Shown here one piece after another: positions 1-64,000 of a DNA stretch of 64,000 nt. The notes beneath the pieces are model-generated. The model saw nothing but the letters and a program-made list of their open reading frames with translations. It ran no database searches and was not told where the DNA came from. Position 1 is the stretch's first letter. Each line of letters starts with the position of its first letter. A program made the translations under genes and the position numbers. The DNA is from Campylobacterales bacterium (lineage in GTDB: Bacteria > Campylobacterota > Campylobacteria > Campylobacterales > Sulfurospirillaceae), in the NCBI GenBank assembly GCA_016930915.1, contig JAFGFU010000033.1, forward strand, positions 1 to 64,000, in the 5' to 3' direction.

Positions 1-925
1 CTTCTACCACACCATTAAGGTTATCCAGTGGTTTCAGCAAGCCTTTAATGAGAAGAATCATGATACCTATGGAGAGGATGAGCATGACCATGCCTACTAA
101 GAGCTGCTCTTTGACTTGGGTATTTAAAAAGGCGTAGGCAGTAGCTTTATCAAAACTAATACCTGGTCTCCAGCCACTCTCTTCAGAGACTTTAAAAGCA
201 AAAACTTTGTTGGTGCCTTCTAATGTGTATTCGAGTAAGCCCTCTTTTTTAGCTGCGAATTGTTGGTTTAAAGCCTCTTTCATAGAAGACTCTTTGCCGA
301 GTAACTCTTTATTAGGATGAGCTACAATCACATCTTTCGTATCCAAAAGCATTCCATAGCCACCGTTGAAATTAATATCACCAATGACTTTAAAAAGCGA
401 GGCTAACTCAATATCAATAGAGACAACACCTACGAGCGCATTGTTACGATAAATAGGAGTCATGACGCTTACCAAATAGGCTTTAATGGAAGAGCCCATA
501 TACGCATCGGTAATAGCAGGTTTGCCTACACTTTTAGCTTGTTTGTACCAACCACGAGCGCGTGGATCGTAGCCTTCTGAGGGTTTTTTGCCACTATCAT
601 AAATCATTTTTCCATCTTCGTAGCCCACAAAGGATTGTACGGCACCTAAGGATTTGGTTAATTCTTTCAAGCGCTCTTTAAGTTCAATGTCATCCATGCT
701 TGGATTTGCAGCAAGGGTTCGTGCAACACTCTCAACCGCATTTTTTTTTGATGAAATCCATAAATCAATATAATCAGTCAGTGAACGTGATGCCATTTGA
801 AGGCTTTGTTCTATTTGTACCACACTGTTCTTTTTGGTATCAATGTAGCTAAAAAATCCAAAAAACGTTAAACTTAAGGCCATAAGCACTGCGATGGTTA
901 AGGTTATTTTTGTCTTAAAATGCAT
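1..925 (-). CDS. Methyl-accepting chemotaxis protein, dCache_1 sensor half (truncated by window edge)
   Basis: Reading the minus strand from an ATG at 925, preceded by AAGGAG six bases upstream, gives about 308 residues that run off the window. The order is an N-terminal membrane segment (about 7-28), a periplasmic dCache-type domain, a second membrane segment (about 275-295) and the start of a HAMP-like linker. The signalling domain lies outside. Residues Y119, R124, W126, Y127, Y142 and D171 have the spacing I recall for the amino-acid-binding motif of dCache_1 sensors such as Pseudomonas PctA (Y121, R126, W128, Y129, Y144, D173). The receptor therefore probably senses an amino acid from the periplasm; that ligand class is inference. 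An A9 run in the coding strand (741-749) could be slippage-prone. Confidence 0.85.
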   Translation of the reverse strand, partial: MHFKTKITLTIAVLMALSLTFFGFFSYIDTKKNSVVQIEQSLQMASRSLTDYIDLWISSKKNAVESVARTLAANPSMDDIELKERLKELTKSLGAVQSFVGYEDGKMIYDSGKKPSEGYDPRARGWYKQAKSVGKPAITDAYMGSSIKAYLVSVMTPIYRNNALVGVVSIDIELASLFKVIGDINFNGGYGMLLDTKDVIVAHPNKELLGKESSMKEALNQQFAAKKEGLLEYTLEGTNKVFAFKVSEESGWRPGISFDKATAYAFLNTQVKEQLLVGMVMLILSIGIMILLIKGLLKPLDNLNGVVE

Positions 926-1107
926 GAATAACTCCTTTAATTATTGAGACTTTTGATTTAATTTTAGAACTTCAAAAAGACTTAAAAAAGACTTTTGAGG
1001 CTTTTACATGTAAAGAAGTATAACGTAAAATAATTTTGACTTGATTACAGCGCTTTAGCGTGTTTTTGAGGGCATAATGCCTAAAGAAACAACAAGCATA
1101 GTTTTGT

Positions 1108-1113
1108 TACAAT
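1108..1113 (+). promoter_or_regulatory. Probable -10 element before the aminotransferase gene
   Basis: TACAAT lies 33 bases before the ATG at 1147 and is followed by a GAGGA ribosome site at 1134-1138. There is no clear -35 box, which is usual for vegetative promoters of this phylum. The call rests on position and sequence only. Confidence 0.35.
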
Positions 1114-1146
1114 CACCTCTAAAACTACATTTCGAGGATCTGCATT

Positions 1147-2259
1147 ATGTTACTTTTGACTCCTGGACCAACCCCCGTTCCTGAATCTGTTCGTGTGGCA
1201 ATGAGCACGCCTACTATTCATCATAGAACGCCTGAATTTGAGGCAATTTTTGGAAAAGCACGTACGTATTTAAAAACACTGTTTGATATGGAAGAAGTGG
1301 TGATGTTAGCTTCTAGTGGGACCGGAGCGATGGAAGCGTGTGTGCTTCACCTCTGTCACAGTAAAGCCATTGTGGTTAATTCTGGTAAATTTGGTGAGCG
1401 TTTTGGCAAGATTTGTGCGGCATACAACAAGCCCTTTGTTGAAATCAAAAATGAATGGGATACACCTGTAAGTGTGGATGCGATTGTTGAGTTGGTGAAA
1501 AATGATACGAGCATTGATGCGGTCTGTATGCAAGTGTGTGAGAGTGCAGGCGGATTACGTCATCCTGTAGAGGCTGTTGCTAAAGCCGTTAAAGCGGTAC
1601 GACCTACGATTATGGTGATTGCTGATGGTATCACCGCAGTAGGGGTTGAAAAAGTCGATACGACACATATTGATGCGCTTATTTCAGGAAGTCAAAAAGC
1701 CTTAATGCTTCCACCTGGTCTTGCTTTTATTGGTTTAAATGCAGGAGCATTAGCAATGATTGAAGCGGGCAATGGGGCAGGATACTATTTTAATCTTAAA
1801 ACAGAGCTCAAAAATCAACGTAAAAATACGACGGCATGGACGGCTGCAACGACATTAGTCATTGGTTTGGTTGCGATGTTCGAGTTGATTGATGCGCAGG
1901 GTGGGTTAGAAAAAGTGTATGCAGATACCCAAAAAAGAGCGATGGCAACTAACAAAGCCTTAGAAGCGTTAGGTCTTCATATTTATCCAAAAGTACCTGC
2001 TCATGCTATGAGTGCGGTTTTACATGAGGATGCGAGTAAGATTCGTAAACTTTTGAAAACTAAATATGGCGTGAATATGGCAGGAGGGCAAGACCACATC
2101 AAAGAGACGCTTTTTAGAATTAATCATATGGGACTTGTAGAAGTGTATGAGACAGCGTGGACACTCAATGCGGTCGAGATGGCACTTGCGGAGCTTGGTA
2201 TTCGTTCGTTTGATGGAATGGCAAATCGCGTTTTTACGCAAGAATTTTACCGAGGCTAA
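1147..2259 (+). CDS. Class V aminotransferase, alanine-glyoxylate/serine-pyruvate aminotransferase type
   Basis: This 370-residue cytosolic PLP enzyme belongs to the fold-type I class V family. The N-terminal TPGPTPVP motif (residues 5-12), the SSGTGAMEA phosphate-binding loop (57-65), the Asp of VIADGITAVG (D160, expected to pair with the PLP ring nitrogen) and SGSQKALMLPPG with Lys184 as Schiff-base lysine are all visible. Family members transaminate small amino acids such as alanine or serine with glyoxylate or pyruvate, and some are annotated as phosphoserine aminotransferase or 'soluble hydrogenase 42-kDa subunit'. The substrate here cannot be read from the sequence. It heads a tight cluster: hisZ begins three bases after its stop, which suggests co-transcription with amino acid and purine biosynthesis genes. 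Confidence 0.85.
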   Translation: MLLLTPGPTPVPESVRVAMSTPTIHHRTPEFEAIFGKARTYLKTLFDMEEVVMLASSGTGAMEACVLHLCHSKAIVVNSGKFGERFGKICAAYNKPFVEIKNEWDTPVSVDAIVELVKNDTSIDAVCMQVCESAGGLRHPVEAVAKAVKAVRPTIMVIADGITAVGVEKVDTTHIDALISGSQKALMLPPGLAFIGLNAGALAMIEAGNGAGYYFNLKTELKNQRKNTTAWTAATTLVIGLVAMFELIDAQGGLEKVYADTQKRAMATNKALEALGLHIYPKVPAHAMSAVLHEDASKIRKLLKTKYGVNMAGGQDHIKETLFRINHMGLVEVYETAWTLNAVEMALAELGIRSFDGMANRVFTQEFYRG

Positions 2260-2262
2260 TGC

Positions 2263-3117
2263 ATGATTTATGAGCACGAAATACCCACGGGGAGTAAACT
2301 TTATTTTGGCGAGAGTGCTAAATTAAAGCGGACATTGGAGCGGGTTGCAAGTGATTTGCTTTACGAAGCAGGATTTCAAGAGATTGTAACGCCATTTTTT
2401 TCCTATCATCAACATCAAAACATTGATGAAAAGGAATTGTTACGTTTTTCTGATGAGCAAAACCATATTGTTTCATTACGTGCTGATAGTACTATGGATG
2501 CAGTGCGTTTGGTCACCAAACGAGTGGGAAGAAGTACAAAACATTCGAAATGGTTTTATATTCAGCCAGTCTTTCGCTACCCTAGTCACGAAGTACACCA
2601 AATTGGCGCAGAGCTCATTGGGGAAGAAAACTTGAGTTTGAGTTTAGCGACAACGTTTTCTCTTTTTGCAAAATTTGAGCTAAAACCACTTTTACATGTA
2701 AGTAATATTCAGATTCCAAAAATCGTTGCTAAGATGTTAAATTTAGATTTGAGTGTTTTTGAAAAAGGGCAATTACAAAAGCTTTTGGCATTTAATATTC
2801 CATGGCTGACAAAATTGACGTGTTTGCAAAGTCTTGAAGAATTAGAAGCTGTTATTAAAGAAGTGCCATTGGAACTTAAAGAAGAGCTTGAAAAACTTAA
2901 AACACTTTCTACACAAATTTCGTATGACAACCTTGTTTTCTCACCACTTTATTATGTCAATATGCGTTATTATAATGCCTTATTTTTTAGGTTTATTGAT
3001 AAAAATTTCACTCTTGGTTTAGGTGGAAATTATGATTGTGAAGGAATCGCCTCAAGCGGTTTCGGGCTTTATACCGATAATTTAATCGAAATATTAATGA
3101 AAAGAGATGGACAATAA
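2263..3117 (+). CDS. hisZ: ATP phosphoribosyltransferase regulatory subunit HisZ
   Basis: The 284-residue protein resembles the catalytic core of class II histidyl-tRNA synthetase but is much shorter. It carries the motif-1-like YEAGFQEIVTPFF region (about 35-47), a motif-2-like WFYIQPVFRYPS (about 97-108) and a GGNYDCEGIASSGFG stretch near the C terminus (about 253-267). It lacks the anticodon-binding domain. This is the architecture of HisZ, which partners the short form of HisG in the first step of histidine synthesis, so a short hisG is expected elsewhere. The next gene, purA, starts directly after its stop, so the two are probably co-transcribed. ATP consumption by HisG and purine synthesis are metabolically linked. 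As I recall C. jejuni uses long HisG and lacks this gene, so it is an addition to the shared gene order. Confidence 0.85.
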   Translation: MIYEHEIPTGSKLYFGESAKLKRTLERVASDLLYEAGFQEIVTPFFSYHQHQNIDEKELLRFSDEQNHIVSLRADSTMDAVRLVTKRVGRSTKHSKWFYIQPVFRYPSHEVHQIGAELIGEENLSLSLATTFSLFAKFELKPLLHVSNIQIPKIVAKMLNLDLSVFEKGQLQKLLAFNIPWLTKLTCLQSLEELEAVIKEVPLELKEELEKLKTLSTQISYDNLVFSPLYYVNMRYYNALFFRFIDKNFTLGLGGNYDCEGIASSGFGLYTDNLIEILMKRDGQ

Positions 3118-4365
<1,248 letters not shown>

Positions 4366-4388
4366 TCTTTACATGTAAAGGTGTTTTG

Positions 4389-4823
4389 ATGAAAAGTCAG
4401 TTCTCTAAAATTGCTAAAATTCGCAAACAAAAGCGTGATGCAATTGAGCGAGAACTGATGAAACATCAAAATAAAGAACGTCTTATCCGTCACAAAATTA
4501 GCTCGCTTTATGATGAAATAGCGCATACGCAAATGCCCAAAGAGGGTTTAGTTTCGGTTTTTTTAATGGCAAGTGAACAGAAAAGTCTTTTAAGTCTTGA
4601 AAAAAAACGGTATGAACAAGAGTTACATTTGGTTGAGATAGCAACCAAAACACTTCAAATAGAGTATCAAAAAGCGCACGTTGAGTATGAAAAAATAAAA
4701 TACCTCGAAGAGCAAGAACTTCAGGCGATGATGGCAAAGATTAAACGTCAAGAACAGCTTGATTTGGATGAGATATCGACCATGTTATTTGCAGGTGAAA
4801 TGAATCAGAAAGGGAGAGAATGA
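4389..4823 (+). CDS. FliJ-like flagellar export coiled-coil protein
   Basis: This 144-residue protein is highly charged and almost entirely predicted coiled coil (KIRKQKRDAIERELMKHQNKERLIRHKI onward). It has no signal peptide or membrane segment. Size, composition and position after purA match the FliJ-like protein Cj1497c of C. jejuni as I recall it. FliJ is the stalk-like general chaperone of the flagellar type III export ATPase. The ATG at 4389 is preferred over a TTG one codon earlier. The stop overlaps the next ATG by ATGA, so it is translationally coupled to the motE-like gene. Sequence conservation in this family is poor, so identity rests mostly on shape and context. Confidence 0.6.
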   Translation: MKSQFSKIAKIRKQKRDAIERELMKHQNKERLIRHKISSLYDEIAHTQMPKEGLVSVFLMASEQKSLLSLEKKRYEQELHLVEIATKTLQIEYQKAHVEYEKIKYLEEQELQAMMAKIKRQEQLDLDEISTMLFAGEMNQKGRE

Positions 4824-5347
4824 GAAGGGTTTGGATTCTTTTAATTGCGTCATTTTTGTATGCAGAAACCATTGATTGTACGAAAGTTTTTGAAGAACGC
4901 AAAAGTGAGTTATTAAAAGAGATTGAGAAAATTGATGAAGCCAGACAATCCTTTGAAGCCCTGCAAGCAGCAACCAATACCCTTTTTGAAAAACAAAAAA
5001 ATGCTTTAAATGAAAAAGAGAGTGCTTTGGTGAAAACCAAAGAGGAGATTTTAGCCAAAGAGAAGCAAATTACACTCATGCTTGAAGAGAACAAAAAACT
5101 TTTAGCACAAATTGAGGCGAAGAAAAACGATAAACTTGATGAAACCTATATCAAAATGAAAGATGCTGCAGCTGCAGCGATTATTGAAAAACTCCCTGTG
5201 CATGAAGGTGCTGCTATTTTATTTGGATTGCCTCCTAAAAAACTGTCACAAATTATGGCAAAAATGGATCCTCAGATTGCCTCAGAGATTACACAAAGCC
5301 TCAAAAAAGGTCCTCCTTTTATTGAAAACAATCAAACGAAAGAGTGA
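4820..5347 (+). CDS. MotE-type flagellar motor chaperone (exported coiled-coil protein)
   Basis: The 175-residue product has a short signal sequence (MRRVWILLIASFLYAET), a long coiled coil (about 25-110) and a C-terminal MgtE-N-like helical segment (IIEKLPVHEGAAILFGLPPKKLSQIMAKMDPQIASEI, about 120-156). This architecture is typical of MotE-like proteins, which act in the periplasm on flagellar stators. By position it corresponds to Cj1496c of C. jejuni, which I recall as a periplasmic glycoprotein and stator chaperone; I could not verify that. It starts inside the last codons of the FliJ-like gene and ends about 85 bases before the DUF507 gene. Confidence 0.65.
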   Translation: MRRVWILLIASFLYAETIDCTKVFEERKSELLKEIEKIDEARQSFEALQAATNTLFEKQKNALNEKESALVKTKEEILAKEKQITLMLEENKKLLAQIEAKKNDKLDETYIKMKDAAAAAIIEKLPVHEGAAILFGLPPKKLSQIMAKMDPQIASEITQSLKKGPPFIENNQTKE

Positions 5348-5431
5348 CAAAACCCTTACAATTTTTTCTCTAAACAGATATTTACCTTAGCTTAGATACA
5401 ATATGTGAAAATTCAGAAGTAAGGTTTATGG

Positions 5432-5986
5432 ATGAAAATCAGATTGCCTCATGCCCCTTATATAGCCAATAAAATAGCGATCGATATTTTAAATTGCGGA
5501 TTTGTTACCATGTTCAAGGGCTTGGAGCCTGTTGTCAAAGTTGCAGAAGATTTGATTGTCGAAGATATTAAAAAAGAGACAGCATTGGAAGAACGTGTTA
5601 TCGAGATTTTGGATCAAAATGAAGATGAGATGGAATTTCAACGGGTTGACCGAAGAAATATGTTTTGGTTGATTAAGAAAAAACTCGCGCGTGAGTTTGG
5701 TGTTATTTTATCGTATGAAGATAGATACAATGAAGTGGCACATAAAATTTTAGAGACATGTTGGAAACAGGGATTAATTGAATACAATGTTTCCGAAAAT
5801 CGTATTAAGAATGTCGTCTATATGGCTATTGAAGCTTATGTGGAACATTTTCAAGAGATTGAAAATGAAGTAGCAGATAAAATAGCAAATTATAAGCGCA
5901 AATTAGTCCCTGGTTCTGAAGAGTATGATTTGATTTTTGAGAAGCTTTATGAAGAAGAGCTAAGAAGAAGAGGAATGTTATCATGA
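5432..5986 (+). CDS. DUF507 family protein
   Basis: A 184-residue, charged, soluble, mostly helical protein matching the DUF507 family by its MKIRLPHAPYIANKIAIDIL start, the NMFWLIKKKLAREFGVILSYEDRYNEVAHKILE centre and the YDLIFEKLYEEELRRRGML end. No catalytic motif is evident and no function is established for the family. The gene overlaps carA by four bases (ATGATG at its end), so the pair is translationally coupled. The same DUF507-carA pairing is what I recall at Cj1495c-Cj1494c. A link to pyrimidine or arginine metabolism is only suggested by this coupling. Confidence 0.8.
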   Translation: MKIRLPHAPYIANKIAIDILNCGFVTMFKGLEPVVKVAEDLIVEDIKKETALEERVIEILDQNEDEMEFQRVDRRNMFWLIKKKLAREFGVILSYEDRYNEVAHKILETCWKQGLIEYNVSENRIKNVVYMAIEAYVEHFQEIENEVADKIANYKRKLVPGSEEYDLIFEKLYEEELRRRGMLS

Positions 5987-7113
5987 TGTTAAAACCTGTA
6001 TGGATTTATCTTGAAAATGGTGTTTTTTTAGAAGCCAAAAGTTTTGGTTTTGAGGGCTCAAAAACGGGTGAAATTGTTTTTAATACCTCCATGAGTGGCT
6101 ATCAAGAGATTATGAGTGATCCGAGTTATGCAGGACAATTTGTCGTTTTTACCATGCCTGAAATTGGTATTGTTGGGTGTAATGATGACGATATGGAGAG
6201 CCAAAGTATTCATGCCAGTGGAATGTTTGTCAGAAGTTTGAATGAGATGCCTTCGAATTTTAGAGCAACTGAAGATTTACCTTCTTTGCTTAAAAAACAT
6301 CACAGTATGGGTATCTGTGAGATTGACACACGCTACCTTACCAAAATGATTCGAGATGGTGGTCCTCAAATGATGATTGCTTCTACTGAGGTCAGCGATA
6401 AAGAAAAACTTAAAGAGATGCTTAAAAATAGCCCTCGCATTGAAGAGGTCAATTATATTGAGCAAGTAGGCACTAAAAAATCTTATTTACATGTAAAGGG
6501 TGTTTGGAACGCTGAAACACAGTCGTATAACCCTGCGCTCAATAATGTAGGTAAGAAAATTGTGGCGGTTGATTTTGGCATTAAGCGCAATATTTTAAAT
6601 GAGCTGTGCGCAACAGGACTTGAGGTTGAAGTGATTCCTCACGACTTTAGTGCCGATGAAATTATCGCCCGTTATAAAAAAGGAGAGATTCACGGACTCT
6701 TTTTATCGAATGGTCCAGGAGATCCTCTTATTCTTAAAAAAGAGGCTGCGCAGATTAGCATATTAATTGAGGCGAAAGTACCTATGTTTGGTATCTGTTT
6801 AGGACATCAACTGCTTTCTATTGCGCATGGTCATCCAACCTATAAGCTTAAATTTGGGCAACATGGTGGTAACCATCCCGTGAAGAATACAAAAACAAAT
6901 ATTGTTGAGATTACCGCACAAAACCACAATTACAATGTACCAGAATCAGTCTGTTCCATCGCAAAGGTAACGCATATTAACCTTTTTGACAATACCATTG
7001 AGGGGTTGGAGTATAATGATGCACCTATTTTTTCAGTGCAACATCACCCTGAAGCCAGCCCTGGTCCACATGAAAGTAAATACATTTTTCAAGAGTTTGC
7101 TAATCGACTTTAA
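5983..7113 (+). CDS. carA: Carbamoyl-phosphate synthase small (glutaminase) subunit
   Basis: CarA hydrolyses glutamine and channels ammonia to CarB for carbamoyl phosphate, feeding arginine and pyrimidine synthesis. The 376-residue protein has the N-terminal CPSase small domain (GEIVFNTSMSGYQEIMSDPSYAGQ, about 29-52) and a class I glutamine amidotransferase domain. The nucleophile Cys272 lies in MFGICLGHQLL and the His/Glu pair in HHPEASPGP (354-362). A TTACATGTAA palindrome at 6487 is read as LHV inside the linker between the domains. carB is not adjacent. A 32-bp perfect palindrome lies just beyond the stop. Confidence 0.97.
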   Translation: MMLKPVWIYLENGVFLEAKSFGFEGSKTGEIVFNTSMSGYQEIMSDPSYAGQFVVFTMPEIGIVGCNDDDMESQSIHASGMFVRSLNEMPSNFRATEDLPSLLKKHHSMGICEIDTRYLTKMIRDGGPQMMIASTEVSDKEKLKEMLKNSPRIEEVNYIEQVGTKKSYLHVKGVWNAETQSYNPALNNVGKKIVAVDFGIKRNILNELCATGLEVEVIPHDFSADEIIARYKKGEIHGLFLSNGPGDPLILKKEAAQISILIEAKVPMFGICLGHQLLSIAHGHPTYKLKFGQHGGNHPVKNTKTNIVEITAQNHNYNVPESVCSIAKVTHINLFDNTIEGLEYNDAPIFSVQHHPEASPGPHESKYIFQEFANRL

Positions 7114-7129
7114 ATCAACTTATTTTGCG

Positions 7130-7161
7130 TACGTTCATCTTTACATGTAAAGATGAACGTA
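7130..7161. repeat. 32-bp perfect palindrome centred on TTACATGTAA
   Basis: The arms TACGTTCATCTTTA and TAAAGATGAACGTA flank a CATG centre with no mismatch. This is the longest extension of the dispersed TTACATGTAA motif in the window. It starts 17 bases after the carA stop and ends 14 bases before an AAGGAG ribosome site. As RNA it would form a 14-bp stem with a four-base loop but no U-tract follows, so it may be a weak terminator or a processing or pausing hairpin. Confidence 0.8.
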
Positions 7162-7187
7162 TCCCATCTTCGTTAAGGAGCAGTGCT

Positions 7188-7868
7188 ATAAACGCTATTG
7201 ATATTTCAGCCATTATAAGTGTTGCATTTTTAGGAAGTTTAGGGCACTGCATTGGTATGTGTGGGGGATTTGTGATGGCGTACAGTAGCGCTAAAATTGA
7301 TCCAACATCTTCATCCTTTCATCAATTTCTTTCTCATTTTATTTATAATGTAGGACGCATCAGTGCCTATATTATTTTAGGAATATTTTTTGGTGCACTG
7401 GGGAGTCTTTTTACCTTTTCTGCATACGTGAGTGGTTATTTTTATTTTTTTGCTGGCATTGTTATGGTTTTAATGGGGCTTTCCATGATGGGGAAAATGA
7501 AATTTCTAACCTCTTTAGAATCAAATATTGCATTTCATCCTTTAATTAAGAAAATTTTTTCACATTTGATTCATACTAAAACGTTATTGAGTTTTTATGG
7601 ATTGGGTCTGTTGAATGGTTTTTTACCCTGTGGGTTGGTCTATTTTTTTCTAGCAACCGCTGCGACATCAGGTTCAGCAATACAAGGCGCTCTCACCATG
7701 GCTCTTTTTGGCTTGGCAACCATGCCTGCTATGCTCGGTCTTGGATATGTCGTAGGATTCTTGAAAGGGAGTGGTTTTAGAGAACTTATGATTAAGCTTG
7801 CTTCGTTGATCATTATCATGTATGGTATTTATATGTCTTATGTTGGTTTTGCAGCAGTTGTGAGATGA
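7188..7868 (+). CDS. TauE/SafE (DsbD_2/UreH-like) membrane protein next to the cbb3 locus
   Basis: A multi-spanning membrane protein of about 226 residues with about six hydrophobic segments. It carries two diagnostic motifs, SLGHCIGMCGGFVMAYS near the N terminus and GLLNGFLPCGLVYFFLA in the middle. Proteins of this type commonly accompany cbb3 oxidase genes and are suspected of metal (copper) or thiol roles in oxidase maturation; that role is inference. The start is uncertain. The reading frame is open from a TTG at 7125, but that start has no ribosome site and would translate the palindrome. A strong AAGGAG at 7175-7180 is followed seven bases later by an in-frame ATA (7188) and later an ATT (7197), with no ATG or GTG in frame. 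The stop overlaps the kinase ATG (ATGA). Confidence 0.75.
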   Translation: MNAIDISAIISVAFLGSLGHCIGMCGGFVMAYSSAKIDPTSSSFHQFLSHFIYNVGRISAYIILGIFFGALGSLFTFSAYVSGYFYFFAGIVMVLMGLSMMGKMKFLTSLESNIAFHPLIKKIFSHLIHTKTLLSFYGLGLLNGFLPCGLVYFFLATAATSGSAIQGALTMALFGLATMPAMLGLGYVVGFLKGSGFRELMIKLASLIIIMYGIYMSYVGFAAVVR

Positions 7869-9088
7869 AGTTAGAACAATATCAACATGCTATTGAGAGC
7901 AGTAATATTATCTCCAAAACAGATGTCAATGGCATTATTACTTTTGTGAATGATGAGTTTTGTAAAATTTCTGGCTATACACAAGAAGAGTTGATTGGTC
8001 AAAATCATAATATCGTAAGACACCCTGATGTACCTGCTTCTACGTTTAAGCAACTGTGGCAAACGATTCTTCAAAAAAAAACCTACAAGTCAACCGTTAA
8101 AAATAAAGCGAAAGATGGCTCAACTTTTTATGTCAATACGACGGTTTTCCCGATTTTGGATGAGCAAGAAGAGATTGAAGAGTTTATCGCGATTCGATAT
8201 GATGTAACAGAGAGTGTTAGGTTAAGCGAAGCATTGATCGCTAAAGATGAAGAGCTAGAAGATCTTAACGCAACGTTGGAGAAGCGAGTTCAAGAGCAGA
8301 CAAAAGCCTTAGTGGAGTTAAACCAAACCCTAGAAGAGCGTGTAAGAGAAGAAGTTGAAAAAAACCGTGAGAAAGATCGATTTTTGTTTCAACAATCTCG
8401 TTTAGCTTCAATGGGAGAGATGATTGCTAATATTGCGCATCAATGGAGACAGCCTCTCTCTGAGCTTACGATTACCCTTTATCAGATGAAAAAAGTTTAC
8501 ACCAAGCAAGATAATAATAAAGACGAAGCGTTTGAGCAGAGTTACACGCATGCGAAAAAGATTATTTCAAAAATGTCAGAAACGATTGAAGATTTTCGCA
8601 ATTTTTTTAGTCCTGAGCGCCAAAGTGACCTTTTTACACTCAGCAGTGTGGCGCAAGAAGCTATAGATATTATGCGTGGAACGTTAGATCGAAATGGGGT
8701 ACATATTGATTTACGTATTAAGAACGATGTGAAAATTCAAGGCTATTTTAATGAATTTTCTCAAGTGCTTATTAATTTAATGAATAATTCAATGGATGCA
8801 TTTAATTCGGCAAAACTGAAAAAAAAATTAATTTATATTGAAATTGACACATCGATGCAAGGAGATGCTATAATACGCATTTGTGACAATGCAGGTGGCA
8901 TTGAAGAGGGGATTTTGGATAAGATTTTTGAGCCTTATTTTACGACCAAACATGCAAGTTCGGGTACAGGGCTTGGGCTTTATATGAGTAAAATGATTGT
9001 GAACAACAGCATGAAAGGACTCATTATTGCAGAGAATAAAAATAATGGGGCTTGTTTTACTATAACCATACCCGCAGTAAAAGAGTAA
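7865..9088 (+). CDS. Cytoplasmic PAS-domain sensor histidine kinase (BumS-like by position)
   Basis: 407 residues with no membrane segment. An N-terminal PAS domain of the Aer-like type (FVNDEFCKISGYTQEELIGQNHNIVRHPDVP, about 28-56) is followed by a coiled coil (about 120-175), a HisKA H-box MGEMIANIAHQWRQPL with phospho-acceptor His192, and a HATPase domain with an N-box (LINLMNNSMDAF), a DNAGGI G1 box and GTGLGLYMSK. The HxWRQPL H-box is characteristic of Campylobacterota kinases. Together with the next gene it sits directly upstream of ccoN, the position of C. jejuni Cj1492c/Cj1491c. I recall that pair as BumSR, a butyrate-responsive system in which the sensor acts mainly as a phosphatase. 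Ligand and activity here are unproven. The gene is translationally coupled to the membrane protein before it. Confidence 0.9.
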   Translation: MKLEQYQHAIESSNIISKTDVNGIITFVNDEFCKISGYTQEELIGQNHNIVRHPDVPASTFKQLWQTILQKKTYKSTVKNKAKDGSTFYVNTTVFPILDEQEEIEEFIAIRYDVTESVRLSEALIAKDEELEDLNATLEKRVQEQTKALVELNQTLEERVREEVEKNREKDRFLFQQSRLASMGEMIANIAHQWRQPLSELTITLYQMKKVYTKQDNNKDEAFEQSYTHAKKIISKMSETIEDFRNFFSPERQSDLFTLSSVAQEAIDIMRGTLDRNGVHIDLRIKNDVKIQGYFNEFSQVLINLMNNSMDAFNSAKLKKKLIYIEIDTSMQGDAIIRICDNAGGIEEGILDKIFEPYFTTKHASSGTGLGLYMSKMIVNNSMKGLIIAENKNNGACFTITIPAVKE

Positions 9089-9099
9089 AGGGGAAGAGG

Positions 9100-9780
9100 A
9101 TGAGCGGATTATCGAAATTAACGGTTTTATTTGTTGAAGATGAAGAGTATTTAAGAGAAGCACTTCACAAAGCAATGGCAGATGAATTTGCCAAATGTAT
9201 ACTCGCACGTGATGGTGAGGATGGGTTAAAAAAATTTAAAAAATATAAGCCTGATATTGTCATTACAGATATTATGATGCCTATTATGGATGGTTTGAGT
9301 ATGGCAAAGGAGATTAAAAATCTTTCTAAGCAAACGCCCATTGTTATTTTCAGTGCTTTTAGCGAAAAAGAAAAACTTTTAGAAGCTATTGATGTGGGTA
9401 TTGATAAATATTTAATTAAGCCTATTGATCCTGATGAACTCTTGAAAACGTTGCATTTGCTTTCTAAAGAACTTTTTGATGAGAATGATCTTGTGGAACT
9501 AGGTTCAGGTTACCAGTTTGATAAAAATAGACGGGTTTTAGTCAAAGAGGGAGAGACGATTTTTCTAACGAAAAAAGAGTTACTTTTTATCTCTATTTTA
9601 GTTAAAAATTTGGGTGTGTTCGTTTTGCACGATGAGATAAAAAAGTATGTTTGGACAAACAAAAAAGTAACAGATTCAGCAATTCGTACCTTTATTAAAC
9701 GTGTTCGTGAGAAAACGGACAAAGATTTTATTAAAAATATCCCAGGACTTGGGTATAAAATTAACACGCAAGAACGATAA
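9100..9780 (+). CDS. OmpR-type response regulator (BumR-like by position)
   Basis: 226 residues: a receiver domain with acidic residues E13/D14, phospho-acceptor Asp57 in PDIVITDIMMP and Lys107 in DKYLIKPID, followed by a winged-helix Trans_reg_C domain (about 135-224; TDSAIRTFIKRVREKTDKDFIKNIPGLGYKI). The ATG at 9100 preceded by GGGGAAGAGG is chosen over an upstream alternative inside the kinase gene. It is the cognate partner of the PAS kinase, and the ccoN gene follows after 157 bases. A direct repeat with 11-bp period just before ccoN is a plausible target because OmpR-family proteins bind tandem half-sites. Confidence 0.92.
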   Translation: MSGLSKLTVLFVEDEEYLREALHKAMADEFAKCILARDGEDGLKKFKKYKPDIVITDIMMPIMDGLSMAKEIKNLSKQTPIVIFSAFSEKEKLLEAIDVGIDKYLIKPIDPDELLKTLHLLSKELFDENDLVELGSGYQFDKNRRVLVKEGETIFLTKKELLFISILVKNLGVFVLHDEIKKYVWTNKKVTDSAIRTFIKRVREKTDKDFIKNIPGLGYKINTQER

Positions 9781-9879
9781 TCTCATTGTTCTTGCTTTCT
9801 TCCTATTTAAACATTTTTCCCATATTTTTCATTTAACACAAATTTAATCTTCTTAAGCTTTATTGCAGATTCTCTTCAC

Positions 9880-9913
9880 TATAATTTCTTCATTATGTGA
9901 TATTTTTGTGACA
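9880..9913 (+). promoter_or_regulatory. ccoN promoter region with GTGAYA direct repeat
   Basis: A TATAAT -10 box lies at 9880-9885. Downstream of the expected start are two direct half-sites GTGATA (9897-9902) and GTGACA (9908-9913) spaced 11 bp start to start and separated by TTTTT. The same arrangement, GTGACA-TTTTT-GTGATA, occurs before the sod gene at 35335-35351. Eleven-base tandem spacing is what OmpR/PhoB-family regulators recognise. A site just downstream of the start would favour repression, but regulation is inference. Confidence 0.45.
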
Positions 9914-9937
9914 TAAAAAGACAAACAGGAGGAATTG

Positions 9938-11404
9938 ATGCAGGCTAATCATGCATTAAACTATGATTATTCCGTAGCGAAATGTTTTACCTACGCAACG
10001 ATTCTATTTGGAATCATTGGTATGTTAATAGGCGTTGTTATTGCCTATCAGATGGCGTTTCCAGATTTGAATTATTTAGCGGGTGAATATGGCACGTTTG
10101 GTCGTTTAAGACCGCTTCACACGTCAGGGGTTATTTTTGGCTTTTTGTTGAGTGGAATTTTTGCTACTTGGTATTACGTTGGGCAACGTGTACTTAAAGT
10201 TTCTATGGCTGAATCTCCATTTTTAATGATTGTCGGACGACTTCATTTTTGGATTTATATGATCACAATTCTTGCGGCAGTTGTGACTTTGTTTATGGGT
10301 ATTGGTACATCTAAAGAGTACGCAGAGTTGGAATGGCCACTGGATATTGCTGTGGTTGTTTTATGGGTATTGTGGGGTATCAGTATTTTTGGTTTGATTG
10401 GTATACGACGTGAAAAAACACTCTATATCTCTATGTGGTATTACATTGCAACATTTTTAGGTGTGGCAATGCTTTATCTTTTCAATAATATGGAAGTTCC
10501 AACCTATTTTGTTGCAGGTATGGGTAAATGGTATCACTCTGTTTCGATGTATGCAGGAACCAATGATGCGATGGTTCAATGGTGGTATGGTCACAATGCG
10601 GTAGCGTTTGTTTTCACCGTGCCTATTATTGCCATGATTTATTACTTCTTACCTAAAGAATCAGGTCAGCCTGTTTTCTCTTATAAATTATCTCTTCTTT
10701 CATTTTGGGGTTTAATGTTTGTCTATCTTTGGGCAGGTGGACACCACTTGTTGTACTCTACCGTACCTGATTGGGTTCAGACGATGGGTTCAATTTTTTC
10801 TATTATCTTGATTCTTCCATCATGGGGTAGTGCGATTAACATGCTTTTAACCATGAAAGGACAATGGGGTCAACTCAAAGAGAATCCTTTGATTAAATTT
10901 ATGATTTTTGCTTCAACCTTTTACATGTTAAGTACACTTGAAGGTCCAATTCAAGCGATTAAATCTGTCAATGCTTTGGCACACTTTACTGATTGGATTC
11001 CAGGTCACGTTCATGATGGTACTTTGGGTTGGGTTGGATTTATGACGATGGCAGCCTTGTATCATATGGCTCCTCGTATGTATAAACGTGAACTTTACAG
11101 TAAGAAATTGATGGAATCTCAGTTTTGGATTCAAACCACAGGTATTGTCATGTACTTCTCTAGCATGTGGATTGCGGGTATTACACAAGGTATGATGTGG
11201 AGAGCAACGGATCAATACGGAAATCTTGCATACTCTTTCATTGATACCGTAACCGTACTCATTCCTTACTATGCGCTTCGTGCGACAGGTGGATTGTTGT
11301 ATTTAATTGGTTTCTTTATGTTTGCGTATAATTTATATAAAACCATGACTGTAAGTAAAGCGATTGAGCGAGAACCTCAAAATGCTTCACCTATGGCAGC
11401 GTAA
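9938..11404 (+). CDS. ccoN: cbb3-type cytochrome c oxidase subunit I
   Basis: CcoN is the haem-copper catalytic subunit that reduces oxygen to water at the inner membrane with high oxygen affinity. The 488-residue protein has about twelve membrane segments and the expected histidines, including HTSGVIFG (low-spin haem side), the WWYGHNAVAF helix with the CuB histidine, GGHHLLY (two CuB histidines) and HVHDGTLGW/HMAPR for haem ligation. AGGAGG at 9928-9933 precedes the ATG at 9938; a TTG one codon earlier is less likely. It is the first gene of ccoNOQP, which continues with small gaps to the FixH gene. Confidence 0.97.
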   Translation: MQANHALNYDYSVAKCFTYATILFGIIGMLIGVVIAYQMAFPDLNYLAGEYGTFGRLRPLHTSGVIFGFLLSGIFATWYYVGQRVLKVSMAESPFLMIVGRLHFWIYMITILAAVVTLFMGIGTSKEYAELEWPLDIAVVVLWVLWGISIFGLIGIRREKTLYISMWYYIATFLGVAMLYLFNNMEVPTYFVAGMGKWYHSVSMYAGTNDAMVQWWYGHNAVAFVFTVPIIAMIYYFLPKESGQPVFSYKLSLLSFWGLMFVYLWAGGHHLLYSTVPDWVQTMGSIFSIILILPSWGSAINMLLTMKGQWGQLKENPLIKFMIFASTFYMLSTLEGPIQAIKSVNALAHFTDWIPGHVHDGTLGWVGFMTMAALYHMAPRMYKRELYSKKLMESQFWIQTTGIVMYFSSMWIAGITQGMMWRATDQYGNLAYSFIDTVTVLIPYYALRATGGLLYLIGFFMFAYNLYKTMTVSKAIEREPQNASPMAA

Positions 11405-11419
11405 GGGGAGGGTAGAATT

Positions 11420-12085
11420 ATGTTTCATTGGTTAGAAAAAAACCCATTCTTTTTTGCGGTAGGTGTCTTTTTGGTGATTGCGTATGCAGGTGTTGTGACG
11501 ATTCTTCCAGATTTTATGGAGAGTGCACGTCCTGTAACAGGAACAAAACCGTATACAGTCCTTGAACTTGCGGGTCGTCAAATCTATATTAAAGATAGCT
11601 GTAATGCGTGTCACTCACAGTTGGTTCGTCCTTTTAAATCTGAAACAGATCGTTATGGTATGTACTCTTTAAGCGGTGAATATGCATACGATCGACCATT
11701 CCTTTGGGGAAGTAAACGTACTGGTCCTGATTTGATGCGGGTTGGAAATTATCGAACAACCGATTGGCATGAATACCATATGTTAGCACCTCAAAGTGTT
11801 GTTCCTGGCTCTATCATGCCAGCGTATAAGCATATGTTTAAAAACAATACGGATATTGAGACAGCGTATGCTGAAGCATTAACCGTTAAAAAAGTCTTTA
11901 ATGTTCCTTATGATCAGCCAGATATGCCTAAGCTTGGAACCTATGATGAAGCAAAAAAAGCACTGATGGAAGAAGCTGCTTTAATTGTCGCAGACATGAA
12001 AGATCCAGAGGTAAAAGAGGCGTTTAAACGCGGTGAGATCAAAGAGATAGTAGCAATCATCGCCTATCTTAACAGTTTAAAATAA
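11420..12085 (+). CDS. ccoO: cbb3-type cytochrome c oxidase subunit II (mono-haem cytochrome c)
   Basis: CcoO carries electrons from CcoP to CcoN. The 221 residues include an N-terminal membrane anchor (about 11-30) and one haem c site CNACH (C61, C64, H65). A Met of the PGSIMPAYKHM region (about 134-144) is the probable second axial ligand. A GGGGAGGG ribosome site precedes the ATG. It is the second gene of the operon and ends one base before the possible upstream start of ccoQ. Confidence 0.96.
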   Translation: MFHWLEKNPFFFAVGVFLVIAYAGVVTILPDFMESARPVTGTKPYTVLELAGRQIYIKDSCNACHSQLVRPFKSETDRYGMYSLSGEYAYDRPFLWGSKRTGPDLMRVGNYRTTDWHEYHMLAPQSVVPGSIMPAYKHMFKNNTDIETAYAEALTVKKVFNVPYDQPDMPKLGTYDEAKKALMEEAALIVADMKDPEVKEAFKRGEIKEIVAIIAYLNSLK

Positions 12086-12101
12086 GGTGCATACGGTGAA
12101 T

Positions 12102-12311
12102 ATGGAAACAATTAGAGAGCTTCAAGCGTATGGTTATATCTTTTTTACGATTTTTTTAGCCGTCATTTTGTACAGCTATTTGTATCATTTGTATAAGGCT
12201 GAAAAAAAAGGTACAAGAAATTATGAGCAGTATTCTAATATTGCTCTGCATGATAATCTTGACGATGCTCCAGTTGAATCCCGTACACCGTCGAATAAAG
12301 AGAAAGAATAA
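12102..12311 (+). CDS. ccoQ: cbb3 oxidase small subunit CcoQ
   Basis: This short protein of about 69 residues has one membrane segment (YGYIFFTIFLAVILYSYLYHLY) followed by a charged cytoplasmic tail. It lies between ccoO and ccoP, as CcoQ does; CcoQ stabilises the assembled oxidase. The start is ambiguous. The ATG at 12102 gives METIRE, but a GTG at 12096 has better spacing (six bases) from the AAGGTG at 12084-12089, and a further GTG lies at 12087. Confidence 0.85.
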   Translation: METIRELQAYGYIFFTIFLAVILYSYLYHLYKAEKKGTRNYEQYSNIALHDNLDDAPVESRTPSNKEKE

Positions 12312-12324
12312 AGAGGAGCAATAG

Positions 12325-13173
12325 ATGAATTGGCTGAATGACAATGTAAACGTATTGGCATTGCTTGGTGCGGCAGCAATTTTAATTCTCACCATCGGTG
12401 TATCTTGGAAGTATATTCAACAGATGAAAACCGACAAAAGCAGTGGAGAGTTAACAAAAGAGAATTGGGATGGCATTGGAGAGTATAAAAACCCTCTTCC
12501 TATTGGATGGGCACTCTCTTTCTTAGGTACTATGGTATGGGCATTATGGTACTTTTTTGCAGGGTATCCTCTCAATTCATACTCACAAATTGGTGAGTAT
12601 AATGATGAGGTCAAAAGCCACACAAAACAGTTTGAGAGTAAATTTTCCAATCCTGATAAAGCCACACTGATGGCAATGGGTGAGGGTGTTTTTTTAGTGC
12701 AATGCGCACCGTGTCATGGTGTTACAGGTGATGGTATTAATGGAAAGGCAGCAAACCTTGAGCAATGGGGTAATGAAGAAGCTGTTGTTCACGCCATTGT
12801 AAATGGTGCAAAAGGCTCAGAGTATCCTTTGGGTGAAATGCCAGCGGGATTGTTGGATGAGCAAAGTGCAAAAGCGGTTGCTGCGTTTATGATGCAAGAA
12901 ATTTCAAGTGTGAAAAAAAGCAAAAATCCAGCGCTTGTTGAAGAAGGACGTGCACTTTGGGCAACATGTTCAGCGTGTCATGGAGAAGATGGCAAAGGGA
13001 TGGAAGGAAGCGCTCCGAATTTGAGTCATTATGGTACTCCTCAATTTGTTGTTAATGTTTTGAGTACAGGCAAAAAAGGTGCGATTGGAAATATGCCTAA
13101 ATTTAACGATGGACGTTTAACCAATGTTCAAAAAACAGCGGTTGGCACCTATGTCAGCTCTTTAGCTAAATAA
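12325..13173 (+). CDS. ccoP: cbb3-type cytochrome c oxidase subunit III (di-haem cytochrome c)
   Basis: CcoP receives electrons from soluble cytochrome c or the bc1 complex and passes them to CcoO. The 282-residue protein has two hydrophobic segments (about 8-30 and 60-80) and two periplasmic haem c domains with CAPCH (C127, C130, H131) and CSACH (C215, C218, H219). GEMPAG and IGNMPKF supply the likely axial Met residues. AGAGGAG precedes the ATG. Confidence 0.96.
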   Translation: MNWLNDNVNVLALLGAAAILILTIGVSWKYIQQMKTDKSSGELTKENWDGIGEYKNPLPIGWALSFLGTMVWALWYFFAGYPLNSYSQIGEYNDEVKSHTKQFESKFSNPDKATLMAMGEGVFLVQCAPCHGVTGDGINGKAANLEQWGNEEAVVHAIVNGAKGSEYPLGEMPAGLLDEQSAKAVAAFMMQEISSVKKSKNPALVEEGRALWATCSACHGEDGKGMEGSAPNLSHYGTPQFVVNVLSTGKKGAIGNMPKFNDGRLTNVQKTAVGTYVSSLAK

Positions 13174-13182
13174 GGATAGAAG

Positions 13183-13395
13183 ATGGAAAATACCAATCGA
13201 AATGTATTTGGTTTAAATGGTATTACAGGGATGCTTATTGCAACGGTATTATTACTCTCTATTTTAGTGGGATTGACGGTTTGGGGGATTAGTGCGCAAC
13301 AAGAAGTTGCGAATAAGCCTTATAAAATTACGGACCCACAAGCCATTAAGATGCGAGATACGCAAAATGCGACTCAAAAAGTTATAGAAAAGTAA
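13183..13395 (+). CDS. DUF4006 small membrane protein of the cbb3 cluster
   Basis: 70 residues with one membrane helix (TGMLIATVLLLSILVGLTVWGI, about 15-36) and a polar tail. It matches the DUF4006 family, which as I recall is found behind ccoP in Campylobacterota (compare Cj1486c). It starts nine bases after the ccoP stop, so it belongs to the operon. A structural or assembly role in the oxidase is inferred from position only. Confidence 0.75.
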   Translation: MENTNRNVFGLNGITGMLIATVLLLSILVGLTVWGISAQQEVANKPYKITDPQAIKMRDTQNATQKVIEK

Positions 13396-13405
13396 GGGGC
13401 ACGTT

Positions 13406-13507
13406 ATGGTTGAAAATATGGACAAAATCATTACCGCAGGACTTATCATCTTAGCCATTGTGAGTGCTTGGGCGGTTTTAACATCCAATCATCTCTTTAT
13501 TGGTTAA
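13406..13507 (+). CDS. 33-residue single-pass membrane protein
   Basis: An ATG at 13406 preceded by AAGGGG opens a frame encoding MVENMDKIITAGLIILAIVS and then AWAVLTSNHLFIG, ending in TAA at 13507. The central stretch is one membrane helix. It lies ten bases after the DUF4006 gene, and its stop overlaps the next ATG (TAATG). The ribosome site, tight spacing and coupling argue that it is translated. It may be an extra small subunit of the cbb3 oxidase, comparable in position to Cj1485c; this is inference. Confidence 0.65.
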   Translation: MVENMDKIITAGLIILAIVSAWAVLTSNHLFIG

Positions 13508-14115
13508 TGAAAACATTTTTACATGTAAAGGCAAAATGGGCATTTTTTCTCTGCCTTTTTGCCTTTTTACCACTTTTTGGTCTAGAAAAAGAGTTTGTCA
13601 TTTACGATGCGATTCTTGAAGAGAGAACGGCTCAAAAGATAGAAGAGATGGGTAAAGAACTCTTTTTAAAAAGTGGTATTAAAGTGATACTGGTTGCAAA
13701 AGAAAAGGGTGGAGAAGATATTAAGACGTTTCAGCAGACTTTTGCACAGACGCAAAGTACGCCTTTTGTGCTTTTAACCCTTTTTCTTGTAGAACAGAAG
13801 GTGGACATTTCTCATTCACAAGGGCTTGAAAAAGCGTTTGATAAAGAGGCGATTCTTTCGCCTTTACCATGGCGTGGGACGATTATTCCTTTGTTGACCA
13901 CAAAGAAAAAAGAGGTGGGTGTTAGTCCTGCTTTGCTTAATGGTTATGCTGATATCGTGGATCAGATTGCAGAGTCTGAAAAGATTATTTTAGAGAGTTC
14001 TATTGGAAGCTCTAATAAAACCACCATGAATGTTGCAAAGATCTTAATTTATGGTTTTGTAGCAATTTTGGTACTACTCGCATTTTATAGAAGGATGAAA
14101 AAACGCCATGTCTAA
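13507..14115 (+). CDS. TPM-domain-like membrane-anchored protein in the cbb3 operon
   Basis: About 202 residues. There is an N-terminal hydrophobic segment (AFFLCLFAFLPLFGLE), a periplasmic domain with the beginning of a TPM-like fold (EFVIYDAILEERTAQKIEEMGKELFLKSGIKVILVAKEKGG), and a C-terminal membrane helix (ILIYGFVAILVLLAFY) with a basic cytoplasmic tail. The start at 13507 overlaps the preceding stop as TAATG; upstream in-frame codons run back through the small ORF and are less likely. A TTACATGTAA copy falls in codons 4-7 and is read as LHV. Its C terminus overlaps the FixH gene by eight bases. The function is unknown; the context suggests oxidase assembly. Confidence 0.7.
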   Translation: MKTFLHVKAKWAFFLCLFAFLPLFGLEKEFVIYDAILEERTAQKIEEMGKELFLKSGIKVILVAKEKGGEDIKTFQQTFAQTQSTPFVLLTLFLVEQKVDISHSQGLEKAFDKEAILSPLPWRGTIIPLLTTKKKEVGVSPALLNGYADIVDQIAESEKIILESSIGSSNKTTMNVAKILIYGFVAILVLLAFYRRMKKRHV

Positions 14116-14602
14116 GGTAAAAACAGAGAGAAATTATTATCCACATGCTGTTATTGGAATGATTATTGGCTGTGTGATAGCGTGTGGCTATACGATTAAA
14201 ATAGCGCTGGATAATCCTGTAGAGATGGACACCTACTATATGGAAAAGTACCAAAAAGTGGATGAGAATATTAATCAGATTTTAGAACTTCAAGAGAAAT
14301 TTAATGCCACATTTGATCTTTCGTATTCGACAGAGAAATTTCACGTAGGGCAAAATCAAATTACTTTAAAACTGAGTGATAAAAATGGAATGGCAATTGA
14401 AAACGCACAGGTTGTAATGATGCTTTCACGCCCTGAAACCAATAAAGAAAATCGCACATTAATCCCGACTTCCGTGGAAAAAGGATTGTATACCTTTGGG
14501 CCATTTGATATTTCAAAAGAGGGGCGATGGCAAATTCTCAGTAAGATCGAAGTGGGTCAATTTAAAGGCTATCATAAAAATGAAGCTTATGCTGTGAAAT
14601 AA
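14108..14602 (+). CDS. FixH family protein
   Basis: 164 residues with one N-terminal membrane helix (HAVIGMIIGCVIACGYTIKIAL, about 13-34) and a periplasmic beta-rich domain. The QITLKLSDKNGMAIENAQVVMMLSRPETNKENRTL and GLYTFGPFDISKEGRWQILSKIEV stretches are typical of FixH/CcoH. These proteins assist cbb3 assembly and maturation. It is the last gene of the ccoN run. A 7-bp inverted repeat (14594-14600 with 14607-14613) spans its stop codon and may be a weak terminator. Confidence 0.75.
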   Translation: MSKVKTERNYYPHAVIGMIIGCVIACGYTIKIALDNPVEMDTYYMEKYQKVDENINQILELQEKFNATFDLSYSTEKFHVGQNQITLKLSDKNGMAIENAQVVMMLSRPETNKENRTLIPTSVEKGLYTFGPFDISKEGRWQILSKIEVGQFKGYHKNEAYAVK

Positions 14603-14649
14603 AATCATTTCACTGTGACATAAAAATCTCTCTTATATTTTTCCTTTGT

Positions 14650-14655
14650 TATAAT
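14650..14655 (+). promoter_or_regulatory. -10 element for the addB-addA operon
   Basis: TATAAT is placed 27 bases before the addB ATG. A GAGGAG ribosome site follows at about 14669-14674. A single GTGACA half-site like those before ccoN and sod lies upstream at 14615-14620. Confidence 0.45.
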
Positions 14656-14681
14656 CCTCCCATGAAAGAGGAGGCTCGTTT

Positions 14682-17024
14682 ATGGTAGAAGTTTTTGCAA
14701 CAAGCCGTGCAATACGTGCGTTTTATGATACATTTTTAGAAAGCAACACCTTGCTTCCCAAAGCGATGAGTATAGCTGAGTTGGAGCAAAAAGCATTGTT
14801 GGTTCCTCATCATCGCTTGATTGATGAGGATATGCGTGTTTTGTTAATGCAAGAAGCCTCCCGTTTTACCCGTTTTGAGCTTTTGCATATAGAGCGTGAT
14901 TTTTTTACTTTTTTGAAAAACTCCTCCTATCTTTTCCGTTTTTTTGAAGAGCTTTCCCATGAACGTGTTACCCTTGAGAGCCTCAAAGAGGCAGATACCT
15001 ATGAGCATTATGGCGAGCATTTAGAAGTCTTAGAAACGCTTTTAAAGCACTACAAAGCTCTTTTATCAAAACATGCATTGTATGATCGTATTAGCTTACC
15101 CGAATTGTATACCATTAATGAGGACTATGTTCGCTCACTAGAGGGTGTGCGTATTCATTTAGAAGGCTTTTTAAGTCGTTTTGAGTGGGAACTTTTAACC
15201 CATATTGCACACTTTATTCCTTTACATGTAAAGGTGTGTATCACTGCGTATAATCAAAAAATGCAAAATTATTTTCAAGAATATGGCATACATTTAGAGC
15301 TTAATACGTGCTACGAAATTGATTTTTCTACCAAAACTATTTTACATGTAAGCGCACACGTACCGCTGAGCCAGAACATTGAATGTTATGGATTTAGTTC
15401 ACGACTATCGCAGATTGCGTATCTGCAAAGCACTATTGCTCGTTTTGTGCAGGAGGGACTTGATCCTAGCGAGATTGTGGTTGTTTTGCCCGATGAGCTG
15501 TTTGCGCAAAGCCTTTCGTGTTTTGATAGATGGGAGAATTTGAATTTTGCTATGGGTATGAGTCTTAAGCAAAGCTCTTTTTTCCAAAAACTCAGTGCCC
15601 TTGAAAAAGCAATGCGAAATGATGCTATTGAAGATTATTTGAGGCTTGAACGTTTAAACATAGAAGAAAGTGTACGTTTTACATGTAAAGAGATATGGCA
15701 TCAAAAACTCTCGCCTAAAGATGCGATGGCATTTTATGAAGCCTTACTGGATGAAAAAGAAACAGAAAAAGCACTTTTTAAAGAGGCTTTTTTTGCATTT
15801 GAACATTTTTTAAAGCATGCACCTGCTTTGCGTTTTGAACAAATGAGTAAACTCTTTTTAAATCGTTTAAGCGCATTAAGTGAAGATGATGTTAGGGGTG
15901 GAAAAGTAACCGTGATGGGTGTTTTAGAAACCCGTGGAGTGAAATACAAAGGTGTGATTGTGCTAGATTTTAATGATGAGTTTGTTCCTAAACGCTCCCA
16001 AAAAGATCTTTTTCTCTCCTCCGATGTTCGCGCACATGCAGGACTTCCCACTAAGAGAGATCGTGAGAATTTACAGCGCTATTATTACCATCAACTTTTT
16101 TTGGATGCACAAAAGATAGCCATTGCATATGTCAAAAATGAGACGTCCATGCCTTCTCGTTTTTTAGATGCCTTAGGATTTGAGACGCATCATATGGCAG
16201 ATGAAAAAGCGTTGCACACGCTTTTATTTACGCCCAATCAGGTAAAAAATGTCTACACAGAAGCATTTATTGATGCGCCTTATGACTTAAAAGCCCATCC
16301 TCTATCTGCTACAAAACTTAAAATATTGTTGAGCTGTAAACGTCAGTTTTACTTTCGGTATATTGCACGCCTCAAAGAGGCAAAAATGCCCAGTCATAAA
16401 ATTGATGAGCAAAGCATTGGTGTGGCATTGCACAAGGTTTTAGAAGAGGCTATTTGTCCTGAAGCACTTTTGGATGAAAAAACACTCTTTAATACCTTAG
16501 AAAAGCTTTTAAAAGAGCAAAATCATCATGAAGTATGGGGCTATTTTGCGGATGTGTGGTTGGAAAAATTACGCCCTTTTATTCGCAATGAGATTCAGCG
16601 ATTTGATGAGGGATTTCGTGTGTTTAAAAAAGAGTTTACCCATGCTATTACCTATGAGGGTTTTGTGTTAGAAGGGCAGATGGATAGAATCGATGAAAAA
16701 GAGGGAAAGCTTTTTGTGATTGATTATAAAAGTGGAAAAATTCCTACAACGACTGAAAAAACCTTAGAGGATACGGTGGATTTTCAATTGGTCTTTTATG
16801 CACTAATTGCAGGTGCTTTGGGTCTTGTTGAGGGGGTTTATTATTATGACCTTAAAGAAGGTGTTTTGGTGCCTGAGGCATTTTTAGAAGAGAAAAAAGC
16901 ACTTTTACATGTAACACTGCAAACACTTTCAAAACCGCTCAATGGCTATGAATTATGTGAAGAAGTAAAGCATTGTAGGCTTTGTCCTTACGTGCTTTTG
17001 TGTGGCAGAGAGGAGCAGATATGA
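14682..17024 (+). CDS. addB: AddB-like helicase-nuclease subunit (PD-(D/E)XK nuclease with Fe-S cysteines)
   Basis: 780 residues of the AddB/RexB-like type. The N-terminal helicase-like half is degenerate. The C-terminal nuclease domain has D668 in GQMDRID and D681/K683 in VIDYKSGK. Four cysteines, C552 in SCKRQFYFRYIA and C765, C768, C774 in HCRLCPYVLLC, match the staple that binds a 4Fe-4S cluster in AddB. With AddA it processes double-strand ends for RecA recombination. The last four bases overlap the addA ATG (ATGA). By position it corresponds to Cj1482c. It carries four TTACATGTAA copies, the highest number in any gene here. Confidence 0.88.
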   Translation: MVEVFATSRAIRAFYDTFLESNTLLPKAMSIAELEQKALLVPHHRLIDEDMRVLLMQEASRFTRFELLHIERDFFTFLKNSSYLFRFFEELSHERVTLESLKEADTYEHYGEHLEVLETLLKHYKALLSKHALYDRISLPELYTINEDYVRSLEGVRIHLEGFLSRFEWELLTHIAHFIPLHVKVCITAYNQKMQNYFQEYGIHLELNTCYEIDFSTKTILHVSAHVPLSQNIECYGFSSRLSQIAYLQSTIARFVQEGLDPSEIVVVLPDELFAQSLSCFDRWENLNFAMGMSLKQSSFFQKLSALEKAMRNDAIEDYLRLERLNIEESVRFTCKEIWHQKLSPKDAMAFYEALLDEKETEKALFKEAFFAFEHFLKHAPALRFEQMSKLFLNRLSALSEDDVRGGKVTVMGVLETRGVKYKGVIVLDFNDEFVPKRSQKDLFLSSDVRAHAGLPTKRDRENLQRYYYHQLFLDAQKIAIAYVKNETSMPSRFLDALGFETHHMADEKALHTLLFTPNQVKNVYTEAFIDAPYDLKAHPLSATKLKILLSCKRQFYFRYIARLKEAKMPSHKIDEQSIGVALHKVLEEAICPEALLDEKTLFNTLEKLLKEQNHHEVWGYFADVWLEKLRPFIRNEIQRFDEGFRVFKKEFTHAITYEGFVLEGQMDRIDEKEGKLFVIDYKSGKIPTTTEKTLEDTVDFQLVFYALIAGALGLVEGVYYYDLKEGVLVPEAFLEEKKALLHVTLQTLSKPLNGYELCEEVKHCRLCPYVLLCGREEQI

Positions 17025-19741
17025 AATTTTCACCCTATTTAGCGCTTGAAGCCAGTGCGGGAAGTGGTAAGACTTTTGCCTTAAGTGTGCGTTATCTCTC
17101 TTTACTATTTATGGGCGCTCATCCTCAAAAAATTGTTGCCCTTACGTTTACAAATAAATCGGCTTCGGAGATGAAAACACGTATTTTTGAGACTTTAAAA
17201 CATTTGGAAAGTAAAGATGAACTAGATGCCATTGCTCTGCAAACGGGCAAAAGCAAAGAAATGTTGCTTCACGAAAAAGAGCGTGTGCTTCAAACACTTT
17301 TAGAATCAGAGATTAAAATCTCAACGCTAGACTCTTTTTTTGCACTTATTTTACGCCATTTTGCACTTTATGTAGGCTTGCAACCTGATTTTAAAATCGG
17401 ACAAGATATGCGAGATGAAGCCCTAGTAGAGCGTTTTATTGCACAGTGCAAACGCCATAATTTGTATCGCTCTTTGATTACGTTTAGCATCAATGAAGAT
17501 AAAAAATTAGGCGATATTTTCTCTTTGTTAAACATGCTTTATCAGAAAAAATCAGAGCTCAATATCAGTGGTTTTAAAGAGGCAAAGTACCCTTCTTTAG
17601 AGCCTTGTTTAGAACTTTTAGGGCGCATACGTGAGCATTTTGAACGCAATGGGCTTTTGGAGCGTGGCATGGCAACACTGAGGGCACAAACACTACGTGA
17701 ACTGTTGGCAAAGAAATATTTGGCAAAAGAAGATTTTGGCTATTGGGATTATAAAAAATATGCCAATGAAGAGGTAAATGCGCTTTTAGATGAATTGAAA
17801 ATGGCACTGAATACGCATGTCAATGCAAAAGAGGCGTACTTTTTAGGAGAACTTGGAAAACTTTTTAGTGTTTATGATGAGAGTCTTAGAGGATTAATGA
17901 AAGAGTATGGAGAACTTGCTTTTGATGATGTGACCAATTTGCTTTATAGTTTGTTGCGTGAAGAGATTAGCAAAGCATTTCTCTATTTTCGTTTGGATGG
18001 AGCGATAGAACATCTTTTGATTGATGAGTTTCAAGACACCAGTATTGTACAGTATCAAATTTTGTTGCCTATTATTGAAGAAATACGAGCAGGAGAGGGT
18101 GTTAAAGCGTTTAAAACACTCTTTTTTGTTGGCGATGTGAAGCAGTCGATTTACCGTTTTCGAGGAGGAGCGAAAGAACTTTTTGGGTACGCTAAAAAGG
18201 CTTTGCATTTAGATGTGGATTCTTTGGATACGAATTATCGAAGTACGTATGAGGTGGTACAGTTTGTTAATGAAATTTTTACAGGAAAAATAAAAGGGTA
18301 TGAACCTCAAAAAGTAGCCAAAGAAGAAAAAACAGGGTATATCAATGTGCGAATGAGCGAGGAAATTGAATCCTTAGTGTTGGAAGCGATTGGTGTGCTG
18401 CTTAAAGAGGGTGTTAAGCCAAAAGAAATCGCGCTTTTGGTACATACCAATAAAGATGCACAACTCTTTAAAGCGTTGATACAAGAGCATTTTCCTTTTT
18501 TACATGTAAGATTGGAAGCCACGCTGAAACTTATTGAGGTACGTTCTATTAAAGCGGTTATTTCATTGCTAAAATACCTTTATTTTGGTGATGAATTGTA
18601 TCGAGCGCAATTTTTTGTTTTATGTTCTCAATCGTGGGATACGTCTCTTCATCGAACTCTTTGGAATATTCATGAAACGCCTTTAATGTTGGTGGAAAAA
18701 ATAATTCGTCATTTCGGGCTGTTTGATGGTAGTAGCGATTGGCTCGCTTTCTTGGAAGTAGCAAGAAGGTACGATGAAATTGAGAGTTTTTTATTTGCCT
18801 TGGAGACGCTCAGTGATGAAGCCAAAAGTGAAGATACGGAAGGATTGCGTGTACTTACGGTTCATAAATCCAAAGGATTAGAGTTTGAACATGTCATTTT
18901 GTGTGATAAATTAGGGCGGGATAATAACCGAAGTGATACCTTACTGTTGAGTTATGATGAAGTCAATATTCAAGGGCTTTATCTCACCATGGGAGGTAGG
19001 GAAGCGGTGGATACGCTTTATGCCAAAGCTAAAGAGAAAGAGGCTTTTTTGAGTGATGAAGATAGACTCAATGCACTTTATGTTGCCTTTACAAGAGCGA
19101 AACGTTCGTTGTTTCTTTGTGCCAAGAGAGAGAACAGTATGTTTGAAATGCTTAATCTTACTCCTTTAAATCGAGGTATTTTAACCCTCTCAAAAAATGA
19201 GTCTATCGTAGCGCAAAATAAAATGGCACTTTTTATGCCACAGCGCTATGGCTCTCAAGAGGTGAACAAAATAGAAGAAGAAGTGAGTGAAGCGGACGTA
19301 AGTTCTATGACATTTGGTATAGCACAGCACTATTTACTAGAGATGTGGGATGGTTTTGAAGAGCAGACGCTTAGGCATGCTTATCTTGCCGTGTGCAATC
19401 GCTTTGCGCCCCTTTTGGATGAAACAGCGCTCCATGCTCTTTATCAACGAGCGGAACACCTTCTTACATGTAAAGAGTTTTTAGTGCTTCTGAAGGGGGC
19501 GAAAATTTATAAAGAGCAGCCTTTAATGTACCAAAAAGAGCGCAAGCAAATAGACCTTTTACTTGAACATCCTGATAAAATTGTAGTGATTGATTATAAA
19601 AGTTCAAAGCGACACAGTGTAAAACATCATGCACAAGTAAAGCTTTATCAAGAAGCACTTTCTCAAATGTATACCATTCCTGTGGAGGGATATATTTGTT
19701 ATTTAGCGCAAGAGGGTGTTGAGCTGGTTAAAAGCTTATAG
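17021..19741 (+). CDS. addA: AddA/RecB-like UvrD-family helicase with C-terminal nuclease
   Basis: 906 residues. The Walker A motif ASAGSGKT (11-18), Walker B-like LLIDEFQDTS (D335/E336), VGDVKQSIYRFRGG, DTNYRST, LTVHKSKGLEFEHVI and ALYVAFTRAKRSL are the SF1A helicase motifs in order. The C-terminal PD-(D/E)XK nuclease has VVIDYKSSK (D858, K860). It forms the recombination helicase-nuclease with AddB. The ATG at 17021 inside the end of addB is preferred to an in-frame start 13 codons earlier because it gives the family-typical N terminus directly before the Walker A motif. By position it corresponds to Cj1481c. Confidence 0.93.
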   Translation: MKFSPYLALEASAGSGKTFALSVRYLSLLFMGAHPQKIVALTFTNKSASEMKTRIFETLKHLESKDELDAIALQTGKSKEMLLHEKERVLQTLLESEIKISTLDSFFALILRHFALYVGLQPDFKIGQDMRDEALVERFIAQCKRHNLYRSLITFSINEDKKLGDIFSLLNMLYQKKSELNISGFKEAKYPSLEPCLELLGRIREHFERNGLLERGMATLRAQTLRELLAKKYLAKEDFGYWDYKKYANEEVNALLDELKMALNTHVNAKEAYFLGELGKLFSVYDESLRGLMKEYGELAFDDVTNLLYSLLREEISKAFLYFRLDGAIEHLLIDEFQDTSIVQYQILLPIIEEIRAGEGVKAFKTLFFVGDVKQSIYRFRGGAKELFGYAKKALHLDVDSLDTNYRSTYEVVQFVNEIFTGKIKGYEPQKVAKEEKTGYINVRMSEEIESLVLEAIGVLLKEGVKPKEIALLVHTNKDAQLFKALIQEHFPFLHVRLEATLKLIEVRSIKAVISLLKYLYFGDELYRAQFFVLCSQSWDTSLHRTLWNIHETPLMLVEKIIRHFGLFDGSSDWLAFLEVARRYDEIESFLFALETLSDEAKSEDTEGLRVLTVHKSKGLEFEHVILCDKLGRDNNRSDTLLLSYDEVNIQGLYLTMGGREAVDTLYAKAKEKEAFLSDEDRLNALYVAFTRAKRSLFLCAKRENSMFEMLNLTPLNRGILTLSKNESIVAQNKMALFMPQRYGSQEVNKIEEEVSEADVSSMTFGIAQHYLLEMWDGFEEQTLRHAYLAVCNRFAPLLDETALHALYQRAEHLLTCKEFLVLLKGAKIYKEQPLMYQKERKQIDLLLEHPDKIVVIDYKSSKRHSVKHHAQVKLYQEALSQMYTIPVEGYICYLAQEGVELVKSL

Positions 19742-19822
19742 AACACTTAATTTAAGCAATATATAAGTATAGTTTAACTACACTTGCACTTCGTTAAATA
19801 AATACGTCAAAGGTTATGACAG

Positions 19823-20251
19823 ATGAAAGCTACACAAGCGATTAAGCCAAGCGAAGTTAAACGCGACTGGATCGTAGTGGACGCTGCTGGTAAGAGATTT
19901 GGTAAACTCCTTACAGAAGTAGCAACACTGCTCAGAGGCAAACATAAACCTTACTTTACTCCAAACGTTGATTGTGGTGATTTTGTTATCATCATCAATG
20001 CGGAAAAAGTAGAGTTTAGTGGAACAAAATTAGACACAAAATTGTATCACAGACACACAGGATATTTCGGTGGCGTTAAAACCGAAAAATTAGGTGATCT
20101 TTTGAACAACAACCCAGCGAAATTGTACAGACTTGCAGTAAGAGGCATGTTACCTAAAACAAATCTTGCTAAAGAGATGATCAAAAAGCTAAAAGTATAT
20201 GCTGGTAATGAGCATCCACATACAGCGCAAGTTAAAGCAGAGGTAAAGTAA
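19823..20251 (+). CDS. rplM: 50S ribosomal protein L13
   Basis: 142 residues with the standard L13 features: a [49 protein letters not shown] opening, [12 protein letters not shown], and [31 protein letters not shown]. It is paired with rpsI one base downstream, the universal L13-S9 operon. The 81-base leader between addA and the ATG is AT-rich. I saw no clear regulatory fold in it. Confidence 0.98.
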
Positions 20252-20252
20252 T

Positions 20253-20642
20253 ATGGCAAAAGTATACGCAACTGGTAAAAGAAAAACAGCTATCGCTAAA
20301 GTATGGGTTGCACCTGGTAAAGGCTCAATCACGGTTAACGGTATTGATTTTGAAGCATGGTTGGGTGGTCATGAGACCATTAAAAAACGTGTTCGTCAAC
20401 CCCTTGCTCTTACAAAACAAGAAGCAAGCTTTGACATCGTAGCTGCTACTCAAGGTGGTGGTTATTCAGCTCAAGCTGACGCTCTTCGTCATGGTATCTC
20501 TAAAGCATTGGCTTCTATGGATGCAGATTTTAGAGCAATCCTTAAACCATTTGGTTTATTAACTCGTGACTCAAGAATCGTTGAGCGTAAAAAATACGGT
20601 AAGAAAAAAGCTCGTCGTAGCCCACAATTTTCAAAACGTTAA
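20253..20642 (+). CDS. rpsI: 30S ribosomal protein S9
   Basis: 129 residues ending in the basic tail [16 protein letters not shown] that reaches the decoding region in S9. The opening [26 protein letters not shown] is canonical. It is the second gene of the L13-S9 operon and is followed within ten bases by an intrinsic terminator, after which the accessory region begins. Confidence 0.98.
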
Positions 20643-20650
20643 TGATTTAC

Positions 20651-20690
20651 ATGTAAAAGCCTTTTTTGGCTTTTACATTCTTTTTTTATT
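20651..20690 (+). terminator. Intrinsic terminator after rpsI, built on the TTACATGTAA motif
   Basis: An 11-bp perfect stem, ATGTAAAAGCC (20651-20661) with GGCTTTTACAT (20668-20678), encloses a T6 loop and is followed by TCTTTTTTTATT. The left arm contains the right half of a TTTACATGTAAA copy at 20646-20657, so the dispersed palindrome is part of a working terminator hairpin here. Confidence 0.85.
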
Positions 20691-20743
20691 TCTTCCCTCA
20701 AATATTTTTTAAAAGCTTTAAAAATTAAAGTTTAGCAGATTCT

Positions 20744-21844
20744 CTATTTCCCTGATTTCATTCGATTGTGCAATTTACACAACATTTGACAATTATCTGG
20801 TTCGGTTTTGCCACCTTCATGCCAAGGTGTTATATGGTCGGCTTCCATCTCGTCTAGCCTGTAAACGTTGTTTGGCTCTAAACATTTTGGACAGATGCCA
20901 TTTTGTCTTTCATACGCTTCCCTCTTTTGTTTATCCGTGAATGTTCGAATATTGAGATGTTTTTCTTTACCCGTTAACACATACTCGTATATCCCTTTTT
21001 TATTGGACACATCATCATCTTGCATAAGGGCGGATATTTTGGTTTCTAACGTTTTTGGGTCTAATTTATTATCTTTAAACGCATTGTACAAAATGCCCCA
21101 TTCTATGCCTTTCATCTCTTTGCGATAGTGTGGAAATATGGCACTGACCCAGTCGATAACACTTTTAAAATACAACCACAGTTCGGTGGCATTGGTATCG
21201 TGTTGATGGGTCGCCATATAGTTTTCTATATTGGTGCTACCTTTTGCAGCAATCCATTCAATAGCACTTTGTAAATAATCTTGACGATTGACCGCACCGC
21301 TCATATAGTGATGCGCCAGACTGTAGGCTACACAGCCATTTTTACTAAAATATTTTTTGGCTTCAGTTACCCAAGAGCCACTATAAACAGCATTGCGTAA
21401 CTCTTGTTCGGTGAGTTCTTCGCCTGCGATATTGATAGTCTTGAACCACTCCAGTTTTTCGCTATCGGTTCCACTGCAAAAATAGACCATCAATTTATAG
21501 TCTAAAATCTGCTCTTGTTCATCTTTTTGTAAGTTATGAAAATAGCGCATCATATAAGCAAAATCACCGTTAATGTATTGGCTGATAGAGATGGTTCTTT
21601 GTTGACCATCTATCACCTCATAACTGCCATCTTCTTTTTCTGCCCAGTACATGACATTAAGCGGAAAACCTTTCGTTACGGTATCTATCACCGCTTCTCG
21701 TTGTTTATCTTTGTAAACAAATTCTCGCTGATAGGGTGGTCTTATGTCAAGTTTGCCACCGTATCCGATAACGCCGTTTTCTTCGTTATCTGTATAGCCA
21801 TTTGTCAGTTCTCGTATGGTGATTTCTTTGAGTTCAATTTTCAT
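20744..21844 (-). CDS. DUF262-HNH endonuclease (GmrS/SspE-like), partner of the adjacent methylase
   Basis: 366 residues. The N-terminal DUF262 domain shows IRPPYQREFVYKDKQREAVID (34-54) and the nucleotide-associated VIDGQQRTISISQY motif (D79-R83). The C-terminal HNH domain has CPKC (C318, C321), EADHITPWHEGG (D336, H337) and DNCQMLCKLHNRMKSGK (N351, C352, C356, H359), so both zinc-binding and catalytic residues look intact. DUF262 nucleases occur in type IV restriction, Ssp and BrxU-like defence. Here the gene overlaps the stop of an EcoRI-type adenine methylase (ATGA), which argues that the two form one restriction-modification unit. Recognition sequence and NTP dependence cannot be read. 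Confidence 0.85.
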   Translation of the reverse strand: MKIELKEITIRELTNGYTDNEENGVIGYGGKLDIRPPYQREFVYKDKQREAVIDTVTKGFPLNVMYWAEKEDGSYEVIDGQQRTISISQYINGDFAYMMRYFHNLQKDEQEQILDYKLMVYFCSGTDSEKLEWFKTINIAGEELTEQELRNAVYSGSWVTEAKKYFSKNGCVAYSLAHHYMSGAVNRQDYLQSAIEWIAAKGSTNIENYMATHQHDTNATELWLYFKSVIDWVSAIFPHYRKEMKGIEWGILYNAFKDNKLDPKTLETKISALMQDDDVSNKKGIYEYVLTGKEKHLNIRTFTDKQKREAYERQNGICPKCLEPNNVYRLDEMEADHITPWHEGGKTEPDNCQMLCKLHNRMKSGK

Positions 21845-22866
21845 ACTTCTAATTTCCTATTTTTAATAAACACTCTTGCATAAGTATTTTTGCCATTTAT
21901 TAAAGGTCTTGCATCTTTATTACCTAAAAATGGAATACCAACAACATCTTCACTATAGCCAGCTGATGCTGACATGCCTAAAATCTCAAACTGCTTTGGA
22001 TTATATTTATCCAAAAATGTTATAGGTACGCCCATTACACCATCAAAATCAGATGGAATATCTTTGGTCTTATTTACATTAATTGCATCATAATTATCAT
22101 AACTTGGATATTCTTCTGGAGTATAGCTCTTATAAAGCATCAAATCTTCATATCGTTTTTTAATTTCCAAATTTGTGAACCAAATAACACCTGAAACTCT
22201 TATCATTCCTTCTTTGTGGTCACTTGCTGTTGCATAATCTTCATATTTAGTATTAATAAAATGTCCCGCACCACCCCTAAAACCATATCCTAACCAAAGT
22301 TTATTTTCTTTTATTAACTTGAAAATTTCTTTATAGGTTATTGCATTTTGATGCCCGACAATAATAAATTTTTTGTCATACTCTACAAGTTGAGCAACAT
22401 ACTCCCTAAATAATGAAAAAGGTGGATTTGTTACGATAATATCAGCTCGTTTTAAAAGCTCTATGCTCTCTTTACTTCTAAAATCACCATCGCTTTTAAG
22501 CTCATGAACACCTATCTCTTCAGGGTTTGGCACTTTGTCGCCATTTTTATCACCCGTATATTCTAACCATATCGCTTTATCGGATTGGTTATCACTAAAT
22601 AAATCTCTACTTTGATTTTTATAGCATGTCGTGATGAGTTTTTTTAGTCCTAATTTTTCAAAATTGTACGAAAAATAGTGAAAAAAGTTGCTCACCCGTG
22701 GGTCATCACAATTGCAGTAAACAACCTTATCTTTGAAGTGTTCTTTGTAATGCTTCAGTTCTCGCTCTATATCTTCCAATTGAGTATAAAATTCATCATT
22801 TTTACCTTTTTTGGCATTATGTAAATTCTTGTTTGAATCTTTTTTAAGTTTATCTTCTTTTGGCAT
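21841..22866 (-). CDS. Adenine-specific DNA methyltransferase, EcoRI methylase family
   Basis: 341 residues. A short basic N terminus precedes NAKKGKNDEFYTQLEDIERELKHY and VVYCNCDDPRVSNFFHYF (49-65), hallmarks of the M.EcoRI-like family. The catalytic motif IV is TNPPF (146-150). The enzyme should methylate adenine in a short target. It need not recognise GAATTC because the family is broader than M.EcoRI. The gene is visibly more AT-rich than its neighbours and the island lacks the TTACATGTAA motif found all around it, consistent with transfer. It is translated ahead of, and coupled to, the DUF262-HNH nuclease. A divergent small HTH protein lies upstream. Confidence 0.88.
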   Translation of the reverse strand: MPKEDKLKKDSNKNLHNAKKGKNDEFYTQLEDIERELKHYKEHFKDKVVYCNCDDPRVSNFFHYFSYNFEKLGLKKLITTCYKNQSRDLFSDNQSDKAIWLEYTGDKNGDKVPNPEEIGVHELKSDGDFRSKESIELLKRADIIVTNPPFSLFREYVAQLVEYDKKFIIVGHQNAITYKEIFKLIKENKLWLGYGFRGGAGHFINTKYEDYATASDHKEGMIRVSGVIWFTNLEIKKRYEDLMLYKSYTPEEYPSYDNYDAINVNKTKDIPSDFDGVMGVPITFLDKYNPKQFEILGMSASAGYSEDVVGIPFLGNKDARPLINGKNTYARVFIKNRKLEV

Positions 22867-23019
22867 ATTTCCACACTTTTGCTAATTTTTGTTTAATATA
22901 GCAACATTCTATTTTGAAAGCGTTTAAATAATAGACAAAATGATTTAAATATGTTTACTATTTGGACAGTTGTTTTTTTATTACCTCGTTTGTAATCTGT
23001 TTTGAAAAAGGCAGACTTT

Positions 23020-23199
23020 ATGAACAAAAGAGATATTGCAGGATACTTGGGAATTAATAGAACTACATTATATAATTGGGAAAAAGAGCGTCCAAATCTT
23101 TACAAAACAATCATGCTTGGGCTTATGATTGATAAAAATGAGAAGAGTTTACATGAGCTCAAAGAGCTTAAAGAGAGTTTTAATACTAAAAAACACTAA
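23020..23199 (+). CDS. Small helix-turn-helix protein divergent from the methylase
   Basis: 59 residues, MNKRDIAGYLGINRTTLYNW onward, with a helix-turn-helix (KRDIAGYLGINRTTLYNWEKERP) and a charged helical tail. The ATG at 23020 has AAGG eight bases upstream; an in-frame TTG at 23002 would add six residues. The divergent arrangement with a 153-base shared upstream region fits a controller-type regulator of a restriction-modification system. This role is inference, and the protein is shorter than typical C proteins. Confidence 0.65.
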   Translation: MNKRDIAGYLGINRTTLYNWEKERPNLYKTIMLGLMIDKNEKSLHELKELKESFNTKKH

Positions 23200-23246
23200 A
23201 AGTAACCAAGTATAGTGGTTAAACGTATTATTTCTAGAGAATGAGA

Positions 23247-23531
23247 TTAATAACCTGCCAATTCTTGAATCAATACCTTCACTTCTTCTTTATCAAAAAA
23301 GAGATTAAACTCTAACTCTTTGGCAAACTCTTGAAGCAGAGCGATTTTTTTGCTTTGGCGCTCATCAGAATTTTGAATGTGTTCAAGTTCTGTATTGAGT
23401 CGTTGTCGGTACATTTGGCATATCTCTTCTTGTTTTTGCTCTTTGGATTTTGGTTGTTTGCGAGGTTGTATAAGAAGCCACAAAAAGCTAAGAAGTATGA
23501 CAATAGCAAAGATGCTCACGAATGTTTCCAT
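23247..23531 (-). CDS. Small single-pass membrane protein with coiled coil, function unknown
   Basis: 94 residues: an N-terminal membrane helix (VSIFAIVILLSFLWLLI, about 5-21), a basic linker (QPRKQPKSKEQKQEE) and a helical charged domain (LNTELEHIQNSDERQSKKIALLQEFAKELEFNLFFDKEEVKVLIQEL). I do not recognise a family. A TTACATGTAA copy sits ten bases upstream of the start codon (core 23541-23550). It stands alone between the restriction-modification island and purT. Confidence 0.6.
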   Translation of the reverse strand: METFVSIFAIVILLSFLWLLIQPRKQPKSKEQKQEEICQMYRQRLNTELEHIQNSDERQSKKIALLQEFAKELEFNLFFDKEEVKVLIQELAGY

Positions 23532-23655
23532 GCAAAACCTTTACATGTAAGATGGTGACAGTATACCCAACCCAGAGTCATAAAATTTAAAATTCCTTTC
23601 ATTGTTTAAACCACTTTTGTGTAAAATCTCCTAAACTAATACACAGAGGAAATCC

Positions 23656-24816
23656 ATGCACTTTACAACTCCCCTTAAAAGTAACAGTACTAAAATTATG
23701 CTCATTGGTAGTGGTGAGCTGGGCAAAGAGGTGGTGATTGAAGCCTCACGTTTGGGCATTGAAACCATAGCCGTGGATTCGTATCCGAAGGCTCCTGCGC
23801 ATCTTGTGGCTAATCGTAGTTATGTGATTAACATGAAAAACAAAGAGGAACTTTTAGAGGTGATTCGTCTTGAAAAACCGACGTATATTTTGCCTGAGGT
23901 GGAAGCACTCAGTATTGATGCCCTTATTGAGGCAGAGAAGGAGGGCTTTTGCGTCATCCCCAATGCGGACGCTGTGAAAAAGACAATGAATCGTAAAAAT
24001 ATTCGAGAGTTTGCCGCTGAAAAACTAGGACTTAAGACCAGTGGGTATGTCTTTGTTAAAACGCTTGAAGAATTACAAGAGGCGACTAAGAAGCTGGGAA
24101 TTCCTTGTGTCGTCAAACCTGTGATGAGCTCCTCAGGACACGGGCAAAGTGTCATCCGAAGTGAAGCGGACATCCAAAAATCATGGGAGATCGCCAAAGA
24201 AGCCAGAGGCGATGCGAGTGAGCTTATCGTTGAAGAGTTTATTCCATTTGATTATGAAATTACGTTGCTCACCGTTCGTAATGGCACAGAGACGGTTTTT
24301 TGTGAGCCGATTGGGCATATTCAAGAAAATGGGGATTATGTGCTCAGTTGGCAACCTGTGCCTATGAAACCTGAAGTGTTAGCTAAAGCGCAAGTGATGG
24401 CAAAAACGGTGACCGATGGTTTGGGCGGACGTGGGCTTTTTGGCGTGGAATTTTTTGTCAAAGACGATGAGGTCTATTTTTCAGAACTCAGCCCCCGTCC
24501 GCACGATACAGGTATGGTCACGATGATAACCCAAAGTCAGAGCGAATTTGCGTTACATGTAAGAGCGGTTTTGGGTTTACCGCTTGATTTTACCTTTTAT
24601 GGCTCAGGAGCGAGTGGGGCGTTTAAAAGTCTCAAAGAAGAGCATGTGCCAAGCCTTGAAATCCCTGAGAGTGCCTTTTCTAAAAACTCTTATGTGCGTG
24701 TTTTTGGAAAACCTGTAAGCCATGTGGGACGTCGTATGGCGGTTGCTCTTGTTTTAGATGAAGTGGAAGCAGCGAAGAAAAAAGCAAAAGAGATTGTCTC
24801 AGCGATGGTGGGGTAA
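23656..24816 (+). CDS. purT: Formate-dependent phosphoribosylglycinamide formyltransferase
   Basis: PurT formylates GAR with formate and ATP, replacing the folate-dependent PurN step. The 386-residue ATP-grasp protein has [21 protein letters not shown] (about 14-34), [18 protein letters not shown] (about 154-171), [48 protein letters not shown] and the SGAFKS end motif. AGAGGA precedes the ATG. A motif copy at 24553 is read as LHV. For a formate-using anaerobe or microaerophile the formate route is metabolically sensible. Confidence 0.96.
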
Positions 24817-24855
24817 TAGTAAGTATTTAGAAAAATTTTATCAAAGAGGGCTATA

Positions 24856-26283
24856 ATGAAAGTAGCCCAAATTGAAAGAAATGTTATGAATAAACATGTT
24901 GTTGAACAAACCGTGATTTTCTTTAGTGTCTCAAAATGGCTTTTTCTCTCTTCGGTTGTTGGAATGATGATAGGGGGCTTGATGTCTCTTTTTTTAACTA
25001 TTCTTTCAACAGCTGAAGCAACAAGAGGAACTCTTCCTTTCCCTTTTTATTTTACCCTCCCTTTTGCATTAATGCTAACGACGTGGATTGTCCAAACGTT
25101 TGATAAAAATGCCACGGGGCATGGTACTGAAAAGGTGATTGAGGCAGTGCATAAACGTGATGGTTACATCAATGCTAAAGTGATTCCTGTTAAGTTAGTG
25201 GCTACGGTTCTAACCATTTTTTCAGGAGGTTCGGTAGGCAAAGAGGGACCAGGGGCTCAAATTGGTGCAGGGGCGGCATCGTTTGTGGCAACACTTTTGA
25301 AATTTTCAAAATCGGATCGCAAAAAGCTGGTGATATGTGGTATTAGTGCGGGATTTGCTTCGGTATTTGGTACACCCATTGCAGGAGCGATTTTTGGTAT
25401 TGAGGTGCTTATTATTGGCGTGATTATGTATGATGTTTTACTGCCATCGTTTATTGCTGGATTTGTTGCTTTTACGACAGCACAGTTTTTAGGCGTGAGT
25501 TATCATTATTATGACATTAACATGTACAGAGCATTTAGTTTAGATTTTTCACTAATTATGCAGGTGGTTTTAGCGGGTGTTTTTTTTGGGGTTGTTTCTG
25601 ATTTGTTTATTACCGTGGTGAATAAAGTAGAAATGTGGATAAAAAATATTCCTTATAACCGTTACTTAAAAGCGTTTGCTGCTGGCATGGTGATGGTAAT
25701 TATCTCTTATTTTCTTTCTGAAAATTATTTGGGTTTAGGCTTGGGAACCATTCGTGATGCCCTCAGTCCCAATACGCTCATCTCCGATAATGTGCATTGG
25801 TATGATTTTATTTTCAAAACACTCTTTACTTCTATGACGCTTGCTTCTGGGGGAAGTGGGGGAATTATTACGCCTGTTTTTTATGTGGGGGCTACGAGTG
25901 GAGTTGTTTTTGGGCATATCACAGGAGATCACATTGCGTTGTTTGCCGCCCTTGGATTTGTGAGCGTGTTGGCAGGGACAACAAATTCTCCGATTGCGTC
26001 TATTATTATGGCGGTGGAACTTTTTGGTGTGCATATGGCCAATTACGCAGCACTTAGTGTCGTCATTGCCTTTTTGATTACAGGGCATCGGAGCGTGTTT
26101 GGTTCTCAAAAATTGGCACTCAATAAGGCAGATAATATTACGATAAAAGAGGGAAGCGATGTTGAGGATACGTCGATTAGCATTGATATGAGAGATATCG
26201 ATAAGGTAAAGCGGTTGAAAAATAGATTACGTTATAAACAGTTACGATGGCAAGTGAAAAATGCAAAACAAGATGAAAACTAA
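24856..26283 (+). CDS. CLC-family chloride channel/antiporter with unusual selectivity residues
   Basis: 475 residues with the CLC fold (about ten or more hydrophobic segments). The gating-glutamate motif is GKEGPGAQIG (E130) and the second signature is SGGSGGIITPVF. Two expected features differ. The GSGIP anion-coordinating motif is replaced by GHGTE (88-92). The internal proton glutamate of bacterial exchangers (second E of IIEEM in CLC-ec1) aligns with V184 in FGTPIAGAIFGIEVL, as in CLC channels. No CBS domains are seen; the C-terminal 55 residues are charged. Whether it is a channel or an exchanger is unclear. It stands after purT and overlaps the start of the DUF523 gene. Confidence 0.9.
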   Translation: MKVAQIERNVMNKHVVEQTVIFFSVSKWLFLSSVVGMMIGGLMSLFLTILSTAEATRGTLPFPFYFTLPFALMLTTWIVQTFDKNATGHGTEKVIEAVHKRDGYINAKVIPVKLVATVLTIFSGGSVGKEGPGAQIGAGAASFVATLLKFSKSDRKKLVICGISAGFASVFGTPIAGAIFGIEVLIIGVIMYDVLLPSFIAGFVAFTTAQFLGVSYHYYDINMYRAFSLDFSLIMQVVLAGVFFGVVSDLFITVVNKVEMWIKNIPYNRYLKAFAAGMVMVIISYFLSENYLGLGLGTIRDALSPNTLISDNVHWYDFIFKTLFTSMTLASGGSGGIITPVFYVGATSGVVFGHITGDHIALFAALGFVSVLAGTTNSPIASIIMAVELFGVHMANYAALSVVIAFLITGHRSVFGSQKLALNKADNITIKEGSDVEDTSISIDMRDIDKVKRLKNRLRYKQLRWQVKNAKQDEN

Positions 26284-26743
26284 AATACTTATCAGTGCCT
26301 GTTTAATGGGCGAAAATGTGAAGTACGATGGTGGTAATAACCTTTTACATGTAAAGATAATAGAGCAGTGGAAAAAAGAAGGGCGTTTGGTGCTTGCATG
26401 TCCTGAAGTCTTAGGGGGATTGAACACGCCTCGTCCTCCTTGTGAAGTGGTATGTGGATCTGGACATGTGGTGAATTGTGAAGGTGAAGATGTGACTAAA
26501 GCTTTTGTTAAAGGGGCAGAGGAGAGTTTAAAAATCGCACATGAAAATGGTATAGTAATGGCAATTTTAAAAGCCAGAAGTCCTTCTTGCGGAAAAGATG
26601 TCATCTATGATGGTACCTTTTCGCATACACATGTGCGTGATTCTGGTTTTACATGTAAAGCTTTGCATAAAGCGGGGATTGTTGTCTTTAGCGAGGAAGA
26701 GTTAGAAGCGGCGGAGGCTTTTTTAAAACGCAATGAAGTTTAG
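26261..26743 (+). CDS. DUF523 family protein
   Basis: 160 residues (or 156 from the ATG at 26273) with conserved cysteines: ILISACLMGENVKYDGG, LACPEVLGGLNTPRPPCEVV and ILKARSPSCGKDVIYDG. This is the DUF523 pattern. Cys-rich loops suggest metal or Fe-S binding, but function is not established. Some relatives carry a DUF1722 domain fused behind, absent here. It overlaps the clc stop and carries two TTACATGTAA copies, read as LHV (26345) and FTCK (26649). Its stop overlaps the end of the convergent MmcQ/YjbR gene. Confidence 0.8.
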   Translation: MQNKMKTKILISACLMGENVKYDGGNNLLHVKIIEQWKKEGRLVLACPEVLGGLNTPRPPCEVVCGSGHVVNCEGEDVTKAFVKGAEESLKIAHENGIVMAILKARSPSCGKDVIYDGTFSHTHVRDSGFTCKALHKAGIVVFSEEELEAAEAFLKRNEV

Positions 26744-27096
26744 CTATTGGAAACAAATGCTTTCATTTTTTGAGAAAGACCTTTGTAAACGAGGTCATAA
26801 GAGTCATCAATCCAGCCAAAAAGCAGGGAATTGTCAATGCGTTGATCGCAAATAACAGTATTCCAATGTTTTTTATTCATATGGTACCCTGCGATAACAT
26901 TTTCGTAAATTTCTCGTAATTCTCTTGCATAATAAGGATCACACTTAAGGTTAATGCGAGGAGGATTGCTCTCTTCATCTAAGAGTGCAAAGATTTTATT
27001 GCCTACTTTGTAGACGGCAGTGGTTTCATCAAAAGGGTACTCTTTTACAGTACCTCTCAGGCTAAGGCAGTAGTCATTGAGCATTTCAAAAGTCAT
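26740..27096 (-). CDS. MmcQ/YjbR family protein
   Basis: 118 residues starting MTFEMLNDYCLSLRGTVKEY with PFDETTAVYKVGNKIFALLDEE and NKKHWNTVICDQRIDNSLLFGWIDDSYDLVYKGL. These are features of the MmcQ/YjbR (CyaY-like fold) family, annotated as DNA-binding on weak grounds. Its 3' end overlaps the DUF523 stop by four bases. Upstream it diverges from the candidate small RNA at 27235. Confidence 0.85.
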   Translation of the reverse strand: MTFEMLNDYCLSLRGTVKEYPFDETTAVYKVGNKIFALLDEESNPPRINLKCDPYYARELREIYENVIAGYHMNKKHWNTVICDQRIDNSLLFGWIDDSYDLVYKGLSQKMKAFVSNS

Positions 27097-27234
27097 TCTT
27101 TCCCCTTTTTATGGTCTACGTGAAGTATAACGCTAAAGAGTAAAATTGTATATAAAAAGAGAAAAAAAGTCTTATTAACTTTTTGTTTACAAAGGATTAA
27201 TAGAACGTTTAAAGAGTTACTCTATACTTTCACT

Positions 27235-27318
27235 ACCAAGACAATTACCTCCTTTTTGTGAATCACTTAACTTTTTTAGAGAGCTTCCAGATTTGCCCGA
27301 TCTGGAAGCTTTTTTTTT
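27235..27318 (+). ncRNA. Candidate small RNA with anti-Shine-Dalgarno stretch and strong terminator
   Basis: A TATACT -10-like box (27223-27228) precedes about 50 bases containing ATTACCTCCTTTTTGTG, then a perfect 11-bp terminator stem and a T-run. No gene on this strand lies upstream to need the terminator, and no credible reading frame lies in the interval. CCTCC in an unpaired 5' region could pair with ribosome binding sites. The alternative is a leader or attenuator for the downstream solute-binding protein, but that gene has its own TATAAT after the terminator. Confidence 0.5.
27282..27318 (+). terminator. Orphan intrinsic terminator
   Basis: Stem AGCTTCCAGAT (27282-27292) with ATCTGGAAGCT (27300-27310), loop TTGCCCG, followed by T8. 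It has the correct polarity only on the plus strand, where there is no upstream coding gene since DUF523 ends some 540 bases earlier. Confidence 0.9.
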
Positions 27319-27332
27319 GTTCAAAAATCTAA

Positions 27333-27338
27333 TATAAT
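27333..27338 (+). promoter_or_regulatory. -10 element immediately before the solute-binding protein ATG
   Basis: TATAAT ends six bases before the ATG at 27345, so a transcript starting at the usual distance would begin at or next to the ATG, giving a leaderless or near-leaderless mRNA. No ribosome site is visible between the -10 box and the ATG. Confidence 0.45.
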
Positions 27339-27344
27339 CCCCCT

Positions 27345-28850
27345 ATGAAAACACTTTTATTGATACTTATTTTTTGTATATCTCCTATAGTTGCGAGTAC
27401 GCTTCATCTCTCTATTTCGGCTAATCCGAGTCGTATTAATCCCATTTTATCGACAGATGCGACAAGTTCACAGATTACGCAGTGGATTTTTAATGCGTTA
27501 GTCACGTATGATAAAGATGCGAATATCGTCCCTGAATTGGCAAAGCGCTACTATTTTGTTGACGAAACGACGCTCATTTTTGAGTTAAGAGACGATGTAA
27601 GATGGAGCGATGGAGAACCTTTTAGTGCTAAAGATGTGCTTTTTACCTATGAGACGATTATTTCTCCAAAGATTTTTACACCCTATTCATCAGGGTTTAT
27701 GCATGTTTTACATGTAAAGATATTAGACCCTTATACTATTGAAGTAAAATACAAATATCCTTATTTTAAAGCCCTAGAAATTTGGATGATGGAAGTTTTG
27801 CCTGAACATATATTACGTTTAGAGAGTGACTTGATGCGCAGTAAGTTTAATCAATCTCCTTTGGGGACGGGGTCATATACCCTTGAAGAGTTTGCCACTT
27901 CTAAAAATATTGTCCTCAAAGCCAATGCAAACTATTTCATTCATAAACCTAATCTTGATCAAATCATTTTTCACTACTTGCCTGATCGTTCATCTGAATT
28001 TTTAATGCTCAAATCTAAAAAACTTGATGTAGGGACACTTACTCCTTTGCAGTTAGAACGTCAAATTGATGAGGATTTTCGTAAAAATTATGCCATTTAT
28101 GAAGACATTGCCCACACGTATTCTTATATGGGTTTTAATTTACAGAGTGAAAAATTCAAAGATGCCCGTATTCGAGAAGCACTCTCTTTGGCGATTGATA
28201 GAGAAGAGTTGGTGGATATTCTTTACTTTGGGCACGGCAAAGTGTGTACAGGTCCTTTTATGCCAGGCACAGGTGCATTTAATAAAAATGTTAAAGCACC
28301 AAAACAAGATATTGCCAAAGCCAAAGCGCTTTTAAAAGAGGCGGGATATGATGAAAAAAATCCTTTTACGTTTGAACTCTCTACAAGTGCGAGTGGAAGC
28401 GGAAGTTATTCGGCGCAGATTTTGCAGTATCAATTGCAAAAAGCAGGTATTGTCATGAAACTGCGTATTATGGAGTGGCAAGCTTTTTTAAATACAGTCA
28501 TTCTTCCTCGAAATTTTGAGGCTGTTTTAATGGGATGGTCTTTGGGCTTGAAACCTGATGCGTATAGTATTTGGCACAGTGAGTCAATGCGTAAGGGGGG
28601 CTTTAACTTTGTAGGATATCACAATGAAAAAGTGGATGCGCTGATTAAAGAGGCGGAAAAAACAGTCAATCAAGAGCAGTTTGATTCGCTTTATCGAGAG
28701 ATGTTTGAGCGTATTGTTGCGGACAATCCTTATCTTTTCTTAGTCATTCCTAATAGCATTACTGCCGTGAACAAAGAGATACATCCTGTTTCCACCTCAC
28801 TCATTGGCATTATGCATAATGCTGTTGATTGGATTAAGCCAGAACTTTAA
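27345..28850 (+). CDS. Periplasmic peptide/nickel-type ABC transporter substrate-binding protein (SBP_bac_5)
   Basis: 501 residues with a signal peptide (MKTLLLILIFCISPIVAST) and the family 5 extracellular solute-binding fold: LHLSISANPSRINPILSTDATSSQI, VPELAKRYYFVDETTLIFELRDDVRWSDGEPFSAKDVLFTYETI, and SLAIDREELVDILYFGHGKVCTGPFMPG. The ligand is probably a di- or oligopeptide; it cannot be decided here. No permease or ATPase gene is adjacent, so it is an orphan receptor, either using a transporter encoded elsewhere or signalling. The C-terminal ALCIMHNAVDW-like end is intact. Confidence 0.88.
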   Translation: MKTLLLILIFCISPIVASTLHLSISANPSRINPILSTDATSSQITQWIFNALVTYDKDANIVPELAKRYYFVDETTLIFELRDDVRWSDGEPFSAKDVLFTYETIISPKIFTPYSSGFMHVLHVKILDPYTIEVKYKYPYFKALEIWMMEVLPEHILRLESDLMRSKFNQSPLGTGSYTLEEFATSKNIVLKANANYFIHKPNLDQIIFHYLPDRSSEFLMLKSKKLDVGTLTPLQLERQIDEDFRKNYAIYEDIAHTYSYMGFNLQSEKFKDARIREALSLAIDREELVDILYFGHGKVCTGPFMPGTGAFNKNVKAPKQDIAKAKALLKEAGYDEKNPFTFELSTSASGSGSYSAQILQYQLQKAGIVMKLRIMEWQAFLNTVILPRNFEAVLMGWSLGLKPDAYSIWHSESMRKGGFNFVGYHNEKVDALIKEAEKTVNQEQFDSLYREMFERIVADNPYLFLVIPNSITAVNKEIHPVSTSLIGIMHNAVDWIKPEL

Positions 28851-28927
28851 ACCTCTTTTTGTGTGGAGTGTGTTACAATTCGCCTTTAGCTTTAAAAAAA
28901 AGAAAATTTTCCCAATAAGGATGAAAT

Positions 28928-29935
28928 ATGAAAAAGTCGCTATTTTCATTAGCAGCGTTGGCAACGCTTGCATTGGCTGCTCCAACAGCATACAACTATG
29001 AGGTGACACCAACCATTGGTGGTGTTTATCCAGAAGGCAATCTTGACATTCACAGTCAATTGACGTATGGTCTACGATTTGGTATCAATCTTGATAGCAA
29101 TATTGTAAGTCAAATCGAGTTAGGTTATGATCGAAGTGATGATGTTGACTATGAAAAAAGTACGAAAGATACAAACATTAATCGCTACTATGCAAACGTG
29201 GTTAAAGAGTACAAATTAACCCCTGAAACAGCACTTTATGCTTTGGTTGGTTTGGGTCATGAAGACCTTAGTAACTCTGAAAATGGCAATGGCGATAGCA
29301 TGTTTGCACAATACGGTGGTGGTGTAAAATACTGGGTGACAGACAATTTTGCATTGAAAGCAGAAGTACGTCATGCTGTAAAATTTGACCATGGCGATAA
29401 CAACCTATTTTATAGCCTAGGTTTTGCCATTCCATTTAGTCCAAAAGCAGCTCCTGTGGTAGCAAAAGCTGAGCCAAAAGTAGCTCCTGTTGCAGAGCCA
29501 GTTGCGCCAAAAGACAGTGATATGGATGGCGTATATGATGACAAAGATAAATGTCCAAATACACCAAAAGGTACTGTGGTTGATGCTGATGGTTGTACCA
29601 AAATTATTCGTTTACATGTAACGTTTGACTTTGACAAATCTGTGGTTAAACCAGCGTTTATGCCTGAAATTCAAAAAGTAGCAGATTTTATGAAACAAAA
29701 TCCAGGATACAGCGTTGTTTTAGAAGGACACACAGACTCTAAAGGCAGTGATGCTTATAACCAAAAACTTTCTGATAGCCGTGCAAAAGCGGTTGCTAAA
29801 GCACTTTCAAATTTAGGTGTTCCGGCTGCAAAAGTAACAACTGAAGCGTATGGTGAGAGTAAACCTGTTGCAACTAACGATACAGAAGCAGGTCGTGCTG
29901 AAAACAGAAGAGTAGACGCACTCTTTAAAAAATAG
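28928..29935 (+). CDS. OmpA-family outer membrane protein, CadF-like
   Basis: 335 residues with a signal peptide (MKKSLFSLAALATLALAAPT), an N-terminal eight-stranded beta-barrel (about 20-175), an Ala-Pro-Val linker, a thrombospondin-type-3-like calcium repeat (DSDMDGVYDDKDKCPNTPKGTVVDADGC) and a C-terminal OmpA peptidoglycan-binding domain (VTFDFDKSVVKPAF, LEGHTDSKGSDAYNQKLSDSRAKAV, YGESKPVATNDTEAGRAENRRV). It lies beside the HAD and por genes as C. jejuni cadF does. I do not see the FRLS fibronectin-binding tetrapeptide recalled for CadF, so an adhesin role is not supported. It probably serves as a structural porin. Confidence 0.9.
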   Translation: MKKSLFSLAALATLALAAPTAYNYEVTPTIGGVYPEGNLDIHSQLTYGLRFGINLDSNIVSQIELGYDRSDDVDYEKSTKDTNINRYYANVVKEYKLTPETALYALVGLGHEDLSNSENGNGDSMFAQYGGGVKYWVTDNFALKAEVRHAVKFDHGDNNLFYSLGFAIPFSPKAAPVVAKAEPKVAPVAEPVAPKDSDMDGVYDDKDKCPNTPKGTVVDADGCTKIIRLHVTFDFDKSVVKPAFMPEIQKVADFMKQNPGYSVVLEGHTDSKGSDAYNQKLSDSRAKAVAKALSNLGVPAAKVTTEAYGESKPVATNDTEAGRAENRRVDALFKK

Positions 29936-29941
29936 TACTCC

Positions 29942-29970
29942 ATTCCATCTAGCGTTATGCTAGATGGAAT
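29942..29970. terminator. Bidirectional hairpin between cadF-like and DUF4197 genes
   Basis: A perfect 12-bp stem, ATTCCATCTAGC with GCTAGATGGAAT, and a five-base loop lie between two convergent genes. There is no T-run on either side, so termination strength is uncertain. This convergent junction lacks the TTACATGTAA motif used at others. Confidence 0.65.
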
Positions 29971-29978
29971 ACCTCTTA

Positions 29979-30779
29979 TTACTTTCCAAAGACTTGTTGA
30001 ATAATTGAACTACCACTTGCTAGCGGATTACTACGCAAGGCTTTTTCTTTCTCTGCTATCATATAAAAAAGTCCATCAAGGGTTTTACGCCCAATATAAC
30101 TCTCAATATCCTCATCTTGAGTGGGAACAACATCTCCCATACCAAATCCTTTAGCTAAAGAGGAGGCTTGTCCAACCAGAGCATTATTACCAATGGCTTG
30201 GGTTGCGCTACTACCACCTGCAAAGCCTTTAAGGGTTTGATAAGAACTCATCACTTGACTTTCACTGATACTCTCTTTAATAATAGGCATAATTGCATTT
30301 AAGAGTTGATTCCCTGCTTTGGTTTTAAAATAATCCGTTGCAGCGGTATTGCTACCACTTACAATGGCCTTTGCATCTTCAACGCTCATTGAAGAGATAG
30401 TATCGCTCAGAATTGAGGCTGTTTTAGGAACGGATTTGGTAGCGGCGGTGTTCATGGTTTTAACAAAATCATCGACGTAGCTTTTGCCTCCTAATTTTTC
30501 AGCTGCGGTGGCGATAGGCTGCATTGAAGAGGGCAGAGGAATTTTGACTGCACTGTTGTTAAGATAGCCATTCTCTTTACCCAACAAAGAGACGGCTTGT
30601 TTTGCTCCTAAACTGAGTGCTTCCTTGACACCTGAAGTCGCTGTACTTTGCGAAGTGGTGGTCGTTTTAGCTGTTGTTTGTGTACTTGATGCAGCATTGA
30701 CTGCGGTGTTTAGAGTCTCTTGCCAATTTGCCGCACAGAGCATCAGTGGGGTTAATAGGATAAGGGTTTGTTTAAGCAT
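29979..30779 (-). CDS. DUF4197 domain protein, exported
   Basis: 266 residues with a signal peptide (MLKQTLILLTPLMLCAANW), a low-complexity Thr/Ser-rich segment (SSTQTTAKTTTTSQSTATS, about 31-49) and a helical DUF4197 domain (VKEALSLGAKQAVSLLGKENGYLNNSAVKIPLPSSMQPI ... ALRSNPLASGSSIIQQVFGK). The family is periplasmic or secreted and of unknown function. It diverges from the HAD gene and converges with the cadF-like gene. Confidence 0.8.
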   Translation of the reverse strand: MLKQTLILLTPLMLCAANWQETLNTAVNAASSTQTTAKTTTTSQSTATSGVKEALSLGAKQAVSLLGKENGYLNNSAVKIPLPSSMQPIATAAEKLGGKSYVDDFVKTMNTAATKSVPKTASILSDTISSMSVEDAKAIVSGSNTAATDYFKTKAGNQLLNAIMPIIKESISESQVMSSYQTLKGFAGGSSATQAIGNNALVGQASSLAKGFGMGDVVPTQDEDIESYIGRKTLDGLFYMIAEKEKALRSNPLASGSSIIQQVFGK

Positions 30780-30850
30780 AATATCTCCTTTTTAATCGTG
30801 TTAAAGTTATAATATATCTTTACATGTAAAAGCTCTATTAAGGTGAAATA

Positions 30851-31492
30851 ATGAAAACAATTTTATTTGATTTAGATGGAACGCTCATTGATTCAACCGA
30901 CGCTATTTTGGAGAGTTTTGGTGTGGCGTATGAAACATTTGGGCACAGAGCTCCTGAGGCTGAAATGATTAAAAAATTGATTGGGCATCCTTTAGATATG
31001 ATGTTTATGATGCTAGGTATTCATGCTTCGCAAGTCAATGATTATGTAGCTGCATATAAAGAGCATTATCGCTTAATTTCACGTCAAAAAACGACCTTGT
31101 TACCGTTTGCTCGTGAAGCCATTGAGCAAGCATCCTATTTTGCAACATTGGGGGTGGTAACCACCAAAACGGCACTTTATTCTGAAGAACTACTCGAACA
31201 TTTGGGGGTCATGCAGCATTTTAAAGTTTTAATTGGCAGAGAATCTGTTACGCACCCAAAACCGCATCCAGAACCTATTTTAAAAGCCTTGCAAGCTTTA
31301 AATAGACCCACGACGAATACGTGGATGATTGGTGATACACCTATGGACTTGTTATCTGCAAAGGAGGCTGGTGTTGAAGGAATTGGGGTTTTATGTGGAT
31401 ATAGTACACATGCTGAACTCTTAGTGCACACAAAACATATCGCTTTACATGCCCTAGATGCCGTAAAATTGGTAGGGCACTATTACCGATAA
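30851..31492 (+). CDS. HAD-superfamily phosphatase (phosphoglycolate phosphatase-like)
   Basis: 213 residues with HAD motif I FDLDGTLIDST (6-16), motif II VVTTK, the motif III lysine in HPKPHPEPILKAL, and motif IV WMIGDTPMDLLSAKEAGVEGIGVLCG. The helical cap between motifs I and II is of the PGP/Gph type. Candidate substrates are phosphoglycolate or other small phosphoesters. It sits between the cadF-like gene and por, the position of Cj1477c as I recall it. A motif copy (30820-30829) lies 21 bases upstream of its ATG. Confidence 0.88.
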   Translation: MKTILFDLDGTLIDSTDAILESFGVAYETFGHRAPEAEMIKKLIGHPLDMMFMMLGIHASQVNDYVAAYKEHYRLISRQKTTLLPFAREAIEQASYFATLGVVTTKTALYSEELLEHLGVMQHFKVLIGRESVTHPKPHPEPILKALQALNRPTTNTWMIGDTPMDLLSAKEAGVEGIGVLCGYSTHAELLVHTKHIALHALDAVKLVGHYYR

Positions 31493-31628
31493 GTGTTAAA
31501 ATTTTATTAAAAGTTTTATACTTAAGTTTCATTTATGAGTTATTAAGAAAATGCTTTGTAGAATCAGACGATTATCAATTTAGGCGTCAAAAATAAAAGA
31601 AAATAAATTAATTAAAAAGGGGATTTTA

Positions 31629-34600
31629 ATGGCTAAAGTCATGAAAACGATGGATGGAAACGAAGCTGCTGCGCATGCGTCGTATGCCTTTACAGAAGTA
31701 GCAGGTATCTATCCTATTACACCTTCCTCGCCGATGGCAGATTTCACAGATATTTGGGCGGCTCAGGGTAAAAAAAATCTATTTGGTATGCCTGTTAAAG
31801 TAGTAGAAATGCAAAGTGAGGGTGGTGCAGCTGGTACTGTTCATGGTTCTTTGCAAGCAGGTGCTTTAACCACAACCTATACGGCGTCACAAGGGTTGTT
31901 ACTTAAAATCCCAAATATGTATAAAATGGCAGGTGAGTTACTTCCAAGCGTTATTCACGTCAGTGCACGTACTCTTGCTACGCATGCTCTTTCTATTTTT
32001 GGAGATCATCAAGATATTTATGCGGCACGTCAAACAGGCTATGCCATGCTCTCAAGCGGTTCTGTACAGCAGGTAATGGATTTAGCAGGTGTTGCACACT
32101 TGGCGGCCATTAAAGGACGTGTTCCTTTTATGCACTTTTTTGATGGTTTTAGAACGTCTCATGAAATTCAAAAAATCGAAGTCATGGACTATGCTGTTTT
32201 TGATAGATTGCTTGACAAAGAAGCTGTTCAACGCTTCCGTGATGAAGCTTTAAATCCAGAATCTCCAAAAACACGAGGTACTGCTCAAAATGATGATATT
32301 TATTTCCAAGGAAGAGAAGCACAAAATAAATTTTATGATGCCCTACCTGACATCGTAGCGCATTATATGGCTGAGATTTCAAAAGAGACAGGACGTGAGT
32401 ATAAACCTTTTACCTATTATGGTGCAAAAGATGCGGATAGAATTGTTGTTGCCATGGGTTCTGTTACTGAATGTTTGAAAGAGACCATTGATTATTTAAA
32501 TGGCAAAGGTGAAAAAGTAGGTCTGATTACGCCACATCTTTACCGACCATTTAGCATTAAATATTTAATGGATGTTATGCCAGAGTCCGTTAAAAAAATT
32601 GCTGTTTTAGATAGAACCAAAGAGGCAGGCTCAATTGGCGAACCGTTGTATCTTGATATGAGAGCAGCGTTTTATGGTCATAAAAATGCTCCAATTATTG
32701 TCGGTGGTCGTTATGGTCTTTCATCCAAAGACGTTGATCCTGCACAGATGTTAGCAGTGTTTGAAAACCTAAAAGCAGACGAGCCTAAGAATGATTTTAC
32801 TGTGGGTATTATTGATGATGTGACCTTTAAATCGCTTGATGTTAAAGAGAAGATGAGTTTAGGCGATGAAGAGACGATTGAGTGCCTTTTCTACGGCTTA
32901 GGTGCAGATGGTACGGTTGGTGCCAATAAAAGCTCTATTAAAATCATTGGTGATGAAACGGATATGTACGCACAAGCTTATTTTGCGTATGATTCCAAAA
33001 AATCAGGTGGTTTTACACGTTCACATCTTCGTTTTGGTAAAAAACCAATTCGTTCAACTTACCTTGTTTCCAATCCTCACTTTGTCGCCTGTTCGGTTGC
33101 TGCTTATTTAGAACTTTATGATGTTGTGGATGGTATTCGCCAAAACGGTACATTCTTATTGAACTCTATTTGGGATGCTGAAGAGACTATTAAGCGTATT
33201 CCTAACAAAGTAAAACGTATTTTAGCGGCCAAAAATGTTAACTTTTATATTATCAATGCTACTAAATTAGCGCGTGATATTGGACTAGGAAATCGTAGCA
33301 ATACCATTATGCAATCGGCTTTCTTTAAATTGGCAAAAATTATTGATTTTGAAAAAGCGCAAGAATTTATGAAAAAGCAAGCCTATAAAGCATACAGCAA
33401 AAAAGGTGAGCAAATTGTTGAGATGAACTACAAAGCGATTGATGTGGGTGCCAATGGTTTGGTAAAAGTGGACGTTGATCCATCATGGGCTCATTTGGTT
33501 GATGAGGTTAAAGTTCAGCAAGAAGTGAAATACAAAGGTACACCATTTGTTGAAGCCATTGCAAAACCAGTCAATGCTGCACGAGGTGATAGCTTACCTG
33601 TTTCTGTGTTTAACGGTTATGAAGATGGTACGTTTGAACATGGTACGACTGAGTATGAAAAACGTGGTATTGGTGTGATGGTTCCAAAATGGATTGAAGA
33701 GAATTGTATTCAATGTAATCAGTGTGTGTTTGTTTGTCCACATGCGGTTATTCGACCATTCCTTATTAATGAAGAAGAGTTGGTTTTATCTCCTGAGGGT
33801 GTAAAAGCACATGCTTTAGAGGCGAAAGGCAAAGAGTTTAAAGACAAAAACTTTAAGTTTAAAATTCAGGTCTCTTCTCTGGATTGTACAGGATGTGAAC
33901 TCTGTGCTGAGGCGTGTCCAACGAAAGAGAAATCTCTTGTTATGGTTCCACTAGGTGAGAGTTTGGATGCAGGTGAGCAAGAGAATGCGGATTATCTCTT
34001 CAAAAAAGTCACCTATAAAGATGATATTTTAGGTAAAAGCAATGTCAAAGGCTCTCAATTTGCACAACCACTTTTTGAGTTCCATGCAGCATGTCCAGGA
34101 TGTGGTGAAACGCCTTATATTACCTTGGCAACACGTCTGTTTGGTGAGAGTATGATGATTGCTAATGCCACAGGATGTTCTTCTATTTATGGTGGATCAG
34201 CGCCTTCAACCCCATACCGTAAAAATGACAAAGGATTTGGTCCTGCATGGGCAAACTCATTGTTTGAGGATAATGCGGAGTTTGGTTTGGGTATGCACGT
34301 AGCCAATGAGACGATTCGTCATCGTATTCAAGCGGTCATGGAAGCCTCTTTAGACAAAGCGCCTAATGCCATTGCAGCACTTTATAGAGATTGGATAGAG
34401 TTTAGAGATGACAGAGTCAAATCAGCGCAAATCCGTGATCTTTTAGTACCTCAGTTACAAGCGAATCCAAGTGCTGCAGGTGCTGATATTATTTTAAATC
34501 TTAAACAGTATCTTGCGAAAAAATCACAATGGATTTTTGGAGGTGATGGTTGGGCGTATGACATTGGTTATGGCGGATTGGATCATGTTATTGCCAGTGG

Positions 34601-35198
34601 TGAAGATGTAAACATTTTGGTACTCGATACTGAGGTTTACTCAAATACTGGTGGTCAAAGCTCTAAATCGTCTCGTGCTGGGTCTATCGCTCAATTTACG
34701 GCAGCTGGAAAACCGAGCCAGAAAAAAGATTTGGGTTACATCGCTATGACGTATGGGAATGTTTTTGTGGCACAAATCAACTCAAATGCCTCAGCGGCAC
34801 AAGCGATTAAAGCGTTTGAAGCAGCCGAAGCATATCCTGGTGTTTCACTCATTATTGCCTATTCACCATGTATTGCACATGGTATTAAAGGTGGTCTTGG
34901 TAAATCAGGAAATCAAGGAGAGTTGGCAACAAAATGCGGTTACTGGCCAATTTACACCTATGATCCACGTTTAGAAAAAGAGGGTAAAAATCCTGTTAAA
35001 ATTACAGGAAAAGAGCCTGATTGGTCATTGTACGATGAATTCTTGATGAATGAGGTACGTTATGCGTCCCTTAAAAAATCAAATCCAGAACATGCACAAG
35101 AATTATTTGAACACAATAAAAAAGATGCACAACGCAGATGGAGACAACTCAACCGTTTGGCGCAAGCAGATTTTTCTAACGAATTAGAAGAGGCGTAA
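31629..35198 (+). CDS. por: Pyruvate:ferredoxin (flavodoxin) oxidoreductase, single-chain
   Basis: 1189 residues combining all PFOR domains in one chain: the N-terminal domain with GNEAAAHASYAFTEVAGIYPITPSSPMADF, the gamma-like domain (GLGADGTVGANKSSIKIIG), two 4Fe-4S sites (CIQCNQCVFVCPHAV and CTGCELCAEACP), and the C-terminal TPP domain (FHAACPGCGETPY, GDGWAYDIGYGGLDHVIASGEDVNILVLDTEVYSNTGGQSSKS). It oxidises pyruvate to acetyl-CoA and CO2, reducing ferredoxin or flavodoxin, and is oxygen-sensitive. AAAAGGGGA precedes the ATG, and two tandem terminators follow. An exported SOD lies next. Confidence 0.97.
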   Translation: MAKVMKTMDGNEAAAHASYAFTEVAGIYPITPSSPMADFTDIWAAQGKKNLFGMPVKVVEMQSEGGAAGTVHGSLQAGALTTTYTASQGLLLKIPNMYKMAGELLPSVIHVSARTLATHALSIFGDHQDIYAARQTGYAMLSSGSVQQVMDLAGVAHLAAIKGRVPFMHFFDGFRTSHEIQKIEVMDYAVFDRLLDKEAVQRFRDEALNPESPKTRGTAQNDDIYFQGREAQNKFYDALPDIVAHYMAEISKETGREYKPFTYYGAKDADRIVVAMGSVTECLKETIDYLNGKGEKVGLITPHLYRPFSIKYLMDVMPESVKKIAVLDRTKEAGSIGEPLYLDMRAAFYGHKNAPIIVGGRYGLSSKDVDPAQMLAVFENLKADEPKNDFTVGIIDDVTFKSLDVKEKMSLGDEETIECLFYGLGADGTVGANKSSIKIIGDETDMYAQAYFAYDSKKSGGFTRSHLRFGKKPIRSTYLVSNPHFVACSVAAYLELYDVVDGIRQNGTFLLNSIWDAEETIKRIPNKVKRILAAKNVNFYIINATKLARDIGLGNRSNTIMQSAFFKLAKIIDFEKAQEFMKKQAYKAYSKKGEQIVEMNYKAIDVGANGLVKVDVDPSWAHLVDEVKVQQEVKYKGTPFVEAIAKPVNAARGDSLPVSVFNGYEDGTFEHGTTEYEKRGIGVMVPKWIEENCIQCNQCVFVCPHAVIRPFLINEEELVLSPEGVKAHALEAKGKEFKDKNFKFKIQVSSLDCTGCELCAEACPTKEKSLVMVPLGESLDAGEQENADYLFKKVTYKDDILGKSNVKGSQFAQPLFEFHAACPGCGETPYITLATRLFGESMMIANATGCSSIYGGSAPSTPYRKNDKGFGPAWANSLFEDNAEFGLGMHVANETIRHRIQAVMEASLDKAPNAIAALYRDWIEFRDDRVKSAQIRDLLVPQLQANPSAAGADIILNLKQYLAKKSQWIFGGDGWAYDIGYGGLDHVIASGEDVNILVLDTEVYSNTGGQSSKSSRAGSIAQFTAAGKPSQKKDLGYIAMTYGNVFVAQINSNASAAQAIKAFEAAEAYPGVSLIIAYSPCIAHGIKGGLGKSGNQGELATKCGYWPIYTYDPRLEKEGKNPVKITGKEPDWSLYDEFLMNEVRYASLKKSNPEHAQELFEHNKKDAQRRWRQLNRLAQADFSNELEEA

Positions 35199-35213
35199 AA
35201 ACCTCTTTTTTTT
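35188..35213 (+). terminator. First terminator after por
   Basis: Stem AAGAGG (35188-35193) with CCTCTT (35202-35207), loop including the stop codon, then a T-run to 35213. It overlaps the last codons of por. Confidence 0.6.
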
Positions 35214-35245
35214 AAGGAGCAAACCTCTTTTTTGCTCCTTTTCTC
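35214..35245 (+). terminator. Second terminator after por
   Basis: A 10-bp perfect stem AAGGAGCAAA (35214-35223) with TTTGCTCCTT (35231-35240), a seven-base loop and a T-rich tail. With the preceding hairpin it makes a tandem terminator that insulates sod from por. Confidence 0.8.
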
Positions 35246-35334
35246 TTCCTTCTTTTGACGTTTTTTATTTCATTTTTTACCCTTTTTTTCTCAGCGTGTT
35301 TTAATTCTTCTCCCTATAAAATATATCCAAAGTT

Positions 35335-35351
35335 GTGACATTTTTGTGATA
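35335..35351 (+). promoter_or_regulatory. GTGAYA direct repeat before sod
   Basis: GTGACA (35335-35340) and GTGATA (35346-35351) are spaced 11 bp and separated by TTTTT, the same structure as before ccoN. The right half also overlaps a possible extended -10 (TGTGATAAAAT), so it might be promoter rather than operator. A TTTATAAAAT stretch and AGGAGG follow before the ATG at 35387. Confidence 0.4.
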
Positions 35352-35386
35352 AAATCAACTTTATAAAATCTTCTAGGAGGCATTAT

Positions 35387-36085
35387 ATGTTTCAAAATTC
35401 TTTTTTTCGTAAGTATTTTATGGCACTGGTTTTTTCATGGCTTTTTGTTCCTGCCTTGATGGCAGCAGATGCGTTTAGTTTAGCGCCCTTACCTTATGGA
35501 TATGATGCCTTAGAACCTGCGATTGATAAAGCAACCATGCAAATTCATCATGGAAAGCATCATCAAGCGTATGTTTCAAATCTTAATGCGCAAGTAGCGA
35601 CTTACCCTGAGCTTGCAAAGATGAGTTTAGAACAGATTATGGCTTCGGTTTCTAAATACAATGCGGCTGTGCGCAACAACGGTGGTGGACACTATAACCA
35701 TGATTTATTTTGGAAACTCATGGCACCTATGGGAAAAGGCGGTACGCCATCAGCTTCACTCGCTAAAGCGATTGAGCGTGATTTTGGAAGTTTAGAGAAG
35801 ATGAAAGAGGCGTTTGAAAAAGCAGGGGCTACCCGTTTTGGCTCAGGGTGGGCATGGGTCATAGTCACGGCGGATAAAAAACTAGCGGTGACATCAACAC
35901 CTAATCAAGACAATCCTCTCATGGACGTCGCAGAAGCGAAGGGAATGCCAATCTTAGCGGCAGATGTATGGGAACATGCTTATTATCTTAAGTATCAAAA
36001 TAAACGAACGGATTATTTGAAAAATTGGTGGAGTGTGGTCAACTGGAATGAGGTCAATGCACGCTTTGATGCGGCAATGAAGTAG
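35387..36085 (+). CDS. Exported superoxide dismutase, Mn-type signature
   Basis: 232 residues. An N-terminal signal sequence (FRKYFMALVFSWLFVPALMA, cleavage predicted near residue 27) precedes a complete Fe/Mn SOD. Metal ligands are H54, H105, D193 and H197. The GGGHYNHDLFW (99-109) and NQDNPLMD (Q174) signatures are those of manganese rather than iron enzymes. Cytoplasmic C. jejuni SodB is the iron type, so an exported Mn-type enzyme is a distinct addition. It would destroy superoxide in the periplasm. AGGAGG precedes the ATG. Metal preference is inferred from residues and could be cambialistic. Confidence 0.92.
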   Translation: MFQNSFFRKYFMALVFSWLFVPALMAADAFSLAPLPYGYDALEPAIDKATMQIHHGKHHQAYVSNLNAQVATYPELAKMSLEQIMASVSKYNAAVRNNGGGHYNHDLFWKLMAPMGKGGTPSASLAKAIERDFGSLEKMKEAFEKAGATRFGSGWAWVIVTADKKLAVTSTPNQDNPLMDVAEAKGMPILAADVWEHAYYLKYQNKRTDYLKNWWSVVNWNEVNARFDAAMK

Positions 36086-36094
36086 TTACAATGC

Positions 36095-36127
36095 TTTACA
36101 TGTAAGGAGAAAATCCTTACATGTAAA
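36095..36127. terminator. Double TTACATGTAA inverted repeat between convergent genes
   Basis: Arms TTTACATGTAAGGA (36095-36108) and TCCTTACATGTAAA (36114-36127) pair perfectly over 14 bp around a GAAAA loop. Each arm contains its own copy of the dispersed palindrome. It lies ten bases after the sod stop and five before the stop of the convergent zinc-ribbon gene, and is the likely bidirectional terminator of both. Confidence 0.7.
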
Positions 36128-36131
36128 AGAG

Positions 36132-36326
36132 TTACTTTTGAAATTCAGCAGATACTTGTGCGTTTGATTTTGCGACATCACCACTTCCGTGGATAATGTG
36201 TGGAATACAGCTTGTACAAACGTGAATTTCTTCGCTATTTTTCATGGCTTTGATAAAGACTGCATTACTACTCTCTTCGCTGCTTCTTAGACAGACGTTG
36301 CAGACTTGAATATTATTAATTTCCAT
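36132..36326 (-). CDS. Small zinc-ribbon-like protein
   Basis: 64 residues with two CxxC knuckles, VCNVC (C9, C12) and VCTSC (C37, C40), separated by about 25 residues, which suggests a structural zinc site. No other motif is recognised. An AAGGAG ribosome site lies upstream on the minus strand. Its 3' end meets sod at the double palindrome. Its function is unknown. Confidence 0.7.
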   Translation of the reverse strand: MEINNIQVCNVCLRSSEESSNAVFIKAMKNSEEIHVCTSCIPHIIHGSGDVAKSNAQVSAEFQK

Positions 36327-36396
36327 AAGAACTCCTTGTTAAATTTGGCGTATTATAGTGGAAAAGAGAAGGAAAAAGATTGAGGAACATCAAGGC

Positions 36397-36675
36397 TTAG
36401 ATTTTATAAAGCCAGTCACCTTTTTGCTCATTCCAAAATGGAAATTGTTCTTTAAATTCATCTTGACTAAAGCGAAAACGAAACTGCTCAGTGTAGGTCA
36501 TCAAAAGGCGATAGGCTTCATGAATCTCTTGAAATTTTTCATTCTCTTCACCCGAAGCGTCTGGATGGTGCTGTTTGCAGAGTTCAAGGTAGCGTTCTCG
36601 AATCTCCTTTTTACCCATTCCCGAAATAATGCCTAAGGTCTCTAATGCCTTTTGGAAGGTTTCGTAGTGCATCAT
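36397..36675 (-). CDS. J-domain (DnaJ-like) protein
   Basis: 92 residues. The J domain occupies most of the chain, with YETFQKALETLGIISGMGKKEIRERYLELCKQHHPDASGEENEKFQEIHEAYRLLMTY and the diagnostic HPD at about 37-39. No zinc-finger or substrate-binding region is present, so it is a minimal DnaK co-factor. The start codon overlaps the true stop of the upstream DsrE frame (TAATG at 36677-36673), so the two were probably co-translated. Confidence 0.8.
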   Translation of the reverse strand: MMHYETFQKALETLGIISGMGKKEIRERYLELCKQHHPDASGEENEKFQEIHEAYRLLMTYTEQFRFRFSQDEFKEQFPFWNEQKGDWLYKI

Positions 36676-37030
36676 TAGAAGGTTAAGATTTTTTCTGCTT
36701 CAATGCTCCACTCGGTGAGCATTCCCATCGTGCCTTTGATGCCTTCATCAAAATAGGGTTGGTTTTTATGAATTCCACAACGTGTCATGCAGGTTCCGCA
36801 CACACCCAAAGCAACACCATCGACAAAGAGTTCTTTTTGAGCATAGCGACTAAATCATAATCGTAAAAATCAGGCTTTGGGGTTGCTTCACGTGCCATAT
36901 CCACCGCATCGCTCATCAAAAATATTTTTACCTTTTCACCTTTTACATGTAAAGATTTTGCAAGGCGCAGAGCATTATACGTTTTATCGCCTCCATCGTA
37001 AGGTTGGTTGTTGAAAATAAAAAGTATCAT
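36675..37030 (-). pseudogene. DsrE-family protein gene interrupted by a one-base frameshift
   Basis: The minus strand encodes MILFIFNNQPYDGGDKTYNA through YDLVAMLKK in one frame to about 36834. It then continues as LFVDGVALGVCGTCMTRCGI and on to EWSIEAEKILTF in another frame, ending at a TAA at 36675. Joined, it is a complete DsrE-family protein of about 118 residues with the conserved Cys region VCGTCMTRC. The shift is at an A5 run (36834-36838); a sixth A would restore KKELFVDG. As read, translation ends at 36785 after 81 residues and loses the cysteines. It may be a sequencing error, a pseudogene or slippage-controlled. A motif copy (36943-36952) is read as LHV in the intact N-terminal part. 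Confidence 0.75.
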
Positions 37031-37049
37031 TCACTTCCTTTAATTATAT

Positions 37050-37071
37050 ATTTAGCTATTTTGCTAAATAG
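37050..37071. promoter_or_regulatory. Inverted-repeat operator between DsrE and ArsR genes
   Basis: Perfect 8-bp arms TATTTAGC (37050-37057) and GCTAAATA (37064-37071) around TATTTT lie in the divergent region. Size and symmetry fit an ArsR-family operator, and the position would allow control of both directions. Confidence 0.55.
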
Positions 37072-37117
37072 CTTTATTATGGTACAATTTTTTAAAATGA
37101 TTGTCAATGAGGTAAAA

Positions 37118-37462
37118 ATGACGTTAGAAGAGAAAGCAAAATTTTTTAAAGCCTTAGGAAGTGAAACACGTTTGAAAATTTTTCAAAATATTCTTCATTC
37201 TCCTTACGTTTGCGATGTCAATGCCGAGGTTAGAAGTTTAGATTTAATTAAGCAAGCGACGTGTGTTGGAACAATTGCCCAAGAGTTTGATTTTTCATTG
37301 CCAACAATTTCTCGTCATCTCAAAGAGCTTAAAGAGGCACGAGTCATTAAAATGAATAAAGTAAGTAATAAAATTTATGTAGAACCTGATTATGCTTTCC
37401 TTGAAGAGATCGCAGATTGTTTAAATCAAATTATTCAAGAGGGACTTCATGCAAAAAAATGA
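37118..37462 (+). CDS. ArsR-family transcriptional regulator with three cysteines
   Basis: 114 residues with a winged-helix ArsR fold: LEEKAKFFKALGSETRLKIFQNI, TIAQEFDFSLPTISRHLKELKEARVI as the recognition helix, and IYVEPDYAFLEEIADCLNQI. Cysteines are at 32, 49 and 101. Cys32 and Cys101 lie roughly where the sulfur-sensing regulators SqrR/BigR have their reactive pair, but the canonical arsenic CVC box is absent. It diverges from the DsrE gene, so a thiol or persulfide signal is plausible but is inference. The ATG at 37118 behind GAGGT is chosen over further upstream in-frame starts that run into the operator. The stop overlaps the methyltransferase start. Confidence 0.8.
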   Translation: MTLEEKAKFFKALGSETRLKIFQNILHSPYVCDVNAEVRSLDLIKQATCVGTIAQEFDFSLPTISRHLKELKEARVIKMNKVSNKIYVEPDYAFLEEIADCLNQIIQEGLHAKK

Positions 37463-38036
37463 GGATGCTTTTAGCGTATATGCAAACGAGTATGATGCAT
37501 GGTTTGATAGCCATGGTGCCTTTTATGAAGCAGAAGTAGCGTGTGTAAAGAAGTTGATAGGTAATGCTTTTGGAGGTCTTGATATCGGTGCTGGAAGTGG
37601 GCGGTTTAGTTTGAAACCTGCTATTACTTGTGGGGTAGAACCCTCATTTTCAATGCGCCTTCTTGCTGAAAAACGGGGTATACACGTTGTTGATGGTTTT
37701 GCGGAAGAGCTTCCCTTTGAAGCTATGCTTTTTCCTTTTGCTTTGATGATTAATAGCTTATGTTTCATTCAAAATCCTGAACAAGCATTGCAAGAAGCCT
37801 TTAGAGTTTTACAAAAAAATGGATTTTTAGTGGTAGGTTTTATTGATAAGTTATCGGATTTGGGTCAATCCTATGAGGCTGGAAAAGAGAGGAGTCGTTT
37901 TTACCGTAATGCTACGTTTTTTTCTCGTGAAGAAGTTATGAATTTAGCGTTCAAAGTAGGGTTTGATGTGTATCGTGTAGAGCGTGAAGAGACGGATTTT
38001 GGAATGGTGTTTTTAAAGTTTTTTAAACCTTCGTGA
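37449..38036 (+). CDS. Class I SAM-dependent methyltransferase
   Basis: 195 residues of the Methyltransf_11 type. A SAM-binding glycine loop GLDIGAGSGRFS (about 43-54), an acidic VEPSFSMRLLAEKRG strand (about 63-77), and PFALMINSLCFIQNPEQALQEAFRVLQKNGFLVVGFID (about 96-133). The substrate is not readable. It overlaps the ArsR gene by 14 bases and is thus part of the same unit; in ArsR operons such enzymes can act on metalloids, but no arsenite motif is evident. A motif copy (38041-38050) follows the stop. Confidence 0.75.
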   Translation: MQKNEDAFSVYANEYDAWFDSHGAFYEAEVACVKKLIGNAFGGLDIGAGSGRFSLKPAITCGVEPSFSMRLLAEKRGIHVVDGFAEELPFEAMLFPFALMINSLCFIQNPEQALQEAFRVLQKNGFLVVGFIDKLSDLGQSYEAGKERSRFYRNATFFSREEVMNLAFKVGFDVYRVEREETDFGMVFLKFFKPS

Positions 38037-38056
38037 TGTCTTACATGTAAAAAGAA

Positions 38057-38821
38057 TTAGAGAAAAAAGACGAGACTTATCATCGTATCAATGCCTATAT
38101 CCACAGGCTCTTTTCCAATTTGTTTAGCACTGTTTTTGACTTCATCAATCATTTGGGTTAAGAGCACTTCAAAGTTAAAATTAGAGGCATCCAAAAGGCT
38201 TTCTCGTTTAGTTCTAAGCGAGGGAAGATTTTGAACTAAATCCCATGAAAGAGGCTCACCTTTAAGGAGTTTTTGGTGGAGTTCGATTTGCCAATTATTT
38301 TGCCATGTAGTAAAAAGGTAGTTACCATTGGTGTCTTTAGCGGTTTTTATTTTCCAGCGAATCACTTCAAGATAGTAGTAGAGTTTTTTAAACTCCTCTT
38401 CTTTGTAACTCAGCGTCGTGACTTGATGCCCTTCGCCGATTTTGTAACTCTCCCAAAGCAATTTATGCAATCCTAAAATAAGAAAATCATTACGCTCAGG
38501 GATCGTAGGATTTTTATCGAAGGCAAGACGTAAATAATCATCATAGGTTTTCAGCAAAATACCATTGTAATGCATTCGAATCGTGTTTTTGGCGTATTTG
38601 ATTTCATGAAAGATATAGGGTTGTGAGGCTTTATTAAAGGCTTTTGGATTGCGAATATCGAGTTTTTCTTTATAGGTATAGAGGTAGTGGGTAATTTTTT
38701 TATAATCTTGCGTGAGATTGGTAGCACCTCGCGATTGAAGCAATTCGCTTACTTTTTCTTGAGGATTTGTTCCGCATCCGATAAAAAAAAAGAGAAGCAA
38801 AACAGTGAATCCTCTAATCAT
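38057..38821 (-). CDS. Putative lipoprotein of unknown function
   Basis: 254 residues with a lipoprotein signal (VLLLFFFIGCGTN, lipobox Cys16). The mature part is helical and Trp/Tyr-rich (HKLLWESYKIGEG, YYYLEVIRWKIKTAKDTNGNYLFTTWQNNWQIELHQKLLKG). I do not recognise a family. It overlaps the preceding 81-residue protein gene by eight bases and so is the last gene of the Na/Pi-transporter operon, which suggests an envelope role linked to phosphate or ion transport. Confidence 0.65.
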   Translation of the reverse strand: MIRGFTVLLLFFFIGCGTNPQEKVSELLQSRGATNLTQDYKKITHYLYTYKEKLDIRNPKAFNKASQPYIFHEIKYAKNTIRMHYNGILLKTYDDYLRLAFDKNPTIPERNDFLILGLHKLLWESYKIGEGHQVTTLSYKEEEFKKLYYYLEVIRWKIKTAKDTNGNYLFTTWQNNWQIELHQKLLKGEPLSWDLVQNLPSLRTKRESLLDASNFNFEVLLTQMIDEVKNSAKQIGKEPVDIGIDTMISLVFFL

Positions 38822-39059
38822 GATGCAAAAAATCCTTTCCCTTTTTAAGTTGCTCTTTTATAATACTCAAGGTCTCCTTAAGGGCTTCCCGTTTGGTCGC
38901 ATCGTCTTCATGTTGGAGAGTCTCTTTGAGAGAGAGATATTGTTGTTCAAGTTTGCTCATTAAGATTTTAATCTCTTCTTTTGTTTGCTTTTTCTCTTCG
39001 TGTTCAGGGCTAATACCTAAAATTTCTTTGAGGGCTTGAATAAATTTTTTTTGACTCAT
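38814..39059 (-). CDS. Small coiled-coil protein, function unknown
   Basis: 81 residues, highly charged and helical (QALKEILGISPEHEEKKQTKEEIKILMSKLEQQYLSLKETLQHEDDATKREALKETLSIIKEQLKKG). No signal sequence. It lies eleven bases after the Na/Pi transporter gene and overlaps the lipoprotein gene. A cytoplasmic partner of the transporter PhoU-like tail is possible but speculative. Confidence 0.6.
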   Translation of the reverse strand: MSQKKFIQALKEILGISPEHEEKKQTKEEIKILMSKLEQQYLSLKETLQHEDDATKREALKETLSIIKEQLKKGKDFLHHD

Positions 39060-39070
39060 GCATTGCTCCT

Positions 39071-40879
39071 TTATTGTTTTTCATGGGCTAAAGCACTGGC
39101 TTCTGTTTCCGTTAAAATAAGTGCTTCACGTCCCTCTTTAAGTTCTTTTTTCTCATGGACAAAGAGAAGTTGTGCGGCTTTGGAAAGTTCTGACGCAATG
39201 GTGTAAGCATAGGTCGTATCATTCATCAGTGAGGTTGCCATTGTGTAGTTGATTTTATTGGTACGAATGAGATTATCTAGTGATTTATTCGCTGCGATAT
39301 CATATTTTTGTGTATCAACATGCAGTTTACTGAGGAGTAAAATAGCCACATCTTCTTCATCGGTATTGAAAATAAGTTGCATCGTACGTAGATGGCTTAT
39401 GAGATTTTTACGAATGTGGTTGTACTCAGTTTTAATGTCACTGTTGGATGATTCGAGGTATTTAAGCATGTTTTTTTGCATATGTTTTGACGCTTTAAAG
39501 GCTTCGACAATACAAATATTGGCATTTTTGATGGCGACTAAATCGTACATATTTTCTTGTGAAAATTTACCTTGTGCGCTAATGGCAAACGTAATAATTT
39601 TTCCATAAATCTCTTTGATATTGCGCTCATAATAGGCATCCATATCTACAAACAGTGCTTTATTGCGTTGGTGAATGATTTCATCAACCTCCATGCCCGA
39701 GGTGACATCACTTTTATAAATGCTCAGTGCTTGCGCAATAATGTCTAGGACATTTTGGTAGAGGTGTTTGGTCTCTTTAACGAGGACAGTGTGAGCACTC
39801 ATAGGAAAATCAAGTGCACTTTCGTCTAAATAGATAACATCATCTTTTTGATGTAAGTCTTTTTCATAAGGGCGAAAAAGGGCATTGAGTAGGGTGACTA
39901 ATTGTGTGGTCCATGGAAAAAGAAGCATAATGCCAGCTAAATTAAAAAAAGTATGAAAAAGTGCTAGTTTTAAGGCATAGTCATCGTTCATAATTCCAAT
40001 TAAAGAGGCTGTTTTATCGACCAAATAAAGAAAAGGTTGCATAAAAATAATCGCTATAAGCGCACTTACGAGATTAAACAGTAGATGTGCAACCGCAAAT
40101 TTTTTGCCCTCGTTGTTAGCCGTAAGTGAGCCTAAAAGGGCGGTAATGGTTGTTCCAACATTAGATCCAATGGCAAGAGCAAGGGCATTTTCATAGGTGA
40201 TTTGAAAAGAGGCGAGTGCGGTGATAATGAGCACTAAGGTTGCATGGGAGGATTGCATAACAACGGTTGCAACAATACCAATTAAGGTAAAAAGTAAAAG
40301 TCCTTGTAGCCCTTGCATGGCATAGTGTGTTAGATCAATATGTGTTTTAAACGTTTCAAATCCTTCTTTCATATAAGCAATGCCTAAAAAAAGAAAGCCT
40401 AATCCTACCAGAAGGTAGCCGATGCCCTTACTTTTTTTCTCATTTTGAAACATCATGATTGTGCCAAAAACGAGCATGGGCATAGCGTAGGTTGCAATGT
40501 CCACTTTAAGACCTAATCCTGCAATGAGCCACGCACCTGTGGTTGTGCCTAAATTAGCCCCAAAGATAATGCCAATACCTTGCTCCAAGGAGATAAGCCC
40601 TGCACTAATAAAAGAGATAGAGAGAATAGAAATGAGGGAGCTTGATTGCATAATGCTGGTAGTGACAATACCAAAAAAGAGACTTTTCGTTACGGTGCTG
40701 GTCATACGTTCTAATAAGCGTTCCAATAAGCCACCAATAAAGGAGCGAAATCCTTCTTCCAGACAAAACATACCAAATAAAAAGATGGCAATGCCTGAAC
40801 TGATAAGCAAAAGAGTGTGGCTTAATGTAAAGGTATAGGCAAGAAGAGCCATGACTAAAATGAGTCCAATTCGCTTCAC
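39071..40879 (-). CDS. Na+/phosphate cotransporter family protein with PhoU-like C-terminal domain
   Basis: 602 residues. Two Na_Pi_cotrans repeats are present, with the paired motifs TTSIMQSSSLISILSISFISAG, GANLGTTTGAWL, VVMQSSHATLVLIITALAS and GSNVGTTITALLG. A C-terminal cytoplasmic helical domain (about 350-595) resembles PhoU. About nine or ten hydrophobic segments are seen. The protein should couple sodium and phosphate movement, and bacterial members such as YjbB may export phosphate. It heads a three-gene operon. A motif copy (40889-40898) lies ten bases upstream of its start. Confidence 0.88.
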   Translation of the reverse strand: MKRIGLILVMALLAYTFTLSHTLLLISSGIAIFLFGMFCLEEGFRSFIGGLLERLLERMTSTVTKSLFFGIVTTSIMQSSSLISILSISFISAGLISLEQGIGIIFGANLGTTTGAWLIAGLGLKVDIATYAMPMLVFGTIMMFQNEKKSKGIGYLLVGLGFLFLGIAYMKEGFETFKTHIDLTHYAMQGLQGLLLFTLIGIVATVVMQSSHATLVLIITALASFQITYENALALAIGSNVGTTITALLGSLTANNEGKKFAVAHLLFNLVSALIAIIFMQPFLYLVDKTASLIGIMNDDYALKLALFHTFFNLAGIMLLFPWTTQLVTLLNALFRPYEKDLHQKDDVIYLDESALDFPMSAHTVLVKETKHLYQNVLDIIAQALSIYKSDVTSGMEVDEIIHQRNKALFVDMDAYYERNIKEIYGKIITFAISAQGKFSQENMYDLVAIKNANICIVEAFKASKHMQKNMLKYLESSNSDIKTEYNHIRKNLISHLRTMQLIFNTDEEDVAILLLSKLHVDTQKYDIAANKSLDNLIRTNKINYTMATSLMNDTTYAYTIASELSKAAQLLFVHEKKELKEGREALILTETEASALAHEKQ

Positions 40880-40932
40880 ATTTTTCCTTTACATGTAAAA
40901 CTAGAGAGCAAAATATTGTACACTTTTTTTGC

Positions 40933-40938
40933 TATAAT
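40933..40938 (+). promoter_or_regulatory. -10 element of luxS
   Basis: TATAAT lies 21 bases before the ATG, followed by an AAAGGATG ribosome site. Confidence 0.45.
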
Positions 40939-40959
40939 CCATGCAAAAAAGGATGAAAA

Positions 40960-41466
40960 ATGCCATTACTAGATAGTTTCTGTGTCGATCACGTCAAAAT
41001 GCCTTCTCCTGCTGTGCGTCTTGCAAAAACGATGAAAACACCTAAAGGGGATGATATTAGCGTCTTTGATTTGCGTTTTTGTAAACCCAATCAAGAGATT
41101 CTTTCCGAAAAAGGAATTCATACCTTAGAGCATCTCTTTGCAGGCTTTATGCGCACGCATCTCAATGGTAATGGTGTGGAAATTATTGATATTTCTCCGA
41201 TGGGATGCCGTACGGGATTTTACATGAGTTTGATTGGAACACCCACTCCTCAACACGCCGTTGAGGCATGGAAAGCATCGATGGAAGATATTTTACATGT
41301 AAAGAGTGAATCTGATATTCCAGAGCTTAATATCTATCAATGCGGAACATACACCATGCACTCTTTGGAAGAAGCCCATGCTATTGCCTCAAATATTCTA
41401 GCCAAAGGGATTGGGGTGATGGATAATGAGGCGTTAAAACTAGACCTCAAACATCTTCACGTTTAG
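40960..41466 (+). CDS. luxS: S-ribosylhomocysteine lyase
   Basis: 168 residues. LuxS cleaves S-ribosylhomocysteine to homocysteine and DPD, the AI-2 precursor, in the activated methyl cycle. The metal site HTLEH (H54, E57, H58) with C128 in YQCGTYTM, and the catalytic Cys83 in MGCRTGFYM, are all present. It is monocistronic, and sstT follows after a short gap. A motif copy at 41293 is read as LHV. An AI-2 receptor is not seen here, so the metabolic role is the safer reading. Confidence 0.97.
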
Positions 41467-41536
41467 TTTAAGAGGCTCTAAGAACTTTTTAACTACAATC
41501 TAATTTTTAAGATTCAATTTGAATAAAGGTGTGAGA

Positions 41537-42742
41537 ATGGAGCGTTTAGTTTCACGGTATAAAGAGGGCAATTTGATTGTTCTTATTTTAATGGGTATGG
41601 TGCTAGGAGTGGTTATTGCTATGATTTCTCCAAGTGCTGCCATGGCGGTTTCAATTTTAGGTAAATTGTTTGTAGGGGCACTGAAGGCGGTTGCGCCTGT
41701 TTTGGTTCTTATTTTGGTTTCAACAGCCATTGCGACCAAAGAAGTGGGGTCTCAAACCAACATTAAGTCCATTATTATCATGTATGCTATTGGTACTTTT
41801 TTAGCCGCATTGGCCGCTGTGATTGTTAGTTTTTCGTTTCCTGTAAGTTTGGTTCTTGTCAATCCAGAAGCTGCTTTAACGCCACCGCAAAGCATTGTGG
41901 GGGTTATTAAAGGATTTGTGGTCAGCATGGTTGACAATCCTATTAATGCATTGGCTAAGGGTAATTATATTGGAGTACTTACATGGGCAGTAGCCGCTGG
42001 TATTGCGTTGCATCATAGCAGCAAACAGACTAAAGCAGTCATGCAAGACATCAGCAATGCCATGACAAAAATCGTTCAAGGTGTGATTCGTTTGGCTCCA
42101 TTTGGTATTTTAGGCTTAGTGGCTGAAACCTTTGCCGAGACAGGCTTTACCGCTTTGTTAGGGTATGGAAAGCTTTTAGTGCTTTTGGTAGGAACGATGT
42201 TTTTTGTGGCATTATTTATCAACCCTTTATTGGTGTTTTTGAAAACCAAAAGCAATCCGTATCCTTTGGTGCTTACGTGTTTAAAAGAGAGTGGTGTGAC
42301 AGCATTTTTTACCAGAAGCTCTGCGGCAAACATTCCTGTGAATATGGCATTGTGTAAAAAATTGGGATTGCATGAAGATACGTATTCTATCTCGATTCCT
42401 CTAGGTGCAACGGCTAATATGGCAGGAGCAGCCGTTACGATTACCATTTTAACGCTAGCCACCGTGCATACCTTAGGCATTTCAGTGGATTTACCCACGG
42501 CTTTACTCTTAAGTGTGCTTGCGAGTGTTTCAGCCGCAGGTGTTTCAGGTGTTGCAGGTGGTTCTTTGCTTCTGATTCCTTTGGCGTGTGGTCTTTTTGG
42601 AATTAGCGATGAGATTGCCATGCAAGTGGTTGCCGTTGGTTTCTTAATTGGTGTGGTTCAAGATTCTACTGAAACAGCGCTTAACAGCTCAACGGATGTT
42701 GTCTTTACCGCTGCATGTTCGGATGCACCTGTTAAATTATAA
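41537..42742 (+). CDS. sstT: Serine/threonine:sodium symporter
   Basis: About 401 residues of the dicarboxylate/amino acid:cation symporter family. [50 protein letters not shown] and [22 protein letters not shown] match SstT. The family-typical [21 protein letters not shown] is also present. About eight membrane segments plus re-entrant loops are predicted. The ATG at 41537 behind AAAGGTG is chosen over a TTG at 41519. Serine is a favoured carbon source in this phylum. A motif copy fills the gap to the convergent gene. Confidence 0.92.
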
Positions 42743-42756
42743 TCTTTACATGTAAA

Positions 42757-43185
42757 CTAGTTTGGTGAGGTATTGGAGGCAAAAAACTCCAATTTCTTGC
42801 CAAATCCTAGGGTGTTGTCCGTGAATTTTAAATACGTTATGTGAATGCTCCAAAGCGTTGGACTCAGTGCTAGGGCATAAGGAAAGCGTTTCAAATAAGT
42901 CTTTTTTTCTCTCTCATTTGCTTCTTGAAAAATCCCTGTAAATTGTACCCCTTGAATTTTCCCCACGATGTTTGTTTCTAAAGCGATGATGCCTGCTACT
43001 TTTTCATTGGCTAAAGCTTCTTTCCCATGACGTGTTTTTTGGACATCTGTAGCAATAATCAAGGTAGGCACACTTTCTATAAACGCATAAAAACAAGAAG
43101 CACAATAGGGCTGATTGTTGCAAGAAGTTGCTAAGCTTAAGAGATGATGTTTTTTAATAAAGGTACTAATAATAGGCTCTAGCAA
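42757..43185 (-). CDS. Flavin-binding split-barrel protein (pyridoxamine 5'-phosphate oxidase-like, YhbP type)
   Basis: 142 residues, with ISTFIKKHHLLSLATSCNNQPYCASCFYAFIESVPTLIIATDVQKTRHGKEALANEKVAGIIALET near the N terminus. This is the PNPOx-like split barrel of the YhbP/UPF0306 kind. The enzymatic role is unknown. It is followed on the same strand, in reverse order, by the hemerythrin gene upstream, with a motif copy between them (43199-43208). Confidence 0.7.
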   Translation of the reverse strand: MLEPIISTFIKKHHLLSLATSCNNQPYCASCFYAFIESVPTLIIATDVQKTRHGKEALANEKVAGIIALETNIVGKIQGVQFTGIFQEANEREKKTYLKRFPYALALSPTLWSIHITYLKFTDNTLGFGKKLEFFASNTSPN

Positions 43186-43212
43186 GAGATTTTCCTTTTT
43201 ACATGTAAAGAT

Positions 43213-43638
43213 TTAGTGTAGCGATTTGAACTCATTTTCATCCAGTGTAATGCTTTTTCGCCACGCTTCAATTTTCAGGTCATTTTCTAAAATATGTTCC
43301 ATCAGCCATTTTTGAGAGATAAATTTCATTTTCTCTTGCAATCCTTCGATACTTTTTTCTTCCTTGAGGATTTTATTCATCCCTTCAATAATGCTTTGAT
43401 GCAGTTTTTGATGCTTAATAAAGAGCGGATAATGCAGGCTTTGCATGTACGCCTCTTCTTCTTTAAAATGTTTTGCCATGTAGTCATAAAATGCTTTGAA
43501 GAGTTTGGAAAGTTCTGCTTTGCTAGAAGTTGCAGGATCGAGTGCATGTACCGCATTAGCGAGGCTAAAAAGCTCTTGATGTTGGGCATCAAGGGTCTTG
43601 TGGTGTAAAGAGAAACGCTCACTCCATTCTAAAATCAT
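43213..43638 (-). CDS. Bacteriohemerythrin
   Basis: 141 residues. The di-iron ligands of hemerythrin are seen in order: HHKTLDAQHQELF (His and the HxxxxDxxH-like pattern), HFKEEEAYM, LFIKHQKLHQSI and HILENDLKIEAW (HxxxxD). The single-domain protein binds oxygen reversibly and could deliver or sense oxygen in a microaerophile, in keeping with the cbb3 genes in this window. It stands divergent from the RND operon. Confidence 0.92.
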   Translation of the reverse strand: MILEWSERFSLHHKTLDAQHQELFSLANAVHALDPATSSKAELSKLFKAFYDYMAKHFKEEEAYMQSLHYPLFIKHQKLHQSIIEGMNKILKEEKSIEGLQEKMKFISQKWLMEHILENDLKIEAWRKSITLDENEFKSLH

Positions 43639-43754
43639 TGGGTATCCCTTTGAAACTATTTTGCGTCTATTTTAGCATGGTTTTCTTCTTTTCCAGCAAG
43701 GTTTTATTAACGAAAATGCAGTAGAATGTCACACATATTTTCTAAGGAATCATC

Positions 43755-44894
43755 ATGATGTTACAGCGACTCACACCTTTTCTTCTCCTTCTCCCCCTTT
43801 TGTTTATAGGATGTAGTGAAGAAGCAAAAACGACTAAAAAAACAACCCAAGTCACCGTGGGTGCTTACAGCGTAGGGACACAAAGCATCATACTTGAGAG
43901 AGAACTCTCAGGACGGACTAAAGCCTCTAAAAGTGCGGAGATTCGACCGCAAATTAGTGGCATTATTAAAGAGAGACTTTTTAAAGAGGGCGATTTTGTG
44001 AAACAAGGTGCGGTGTTGTATGCCATTGATGATGCGAGTTATCACGCTGCCTATGAAGAGGCAAAAGCTACGCTTTCAAACGCTGAGGCGAGTGTGCAGA
44101 GCACACGTTCAAAATATGAGCGTTACGTAGAGTTGGTGAAGATAGAAGGTGTTTCCAAGCAAGATATGGAAGATGCAAAAACGTCTTACCTCCAAGCCGT
44201 TGCAAGTGTAGAAGCCAAAAAAGCGGCTTTGCAGAGTGCTCGTATTAATTTAGACTATACCAAAATTAAAGCACCGATTAGCGGGCGTATTGGTATCTCA
44301 AGCGTGACAGAAGGTGCTTTAGTGACGGCAAATCAAACGACAGCACTTGCAACGATTCGAGCTCTTGAACCTGTTTATGTAGATATCACCCAATCCAGCG
44401 CACAACTGCTTAAACTGCGTACTTTGTTGTCACAGCAAGGGGTGAGCAAAGGCAATACAAAGCTCTCTTTAAAACTTGAAGATGGAACACTCTATGCACA
44501 CAGAGGGGCGTTGCAGTTCCAAGAAGTCGCTGTGGATGAAGGCACAGGCTCTGTAACCCTTCGTGCTATTTTCCCTAATCCTGATGGCGTTTTATTGCCC
44601 GGAATGTATGTGCGAAGCATCGTGGAAGAGGCTGTGTTGGAAAAGGCTATTTTGGTACCACAACAAGGTATTTCTCGTGATCCTAAAGGTAATGCAACCG
44701 CAATGATTGTAACTGCTGAGAATAAAATCGAAACACGAAAAGTTCAAACGCAAAGAGCAATTGAGGATAAGTGGTTGATTCAATCGGGCTTAAATATTGG
44801 GGATCGTTTGGTGGTTGAGGGCATCAACAAAGTGAAAACGGGTGATAGTGTCGCTGTGGTTGATGTGACTCAAAGCTTAGGGAAAGCGCAATGA
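43755..44894 (+). CDS. RND efflux periplasmic adaptor (AcrA/CmeA-like lipoprotein)
   Basis: 379 residues with a lipoprotein signal (FLLLLPLLFIGCSEE), a barrel-sandwich hybrid (SAEIRPQISGIIKERLFKEGDFVKQGAVLYAIDDASY), a helical hairpin (about 95-150), and beta-barrel and membrane-proximal domains (LPGMYVRSIVEEAVLEKAILVPQQGISRDPKGNATAMIV). It bridges the inner-membrane pump and outer-membrane channel. It overlaps the pump gene by four bases (ATGA). No repressor gene of the CmeR type is adjacent, so regulation must come from elsewhere. Confidence 0.94.
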   Translation: MMLQRLTPFLLLLPLLFIGCSEEAKTTKKTTQVTVGAYSVGTQSIILERELSGRTKASKSAEIRPQISGIIKERLFKEGDFVKQGAVLYAIDDASYHAAYEEAKATLSNAEASVQSTRSKYERYVELVKIEGVSKQDMEDAKTSYLQAVASVEAKKAALQSARINLDYTKIKAPISGRIGISSVTEGALVTANQTTALATIRALEPVYVDITQSSAQLLKLRTLLSQQGVSKGNTKLSLKLEDGTLYAHRGALQFQEVAVDEGTGSVTLRAIFPNPDGVLLPGMYVRSIVEEAVLEKAILVPQQGISRDPKGNATAMIVTAENKIETRKVQTQRAIEDKWLIQSGLNIGDRLVVEGINKVKTGDSVAVVDVTQSLGKAQ

Positions 44895-47800
44895 TCGCTC
44901 ACTTTTTTATTCATCGACCTATTTTCGCATGGGTTATTTCTATTGTGATTATGCTCACAGGTATTGGGTCTATTTTAAATTTACCTGTGGAGCAGTATCC
45001 AGACATTGCGCCGCCTTCCATTCGTATTGATACGACCTATACAGGCGCTTCGGCTGAAACGGTTGAAAACAGTGTGGTGCAGATTATTGAACAGCAACTC
45101 ACAGGACTTGATGGTCTTTTGTATTTTTCATCCAGCAGTAGTTCCGCAGGAACCGCACGTATTGATGTCACCTTTGAAAAAGGAACCGATGCCGATACGG
45201 CGCAAGTTCAAGTGCAAAATAAAGTCGCTCAAGTGACCACACGTTTGCCCAAAGCGGTTCAAGATGAGGGTGTGCGTGTCACCAAAGCGCAGAGTGACTT
45301 TTTGATGATTCTCTCTTTGTACGATACGAGCAATACACGCACCTCCGTGGATGTGGCCGATTATCTCTTAAGTACCATTCAAGACCCTATTGCACGACTT
45401 GAAGGTGTAGGAACCGTTCAGGTTTTTGGTGCGCAGTATGCGATGCGTATTTGGCTTGACCCGTACAAACTAGCTTCATATAGCTTGATGCCCTCAGATG
45501 TGAGTAGTGCGGTGAGTGCGCAGAACGTGCAAGTTTCCGCAGGAAGCATTGGGGCCTTGCCGAGTGCATCCGATCAGCAACTCAATGCAACGGTCACTGC
45601 CAAATCTCAATACCAAACGCCCGAGCAGTTTGAAAATATTATTGTGAAAAGCGATAGCAATGGAGCGATAGTTCGCCTCAAAGATGTCGCAAGAGTAGAG
45701 TTAGGCAGTGAGAGTTATAAAAACATTACCCGACTCAATGGCTATCCAGCCGCAGGTCTTGCGGTGATGTTGGCTCCTAGTGCCAATGCGCTTTCAACGG
45801 CGGATCGTATTAAATCCACGATTGCTAAGATGAAACCCTCTATGCCGGAGGGATACGAAGTTGCCTATCCTCGTGATAGTACGCAATTTATTCGCATTTC
45901 CATTGAAGAAGTCGTTAAAACCCTTTTTGAGGCGATTCTTTTAGTTGTTGTGGTTATGTTTGTCTTCTTGCAAAATTGGAGAGCAACGCTCATTCCTGCG
46001 ATTGCGGTGCCTGTTGTTCTTTTGGGAACGTTTGGGGTGTTAGAGATTTTTGGTTACTCCATTAATACGCTGACGATGTTTGGTATCGTGCTTTCCATTG
46101 GTCTTTTGGTGGACGATGCGATTGTTGTCGTGGAAAATGTGGAGCGTATTATGCGTGAAGAGAAACTCTCCGCTATGGAAGCAACCGAAAAATCTATGAA
46201 AGAGATTACCAGTGCGCTTATCGGTATTGCCACCGTTCTCTCTGCTGTTTTTCTTCCAATGGCATTTTTTAGTGGTTCTACGGGAGTCATTTATCGTCAA
46301 TTCTCGATTACCATTGTCTCTTCAATGGTGCTTTCGGTGATTGTGGCGTTAACCTTGACACCTGCTTTATGTGCCTCTTTGCTCAAACCGCATGAAGCAG
46401 TAGAACACAAAGGTTTTTTTGGGTGGTTTAACCGCATGTTTGATGCTTCCATTGAGCGGTATAAAATGAGTGTTGGCAGTGTTATCGCAAAGCCGATTCG
46501 TTGGATGGTGGTCTATGGCATCATCGCTTCTGTGATGGCGTTTTTAATTTTGCGATTGCCCACAGGATTTTTACCTGATGAAGACCAAGGGAACATCATG
46601 GTACAAACGAGCCTTCCTGAGGGAGCTTCCTACAAGCGTACCAATGAGGTTGCTCGTGAAATTGAGCGTTATTTTTTAGGTCAAGAGAGTAACAATACCG
46701 AAGCCATTTTTACGATTTCAGGATTTAACTTTAGTGGTAGCGGTCAAAATGCGGGTATGGCGTTTGTGGCATTGAAAGATTGGGATGAGCGAAAAGGCAT
46801 TGCCAATCGTTCCGATACGATTGCCTCTCGTGCAACTCAAAATCTCTCTCGTGTGCGTGATGCACGAGTCTATTCGCTCAATCCTCCTGCCATTCGTGGA
46901 CTAGGGCAGAGCAATGGGTTTACCTTTCAGCTTCAAGGTTTGGCGGGAACGGATAGAGAAACGCTTAAAGGGCTTAAAGATACTTTTGTGAGTTCAGTGC
47001 AACAAGATAGCCTTTTTACGTCAGTACGTTTGGGAAGTTTAGGGGAAACACCACAATTACATGTAAAGATTGATGAAGATAAAGCGGTGGCATTAGGGCT
47101 CTCACTCTCTGAGATTGATAGTACACTGAGTTTTGCGTGGGCAGGAAAATATGTCAACGACTTTGTGGATCGTGGTCGGGTTAAAAAAGTCTATGTCCAA
47201 GGGGATGCCCCTTTTCGCTCAAAGCCTGAAGATTTGGATTTGTGGTACGTACAAAATAAAGACAACTTCATGACACCGTTTTCTGCCTTTGCAACGACTT
47301 ATTGGAGTTATGGAGCGCAAAGTCTAACCCGATACAACGGTTTAGCATCGTATGAAATTCAAGGTGCAGCAGCGCATGGTATCAGCTCAGGTGTTGCGAT
47401 GGATAAAATGGAAGCCTTGCAAGAAGCCTTGCCTGTGGGTACCAGTTATGCGTGGAGTGGGCTTTCGTATCAGGAGCGTTTATCGAGCGGTCAAACCATG
47501 AAGCTCTATGCGCTCTCTATTTTGGTGGTCTTTTTATGTTTAGCGGCGTTGTATGAGAGTTGGTCGGTTCCTTTCTCCGTTCTTTTAGTCATTCCTTTGG
47601 GTATTTTTGGTTCGGTTTTGGCGGCGTTTATGCGAGATTTGAACAACGATGTCTATTTTCAAGTAGCCCTTTTAACGACCATCGGGCTCTCTTCGAAAAA
47701 TGCTATTTTGATTGTTGAGTTTGCAGAGATGGCTTACAATCAAGGCAAAGGATTGGTTGAGGCGGCGATTGAGGGAGCGAAGCTGAGACTTCGACCGATT

Positions 47801-48016
47801 TTGATGACCTCTTTGGCATTTATCGCAGGTGTTTTACCTTTGGCACTCTCCAGTGGTGCGGGAGCCAATAGCCGAATTTCCATCGGTACGGGAATTATTG
47901 GTGGGACGCTCAGTGCGACCTTCTTAGCGATTTTCCTTGTACCTCTTTTCTTTGTGTTGGTGCGAGGTATTTTCCCTAAGCGTAGCCATCATGCAACCAT
48001 GATAGGGGAGGTGTAA
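44891..48016 (+). CDS. RND multidrug efflux pump inner-membrane subunit (AcrB/CmeB-like, HAE-1)
   Basis: 1041 residues, typical for hydrophobe/amphiphile efflux-1 pumps. The opening MIAHFFIHRPIFAWVISIVI, the periplasmic porter domain, GLLVDDAIVVVENVERIM with the two proton-relay Asp residues in TM4, and GLSSKNAILIVEFAEMAYNQGKG and ASLAFIAGVLPLALSSGAGANSR-like C-terminal segments are present. Twelve membrane helices are predicted. It exports drugs and bile-like compounds by proton antiport. One motif copy (47057-47066) is read as LHV in QLHVKIDEDKA. Confidence 0.96.
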   Translation: MIAHFFIHRPIFAWVISIVIMLTGIGSILNLPVEQYPDIAPPSIRIDTTYTGASAETVENSVVQIIEQQLTGLDGLLYFSSSSSSAGTARIDVTFEKGTDADTAQVQVQNKVAQVTTRLPKAVQDEGVRVTKAQSDFLMILSLYDTSNTRTSVDVADYLLSTIQDPIARLEGVGTVQVFGAQYAMRIWLDPYKLASYSLMPSDVSSAVSAQNVQVSAGSIGALPSASDQQLNATVTAKSQYQTPEQFENIIVKSDSNGAIVRLKDVARVELGSESYKNITRLNGYPAAGLAVMLAPSANALSTADRIKSTIAKMKPSMPEGYEVAYPRDSTQFIRISIEEVVKTLFEAILLVVVVMFVFLQNWRATLIPAIAVPVVLLGTFGVLEIFGYSINTLTMFGIVLSIGLLVDDAIVVVENVERIMREEKLSAMEATEKSMKEITSALIGIATVLSAVFLPMAFFSGSTGVIYRQFSITIVSSMVLSVIVALTLTPALCASLLKPHEAVEHKGFFGWFNRMFDASIERYKMSVGSVIAKPIRWMVVYGIIASVMAFLILRLPTGFLPDEDQGNIMVQTSLPEGASYKRTNEVAREIERYFLGQESNNTEAIFTISGFNFSGSGQNAGMAFVALKDWDERKGIANRSDTIASRATQNLSRVRDARVYSLNPPAIRGLGQSNGFTFQLQGLAGTDRETLKGLKDTFVSSVQQDSLFTSVRLGSLGETPQLHVKIDEDKAVALGLSLSEIDSTLSFAWAGKYVNDFVDRGRVKKVYVQGDAPFRSKPEDLDLWYVQNKDNFMTPFSAFATTYWSYGAQSLTRYNGLASYEIQGAAAHGISSGVAMDKMEALQEALPVGTSYAWSGLSYQERLSSGQTMKLYALSILVVFLCLAALYESWSVPFSVLLVIPLGIFGSVLAAFMRDLNNDVYFQVALLTTIGLSSKNAILIVEFAEMAYNQGKGLVEAAIEGAKLRLRPILMTSLAFIAGVLPLALSSGAGANSRISIGTGIIGGTLSATFLAIFLVPLFFVLVRGIFPKRSHHATMIGEV

Positions 48017-48017
48017 G

Positions 48018-49406
48018 ATGCAAAAATACAGTCTGATTTTAATCCCTCTTTTGTTTGCAGGATGTATGAGTATGGCGCCAGAGTATGTGCGCCCCAATGC
48101 GCCTATCCCCTCAGCGTTTGAAACGCCTGTTTCTCAAAACGATATGCCGATGATGGCATGGCAGGCATTTGTTCACGAACCCTCTTTGCAAGCGGTGGTG
48201 GCACAAGCCCTAGAGCAGAGCCGAAATCTCAAAAAAGCAGTCGCTAACATTGAGATGGCACGAGCGACCTATCGTGTTTCTAAAAGTGCTCAGTTCCCAA
48301 GTATTGATGCTTCGGCTACGGGTTCGAAAGCCCGTGCTATCTCAGGAGAGAGTACAGCAATTTCAGAAAGTTCCTCCGCAACAGTGGGCTTAAGCAGTTA
48401 TGAGTTGGACTTTTTTGGTAAAGTGAAAAGCCAAAGCGATGCCTCTCTTGAAACCTATAAAGGGGTTGAAGAGGCAGCCAAAACGGTGCGCATTGCGCTT
48501 ATTGCAGAGACGATGAACGCATGGCTTAGTTATGCGGCGGATAAAGCGCTTTTAGATTTGGCACAGCAGACCCAAGCAAGCGCAAAAGCTTCGTTGGATG
48601 TGGTACAAAAGCGGGTGGATTTAGGGATAGATACCAAAGTCTCTCTCTTTAATGCCCAAAGCGTTTATCAACAAGCCAGAGCCGATGTGGCAAATTACAC
48701 GACGCAAGTGGCGCAAGACAGAAGTGCGTTGGAGCTTTTGGTAGGAGGAAAAGTGGCGGATGCTCATCTGCCTAAAGGATTAGATGCCATCTCTAAAGAG
48801 TGGCTCGCACAGGTACCTGTGGGACTCTCCTCCTCCGTGCTTCTGAATCGCCCTGATGTTCAAGAATCAGAACATAATCTTAAATCTGCCAATGCCAACA
48901 TTGGTGTGGCACGAGCGGCGTATTTTCCTTCCATTACGCTCACAACCAAAGGTGGCGTGGGTACGAACAGCTTAACAGGGCTTTTTGATGGAGGTACCTC
49001 TAAGATTTGGTCGTTTGCGCCCACGGTGACGCTTCCGATTTTTGATATGGGTGAGAGGGATGCGAATTTGGACTATGCCAAAGCCAAAAAAGAGCTCTAC
49101 CTAGCCACTTATGAAGCGACCATCCAAACGGCGTTTAGTGAGGTAGAGAGTGCGCTTTCACGCCGTGTAACCATTGTGGAACAGTATGAAGCTCAAAAAG
49201 CGTTGGTGCAAGCCAACGCAAACAGTTACGCCATTTATGACGCACGCTATCAAAAAGGGGTCGATACCTACCTCAATGCGCTTCTCTCTCAGCGTTCGTT
49301 TTACAGTTCGCAAAAAGCGTTCATTAATGTAAGGCTTGAAGAGCTTAGAAACCGTGTCACGCTTTATCGTGTTTTGGGCGGTGGAATCACCCAAAATCAA
49401 CCGTAA
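48018..49406 (+). CDS. Outer-membrane efflux lipoprotein (OprM/CmeC-like)
   Basis: 462 residues with a lipobox (LIPLLFAGCMSMAPEY) and duplicated OEP repeats (AVVAQALEQSRNLKKAVANIEMARATYRVSKSAQFPSIDASATGS and SVLLNRPDVQESEHNLKSANANIGVARAAYFPSITLTTKGG). It supplies the TolC-like exit duct. It starts one base after the pump stop, completing an adaptor-pump-channel operon. A motif copy (49413-49422) fills the gap to the convergent MFS gene. Confidence 0.95.
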   Translation: MQKYSLILIPLLFAGCMSMAPEYVRPNAPIPSAFETPVSQNDMPMMAWQAFVHEPSLQAVVAQALEQSRNLKKAVANIEMARATYRVSKSAQFPSIDASATGSKARAISGESTAISESSSATVGLSSYELDFFGKVKSQSDASLETYKGVEEAAKTVRIALIAETMNAWLSYAADKALLDLAQQTQASAKASLDVVQKRVDLGIDTKVSLFNAQSVYQQARADVANYTTQVAQDRSALELLVGGKVADAHLPKGLDAISKEWLAQVPVGLSSSVLLNRPDVQESEHNLKSANANIGVARAAYFPSITLTTKGGVGTNSLTGLFDGGTSKIWSFAPTVTLPIFDMGERDANLDYAKAKKELYLATYEATIQTAFSEVESALSRRVTIVEQYEAQKALVQANANSYAIYDARYQKGVDTYLNALLSQRSFYSSQKAFINVRLEELRNRVTLYRVLGGGITQNQP

Positions 49407-49426
49407 AATGATTTACATGTAAGATG

Positions 49427-50935
49427 TTATTGCTTTGGCTCTTGCGCATTGTTTGGTAAGAGCCAAATCGCTAAACTACCACTTAGTATAGAGAGAAGAC
49501 ATCCTACAATCATCGTGTGATACATGCCATCAATAAAGGCTTGATTGACAAGGGTTAACAAATGCTCATGCGCCGCAACATTAGGAAGTGAGGCTATTGC
49601 CTGATGGGCGGATTGAATAGAGTTTTGAAGGGCTTTTAAAAGCGATGGCTCTGCCTCAATCTCTTTTACATGTAAAAGATAAATATGGTTGACATAACTC
49701 CCTAAGATAGCAATGCTCATTGCCGCAGAAAGCTCAATGGTGGTGTCATTAAGAGCACTTCCTACACCTGCTTTTTCTTTTGGAATAGAGCTCATAATCG
49801 AATGTGTCGAAGGTGGCATAGAAAGCCCCATCCCAAATCCTTGAATTAAAAATCCAACCAGAATTGCCCAAAGTGGCATATGTATCGTAATCGTGAACAC
49901 AAAAAGTACCATGCCTAGGGCTGAGATAATAATTCCACCACCAATACTCAAAGGCATGCCATAGGCTTTGAGGGCATTGGGTGAAATTTTAGAGCCTATT
50001 GCAACGCCTAAGGTCATAGGCATCAGCAATAAACCTGCTTGTAAAGCGCTGTAGCCTTGTACGGTTTGGAAGAGTTGTGAAAAGAAAAACATGGAGCCAA
50101 CCATCCCAAAAACAATGAGCGCAATTGCAAAAGAGGGAATGGTAAAGGTACGTTTTTTTAAAAGCTCAAAAGGAATCATTGCGTGAGAGCATCGTCTCTC
50201 CCAAAAGATAAAAAGAGCACAAACGATTAGCCCTATGATAAGGCTTATTTGAACCGTTGCATCGCTTAAACTTTTTACCCCTGCTTCAATAATGCCATAG
50301 GTGAGCGCAAATAAAAAAATCACGCAAAGTAGCATGCCCACAAGGTCTGCTTTTGCATTTTTATTGTGCGATTCAGGCAGAACCCATGAGGCATAGACAA
50401 AGGCAATCAACCCAATGGGCAAATTGATAAAAAAAACCCAGTGCCATGAGGTGTATTCGATGATGAAACCGCCAATTAACGGTCCAAAGCCTTGACTGAG
50501 TCCAAAGATCATCGACCAAAGTCCGATGGCTTTCATGCGCTCATCAGAGTCTGTAAACATATGCGTGATGATGGAGAGCGTTGAGGGCATAATAAAGGCT
50601 GCACCAAAACCGCTCAGGCTACGAAAGAGGATCAGCTCTGCGGTTGAGGTTGAAAGACCTGCTCCCAACGAGGCAAGACTAAAGAGCACAATGCCAATTT
50701 TAAGAAACCTCTTTCGCCCAAACTGATCGCCAAGGGCGCCAATGGTAATTAAAATAGAGGCAAAAAAGAGAATATAAATATCAACAATCCATTGCAGTTC
50801 ACTCATGCTTGCGGATAAATCGTTGGAAATAGAGGGAAGGGCAACATCAAGGACGGTATTGTCCAGTGTAATGATGGACATAGCAATGCACAGTGCTCCA
50901 AGACCTGCCCATCGTTTTTCATAAGAATACGGCAT
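49427..50935 (-). CDS. MFS drug:proton antiporter, DHA2 (EmrB/QacA-like, 14 TM)
   Basis: 502 residues with about 14 hydrophobic segments. Motif C and DHA2-typical sequences are present, including LDNTVLDVALPSISNDLSASMSELQWIVDIYILFFASILITIGALGDQFGRKRFLK and FGLSQGFGPLIGGFIIEYTSWHWVFFINLPIGL. It stands convergent to the RND operon with only 20 bases between, so two unrelated exporters are packed together. A motif copy at 49666 is read as LHV and is extended to an 18-bp palindrome. No EmrA-like adaptor or TetR-type regulator is adjacent. Confidence 0.92.
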   Translation of the reverse strand: MPYSYEKRWAGLGALCIAMSIITLDNTVLDVALPSISNDLSASMSELQWIVDIYILFFASILITIGALGDQFGRKRFLKIGIVLFSLASLGAGLSTSTAELILFRSLSGFGAAFIMPSTLSIITHMFTDSDERMKAIGLWSMIFGLSQGFGPLIGGFIIEYTSWHWVFFINLPIGLIAFVYASWVLPESHNKNAKADLVGMLLCVIFLFALTYGIIEAGVKSLSDATVQISLIIGLIVCALFIFWERRCSHAMIPFELLKKRTFTIPSFAIALIVFGMVGSMFFFSQLFQTVQGYSALQAGLLLMPMTLGVAIGSKISPNALKAYGMPLSIGGGIIISALGMVLFVFTITIHMPLWAILVGFLIQGFGMGLSMPPSTHSIMSSIPKEKAGVGSALNDTTIELSAAMSIAILGSYVNHIYLLHVKEIEAEPSLLKALQNSIQSAHQAIASLPNVAAHEHLLTLVNQAFIDGMYHTMIVGCLLSILSGSLAIWLLPNNAQEPKQ

Positions 50936-51145
50936 TAAAACATTCCTAAATTCGTAAAGTGTAATAAATGTTACAAAATGAAATCATACCCAAGCCGAGC
51001 TTAGGTGTTACAGGTTTATAGAAGAAGTTTATAGGTCTATGCAAAGAAGCACACACTTTTGTAAGAAGGGATGATGCCTCTTTAAGTCTGCGTGTATGCG
51101 CCTATAAAATATGCTTAAAAACAATTTTTTTTGTTACGAAGTTGT

Positions 51146-51177
51146 TATAATGTTTTCATACAATCCTCGTATGAAAA
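51146..51177 (+). promoter_or_regulatory. Promoter with inverted repeat before the PIN-PhoH gene
   Basis: TATAAT at 51146-51151 is followed at the expected transcription start by perfect 9-bp arms TTTTCATAC (51153-51161) and GTATGAAAA (51169-51177) around AATCCTC. An AAGGAAGCGAG ribosome site and the ATG at 51187 follow. It could be an operator or a 5' RNA hairpin. Confidence 0.5.
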
Positions 51178-51186
51178 GGAAGCGAG

Positions 51187-52584
51187 ATGTCAGTCAATAA
51201 AGTTTATGTGCTCGATACCAACATTATCCTGCACAACACCAATTTCATCAAAGAGCTGTGCGATGGTGGTAATAACATCATCGTTATTCCAGAGACGGTG
51301 CTTATCGAGCTGGAAGATTTTAAAAAGAACTTTAGTGAGCTGGGCTATCAGGCTCGAAGTTTTGCGAGAATGCTGGCTTCATGTGTGGTCGAAGAAGTCG
51401 ATAGCGGTGAGCTTTTTCGTGTGGTGAAGATGCGCTATGATGATGAAATCGCTATTCATCTCTTCTCAAAAACCCTCTACACCTCCGACATTGACTCTCA
51501 GTTTATCAACGAGTCTAACGATAAACGCATCCTAGAGGTTGCCTCAGGAGCGCAAACCTACTATCCTGAGTATAAAGTCATTTTTCTCTCTTTGGACGTG
51601 TATGCCCGTATGTTTGGGCTTTTTTACAATGTCACGGTGGAGTCGTTAAGAGAAGATAGAAGCGATGTGCCTGAGTTTGAATTTGTCAAACAACTCCCCA
51701 TGGACTCAGCTCTCTTTAACACCTTAGATAAAAAACTTATCAGCGAATTTGACCCTGAGCATAAAAGCGGTAATTATTGCTACGAGTTTGTCAGTCCTGA
51801 TGGCAACAGCGCTCATGCGATTATCTCGCCTGCTGGGATTATTTATATGCTGAGTGAAGAGCTTGATTTTCGAGGTTTAGAGGTCAAACCCATCAACCTT
51901 AAGCAGAAGTTTTTTATGAAGGCGTTGCTCTCCAATATGTACGACATTCATGTCATTGACGCCAGAGCTGGAAGTGGTAAAACCTTGATGGCATTTGTGG
52001 CGGCGATGCGCTTAGTTAGCAAGGGGAGTTACGAGAAAATTGTCTATGTGCGTAACTCCATTGAAAGCGTCGATAAAGGGGCGGATGTGGGCTATCTCTC
52101 AGGCAACGATGAGAAGTTTCGCATCTACAATATGGCACTGTACGATACCTTAGAGTTCATTGCCAAAAAGAAGATGAAAAAGAGGGAAAATGCGCAAGAG
52201 CCACAGGTGGCGATTGAGAAGAAAGTGCAAGAGCTGATGAGCAAATACAACATTGAAAAGCTCTGGCCGGGTGAAGCTCGTGGTCGAACCCTTTCTAATG
52301 CCATCGTGATTTTAGATGAGTGGCAAAACAGCTCTAATAACACCACACAGCTCATTTTATCGAGGCTGGATAACAACTGTAAAGCCATTGTCATTGGTTC
52401 AAACCGTCAAATTGACAACATGTACTTAAATCGTTTTAACAACGGTTTGACTTCGCTTTTAAAGCAGACGAAAAAGGAGCAAACACACATTTCGCTCTTT
52501 GCCATAGAGTTGGATAAATCGGTGCGTGGCAAGTTTTCGCATTTTGCCGATGATATTTTTGGAGAGAGTTTGAAAAACGCATGA
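51187..52584 (+). CDS. PIN-domain PhoH-type ATPase (PhoH2-like)
   Basis: 465 residues. The N-terminal PIN ribonuclease domain has VYVLDTNIILHN (D10) and VIPETVLIELEDFKK (E37/E40 region). The C-terminal PhoH ATPase domain has the Walker A motif DARAGSGKTLMAF (K265), Walker B VILDEWQNSS, and IVIGSNRQID. Such fusions are reported as RNA-unwinding ribonucleases in other bacteria. It overlaps the following LpxH-like gene by four bases. No antitoxin-like gene precedes it; a palindrome covers its start region instead. Confidence 0.9.
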   Translation: MSVNKVYVLDTNIILHNTNFIKELCDGGNNIIVIPETVLIELEDFKKNFSELGYQARSFARMLASCVVEEVDSGELFRVVKMRYDDEIAIHLFSKTLYTSDIDSQFINESNDKRILEVASGAQTYYPEYKVIFLSLDVYARMFGLFYNVTVESLREDRSDVPEFEFVKQLPMDSALFNTLDKKLISEFDPEHKSGNYCYEFVSPDGNSAHAIISPAGIIYMLSEELDFRGLEVKPINLKQKFFMKALLSNMYDIHVIDARAGSGKTLMAFVAAMRLVSKGSYEKIVYVRNSIESVDKGADVGYLSGNDEKFRIYNMALYDTLEFIAKKKMKKRENAQEPQVAIEKKVQELMSKYNIEKLWPGEARGRTLSNAIVILDEWQNSSNNTTQLILSRLDNNCKAIVIGSNRQIDNMYLNRFNNGLTSLLKQTKKEQTHISLFAIELDKSVRGKFSHFADDIFGESLKNA

Positions 52585-53348
52585 GTGATGTAAGCCACGA
52601 AGAAGAGGTACTCTCGTTTCGCTCTATTTTTATCTCCGATGTGCATTTAGGCACACGCTTTTGCCAAGCGCATGAGCTATTGGAGTTTTTAAGACGCAGT
52701 GAGTGTGAGCACCTTTTTTTGGTGGGCGATATTATTGATGGGTGGGCGATTAAGCGTAAGATGAAATGGGCGCAATCGCATTCAGATGTCATCCAAAAGA
52801 TTTTACGCAAGGCACGAAAAGGGACAAAAGTCACTTACATTACGGGCAATCACGACGATTTTTTACGCTCTTTTCTGCCTTTAGCCCTAGGCGATTCCAT
52901 TGAAATTAAAGATGAGTGTGCCTATGTGAGTTTTAAAAATGAGCGTTACTACATCACGCATGGCGACTTTTTTGACAGTGTGACGATGACCAAACGCTGG
53001 TTAGCGATTTTGGGTGATGTTGGGTATGATATGCTTTTACATGTAAATCAAGTTTTAACGTGGTGTCGTAAAAGATTGCGCTACCAACGTCACTGGTCGC
53101 TCTCCAAGTATGTCAAAGATCATGTGAAAAGCTCGGTTTCGTTTATTACTGATTTTGAGGCAATTTTAAGTGAACATGCCAGACGTAACCACTACGATGG
53201 GGTGATTTGTGGGCATATTCATAAGGCGGAAATGCGAGAAATTGAGGGCATCAAGTACCTAAACTGTGGCGATTGGGTGGAGTCGTGTACGGCGATTGTC
53301 GAAACGTATGAGGGGGAGTTTAAGATTATTTCATGTCTGAATCATTAA
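52581..53348 (+). CDS. LpxH-type metallophosphoesterase (UDP-2,3-diacylglucosamine diphosphatase family)
   Basis: 255 residues with calcineurin-like motifs: FISDVHLG (D20, H22), LVGDIIDGW (D50), TGNHDDFL (N90, H91), YITHGDFFD and ICGHIHKAEM. Sequence resembles the LpxH/YbbF-like UDP-2,3-diacylglucosamine diphosphatases of lipid A synthesis, including the long helical insert after THGDFFD. It overlaps both neighbours: ATGA with PIN-PhoH and 16 bases with the patatin gene. A motif copy at 53037 is read as LHV in LLHVNQVLTW. Confidence 0.82.
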   Translation: MSDVSHEEEVLSFRSIFISDVHLGTRFCQAHELLEFLRRSECEHLFLVGDIIDGWAIKRKMKWAQSHSDVIQKILRKARKGTKVTYITGNHDDFLRSFLPLALGDSIEIKDECAYVSFKNERYYITHGDFFDSVTMTKRWLAILGDVGYDMLLHVNQVLTWCRKRLRYQRHWSLSKYVKDHVKSSVSFITDFEAILSEHARRNHYDGVICGHIHKAEMREIEGIKYLNCGDWVESCTAIVETYEGEFKIISCLNH

Positions 53349-54106
53349 AAATTTCATTGGCTCTCTCAGGCGGTGCGGCCAGGGGTGCTTTTCATTTGGG
53401 AGTTATTGCGGCGTGTGAGCGTCATGGCATTGAAATAGGCGCTATTTCAGGAACAAGCATTGGAGCGGTTATTGCCACGGGGGTTGGCTCAGGCATGAGT
53501 GCCTTTGATATGATACGCCTTTTTAAGAGTGAAGCGTTTCGTAAAGTGATTGGGTTTAACTATTTTCAAAAAGGACTTTTTCGCATTGATGAAAGGGCGG
53601 CTATTTTAAGAGAGATTTGTCCCATTACTCGCTTAGAGGAGATGCGTATTCCAACTTTCATTAATTGTGTGGATTTGCACACGGGAGAGATCATGCGTTT
53701 TAATAGGGGCGAAGCCATAAAACTTGCCATTGCAAGCTCAGCGCTGATTCCTATTTTTCGCCCCATTGCGTATAAACACCATTTATTAATTGATGGGGGA
53801 TTTATGGATAATTTACCCATTTCTCCGCTTTTAGATTACGCGTATCCCATTGTGAGTGTCAATCTTCATCCTTTACATGTAAAAGAAAAGCACACCCTCA
53901 CATCCATGATAAAACGCTCACTTTTTTTGCTTTTCATGGCATCGTCTCAGTTGCAAATTTCCAAAAGTGACCTTTATATTACAGACCCTAAACTTTCTTC
54001 GTTTGGATTGTTTACTTTTAGTGAACTCATGCGCTGTTTTGAGCTAGGATACGCCAAAGGGAGTGAGTCTCTTTTGACTTTTATGGCGCAAAAAAGTATA
54101 ATCTAG
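53333..54106 (+). CDS. Patatin-like phospholipase (RssA type)
   Basis: 257 residues. The oxyanion motif GGAARGAF (13-20), nucleophile elbow GTSIG (Ser42) and catalytic Asp in LIDGGFMDN (D154) are intact. The family are Ser-Asp dyad lipid acyl hydrolases, cytosolic or peripheral. The start lies inside the end of the LpxH-like gene, so the pair may share a lipid-related role. A motif copy at 53873 is the last in the window. Confidence 0.88.
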   Translation: MSESLKISLALSGGAARGAFHLGVIAACERHGIEIGAISGTSIGAVIATGVGSGMSAFDMIRLFKSEAFRKVIGFNYFQKGLFRIDERAAILREICPITRLEEMRIPTFINCVDLHTGEIMRFNRGEAIKLAIASSALIPIFRPIAYKHHLLIDGGFMDNLPISPLLDYAYPIVSVNLHPLHVKEKHTLTSMIKRSLFLLFMASSQLQISKSDLYITDPKLSSFGLFTFSELMRCFELGYAKGSESLLTFMAQKSII

Positions 54107-54130
54107 GGTTTTTATGAACGAAGGAAAGCG

Positions 54131-54829
54131 ATGACTAGTAGAGATTATTTAACGCAAATGTTTGCGTTGCAACAAAAACTCAATGACGAAACCAATGGAA
54201 TCGGTTGGGAAAATGGCTATACCAAAAATAACCGCATGATTAACTGGAAGCGATGTATTTACATGGAGTGCGCGGAGCTCATTGATAGTTTTAGTTGGAA
54301 ACATTGGAAAAATATTAACAAAGCGACAGACTGGGACAATGTAACGGTTGAAATCGTCGATATTTGGCATTTTGTGATGAGTTTGTTATTAGAAGATTAT
54401 AAAACCAATGGTAAGGGTAATTTGGAAAAATTGGTGCATGATATTTTAGATGTACAAGGCTTTGAAGCTTTTACCAAAGAGCCACTTTCTCCTGCATCGG
54501 CTGATCCGATGGAGCTCATTAACGACATTGAGAGTATTATTCACGATATGACAGGTTTTGAAGTGGACTTTTTTGATGGGCTTTTAAAAGAGTATTTTGC
54601 GCTTTCTCGTAAATGTGGCATTAATCTTAAAGTGCTCTACAAATTTTATGTGGCGAAAAATGTCTTGAATCAATTTAGACAAGACCACGGCTACAAAGAG
54701 GGGCACTATAAAAAAGTGTGGAATGGCAAAGAAGATAACGAAGTGATGCTCTCATTTCTTTCAGGTGAAAATGCCCCTACCATTGAGGCACTCTATAAAA
54801 AACTAGAAGGTGCTTACGCTAAAGCATAA
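54131..54829 (+). CDS. dut: Dimeric dUTPase (all-alpha NTP-PPase)
   Basis: 232 residues of the dimeric dUTP diphosphatase type rather than the trimeric beta form. Metal-binding acidic motifs are in CIYMECAELIDSFSWKHWKN (ExxE/D) and NVTVEIVDIWHFVMSLLL (ExxD). The enzyme hydrolyses dUTP and prevents uracil incorporation. Dimeric dUTPases are normal in Campylobacterota. A GAAGGAAAG ribosome site precedes the ATG. Confidence 0.92.
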   Translation: MTSRDYLTQMFALQQKLNDETNGIGWENGYTKNNRMINWKRCIYMECAELIDSFSWKHWKNINKATDWDNVTVEIVDIWHFVMSLLLEDYKTNGKGNLEKLVHDILDVQGFEAFTKEPLSPASADPMELINDIESIIHDMTGFEVDFFDGLLKEYFALSRKCGINLKVLYKFYVAKNVLNQFRQDHGYKEGHYKKVWNGKEDNEVMLSFLSGENAPTIEALYKKLEGAYAKA

Positions 54830-54831
54830 AT

Positions 54832-54850
54832 AGTAGGGAGTCTCCCTACT
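54832..54850. terminator. Hairpin between dut and queD
   Basis: AGTAGGGA (54832-54839) and TCCCTACT (54843-54850) pair perfectly around GTC, overlapping the queD stop codon. There is no T-run, so strength is uncertain. It separates two convergent genes. Confidence 0.5.
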
Positions 54851-55388
54851 GTTGATTGTACACGATACTTCTGCTCTTTGGGGTTTCTAAAAACTCCACA
54901 TGCGATACTTTGACACCTAAACGACTCATTTTCTTTTGGATAATGCCCAAAAGCCATGTTGAGATATTTTCACTCGTAGGGACAAAATCAACGATAATGT
55001 AGCCTTCATACATCTCAATCAAATGGGTTGCTTCCTGTGCCACTTTGCTTAAATCAGGCGTTTGGTAACCTGCCTCATGGCTTAGGAGGTTTTGTTTGTC
55101 CGAAAAGTGCGGTAAAAGCGTTTCAAAGAGTGGATCGTGGATGTCGATGATAAATTTGTGATCGAGCGTTGCGTCTAAAAATTGTTTGAACCAATTGAGA
55201 TGGTGAAAGTCTGTGACCATCCCATTTTTAAGCTCGTTGCTTTGTAAATAAACGACGATTTTACCTTGATGTCCGTGTAGATGACGGCACGCTAAACAGC
55301 CTGTGAGAGAAAATTCTGAGTCGAGCTGTTGCGACCAAACACGGTGCCCGTAACAAAAATCGAACTCTTTACTGATTTGCCATAGCAT
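54846..55388 (-). CDS. queD: 6-carboxytetrahydropterin synthase family (QueD)
   Basis: 180 residues. FCYGHRVWSQ carries the first zinc histidine and ACRHLHGHQGKIVVYLQ the HxHGH pair, with the likely catalytic Cys in GCLACRHLHGH. MVTDFHHLNWF and LDHKFIIDIHDPLFETLLP complete the family pattern. It converts dihydroneopterin triphosphate in queuosine synthesis. The chain is longer than E. coli QueD (about 120), mainly in the loop between the motifs and the C-terminal segment PTSENISTWLLGIIQKKM. Confidence 0.85.
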   Translation of the reverse strand: MLWQISKEFDFCYGHRVWSQQLDSEFSLTGCLACRHLHGHQGKIVVYLQSNELKNGMVTDFHHLNWFKQFLDATLDHKFIIDIHDPLFETLLPHFSDKQNLLSHEAGYQTPDLSKVAQEATHLIEMYEGYIIVDFVPTSENISTWLLGIIQKKMSRLGVKVSHVEFLETPKSRSIVYNQQ

Positions 55389-55447
55389 AGATATACCTTA
55401 ATGTGTGATGCTTAAATGATACCTAAAAAGAGATATAAAGAAGATTT

Positions 55448-57841
55448 TTACTGATTTAAAATAGCAATTTTAATGCGTTTTTGCTCTGTATTTCCTTGAT
55501 CATCTACAGCGCGTATGGTGAAATAACCCTTTTGTTTTGGATGCCATTCAAAAGATTTTGTAGCAGAAGATTTTCCTAAATAGGCATCATTCGCAAACCA
55601 ATAAACTGTTTTAATATTGGCATTTACAGTAGCGTTTAAGGCTATAAATTGTGTGGTTAGTTTTGAACGATTGAGGGTATATGTGATATTTTCTGTAGGC
55701 GAGACAATGTGTATGTTTTCTTCGTTTACATAAGTGGTATTGTTTTTTGTACAGTGTTCTGTTGAGGGAGGTGTTTTTTTTGGAATACCTGCTTGTTTAA
55801 AAAGGGTTAAAAGGTCTGAAGACCAAAATTCAGCCACCTCTATTCTTACAGCTTCTTTTTCATAAGGTGGGCATGCGACTTTACCTGATGTGATGTCAAT
55901 GGGTACAGGCCGAAAAATGGTATCGACGTGAATGGGTGTTTTTCCAGGAATAAACCATGTTGTGCCTTTTTGTTGACACCATTGTGTCACAAGATTACCA
56001 CTTGCAAGGCAAATATCAACTTTTGTAAGATTTGATGGAAATGCTTTTTTAGGTTCTTGAAGGTTGGGATATTGCGCTAAGATGTTATCAATAATGTTAA
56101 AAAAAAGGGGTGCGGCTGCTTCATGTCCTGTAAAGGCTTGATTGCCTTTTCCATTAAAATTTCCCACCCAAACGGCTAGGACATAAGGCCCAAAAACGCC
56201 TACACTCCAAGCATCTCTAAATCCCCACGATGTCCCTGTTTTCCACTGAATAGCAACGTTTGATTTTTTTTCACTCAGGCTTTGATTGGGACGGAGATTT
56301 TGTGAAAGCATATCAAGTGTCATAAAACTTGCTTCGGGACTTAGGAGGCGTAAGGTTTGATGAGATGTTGTGGTTTGCGCCGTTTCTCCTATCAGTGGCT
56401 TAAGGACACCTTCATTGGCAAGCATGGCATAGAGTTGTGCTAACTCTTGCATCGTCACTTCTCCTCCCCCTAAACTTAATGCCAGTCCATAATGCCCTTC
56501 ATTAGCCATCTGTCCGATACCTGATTGTCTTAAAAATTGGTATAAACTGGGTTCTTGTAATTTAGAGGCAATGGTTACTGCAGGGATATTTCGGCTATAA
56601 ATGAGGGCATCAGTGACGGTAATAGGTCCTTTAAATTGAAGATCAAAGTTTTCAGGTACATAGGATCCAAATGCGGTAGGTACATCTTTTAGAATACTCA
56701 TAGGATGAATCAGTCCTTGATCAAATCCTAATGCGTAAATGAAGGGTTTTAGGGTTGAACCAGGGGAGCGTTTAGCCCTTGTTCCATCGACTTGTCCCTG
56801 TATTAAAACGTTGTGGTAATTGGCTGAACCTACGAGTGCTGCGATATGCATGGTTCTTGTGTCAACAAGGAGTGCGGATGCATTGTGTATGCCTTTGATG
56901 GCATTGCGTTCAATGTACCGTGTGATTTGATTTTCTATGAGTTTTTGTAGGTTTAAATCCAGCGTTGTGATAATCGTTTGTTGATGATTGGCTTTTTGCT
57001 TATGATCTTGCAAAAGATAATTCGTAAAATGTGGTGCTAAAAAAGGTAAATCCTCGGGTTGTTTCAAAACTAAAGGAAGTTTAAAAAGAGCTGCATCAAA
57101 CGTATTGGTTGGATGCTTCGTTTGCCACATTTCAAAGAGTTTATTGCGTGCTTTTTCAAGTCCTTTTTCAACAATACCACTGCTTTTATCAATGCGATAA
57201 CCAGGCGATTGTGGTAAAACAGCTAAGGTGAGTGCTTCTTGCAATGTAAGTTGACGAGGTGTTTTATTGAAATAAATAAGACTGGCAGCTCCAATACTTT
57301 CAATATTTCGCCCATAAGGAGCATAGTTAAAATAAGCCTCTAAGATAGCATCTTTTGAGTAGAAAAGTTCAAGTTGGATGGCTCTTAAAATTTGAACGAT
57401 TTTTCCATGAATGGTTTTTGTATTGAGCTTCCAATACATACGTGCTAGTTGCATGGTAATAGTGGAACCGCCTTGTCGACTCGTATTGCTTATATAACTT
57501 TTCCATCCGCCTCTTATAAGGCTTAGGGGATTAAATCCAACATGATAATAAAACCATTGGTCTTCATAAAGGAGTACCCCATCAATCAGCATAGGAGACA
57601 GTTCATTTAGAGGTGTCCAAAGGCGATAACGTTCATCATTGGCAAGGGTTAATCGCAAGAGCTCACTCTGTTTATCGTACAGTGCGGTTGAGAGTAAAAA
57701 GTTATGAGAAAGGTGCTCGTGAGGGATGATAAAGCGCATAGTAAAGCAAAAAGAAAATATTAAAAAAATAGCCATAAGCCAGTTTTGCCATCGTCGTATT
57801 AAAGTGATGAGCAAAACCATGCCTAGAGCCAATTTTTGCAA
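55448..57841 (-). CDS. pbpC: Penicillin-binding protein 1C
   Basis: 797 residues: a short cytoplasmic tail and membrane anchor (about 21-38), glycosyltransferase family 51 domain with LLYEDQWFYYHVGFNPL (E93) and RQGGSTITMQLARM (122-134), then a transpeptidase domain with SPGSTLK (S362, K365), YSRN (S416-N418) and KTGTSWGFRDAW (K534-G536), and a C-terminal BiPBP-like domain. It lies one base after the alpha-2-macroglobulin gene, the same pairing seen in E. coli (yfhM-pbpC). It is probably part of an envelope-repair unit. No TTACATGTAA copy is present. Confidence 0.95.
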   Translation of the reverse strand: MQKLALGMVLLITLIRRWQNWLMAIFLIFSFCFTMRFIIPHEHLSHNFLLSTALYDKQSELLRLTLANDERYRLWTPLNELSPMLIDGVLLYEDQWFYYHVGFNPLSLIRGGWKSYISNTSRQGGSTITMQLARMYWKLNTKTIHGKIVQILRAIQLELFYSKDAILEAYFNYAPYGRNIESIGAASLIYFNKTPRQLTLQEALTLAVLPQSPGYRIDKSSGIVEKGLEKARNKLFEMWQTKHPTNTFDAALFKLPLVLKQPEDLPFLAPHFTNYLLQDHKQKANHQQTIITTLDLNLQKLIENQITRYIERNAIKGIHNASALLVDTRTMHIAALVGSANYHNVLIQGQVDGTRAKRSPGSTLKPFIYALGFDQGLIHPMSILKDVPTAFGSYVPENFDLQFKGPITVTDALIYSRNIPAVTIASKLQEPSLYQFLRQSGIGQMANEGHYGLALSLGGGEVTMQELAQLYAMLANEGVLKPLIGETAQTTTSHQTLRLLSPEASFMTLDMLSQNLRPNQSLSEKKSNVAIQWKTGTSWGFRDAWSVGVFGPYVLAVWVGNFNGKGNQAFTGHEAAAPLFFNIIDNILAQYPNLQEPKKAFPSNLTKVDICLASGNLVTQWCQQKGTTWFIPGKTPIHVDTIFRPVPIDITSGKVACPPYEKEAVRIEVAEFWSSDLLTLFKQAGIPKKTPPSTEHCTKNNTTYVNEENIHIVSPTENITYTLNRSKLTTQFIALNATVNANIKTVYWFANDAYLGKSSATKSFEWHPKQKGYFTIRAVDDQGNTEQKRIKIAILNQ

Positions 57842-57842
57842 A

Positions 57843-60800
57843 TTATTTTTTTTCTGGAGCAGTGATGGTTAGTGTTCCTTCTCCAGGAGAAAGTGCTTGT
57901 ATAGCTCGATCATACATAGCTTCTCCTAAAATAGAAGGGATAACAAATGTTCCAACACTATTGGCTTTTATTTGGTATACAAACTCTTGTGCGTTATGTT
58001 GCGCTGAGCCAAAAAGAATCACACGATCTTCTCTTACATCTGCAAAATGAGGATTCCATGTAGAACCTTGTATTTGTAGAGGGGTGATCCATGTTTCATT
58101 CTCTGCGGATTGCATTTGGGTATTAGGGCTTTGTTGAATGATTTCAAATCCTCCTGGAATTAAGTCAATAATGGCAATATCATCGAGTTCATTTTTTGTA
58201 ATAGAGCGAACACTAATATGGACATTTATTTTATCTCCTAACGCAACTGTTTTAACTTTTTTACCATTGCTGTCGGTGTAGGTACGAACAATTTCCAAAC
58301 CATTTTTAATGGCTTTGGTATCAGCATTTAAATCAAAACCTTCTTGTGTGATGGTGTACCATGCTGGAAGGTTTGTTGGATTTGAAAAGGTGATTTTAGT
58401 ATCTTTGCTCGAAAATTCACCCTTTGCTATAAGATCACTTATGGTTGAAATAAGGCGCATTTCATTTTCAGCATTGCTCGCTTTGATGCTGAGTTGATTT
58501 TCAAGCATTTCTTGTGTGAGTGATTTTGCATAGGCTTCAAGCGCTAAAATACTCATTCCAGAGGAGAGTGTGGTGTAGCGTTCAGCACGTAACATGCGTA
58601 CCATATTTTCAAGAACACGTGTTGGAATTTTTTGTGTTTGTTCTGGAAAATGTTTGGTAATAAGATAGAGCATGGTAGCATCTTGTATTAATGGGTCATT
58701 GTAATTTTGATTCCACCAAGCATCCGAGTAAGTACGATTTAGATTTTGCCATGGCGCTTTTAAAAGTTCACTTGCTTCTTTATCCATTTTGAGCATTTTA
58801 TACGAAGATGCTAGATACAGTGCGGTTAATTCATTTTTCCATTTATCGCCAAAGCGGTTTTGCAATCTATCTTGAACAGTACTTAAAAGGTTGGTTGTAA
58901 TTTGATGTTGTCGGGTGAGTAAATAAATAGAAAAAGCACGTAAACGAAGACCATAGGCATCATTTAAATTTTCATCCGTAGCAATATTGTGAAGATAAGT
59001 ATTGGCATTTTTAAGTATGTCCGCTGGGATTTTTTTGCCTTTATCTCTTGCTTCAAGTAAAAATTGAACCGTATAAGCACTTACAAAAGGATCGGCTTGA
59101 ATGGTTGCTCTCCAGATGCCAAAACCTCCCCTGCTGTTTTGACGAGATCTTAGTATGTCAAGTGTTGCTTCAAAGCGTTCTTCTAAAGCCTTTGCTGTCT
59201 CATTTGTTTCTGAAAACTGTGCAAGGAAGAGAGTTGGAATGGCACGACTAATAATTTGCTCTGAACAGTTATACGGGTAGTTTTCAAGGTAACTTGCAAG
59301 TCCATTGGTTAAGATAAGAGGCGAATATGAGACACTTGCTGAACGTTTGGCATAGGCTTCATGCATGGTGCGAAGATTTGTTATAGTCTCTTCTTTGGAG
59401 CTCATTTGACCAATATTTACTTGGGTACGAAAAGGGACAGAAGGACGAATAGAGAGACTTTCTTTACGGGTAACGGAGGTTGTTCCGTGGTGTGCAACAA
59501 AAGTAATTTCAGCATTGCCGAGTAGATTGTTTGCCCGCATTTTAAAGGTGACAACGCCTTCACTTTTATTGGCTAAGGAGAGTGTTCTTTGTGATCCATC
59601 TAAAAGTGTAAGGTGCGAAGAAGGTGTTGCGCTAATAGTAATAGGAATAGTACTTCCATTGGTATCAAGGTTATTTGCGACACTTAATGCTACTTCAAAT
59701 TCATCTTTTGGGGTAATGACATAAGGTGCATTAGGAGAGAGAACAAAATCATCTCGCACAAAGGTTGTTGTTTGGGTTGCACCAATACGCTCAGGTGTGA
59801 GGGCAATTGCCATAATACGTAATTTACCATTAAAATAATCAGGAATATCATAGGTAAAGGTTTTTTCTCCTTCAACTTCCGTGATACCTGACCAATAAGC
59901 GACTGCTTTATTTGTTTTGCGTTTAAAAGGATTTAAATGTCTATTAAGAGCATTGGATTCTTTGGTAAGATCACCCCCTGGAGCAGAGAGCTCTTTGAGT
60001 TTGCTAAACTCTGGTAAGATAAGATCTAAAATTTGTAAACTATCAACACTGAGTTGTCTTTTACGGAAGAAGAATTTTAGAGGATCTTCAAATTTATAAC
60101 GTGCGACTTGTAAAATACCTTCATCTACAGCAAAAACAATTACTTTTTGTTTTTCCTGTGTGCTGACATTGATCGATAAAGGCATCCCTGGTTTGACCAT
60201 ATCGGGTGATTCTAGTTTAATCTCTGAACGATGTTTCCCTAATCCAATGCTAAAGGGCACAACACCGTAACTTAGGGGACTGGTAAAAATCTCATTAGAG
60301 TTAGGATCTCGTACAAATTGAACGTTAACATAGGCATTGCCTTCAAGCTCTTTAGGGAGTTGTATTGTTTGTGTTGCATTGGTGGTGTTTGTTTTAAACC
60401 ATTGCCATGCATAGACTTTATCTCGTTCGATGGTAATTAGTCCGCTACCTGTGTAGGGGGCATTGATGGAAACTTCTATCATCTCTCCTGGTTGGTACTC
60501 TTTTTGAGAGAGTTTGAGTTTGAGTTCTGCATCACGTTCAAGTGAACGGGTAACGTTTGCATTACCCGCAACACTAAAAGATGTTTTATAGAGGGTATGG
60601 TTTTGTTCATCTTTTAAAACTAAAAAATAATTACCTGGTTTTTGTGTTGGTATGGCGTAAGAATATCCTGTTTCATTGATGGTAATCACATCTTCACTGA
60701 TGGGAATTTCTTTACTTTTGGATTCATATTTATAGACACCTGATGATTGTTGTGTGAGTACAGAAATATAGGTGTTTTCAATTAATGAAAGTTTGAGATT

Positions 60801-63788
60801 TGAGACTCCAATTTGCTGAATATGCGGGTTTACAGCAATGAGATGAAGCATACGTGGCGCATCTTTTTGAATATAACTCAAATCACCATCTGCTTTAGCT
60901 CCAATAAAATAGTCATATGGTGAGATCAACGTTGTGCTAGTTGCGATGACAGAACGTCCACTTTCTGCTTCAAAAGCTTCACTTAAAAGTTCCATATAGT
61001 AACTTGCTGGGGCATAGCTTGATAAGCCAAGATTTAACGTGGCAATACCGTCTTTATTGGTCGTGGTATCTTCGATGGCGGTTTTAAATGTTTGGGTTTT
61101 AGCATGGTCTTCATAAAAATGATAATCCGCAAAAGGTGAAAATTTTGGCGCAGCAGGACGCAGCGTCATTTTTGTACTCACACGAAGATTTTGTGCAGGT
61201 GTTCCAAAGAGATTTTGTACCGCAACATGTGCGTGTACGTCTTCAGGTTTAAGCCACTCTTTGGTTTGTTGAGGTTCGATTTTAATGGCGACATTTAAAC
61301 GATCGGGTTCAAATTCTTTAATATTTACTGTGGTATGACCTAGTTTAGTTCGGTTATTGTTGTTTTTATTCACAGAATAAAGATGAATATTCCAAGCCCC
61401 TGTTGGTGAATTTTCTTTGGTTGTGTAGGATATTTCATTTAATCCTGTTTCATCGAGGGTTAAACTTTGGGTATTTAATAAGGCATTGCGTGAATCATAT
61501 ATCTCAGCAACAACAGGGATTCCTTTGAGAGAAAGAGACCATTTATTGGCTTTGACAATTGAGGCAATATGAAAGGTGTCTCCTGGTCGATAGGTATTTC
61601 TATCAGAAAATAAATAAGCATTTAATACACCATCTTCGTGAGGATCTCTAATCCCACCAATATCAAAACGAGAAAGATTGAGGCTTCGATCACGTGCGGA
61701 ATACGAATAGTTTCTAAGGGGTAAAAATGAGAGATCATCCCCTTTTTCTACAAGATACATCATAGGCTCTTTTTCTCGATAAAAATCATTTAAAGGGGTA
61801 AAATGTGCATGTCCTGATATATCAGAATAGGTGCTTAAAACAGCTTTGCCATTTTTCCCAATCACAGAAACTTTTGCTCCTGAAACAGGAAGCCCTGTGC
61901 TAATGGATTGTATAAAAACCTCACTAGAACTGTCTTCGGCTTGTTTAACAATAATGCCAAGATCGGTGATAATAATAAATCTGTGATCGTACGTATTGCG
62001 ATGACTATCAGCGTAGTTAACACTTTTGTTTTGAGCAACATCCCATGGTTGCAGTTTTAATAAAAAGACCCCTTTTTTCCCTTGATCGTTTTTTGAAAAG
62101 TAGGGTTTAAGATTAACACTTTCATAACTAAGAGACTCTGGAGAGGTTGTTTTAATGGATTGTTTGTGTGTAAATGTTTCAATAAAGTGTTCTTCAAAAC
62201 CATCTTCACTGACATCTGCAAAATTCATATGGCTAAAGTCATCGCTTTGATTAAATGCAACGAGATGATGAAGTTGGTTGGGAGAGACACGTTTGATATC
62301 CAGTTTCATGCCAGGGACATTTTGTGCCAGTATGGGCACTTTATGCTCACCACTTAAAGAAAGAATGGAACCATTTGACATAAATTCAAGCATATTGGGA
62401 TAATCCACAACGCGTAAGGTATAGTTGGAATACCCTTTGATTTTATAGCCTCCTGCTGAGTGCATCTCTTTGTCAAAATTAAATTGTGCAAAAATATAAC
62501 GGTTTGGATTAGCGCTAAAAACAAGACTTTGAATTTTTTCGTACTCTTTTTCAGTGTCGCTGAGCGTGAATGTAAGCTTTTGAGCATGGGCTAGAATTTT
62601 TTCCGTAATGGCGTTGGTATTCCATTGATAATTTTCAATCCGTGGATAATCAGGATGTTTTTGCGGAAGAAGCCAAAGGGTTGTTGCTTTTGCAAGGTCG
62701 CTACCTTTGATGCCATCACTGGTATTGATGAGTAAAAGTTGTTCATATTTATCTTTATTATTTTTAATCACAGAGGTGGTGACATTGTTAATTTTTAAAG
62801 CATAAAGTCCTGGAATATTGACCGATGAGGTGACTTCATTTGCTTTATTGGAGTTTGCTTTTGAAGACATGACCCCTTTTTGAATTTGTAATTTCATGTG
62901 ACTTAAATCTTCAGGTAATTTGACAGGTTCTGAGTGAATCCATGCATCCATTTTAGAATCATTGTATGTTACGCTAAATTTAGGAGAAGAGGTTACTTTT
63001 CCTTTGTGTGTTTGGATGGCTAACGAGATGGCTTTTTCAAAACTGGCAATATCAACAGGATAGTTAAATTGAACATGAAAAATAGACTTTTTTTGCGAAG
63101 GATGAATAGGATCTTGATAAAACTCATTTTCACTGACACGAAGGCGCATCTCTTCTGTTGTGAATTCAAGGGTTTTGACATCAGTTTTAATGGTTGTGGC
63201 AAGTAGCTTTTTGGGTGTAAGATGAATGGTATAGGTTTGTGCCATTGCCCAATCTTTTTTAGGGGAAAAAATCAGTTGATTGCCTGTTTCATTCCATTGC
63301 CAAATGCCTTCTATTTCAGGAGAGAGCTGAATACCTTCCGTAATGGAAGAATTTTTCATGGTTTCAAGAGGTGCTGCTTGTACTCCAAAATCAATAACCA
63401 GTTGATCAATCGTTGGATTTTGTTCTCTGTAATTTGTTGGTGTCGGTATATGTGCAACTTTTATTGTAGCTTCTTGATAATGAATGGGTGCAATTTCAAT
63501 GGCACCTGGACGGTTAAGATACCATTGATAGCCATAAAGACCACCTACGCTACTTGCAATAATGCCTATTAAGCAAAGACCAATCATAAGCGGAAATTTT
63601 TGGGTATAGGCTTCGAGTTTTGCAAAACCATTTTGTATCCACATTACCCATATAGGAGCTTTCCAATGGACATTACCAATTAAGGGAGCGGCTATTTTGC
63701 TCAGCATCAATACGATGAATTTAACGGCTAAAAAAATAAAACGCAAAAGAGTAAGGGGTAAAAGTAGCAAAAAACGTAACAATTGCAT
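57843..63788 (-). CDS. Bacterial alpha-2-macroglobulin with intact thioester motif
   Basis: 1981 residues. The N terminus has two hydrophobic stretches (about 1-35 and 66-88, including FPLMIGLCLIGIIASSVGGLYGYQWYL) and no lipobox, so it looks membrane-anchored rather than a lipoprotein as in E. coli. There follow macroglobulin-like domains; a FSDRNTYRPGDTFHIASIVK MG segment near 730; and an AVAYWSGITEVEGEKTFTYDIPDYFNGKLRIMAIAL region. The thioester motif NCSEQ has Cys1508 and Gln1511, followed by the alpha-helical TED-like domain with RQNSRGGFGIW. Such proteins trap proteases entering the periplasm. The paired pbpC lies one base downstream. It is about 300 residues longer than the E. coli homologue as I recall it. 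Confidence 0.93.
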   Translation of the reverse strand: MQLLRFLLLLPLTLLRFIFLAVKFIVLMLSKIAAPLIGNVHWKAPIWVMWIQNGFAKLEAYTQKFPLMIGLCLIGIIASSVGGLYGYQWYLNRPGAIEIAPIHYQEATIKVAHIPTPTNYREQNPTIDQLVIDFGVQAAPLETMKNSSITEGIQLSPEIEGIWQWNETGNQLIFSPKKDWAMAQTYTIHLTPKKLLATTIKTDVKTLEFTTEEMRLRVSENEFYQDPIHPSQKKSIFHVQFNYPVDIASFEKAISLAIQTHKGKVTSSPKFSVTYNDSKMDAWIHSEPVKLPEDLSHMKLQIQKGVMSSKANSNKANEVTSSVNIPGLYALKINNVTTSVIKNNKDKYEQLLLINTSDGIKGSDLAKATTLWLLPQKHPDYPRIENYQWNTNAITEKILAHAQKLTFTLSDTEKEYEKIQSLVFSANPNRYIFAQFNFDKEMHSAGGYKIKGYSNYTLRVVDYPNMLEFMSNGSILSLSGEHKVPILAQNVPGMKLDIKRVSPNQLHHLVAFNQSDDFSHMNFADVSEDGFEEHFIETFTHKQSIKTTSPESLSYESVNLKPYFSKNDQGKKGVFLLKLQPWDVAQNKSVNYADSHRNTYDHRFIIITDLGIIVKQAEDSSSEVFIQSISTGLPVSGAKVSVIGKNGKAVLSTYSDISGHAHFTPLNDFYREKEPMMYLVEKGDDLSFLPLRNYSYSARDRSLNLSRFDIGGIRDPHEDGVLNAYLFSDRNTYRPGDTFHIASIVKANKWSLSLKGIPVVAEIYDSRNALLNTQSLTLDETGLNEISYTTKENSPTGAWNIHLYSVNKNNNNRTKLGHTTVNIKEFEPDRLNVAIKIEPQQTKEWLKPEDVHAHVAVQNLFGTPAQNLRVSTKMTLRPAAPKFSPFADYHFYEDHAKTQTFKTAIEDTTTNKDGIATLNLGLSSYAPASYYMELLSEAFEAESGRSVIATSTTLISPYDYFIGAKADGDLSYIQKDAPRMLHLIAVNPHIQQIGVSNLKLSLIENTYISVLTQQSSGVYKYESKSKEIPISEDVITINETGYSYAIPTQKPGNYFLVLKDEQNHTLYKTSFSVAGNANVTRSLERDAELKLKLSQKEYQPGEMIEVSINAPYTGSGLITIERDKVYAWQWFKTNTTNATQTIQLPKELEGNAYVNVQFVRDPNSNEIFTSPLSYGVVPFSIGLGKHRSEIKLESPDMVKPGMPLSINVSTQEKQKVIVFAVDEGILQVARYKFEDPLKFFFRKRQLSVDSLQILDLILPEFSKLKELSAPGGDLTKESNALNRHLNPFKRKTNKAVAYWSGITEVEGEKTFTYDIPDYFNGKLRIMAIALTPERIGATQTTTFVRDDFVLSPNAPYVITPKDEFEVALSVANNLDTNGSTIPITISATPSSHLTLLDGSQRTLSLANKSEGVVTFKMRANNLLGNAEITFVAHHGTTSVTRKESLSIRPSVPFRTQVNIGQMSSKEETITNLRTMHEAYAKRSASVSYSPLILTNGLASYLENYPYNCSEQIISRAIPTLFLAQFSETNETAKALEERFEATLDILRSRQNSRGGFGIWRATIQADPFVSAYTVQFLLEARDKGKKIPADILKNANTYLHNIATDENLNDAYGLRLRAFSIYLLTRQHQITTNLLSTVQDRLQNRFGDKWKNELTALYLASSYKMLKMDKEASELLKAPWQNLNRTYSDAWWNQNYNDPLIQDATMLYLITKHFPEQTQKIPTRVLENMVRMLRAERYTTLSSGMSILALEAYAKSLTQEMLENQLSIKASNAENEMRLISTISDLIAKGEFSSKDTKITFSNPTNLPAWYTITQEGFDLNADTKAIKNGLEIVRTYTDSNGKKVKTVALGDKINVHISVRSITKNELDDIAIIDLIPGGFEIIQQSPNTQMQSAENETWITPLQIQGSTWNPHFADVREDRVILFGSAQHNAQEFVYQIKANSVGTFVIPSILGEAMYDRAIQALSPGEGTLTITAPEKK

Positions 63789-63982
63789 GGATGTCCTTTG
63801 GGTATTATGTAAGGAAGATTAATTCGTAATACTACATAAAAGTTACTTAGTTTTGGTACACCATTAGCTTCTTTCTTTTTCTTAAAATTGTTCTATGGGT
63901 ATAAATCTAAATCGAAGCGAATGACGTTTTTTTATTAAAAATGTACTACTATTTAAAAAATAATTTAATCAAAAAGAGTGTT

Positions 63983-64000
63983 ATGTTAAAAGTTGTCGAG
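63983..64000 (+). CDS. Possible start of a further gene (window edge)
   Basis: An ATG at 63983 with AAAAGAG seven bases upstream opens MLKVVE before the window ends. It is divergent from the macroglobulin gene. Too little is visible to name it. Confidence 0.3.

What the first reader, a model, noticed from the sequence alone, without database searches (positions are those of the whole stretch)
27223..27318. Orphan terminator implies an ~85-nt RNA with an anti-Shine-Dalgarno region
A perfect 11-bp terminator with T8 lies on a strand with no upstream gene for some 540 bases. A TATACT box about 60 bases before it and ATTACCTCCTTTTTG in the predicted unpaired 5' part resemble C/U-rich regulatory RNAs that mask ribosome sites (as I recall, Helicobacter RepG targets a G-rich leader). 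The following gene has its own TATAAT beyond the terminator, which argues against a simple leader.
Basis: partly seen in the sequence, partly recalled or inferred. Interest (0 to 1): 0.6.

Follow-up and report, generated by a model that had tools for sequence, protein, structure and literature searches.

The report
Multi-copy anti-ribosome-site small RNA family
The orphan terminator belongs to a small RNA, one of a multi-copy family found throughout one bacterial family (Sulfurospirillum and relatives), whose fixed core copies the end of ribosomal RNA and so probably blocks ribosome-binding sites on mRNAs, most likely when the cell envelope is stressed.

Summary
It belongs to a previously uncatalogued sRNA family: 1-9 copies in 23 of 24 Sulfurospirillum genomes, in 41 of 44 sampled genomes of the bacterial family, and in 0 of 355 other genomes of the order. 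Copies sit at many unrelated intergenic loci. They share a near-invariant ACCUCCUUUUUGU, identical over ACCUCCUUU (over ACCUCCUUUCU in some copies) to the 16S rRNA 3' end. They also share a conserved UUGCCCG-type terminator loop on a stem whose ten pairs all covary. Upstream, nearly every copy has direct repeats RTTNA/RTTTA exactly 11 bp apart before TATACT: an OmpR-type response-regulator box. The full four-repeat pattern occurs almost only at these sRNAs. A two-repeat version precedes htrA-response regulator-ArsS-family kinase, tpx and a Bax1-inhibitor gene. Best model: an LhrC-like sibling-sRNA system. A CprRS/ArsRS-type envelope-stress system induces the sRNAs, which pair with Shine-Dalgarno sequences and repress translation. 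The genus has no detectable Hfq. RNA existence and architecture are strongly supported by comparative evidence. The regulator's identity and the targets are inferred; target prediction was inconclusive. The leader/attenuator reading is rejected. No expression data were available.

The parts
27174..27211 (+). Four direct repeats ATTAA (27174), GTTTA (27185), ATTAA (27196), GTTTA (27207), exactly 11 bp apart: putative OmpR-family response-regulator box
   Evidence: Conserved in 30 non-redundant paralogous promoters and in other genera of the family. The full pattern gives 41 hits in 24 genomes, 1 for the reversed control, and the hits coincide with sRNA copies.
27223..27228 (+). -10 box TATACT
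   Evidence: Near-invariant in all copies
27235..27318 (+). sRNA gene, ~84 nt; the 5' end is inferred (7 nt after the -10 box) and uncertain by a few nt
   Evidence: Covariance model match G000:C9:27232-27317, E 6e-15; multi-copy homologues
27247..27258 (+). Anti-Shine-Dalgarno core ACCUCCUUUUUG; its first 9 nt equal the 16S rRNA 3' tail
   Evidence: ACCTCCT invariant in alignment A1; genus 16S tail GGATCACCTCCTTTCT
27278..27318 (+). Intrinsic terminator with conserved loop UUUGCCCG
   Evidence: All ten aligned stem pairs covary across 51 copies, 98.2% of cells paired; loop 90% or more conserved
27333..27338 (+). TATAAT of the downstream solute-binding-protein gene; start codon 7 nt after it, so probably a leaderless mRNA
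   Evidence: Same arrangement in orthologous loci L001-L004, L014, L018, L020, L021
27345..28850 (+). Downstream gene, family 5 extracellular solute-binding protein (neighbour, not part of the sRNA)
   Evidence: PF00496 E 3e-79; present at the same locus in 21 copies, at varying distance

Best explanation
Window 27235-27318 encodes one copy of a family of sibling trans-acting sRNAs specific to the bacterial family that holds Sulfurospirillum. An OmpR-family response regulator, most likely of the CprR/ArsR type encoded with htrA, binds two to four 11-bp-phased repeats overlapping the -35 region and switches on all copies during envelope stress. Each RNA displays a single-stranded or loop-held copy of the 16S rRNA anti-Shine-Dalgarno tail (ACCUCCUUUUU). 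It pairs with purine-rich ribosome-binding sites of selected mRNAs and blocks 30S binding. A conserved UUGCCCG terminator loop is a second contact site, for a target RNA or a protein. Shown by sequence comparison: the RNA unit, its family, the invariant core, the covarying terminator and the shared box. Inferred: transcription, the regulator's identity, induction by envelope stress, and repression by pairing with Shine-Dalgarno sequences.
For: Family: the 145-nt query finds copies in 23 of 24 genus genomes. Structure: all ten terminator pairs change on both sides while staying paired, 98.2% of cells paired, against at most about 50% for slid versions of the whole structure. Core: ACCTCCT invariant, equal to the genus 16S tail. 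Promoter: 11-bp phased repeats. The four-repeat pattern lies at sRNA loci, 41 hits against 1 reversed control. In 800 kb of one genome the exact two-repeat plus -10 geometry gives 3 hits, while the 62 other spacings tested give 5 in all. The two-repeat version precedes an operon htrA, OmpR-family regulator, ArsS-family kinase, tpx, a Bax1-inhibitor gene, a ClC channel and an MFS gene. Published precedents: OmpR-family RR2 of Sulfurospirillum binds CTATA repeats with 6-nt gaps around the -35 box (PMC7755780); LisR-controlled LhrC1-5 pair with AG-rich Shine-Dalgarno regions under envelope stress (PMC5880928).
Against: No transcript data. Predicted pairing was not stronger for signal-peptide genes than for cytosolic ones (p = 0.14 and 0.64 for two copies). 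Only 0-6 genes per genome carry a perfect AAAAGGAGGT before an ATG, few of them conserved, and the reversed-pattern control is not far lower. The 5' hairpin that would present the core lacks covariation support. The box also resembles the HsrA/CosR motif (TTTAAG-N5-TTTAAG, PMC5253667), so the regulator could be another OmpR-type protein. Some copies have a weak or distant T-run.
Confidence: 0.68

Rival explanations
1. The unit is a 5' leader with an attenuator or riboswitch controlling the downstream solute-binding-protein gene.
For: In 21 copies the next gene is this gene, in the same direction.
Against: The distance varies from about 10 to 200 nt. Paralogous copies lie before unrelated genes or before genes on the opposite strand. 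The gene has its own conserved TATAAT 7-9 nt before its ATG. No antiterminator partner is visible and no Rfam riboswitch matches.
Confidence: 0.03
2. Same sRNA family, but driven by another OmpR-type regulator (HsrA/CosR orphan regulator, or a DccR- or PhosR-type system) rather than the htrA-linked system.
For: HsrA binds TTTAAG repeats 11 bp apart around the -35 region (PMC5253667). Period-11 repeats are common to OmpR-family sites (also PMC7755780).
Against: The box lies upstream of the htrA-regulator-kinase operon itself, as expected for autoregulation, and upstream of other stress genes. TTTAC repeats fit the GTAAA site that I recall for C. jejuni CprR; that paper was not held.
Confidence: 0.25
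3. The RNA does not target chosen mRNAs but acts as a decoy of the 16S rRNA tail, dampening initiation on many strong Shine-Dalgarno mRNAs and sparing leaderless or weak ones.
For: Core identical to the 16S tail over 9 nt, 11 nt in some copies; up to 9 copies per genome; few conserved perfect targets.
Against: Stoichiometry: it would have to compete with all ribosomes. The linker and terminator loop are also conserved, which a plain decoy would not need.
Confidence: 0.12
4. The copies are a repetitive or mobile DNA element with no RNA function.
For: Multi-copy and dispersed; some copies are tandem within 1-2 kb.
Against: The promoter, core and loop are conserved while the stem changes by compensatory pairs. 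Copies have distinct linkers, keep orthologous positions between species, and end at a terminator.
Confidence: 0.03

Closest known systems
LhrC1-5 of Listeria monocytogenes
   Same: Multi-copy sibling sRNAs induced by an OmpR-type two-component system (LisRK) under envelope stress; single-stranded sites pair with AG-rich Shine-Dalgarno regions (PMC5880928)
   Different: No Rfam match to any known family; different bacterial phylum; one core that copies the 16S tail; conserved terminator loop; induction and targets untested here
RepG of Helicobacter pylori
   Same: Related bacteria (Campylobacterota), similar size, terminator loop with unpaired C residues
   Different: RepG uses a C/U-rich terminator loop on G-repeats; its authors found no homologue outside Helicobacter, Sulfurospirillum included in the search (PMC8295292). 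Here the conserved anti-Shine-Dalgarno core is 5' of the terminator and the gene is multi-copy
Multi-copy anti-Shine-Dalgarno sRNA families of Rhodobacter (CcsR, 'cuckoo' RNAs) and rhizobia, and the sibling sRNAs of Neisseria (from my own knowledge; not compared here)
   Same: Several near-identical sRNAs with C/U-rich anti-Shine-Dalgarno loops
   Different: Different sequences and structures; those hosts have Hfq (own knowledge), whereas none was found in this genus

Membership tests
Stand-alone trans-encoded bacterial sRNA | Own promoter and own intrinsic terminator in an intergenic region, independent of neighbouring genes | tested here: met
   Conserved TATACT and repeats upstream, covarying terminator, many unrelated contexts
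Stand-alone trans-encoded bacterial sRNA | Detected transcript | not testable with these tools
   No expression data available; dRNA-seq of Sulfurospirillum was done by the authors of PMC7755780 but could not be examined here
LhrC family (Listeria) | Sequence/structure homology to a described LhrC or other Rfam family | tested here: not met
   No Rfam match at gathering threshold in the window and none relevant at E up to 5 in nine copies
LhrC-like sibling sRNAs (way of working) | Multiple copies sharing an unpaired anti-Shine-Dalgarno site | tested here: met
   1-9 copies per positive genome, invariant ACCTCCT in the alignment, unpaired or in a loop in folds
LhrC-like sibling sRNAs (way of working) | Controlled by an envelope-stress two-component system | tested here: inconclusive
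   Shared box with the htrA-regulator-kinase operon, tpx and a Bax1-inhibitor gene; binding and induction not tested
LhrC-like sibling sRNAs (way of working) | Represses mRNAs by pairing at the Shine-Dalgarno site | tested here: inconclusive
   Complementarity exists, but no clear enriched or conserved target set
RepG | C/U-rich terminator loop pairing with homopolymeric G-repeats; homologous to Helicobacter RepG | tested here: not met
   The loop is UUGCCCG, not a C/U run; a published search found no RepG homologue outside Helicobacter (PMC8295292)
Riboswitch or attenuator leader | Continuous with, and at a constrained distance from, a specific downstream gene | tested here: not met
   Variable distance, unrelated or opposite-strand downstream genes
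CprR/ArsR-type regulon | Conserved regulator box upstream of the regulator's own operon and of the sRNAs | tested here: met
   ATTTAC-N5-GTTTAC upstream of htrA-regulator-ArsS-family kinase and repeats upstream of the sRNA copies
CprR/ArsR-type regulon | Physical binding of the regulator | not testable with these tools
   Needs EMSA or ChIP

The most novel reading that the evidence does not exclude
The family is a stress-induced decoy of the 16S rRNA 3' end: a pool of RNAs carrying the ribosome's own anti-Shine-Dalgarno tail that competes for strong Shine-Dalgarno sites. It would shift translation towards leaderless and weak-site mRNAs during envelope stress, without Hfq.
Probability: 0.12. 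Interest if true: 0.85.

Novelty: new variant of a known kind. Interest (0 to 1): 0.62.

Why it matters
It would be, as far as these searches show, the first described sRNA family of this bacterial family. It would be a multi-copy anti-Shine-Dalgarno system in a lineage without detectable Hfq, tied to what looks like the envelope-stress regulon. It gives a directly testable case of how sibling sRNAs choose targets when their seed equals the general ribosome-binding signal. It also offers a natural read-out for the poorly understood CprRS/ArsRS-type systems of Campylobacterota.

Tried and rejected
Rfam scan of the window and of nine copies: nothing relevant. Leader/attenuator reading: rejected on context. 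Hfq as chaperone: none in 24 genomes, with positive controls ringing. Target prediction on 800 kb of one genome: no enrichment of envelope proteins by pairing energy, although Shine-Dalgarno strength itself is slightly higher for signal-peptide genes (p = 0.004). Start-codon calls there were heuristic. Genus-wide perfect complements: few and mostly unconserved. Recurrent ones are a small flagellar-rod-domain protein, LivG-like ATPases, a lipoprotein, and one TonB-type receptor in one genome. The generic-promoter explanation for the repeats was tested: the exact geometry stands out against 62 other spacings, and none of 88 TATAMT sites in trimmed upstream regions had RTTTA at -16 (that sampling missed known hits, so it is weak on its own). 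5' hairpin covariation: not supported. A minus-strand reading (AAAAAGGAGGT as a ribosome site of a tiny ORF) was considered and set aside: reading by eye, the frame is not kept between copies.

Full report
What is in the window. The + strand carries a perfect 11-bp hairpin (27283-27293 with 27300-27310) followed by T8. It ends a unit with TATACT at 27223 and ACCTCCTTTTTG at 27247. The RNA folds far better than shuffled sequence (z -6.0 for 27223-27318; -4.6 for 27235-27318). The upstream + strand gene ends at 26743 and the gene between is on the other strand.

It is a family. A 145-nt query found copies in 23 of 24 genomes of the genus, two to six in most of them. Named records show the genus is Sulfurospirillum (S. 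diekertiae, S. cavolei, S. arcachonense and several MAGs). A covariance model from 51 copies found 88 matches in those 24 genomes, 1-9 per positive genome; the last few are weak. In 399 genomes of the order, a broader model found the RNA in 41 genomes, all of the same bacterial family and over five genera. Only three sampled genomes of that family were negative, and all 355 others were negative. Rfam has no matching family.

Anatomy. Across paralogues the terminator stem sequence changes greatly (GCTTCCAGA, ACGCTCGAA, GCACTCAGA, CTCACTCCGA), yet all ten aligned pairs are kept by two-sided changes (98.2% of cells paired). The loop UUGCCCG stays fixed. ACCTCCT is invariant in the alignment and TTTTTGT nearly so; one near-duplicate copy left out of the alignment reads ACTTCCT. 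The 16S rRNA gene of the genus ends GGATCACCTCCTTTCT, so the RNA carries the ribosome's own anti-Shine-Dalgarno tail over at least nine nucleotides, and over eleven in copies such as L057. In some copies the core is the loop of an ACAAAAA/UUUUUGU hairpin; in the window copy it is unpaired in the centroid. Covariation does not prove this 5' hairpin.

Context. Copies lie at many different intergenic positions. The window copy belongs to a set of 21 that precede a solute-binding-protein gene, at about 10-200 nt; in 10 of 75 copies the next gene is on the opposite strand. The solute-binding-protein gene has its own TATAAT 7-9 nt before ATG in several species, so its mRNA is probably leaderless. 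The RNA is therefore a stand-alone gene, not a leader.

Promoter and probable regulon. Upstream of the -10 box, thirty non-redundant paralogous promoters share repeats RTTTA/RTTNA at -49, -38, -27 and -16, exactly 11 bp apart. The other genera of the family keep them. The full pattern has 41 genomic hits, which coincide with sRNA copies, and one reversed-pattern hit. A two-repeat version at the same distance from TATAMT gives 2-13 hits per genome with 0-2 controls. In 800 kb of one genome this exact geometry gives three hits, against five in all for 62 other spacings. Its non-sRNA members include htrA followed directly by an OmpR-family response regulator and an ArsS-family kinase, plus tpx, a Bax1-inhibitor gene, a ClC channel and an MFS transporter. 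The order htrA-regulator-kinase is, from memory, that of htrA-cprR-cprS in Campylobacter jejuni. I also recall a GTAAA site for CprR (Svensson et al. 2015, not held), the complement of TTTAC. Reviews confirm that CprRS concerns the envelope. Two published precedents support the reading as an OmpR-family site: RR2 of Sulfurospirillum binds CTATA repeats with six-nucleotide gaps (PMC7755780), and HsrA binds TTTAAG repeats 11 bp apart (PMC5253667). HsrA/CosR remains a rival regulator.

How it probably works. By analogy with LhrC1-5 of Listeria (LisR-controlled, envelope stress, pairing with AG-rich Shine-Dalgarno regions; PMC5880928), the siblings would be induced together and block ribosome-binding sites. 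The genus has no detectable Hfq; from my own knowledge the same holds for H. pylori and C. jejuni. The target side is unresolved. Perfect complements before an ATG are few and mostly not conserved, and a sample of 751 genes shows no preference of pairing for exported proteins. The decoy reading, which needs no specific targets, therefore stays open at low probability.

Limits. There are no expression data. The 5' end is inferred. Genome sampling is one genome per species and several are drafts. Regulator identity and function rest on inference.

Noticed in passing
window 27333-27347 and orthologous loci L002-L004, L014, L018, L020, L021: The solute-binding-protein gene has a conserved TATAAT 7-9 nt before its ATG, implying a leaderless mRNA, which an anti-Shine-Dalgarno sRNA could not target at a Shine-Dalgarno site.
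   Followed up: partly
L213 965-1075 (own genome, C11:44765 onwards): A second candidate sRNA: promoter GTTAACCGATCGTTTACTTTGAGTTTCTATACT, conserved in most genus genomes, followed by a short unit with its own terminator, convergent with a Cache-domain histidine kinase gene; apparently the same regulon.
   Followed up: partly
L214 1004-4001 (own genome, C10): htrA, an OmpR-family response regulator and an ArsS-family kinase form one apparent operon whose promoter carries the same 11-bp repeats, suggesting autoregulation.
   Followed up: partly
window 24820-24880: The ClC channel gene has a TATAAT just before its start; its orthologue in G002 has the two-repeat box upstream (L217), a degenerate version here.
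   Followed up: no
L025-L038 (copies near a DedA-like membrane-protein gene): In one paralogue group the conserved hairpin is not followed directly by a T-run; a second CCC-containing stretch and a T-run come about 20-30 nt later, so these RNAs may be longer.
   Followed up: no
L291, L295, L299 (other genera): Tandem copies 0.2-2 kb apart, suggesting local duplication of the sRNA gene.
   Followed up: no
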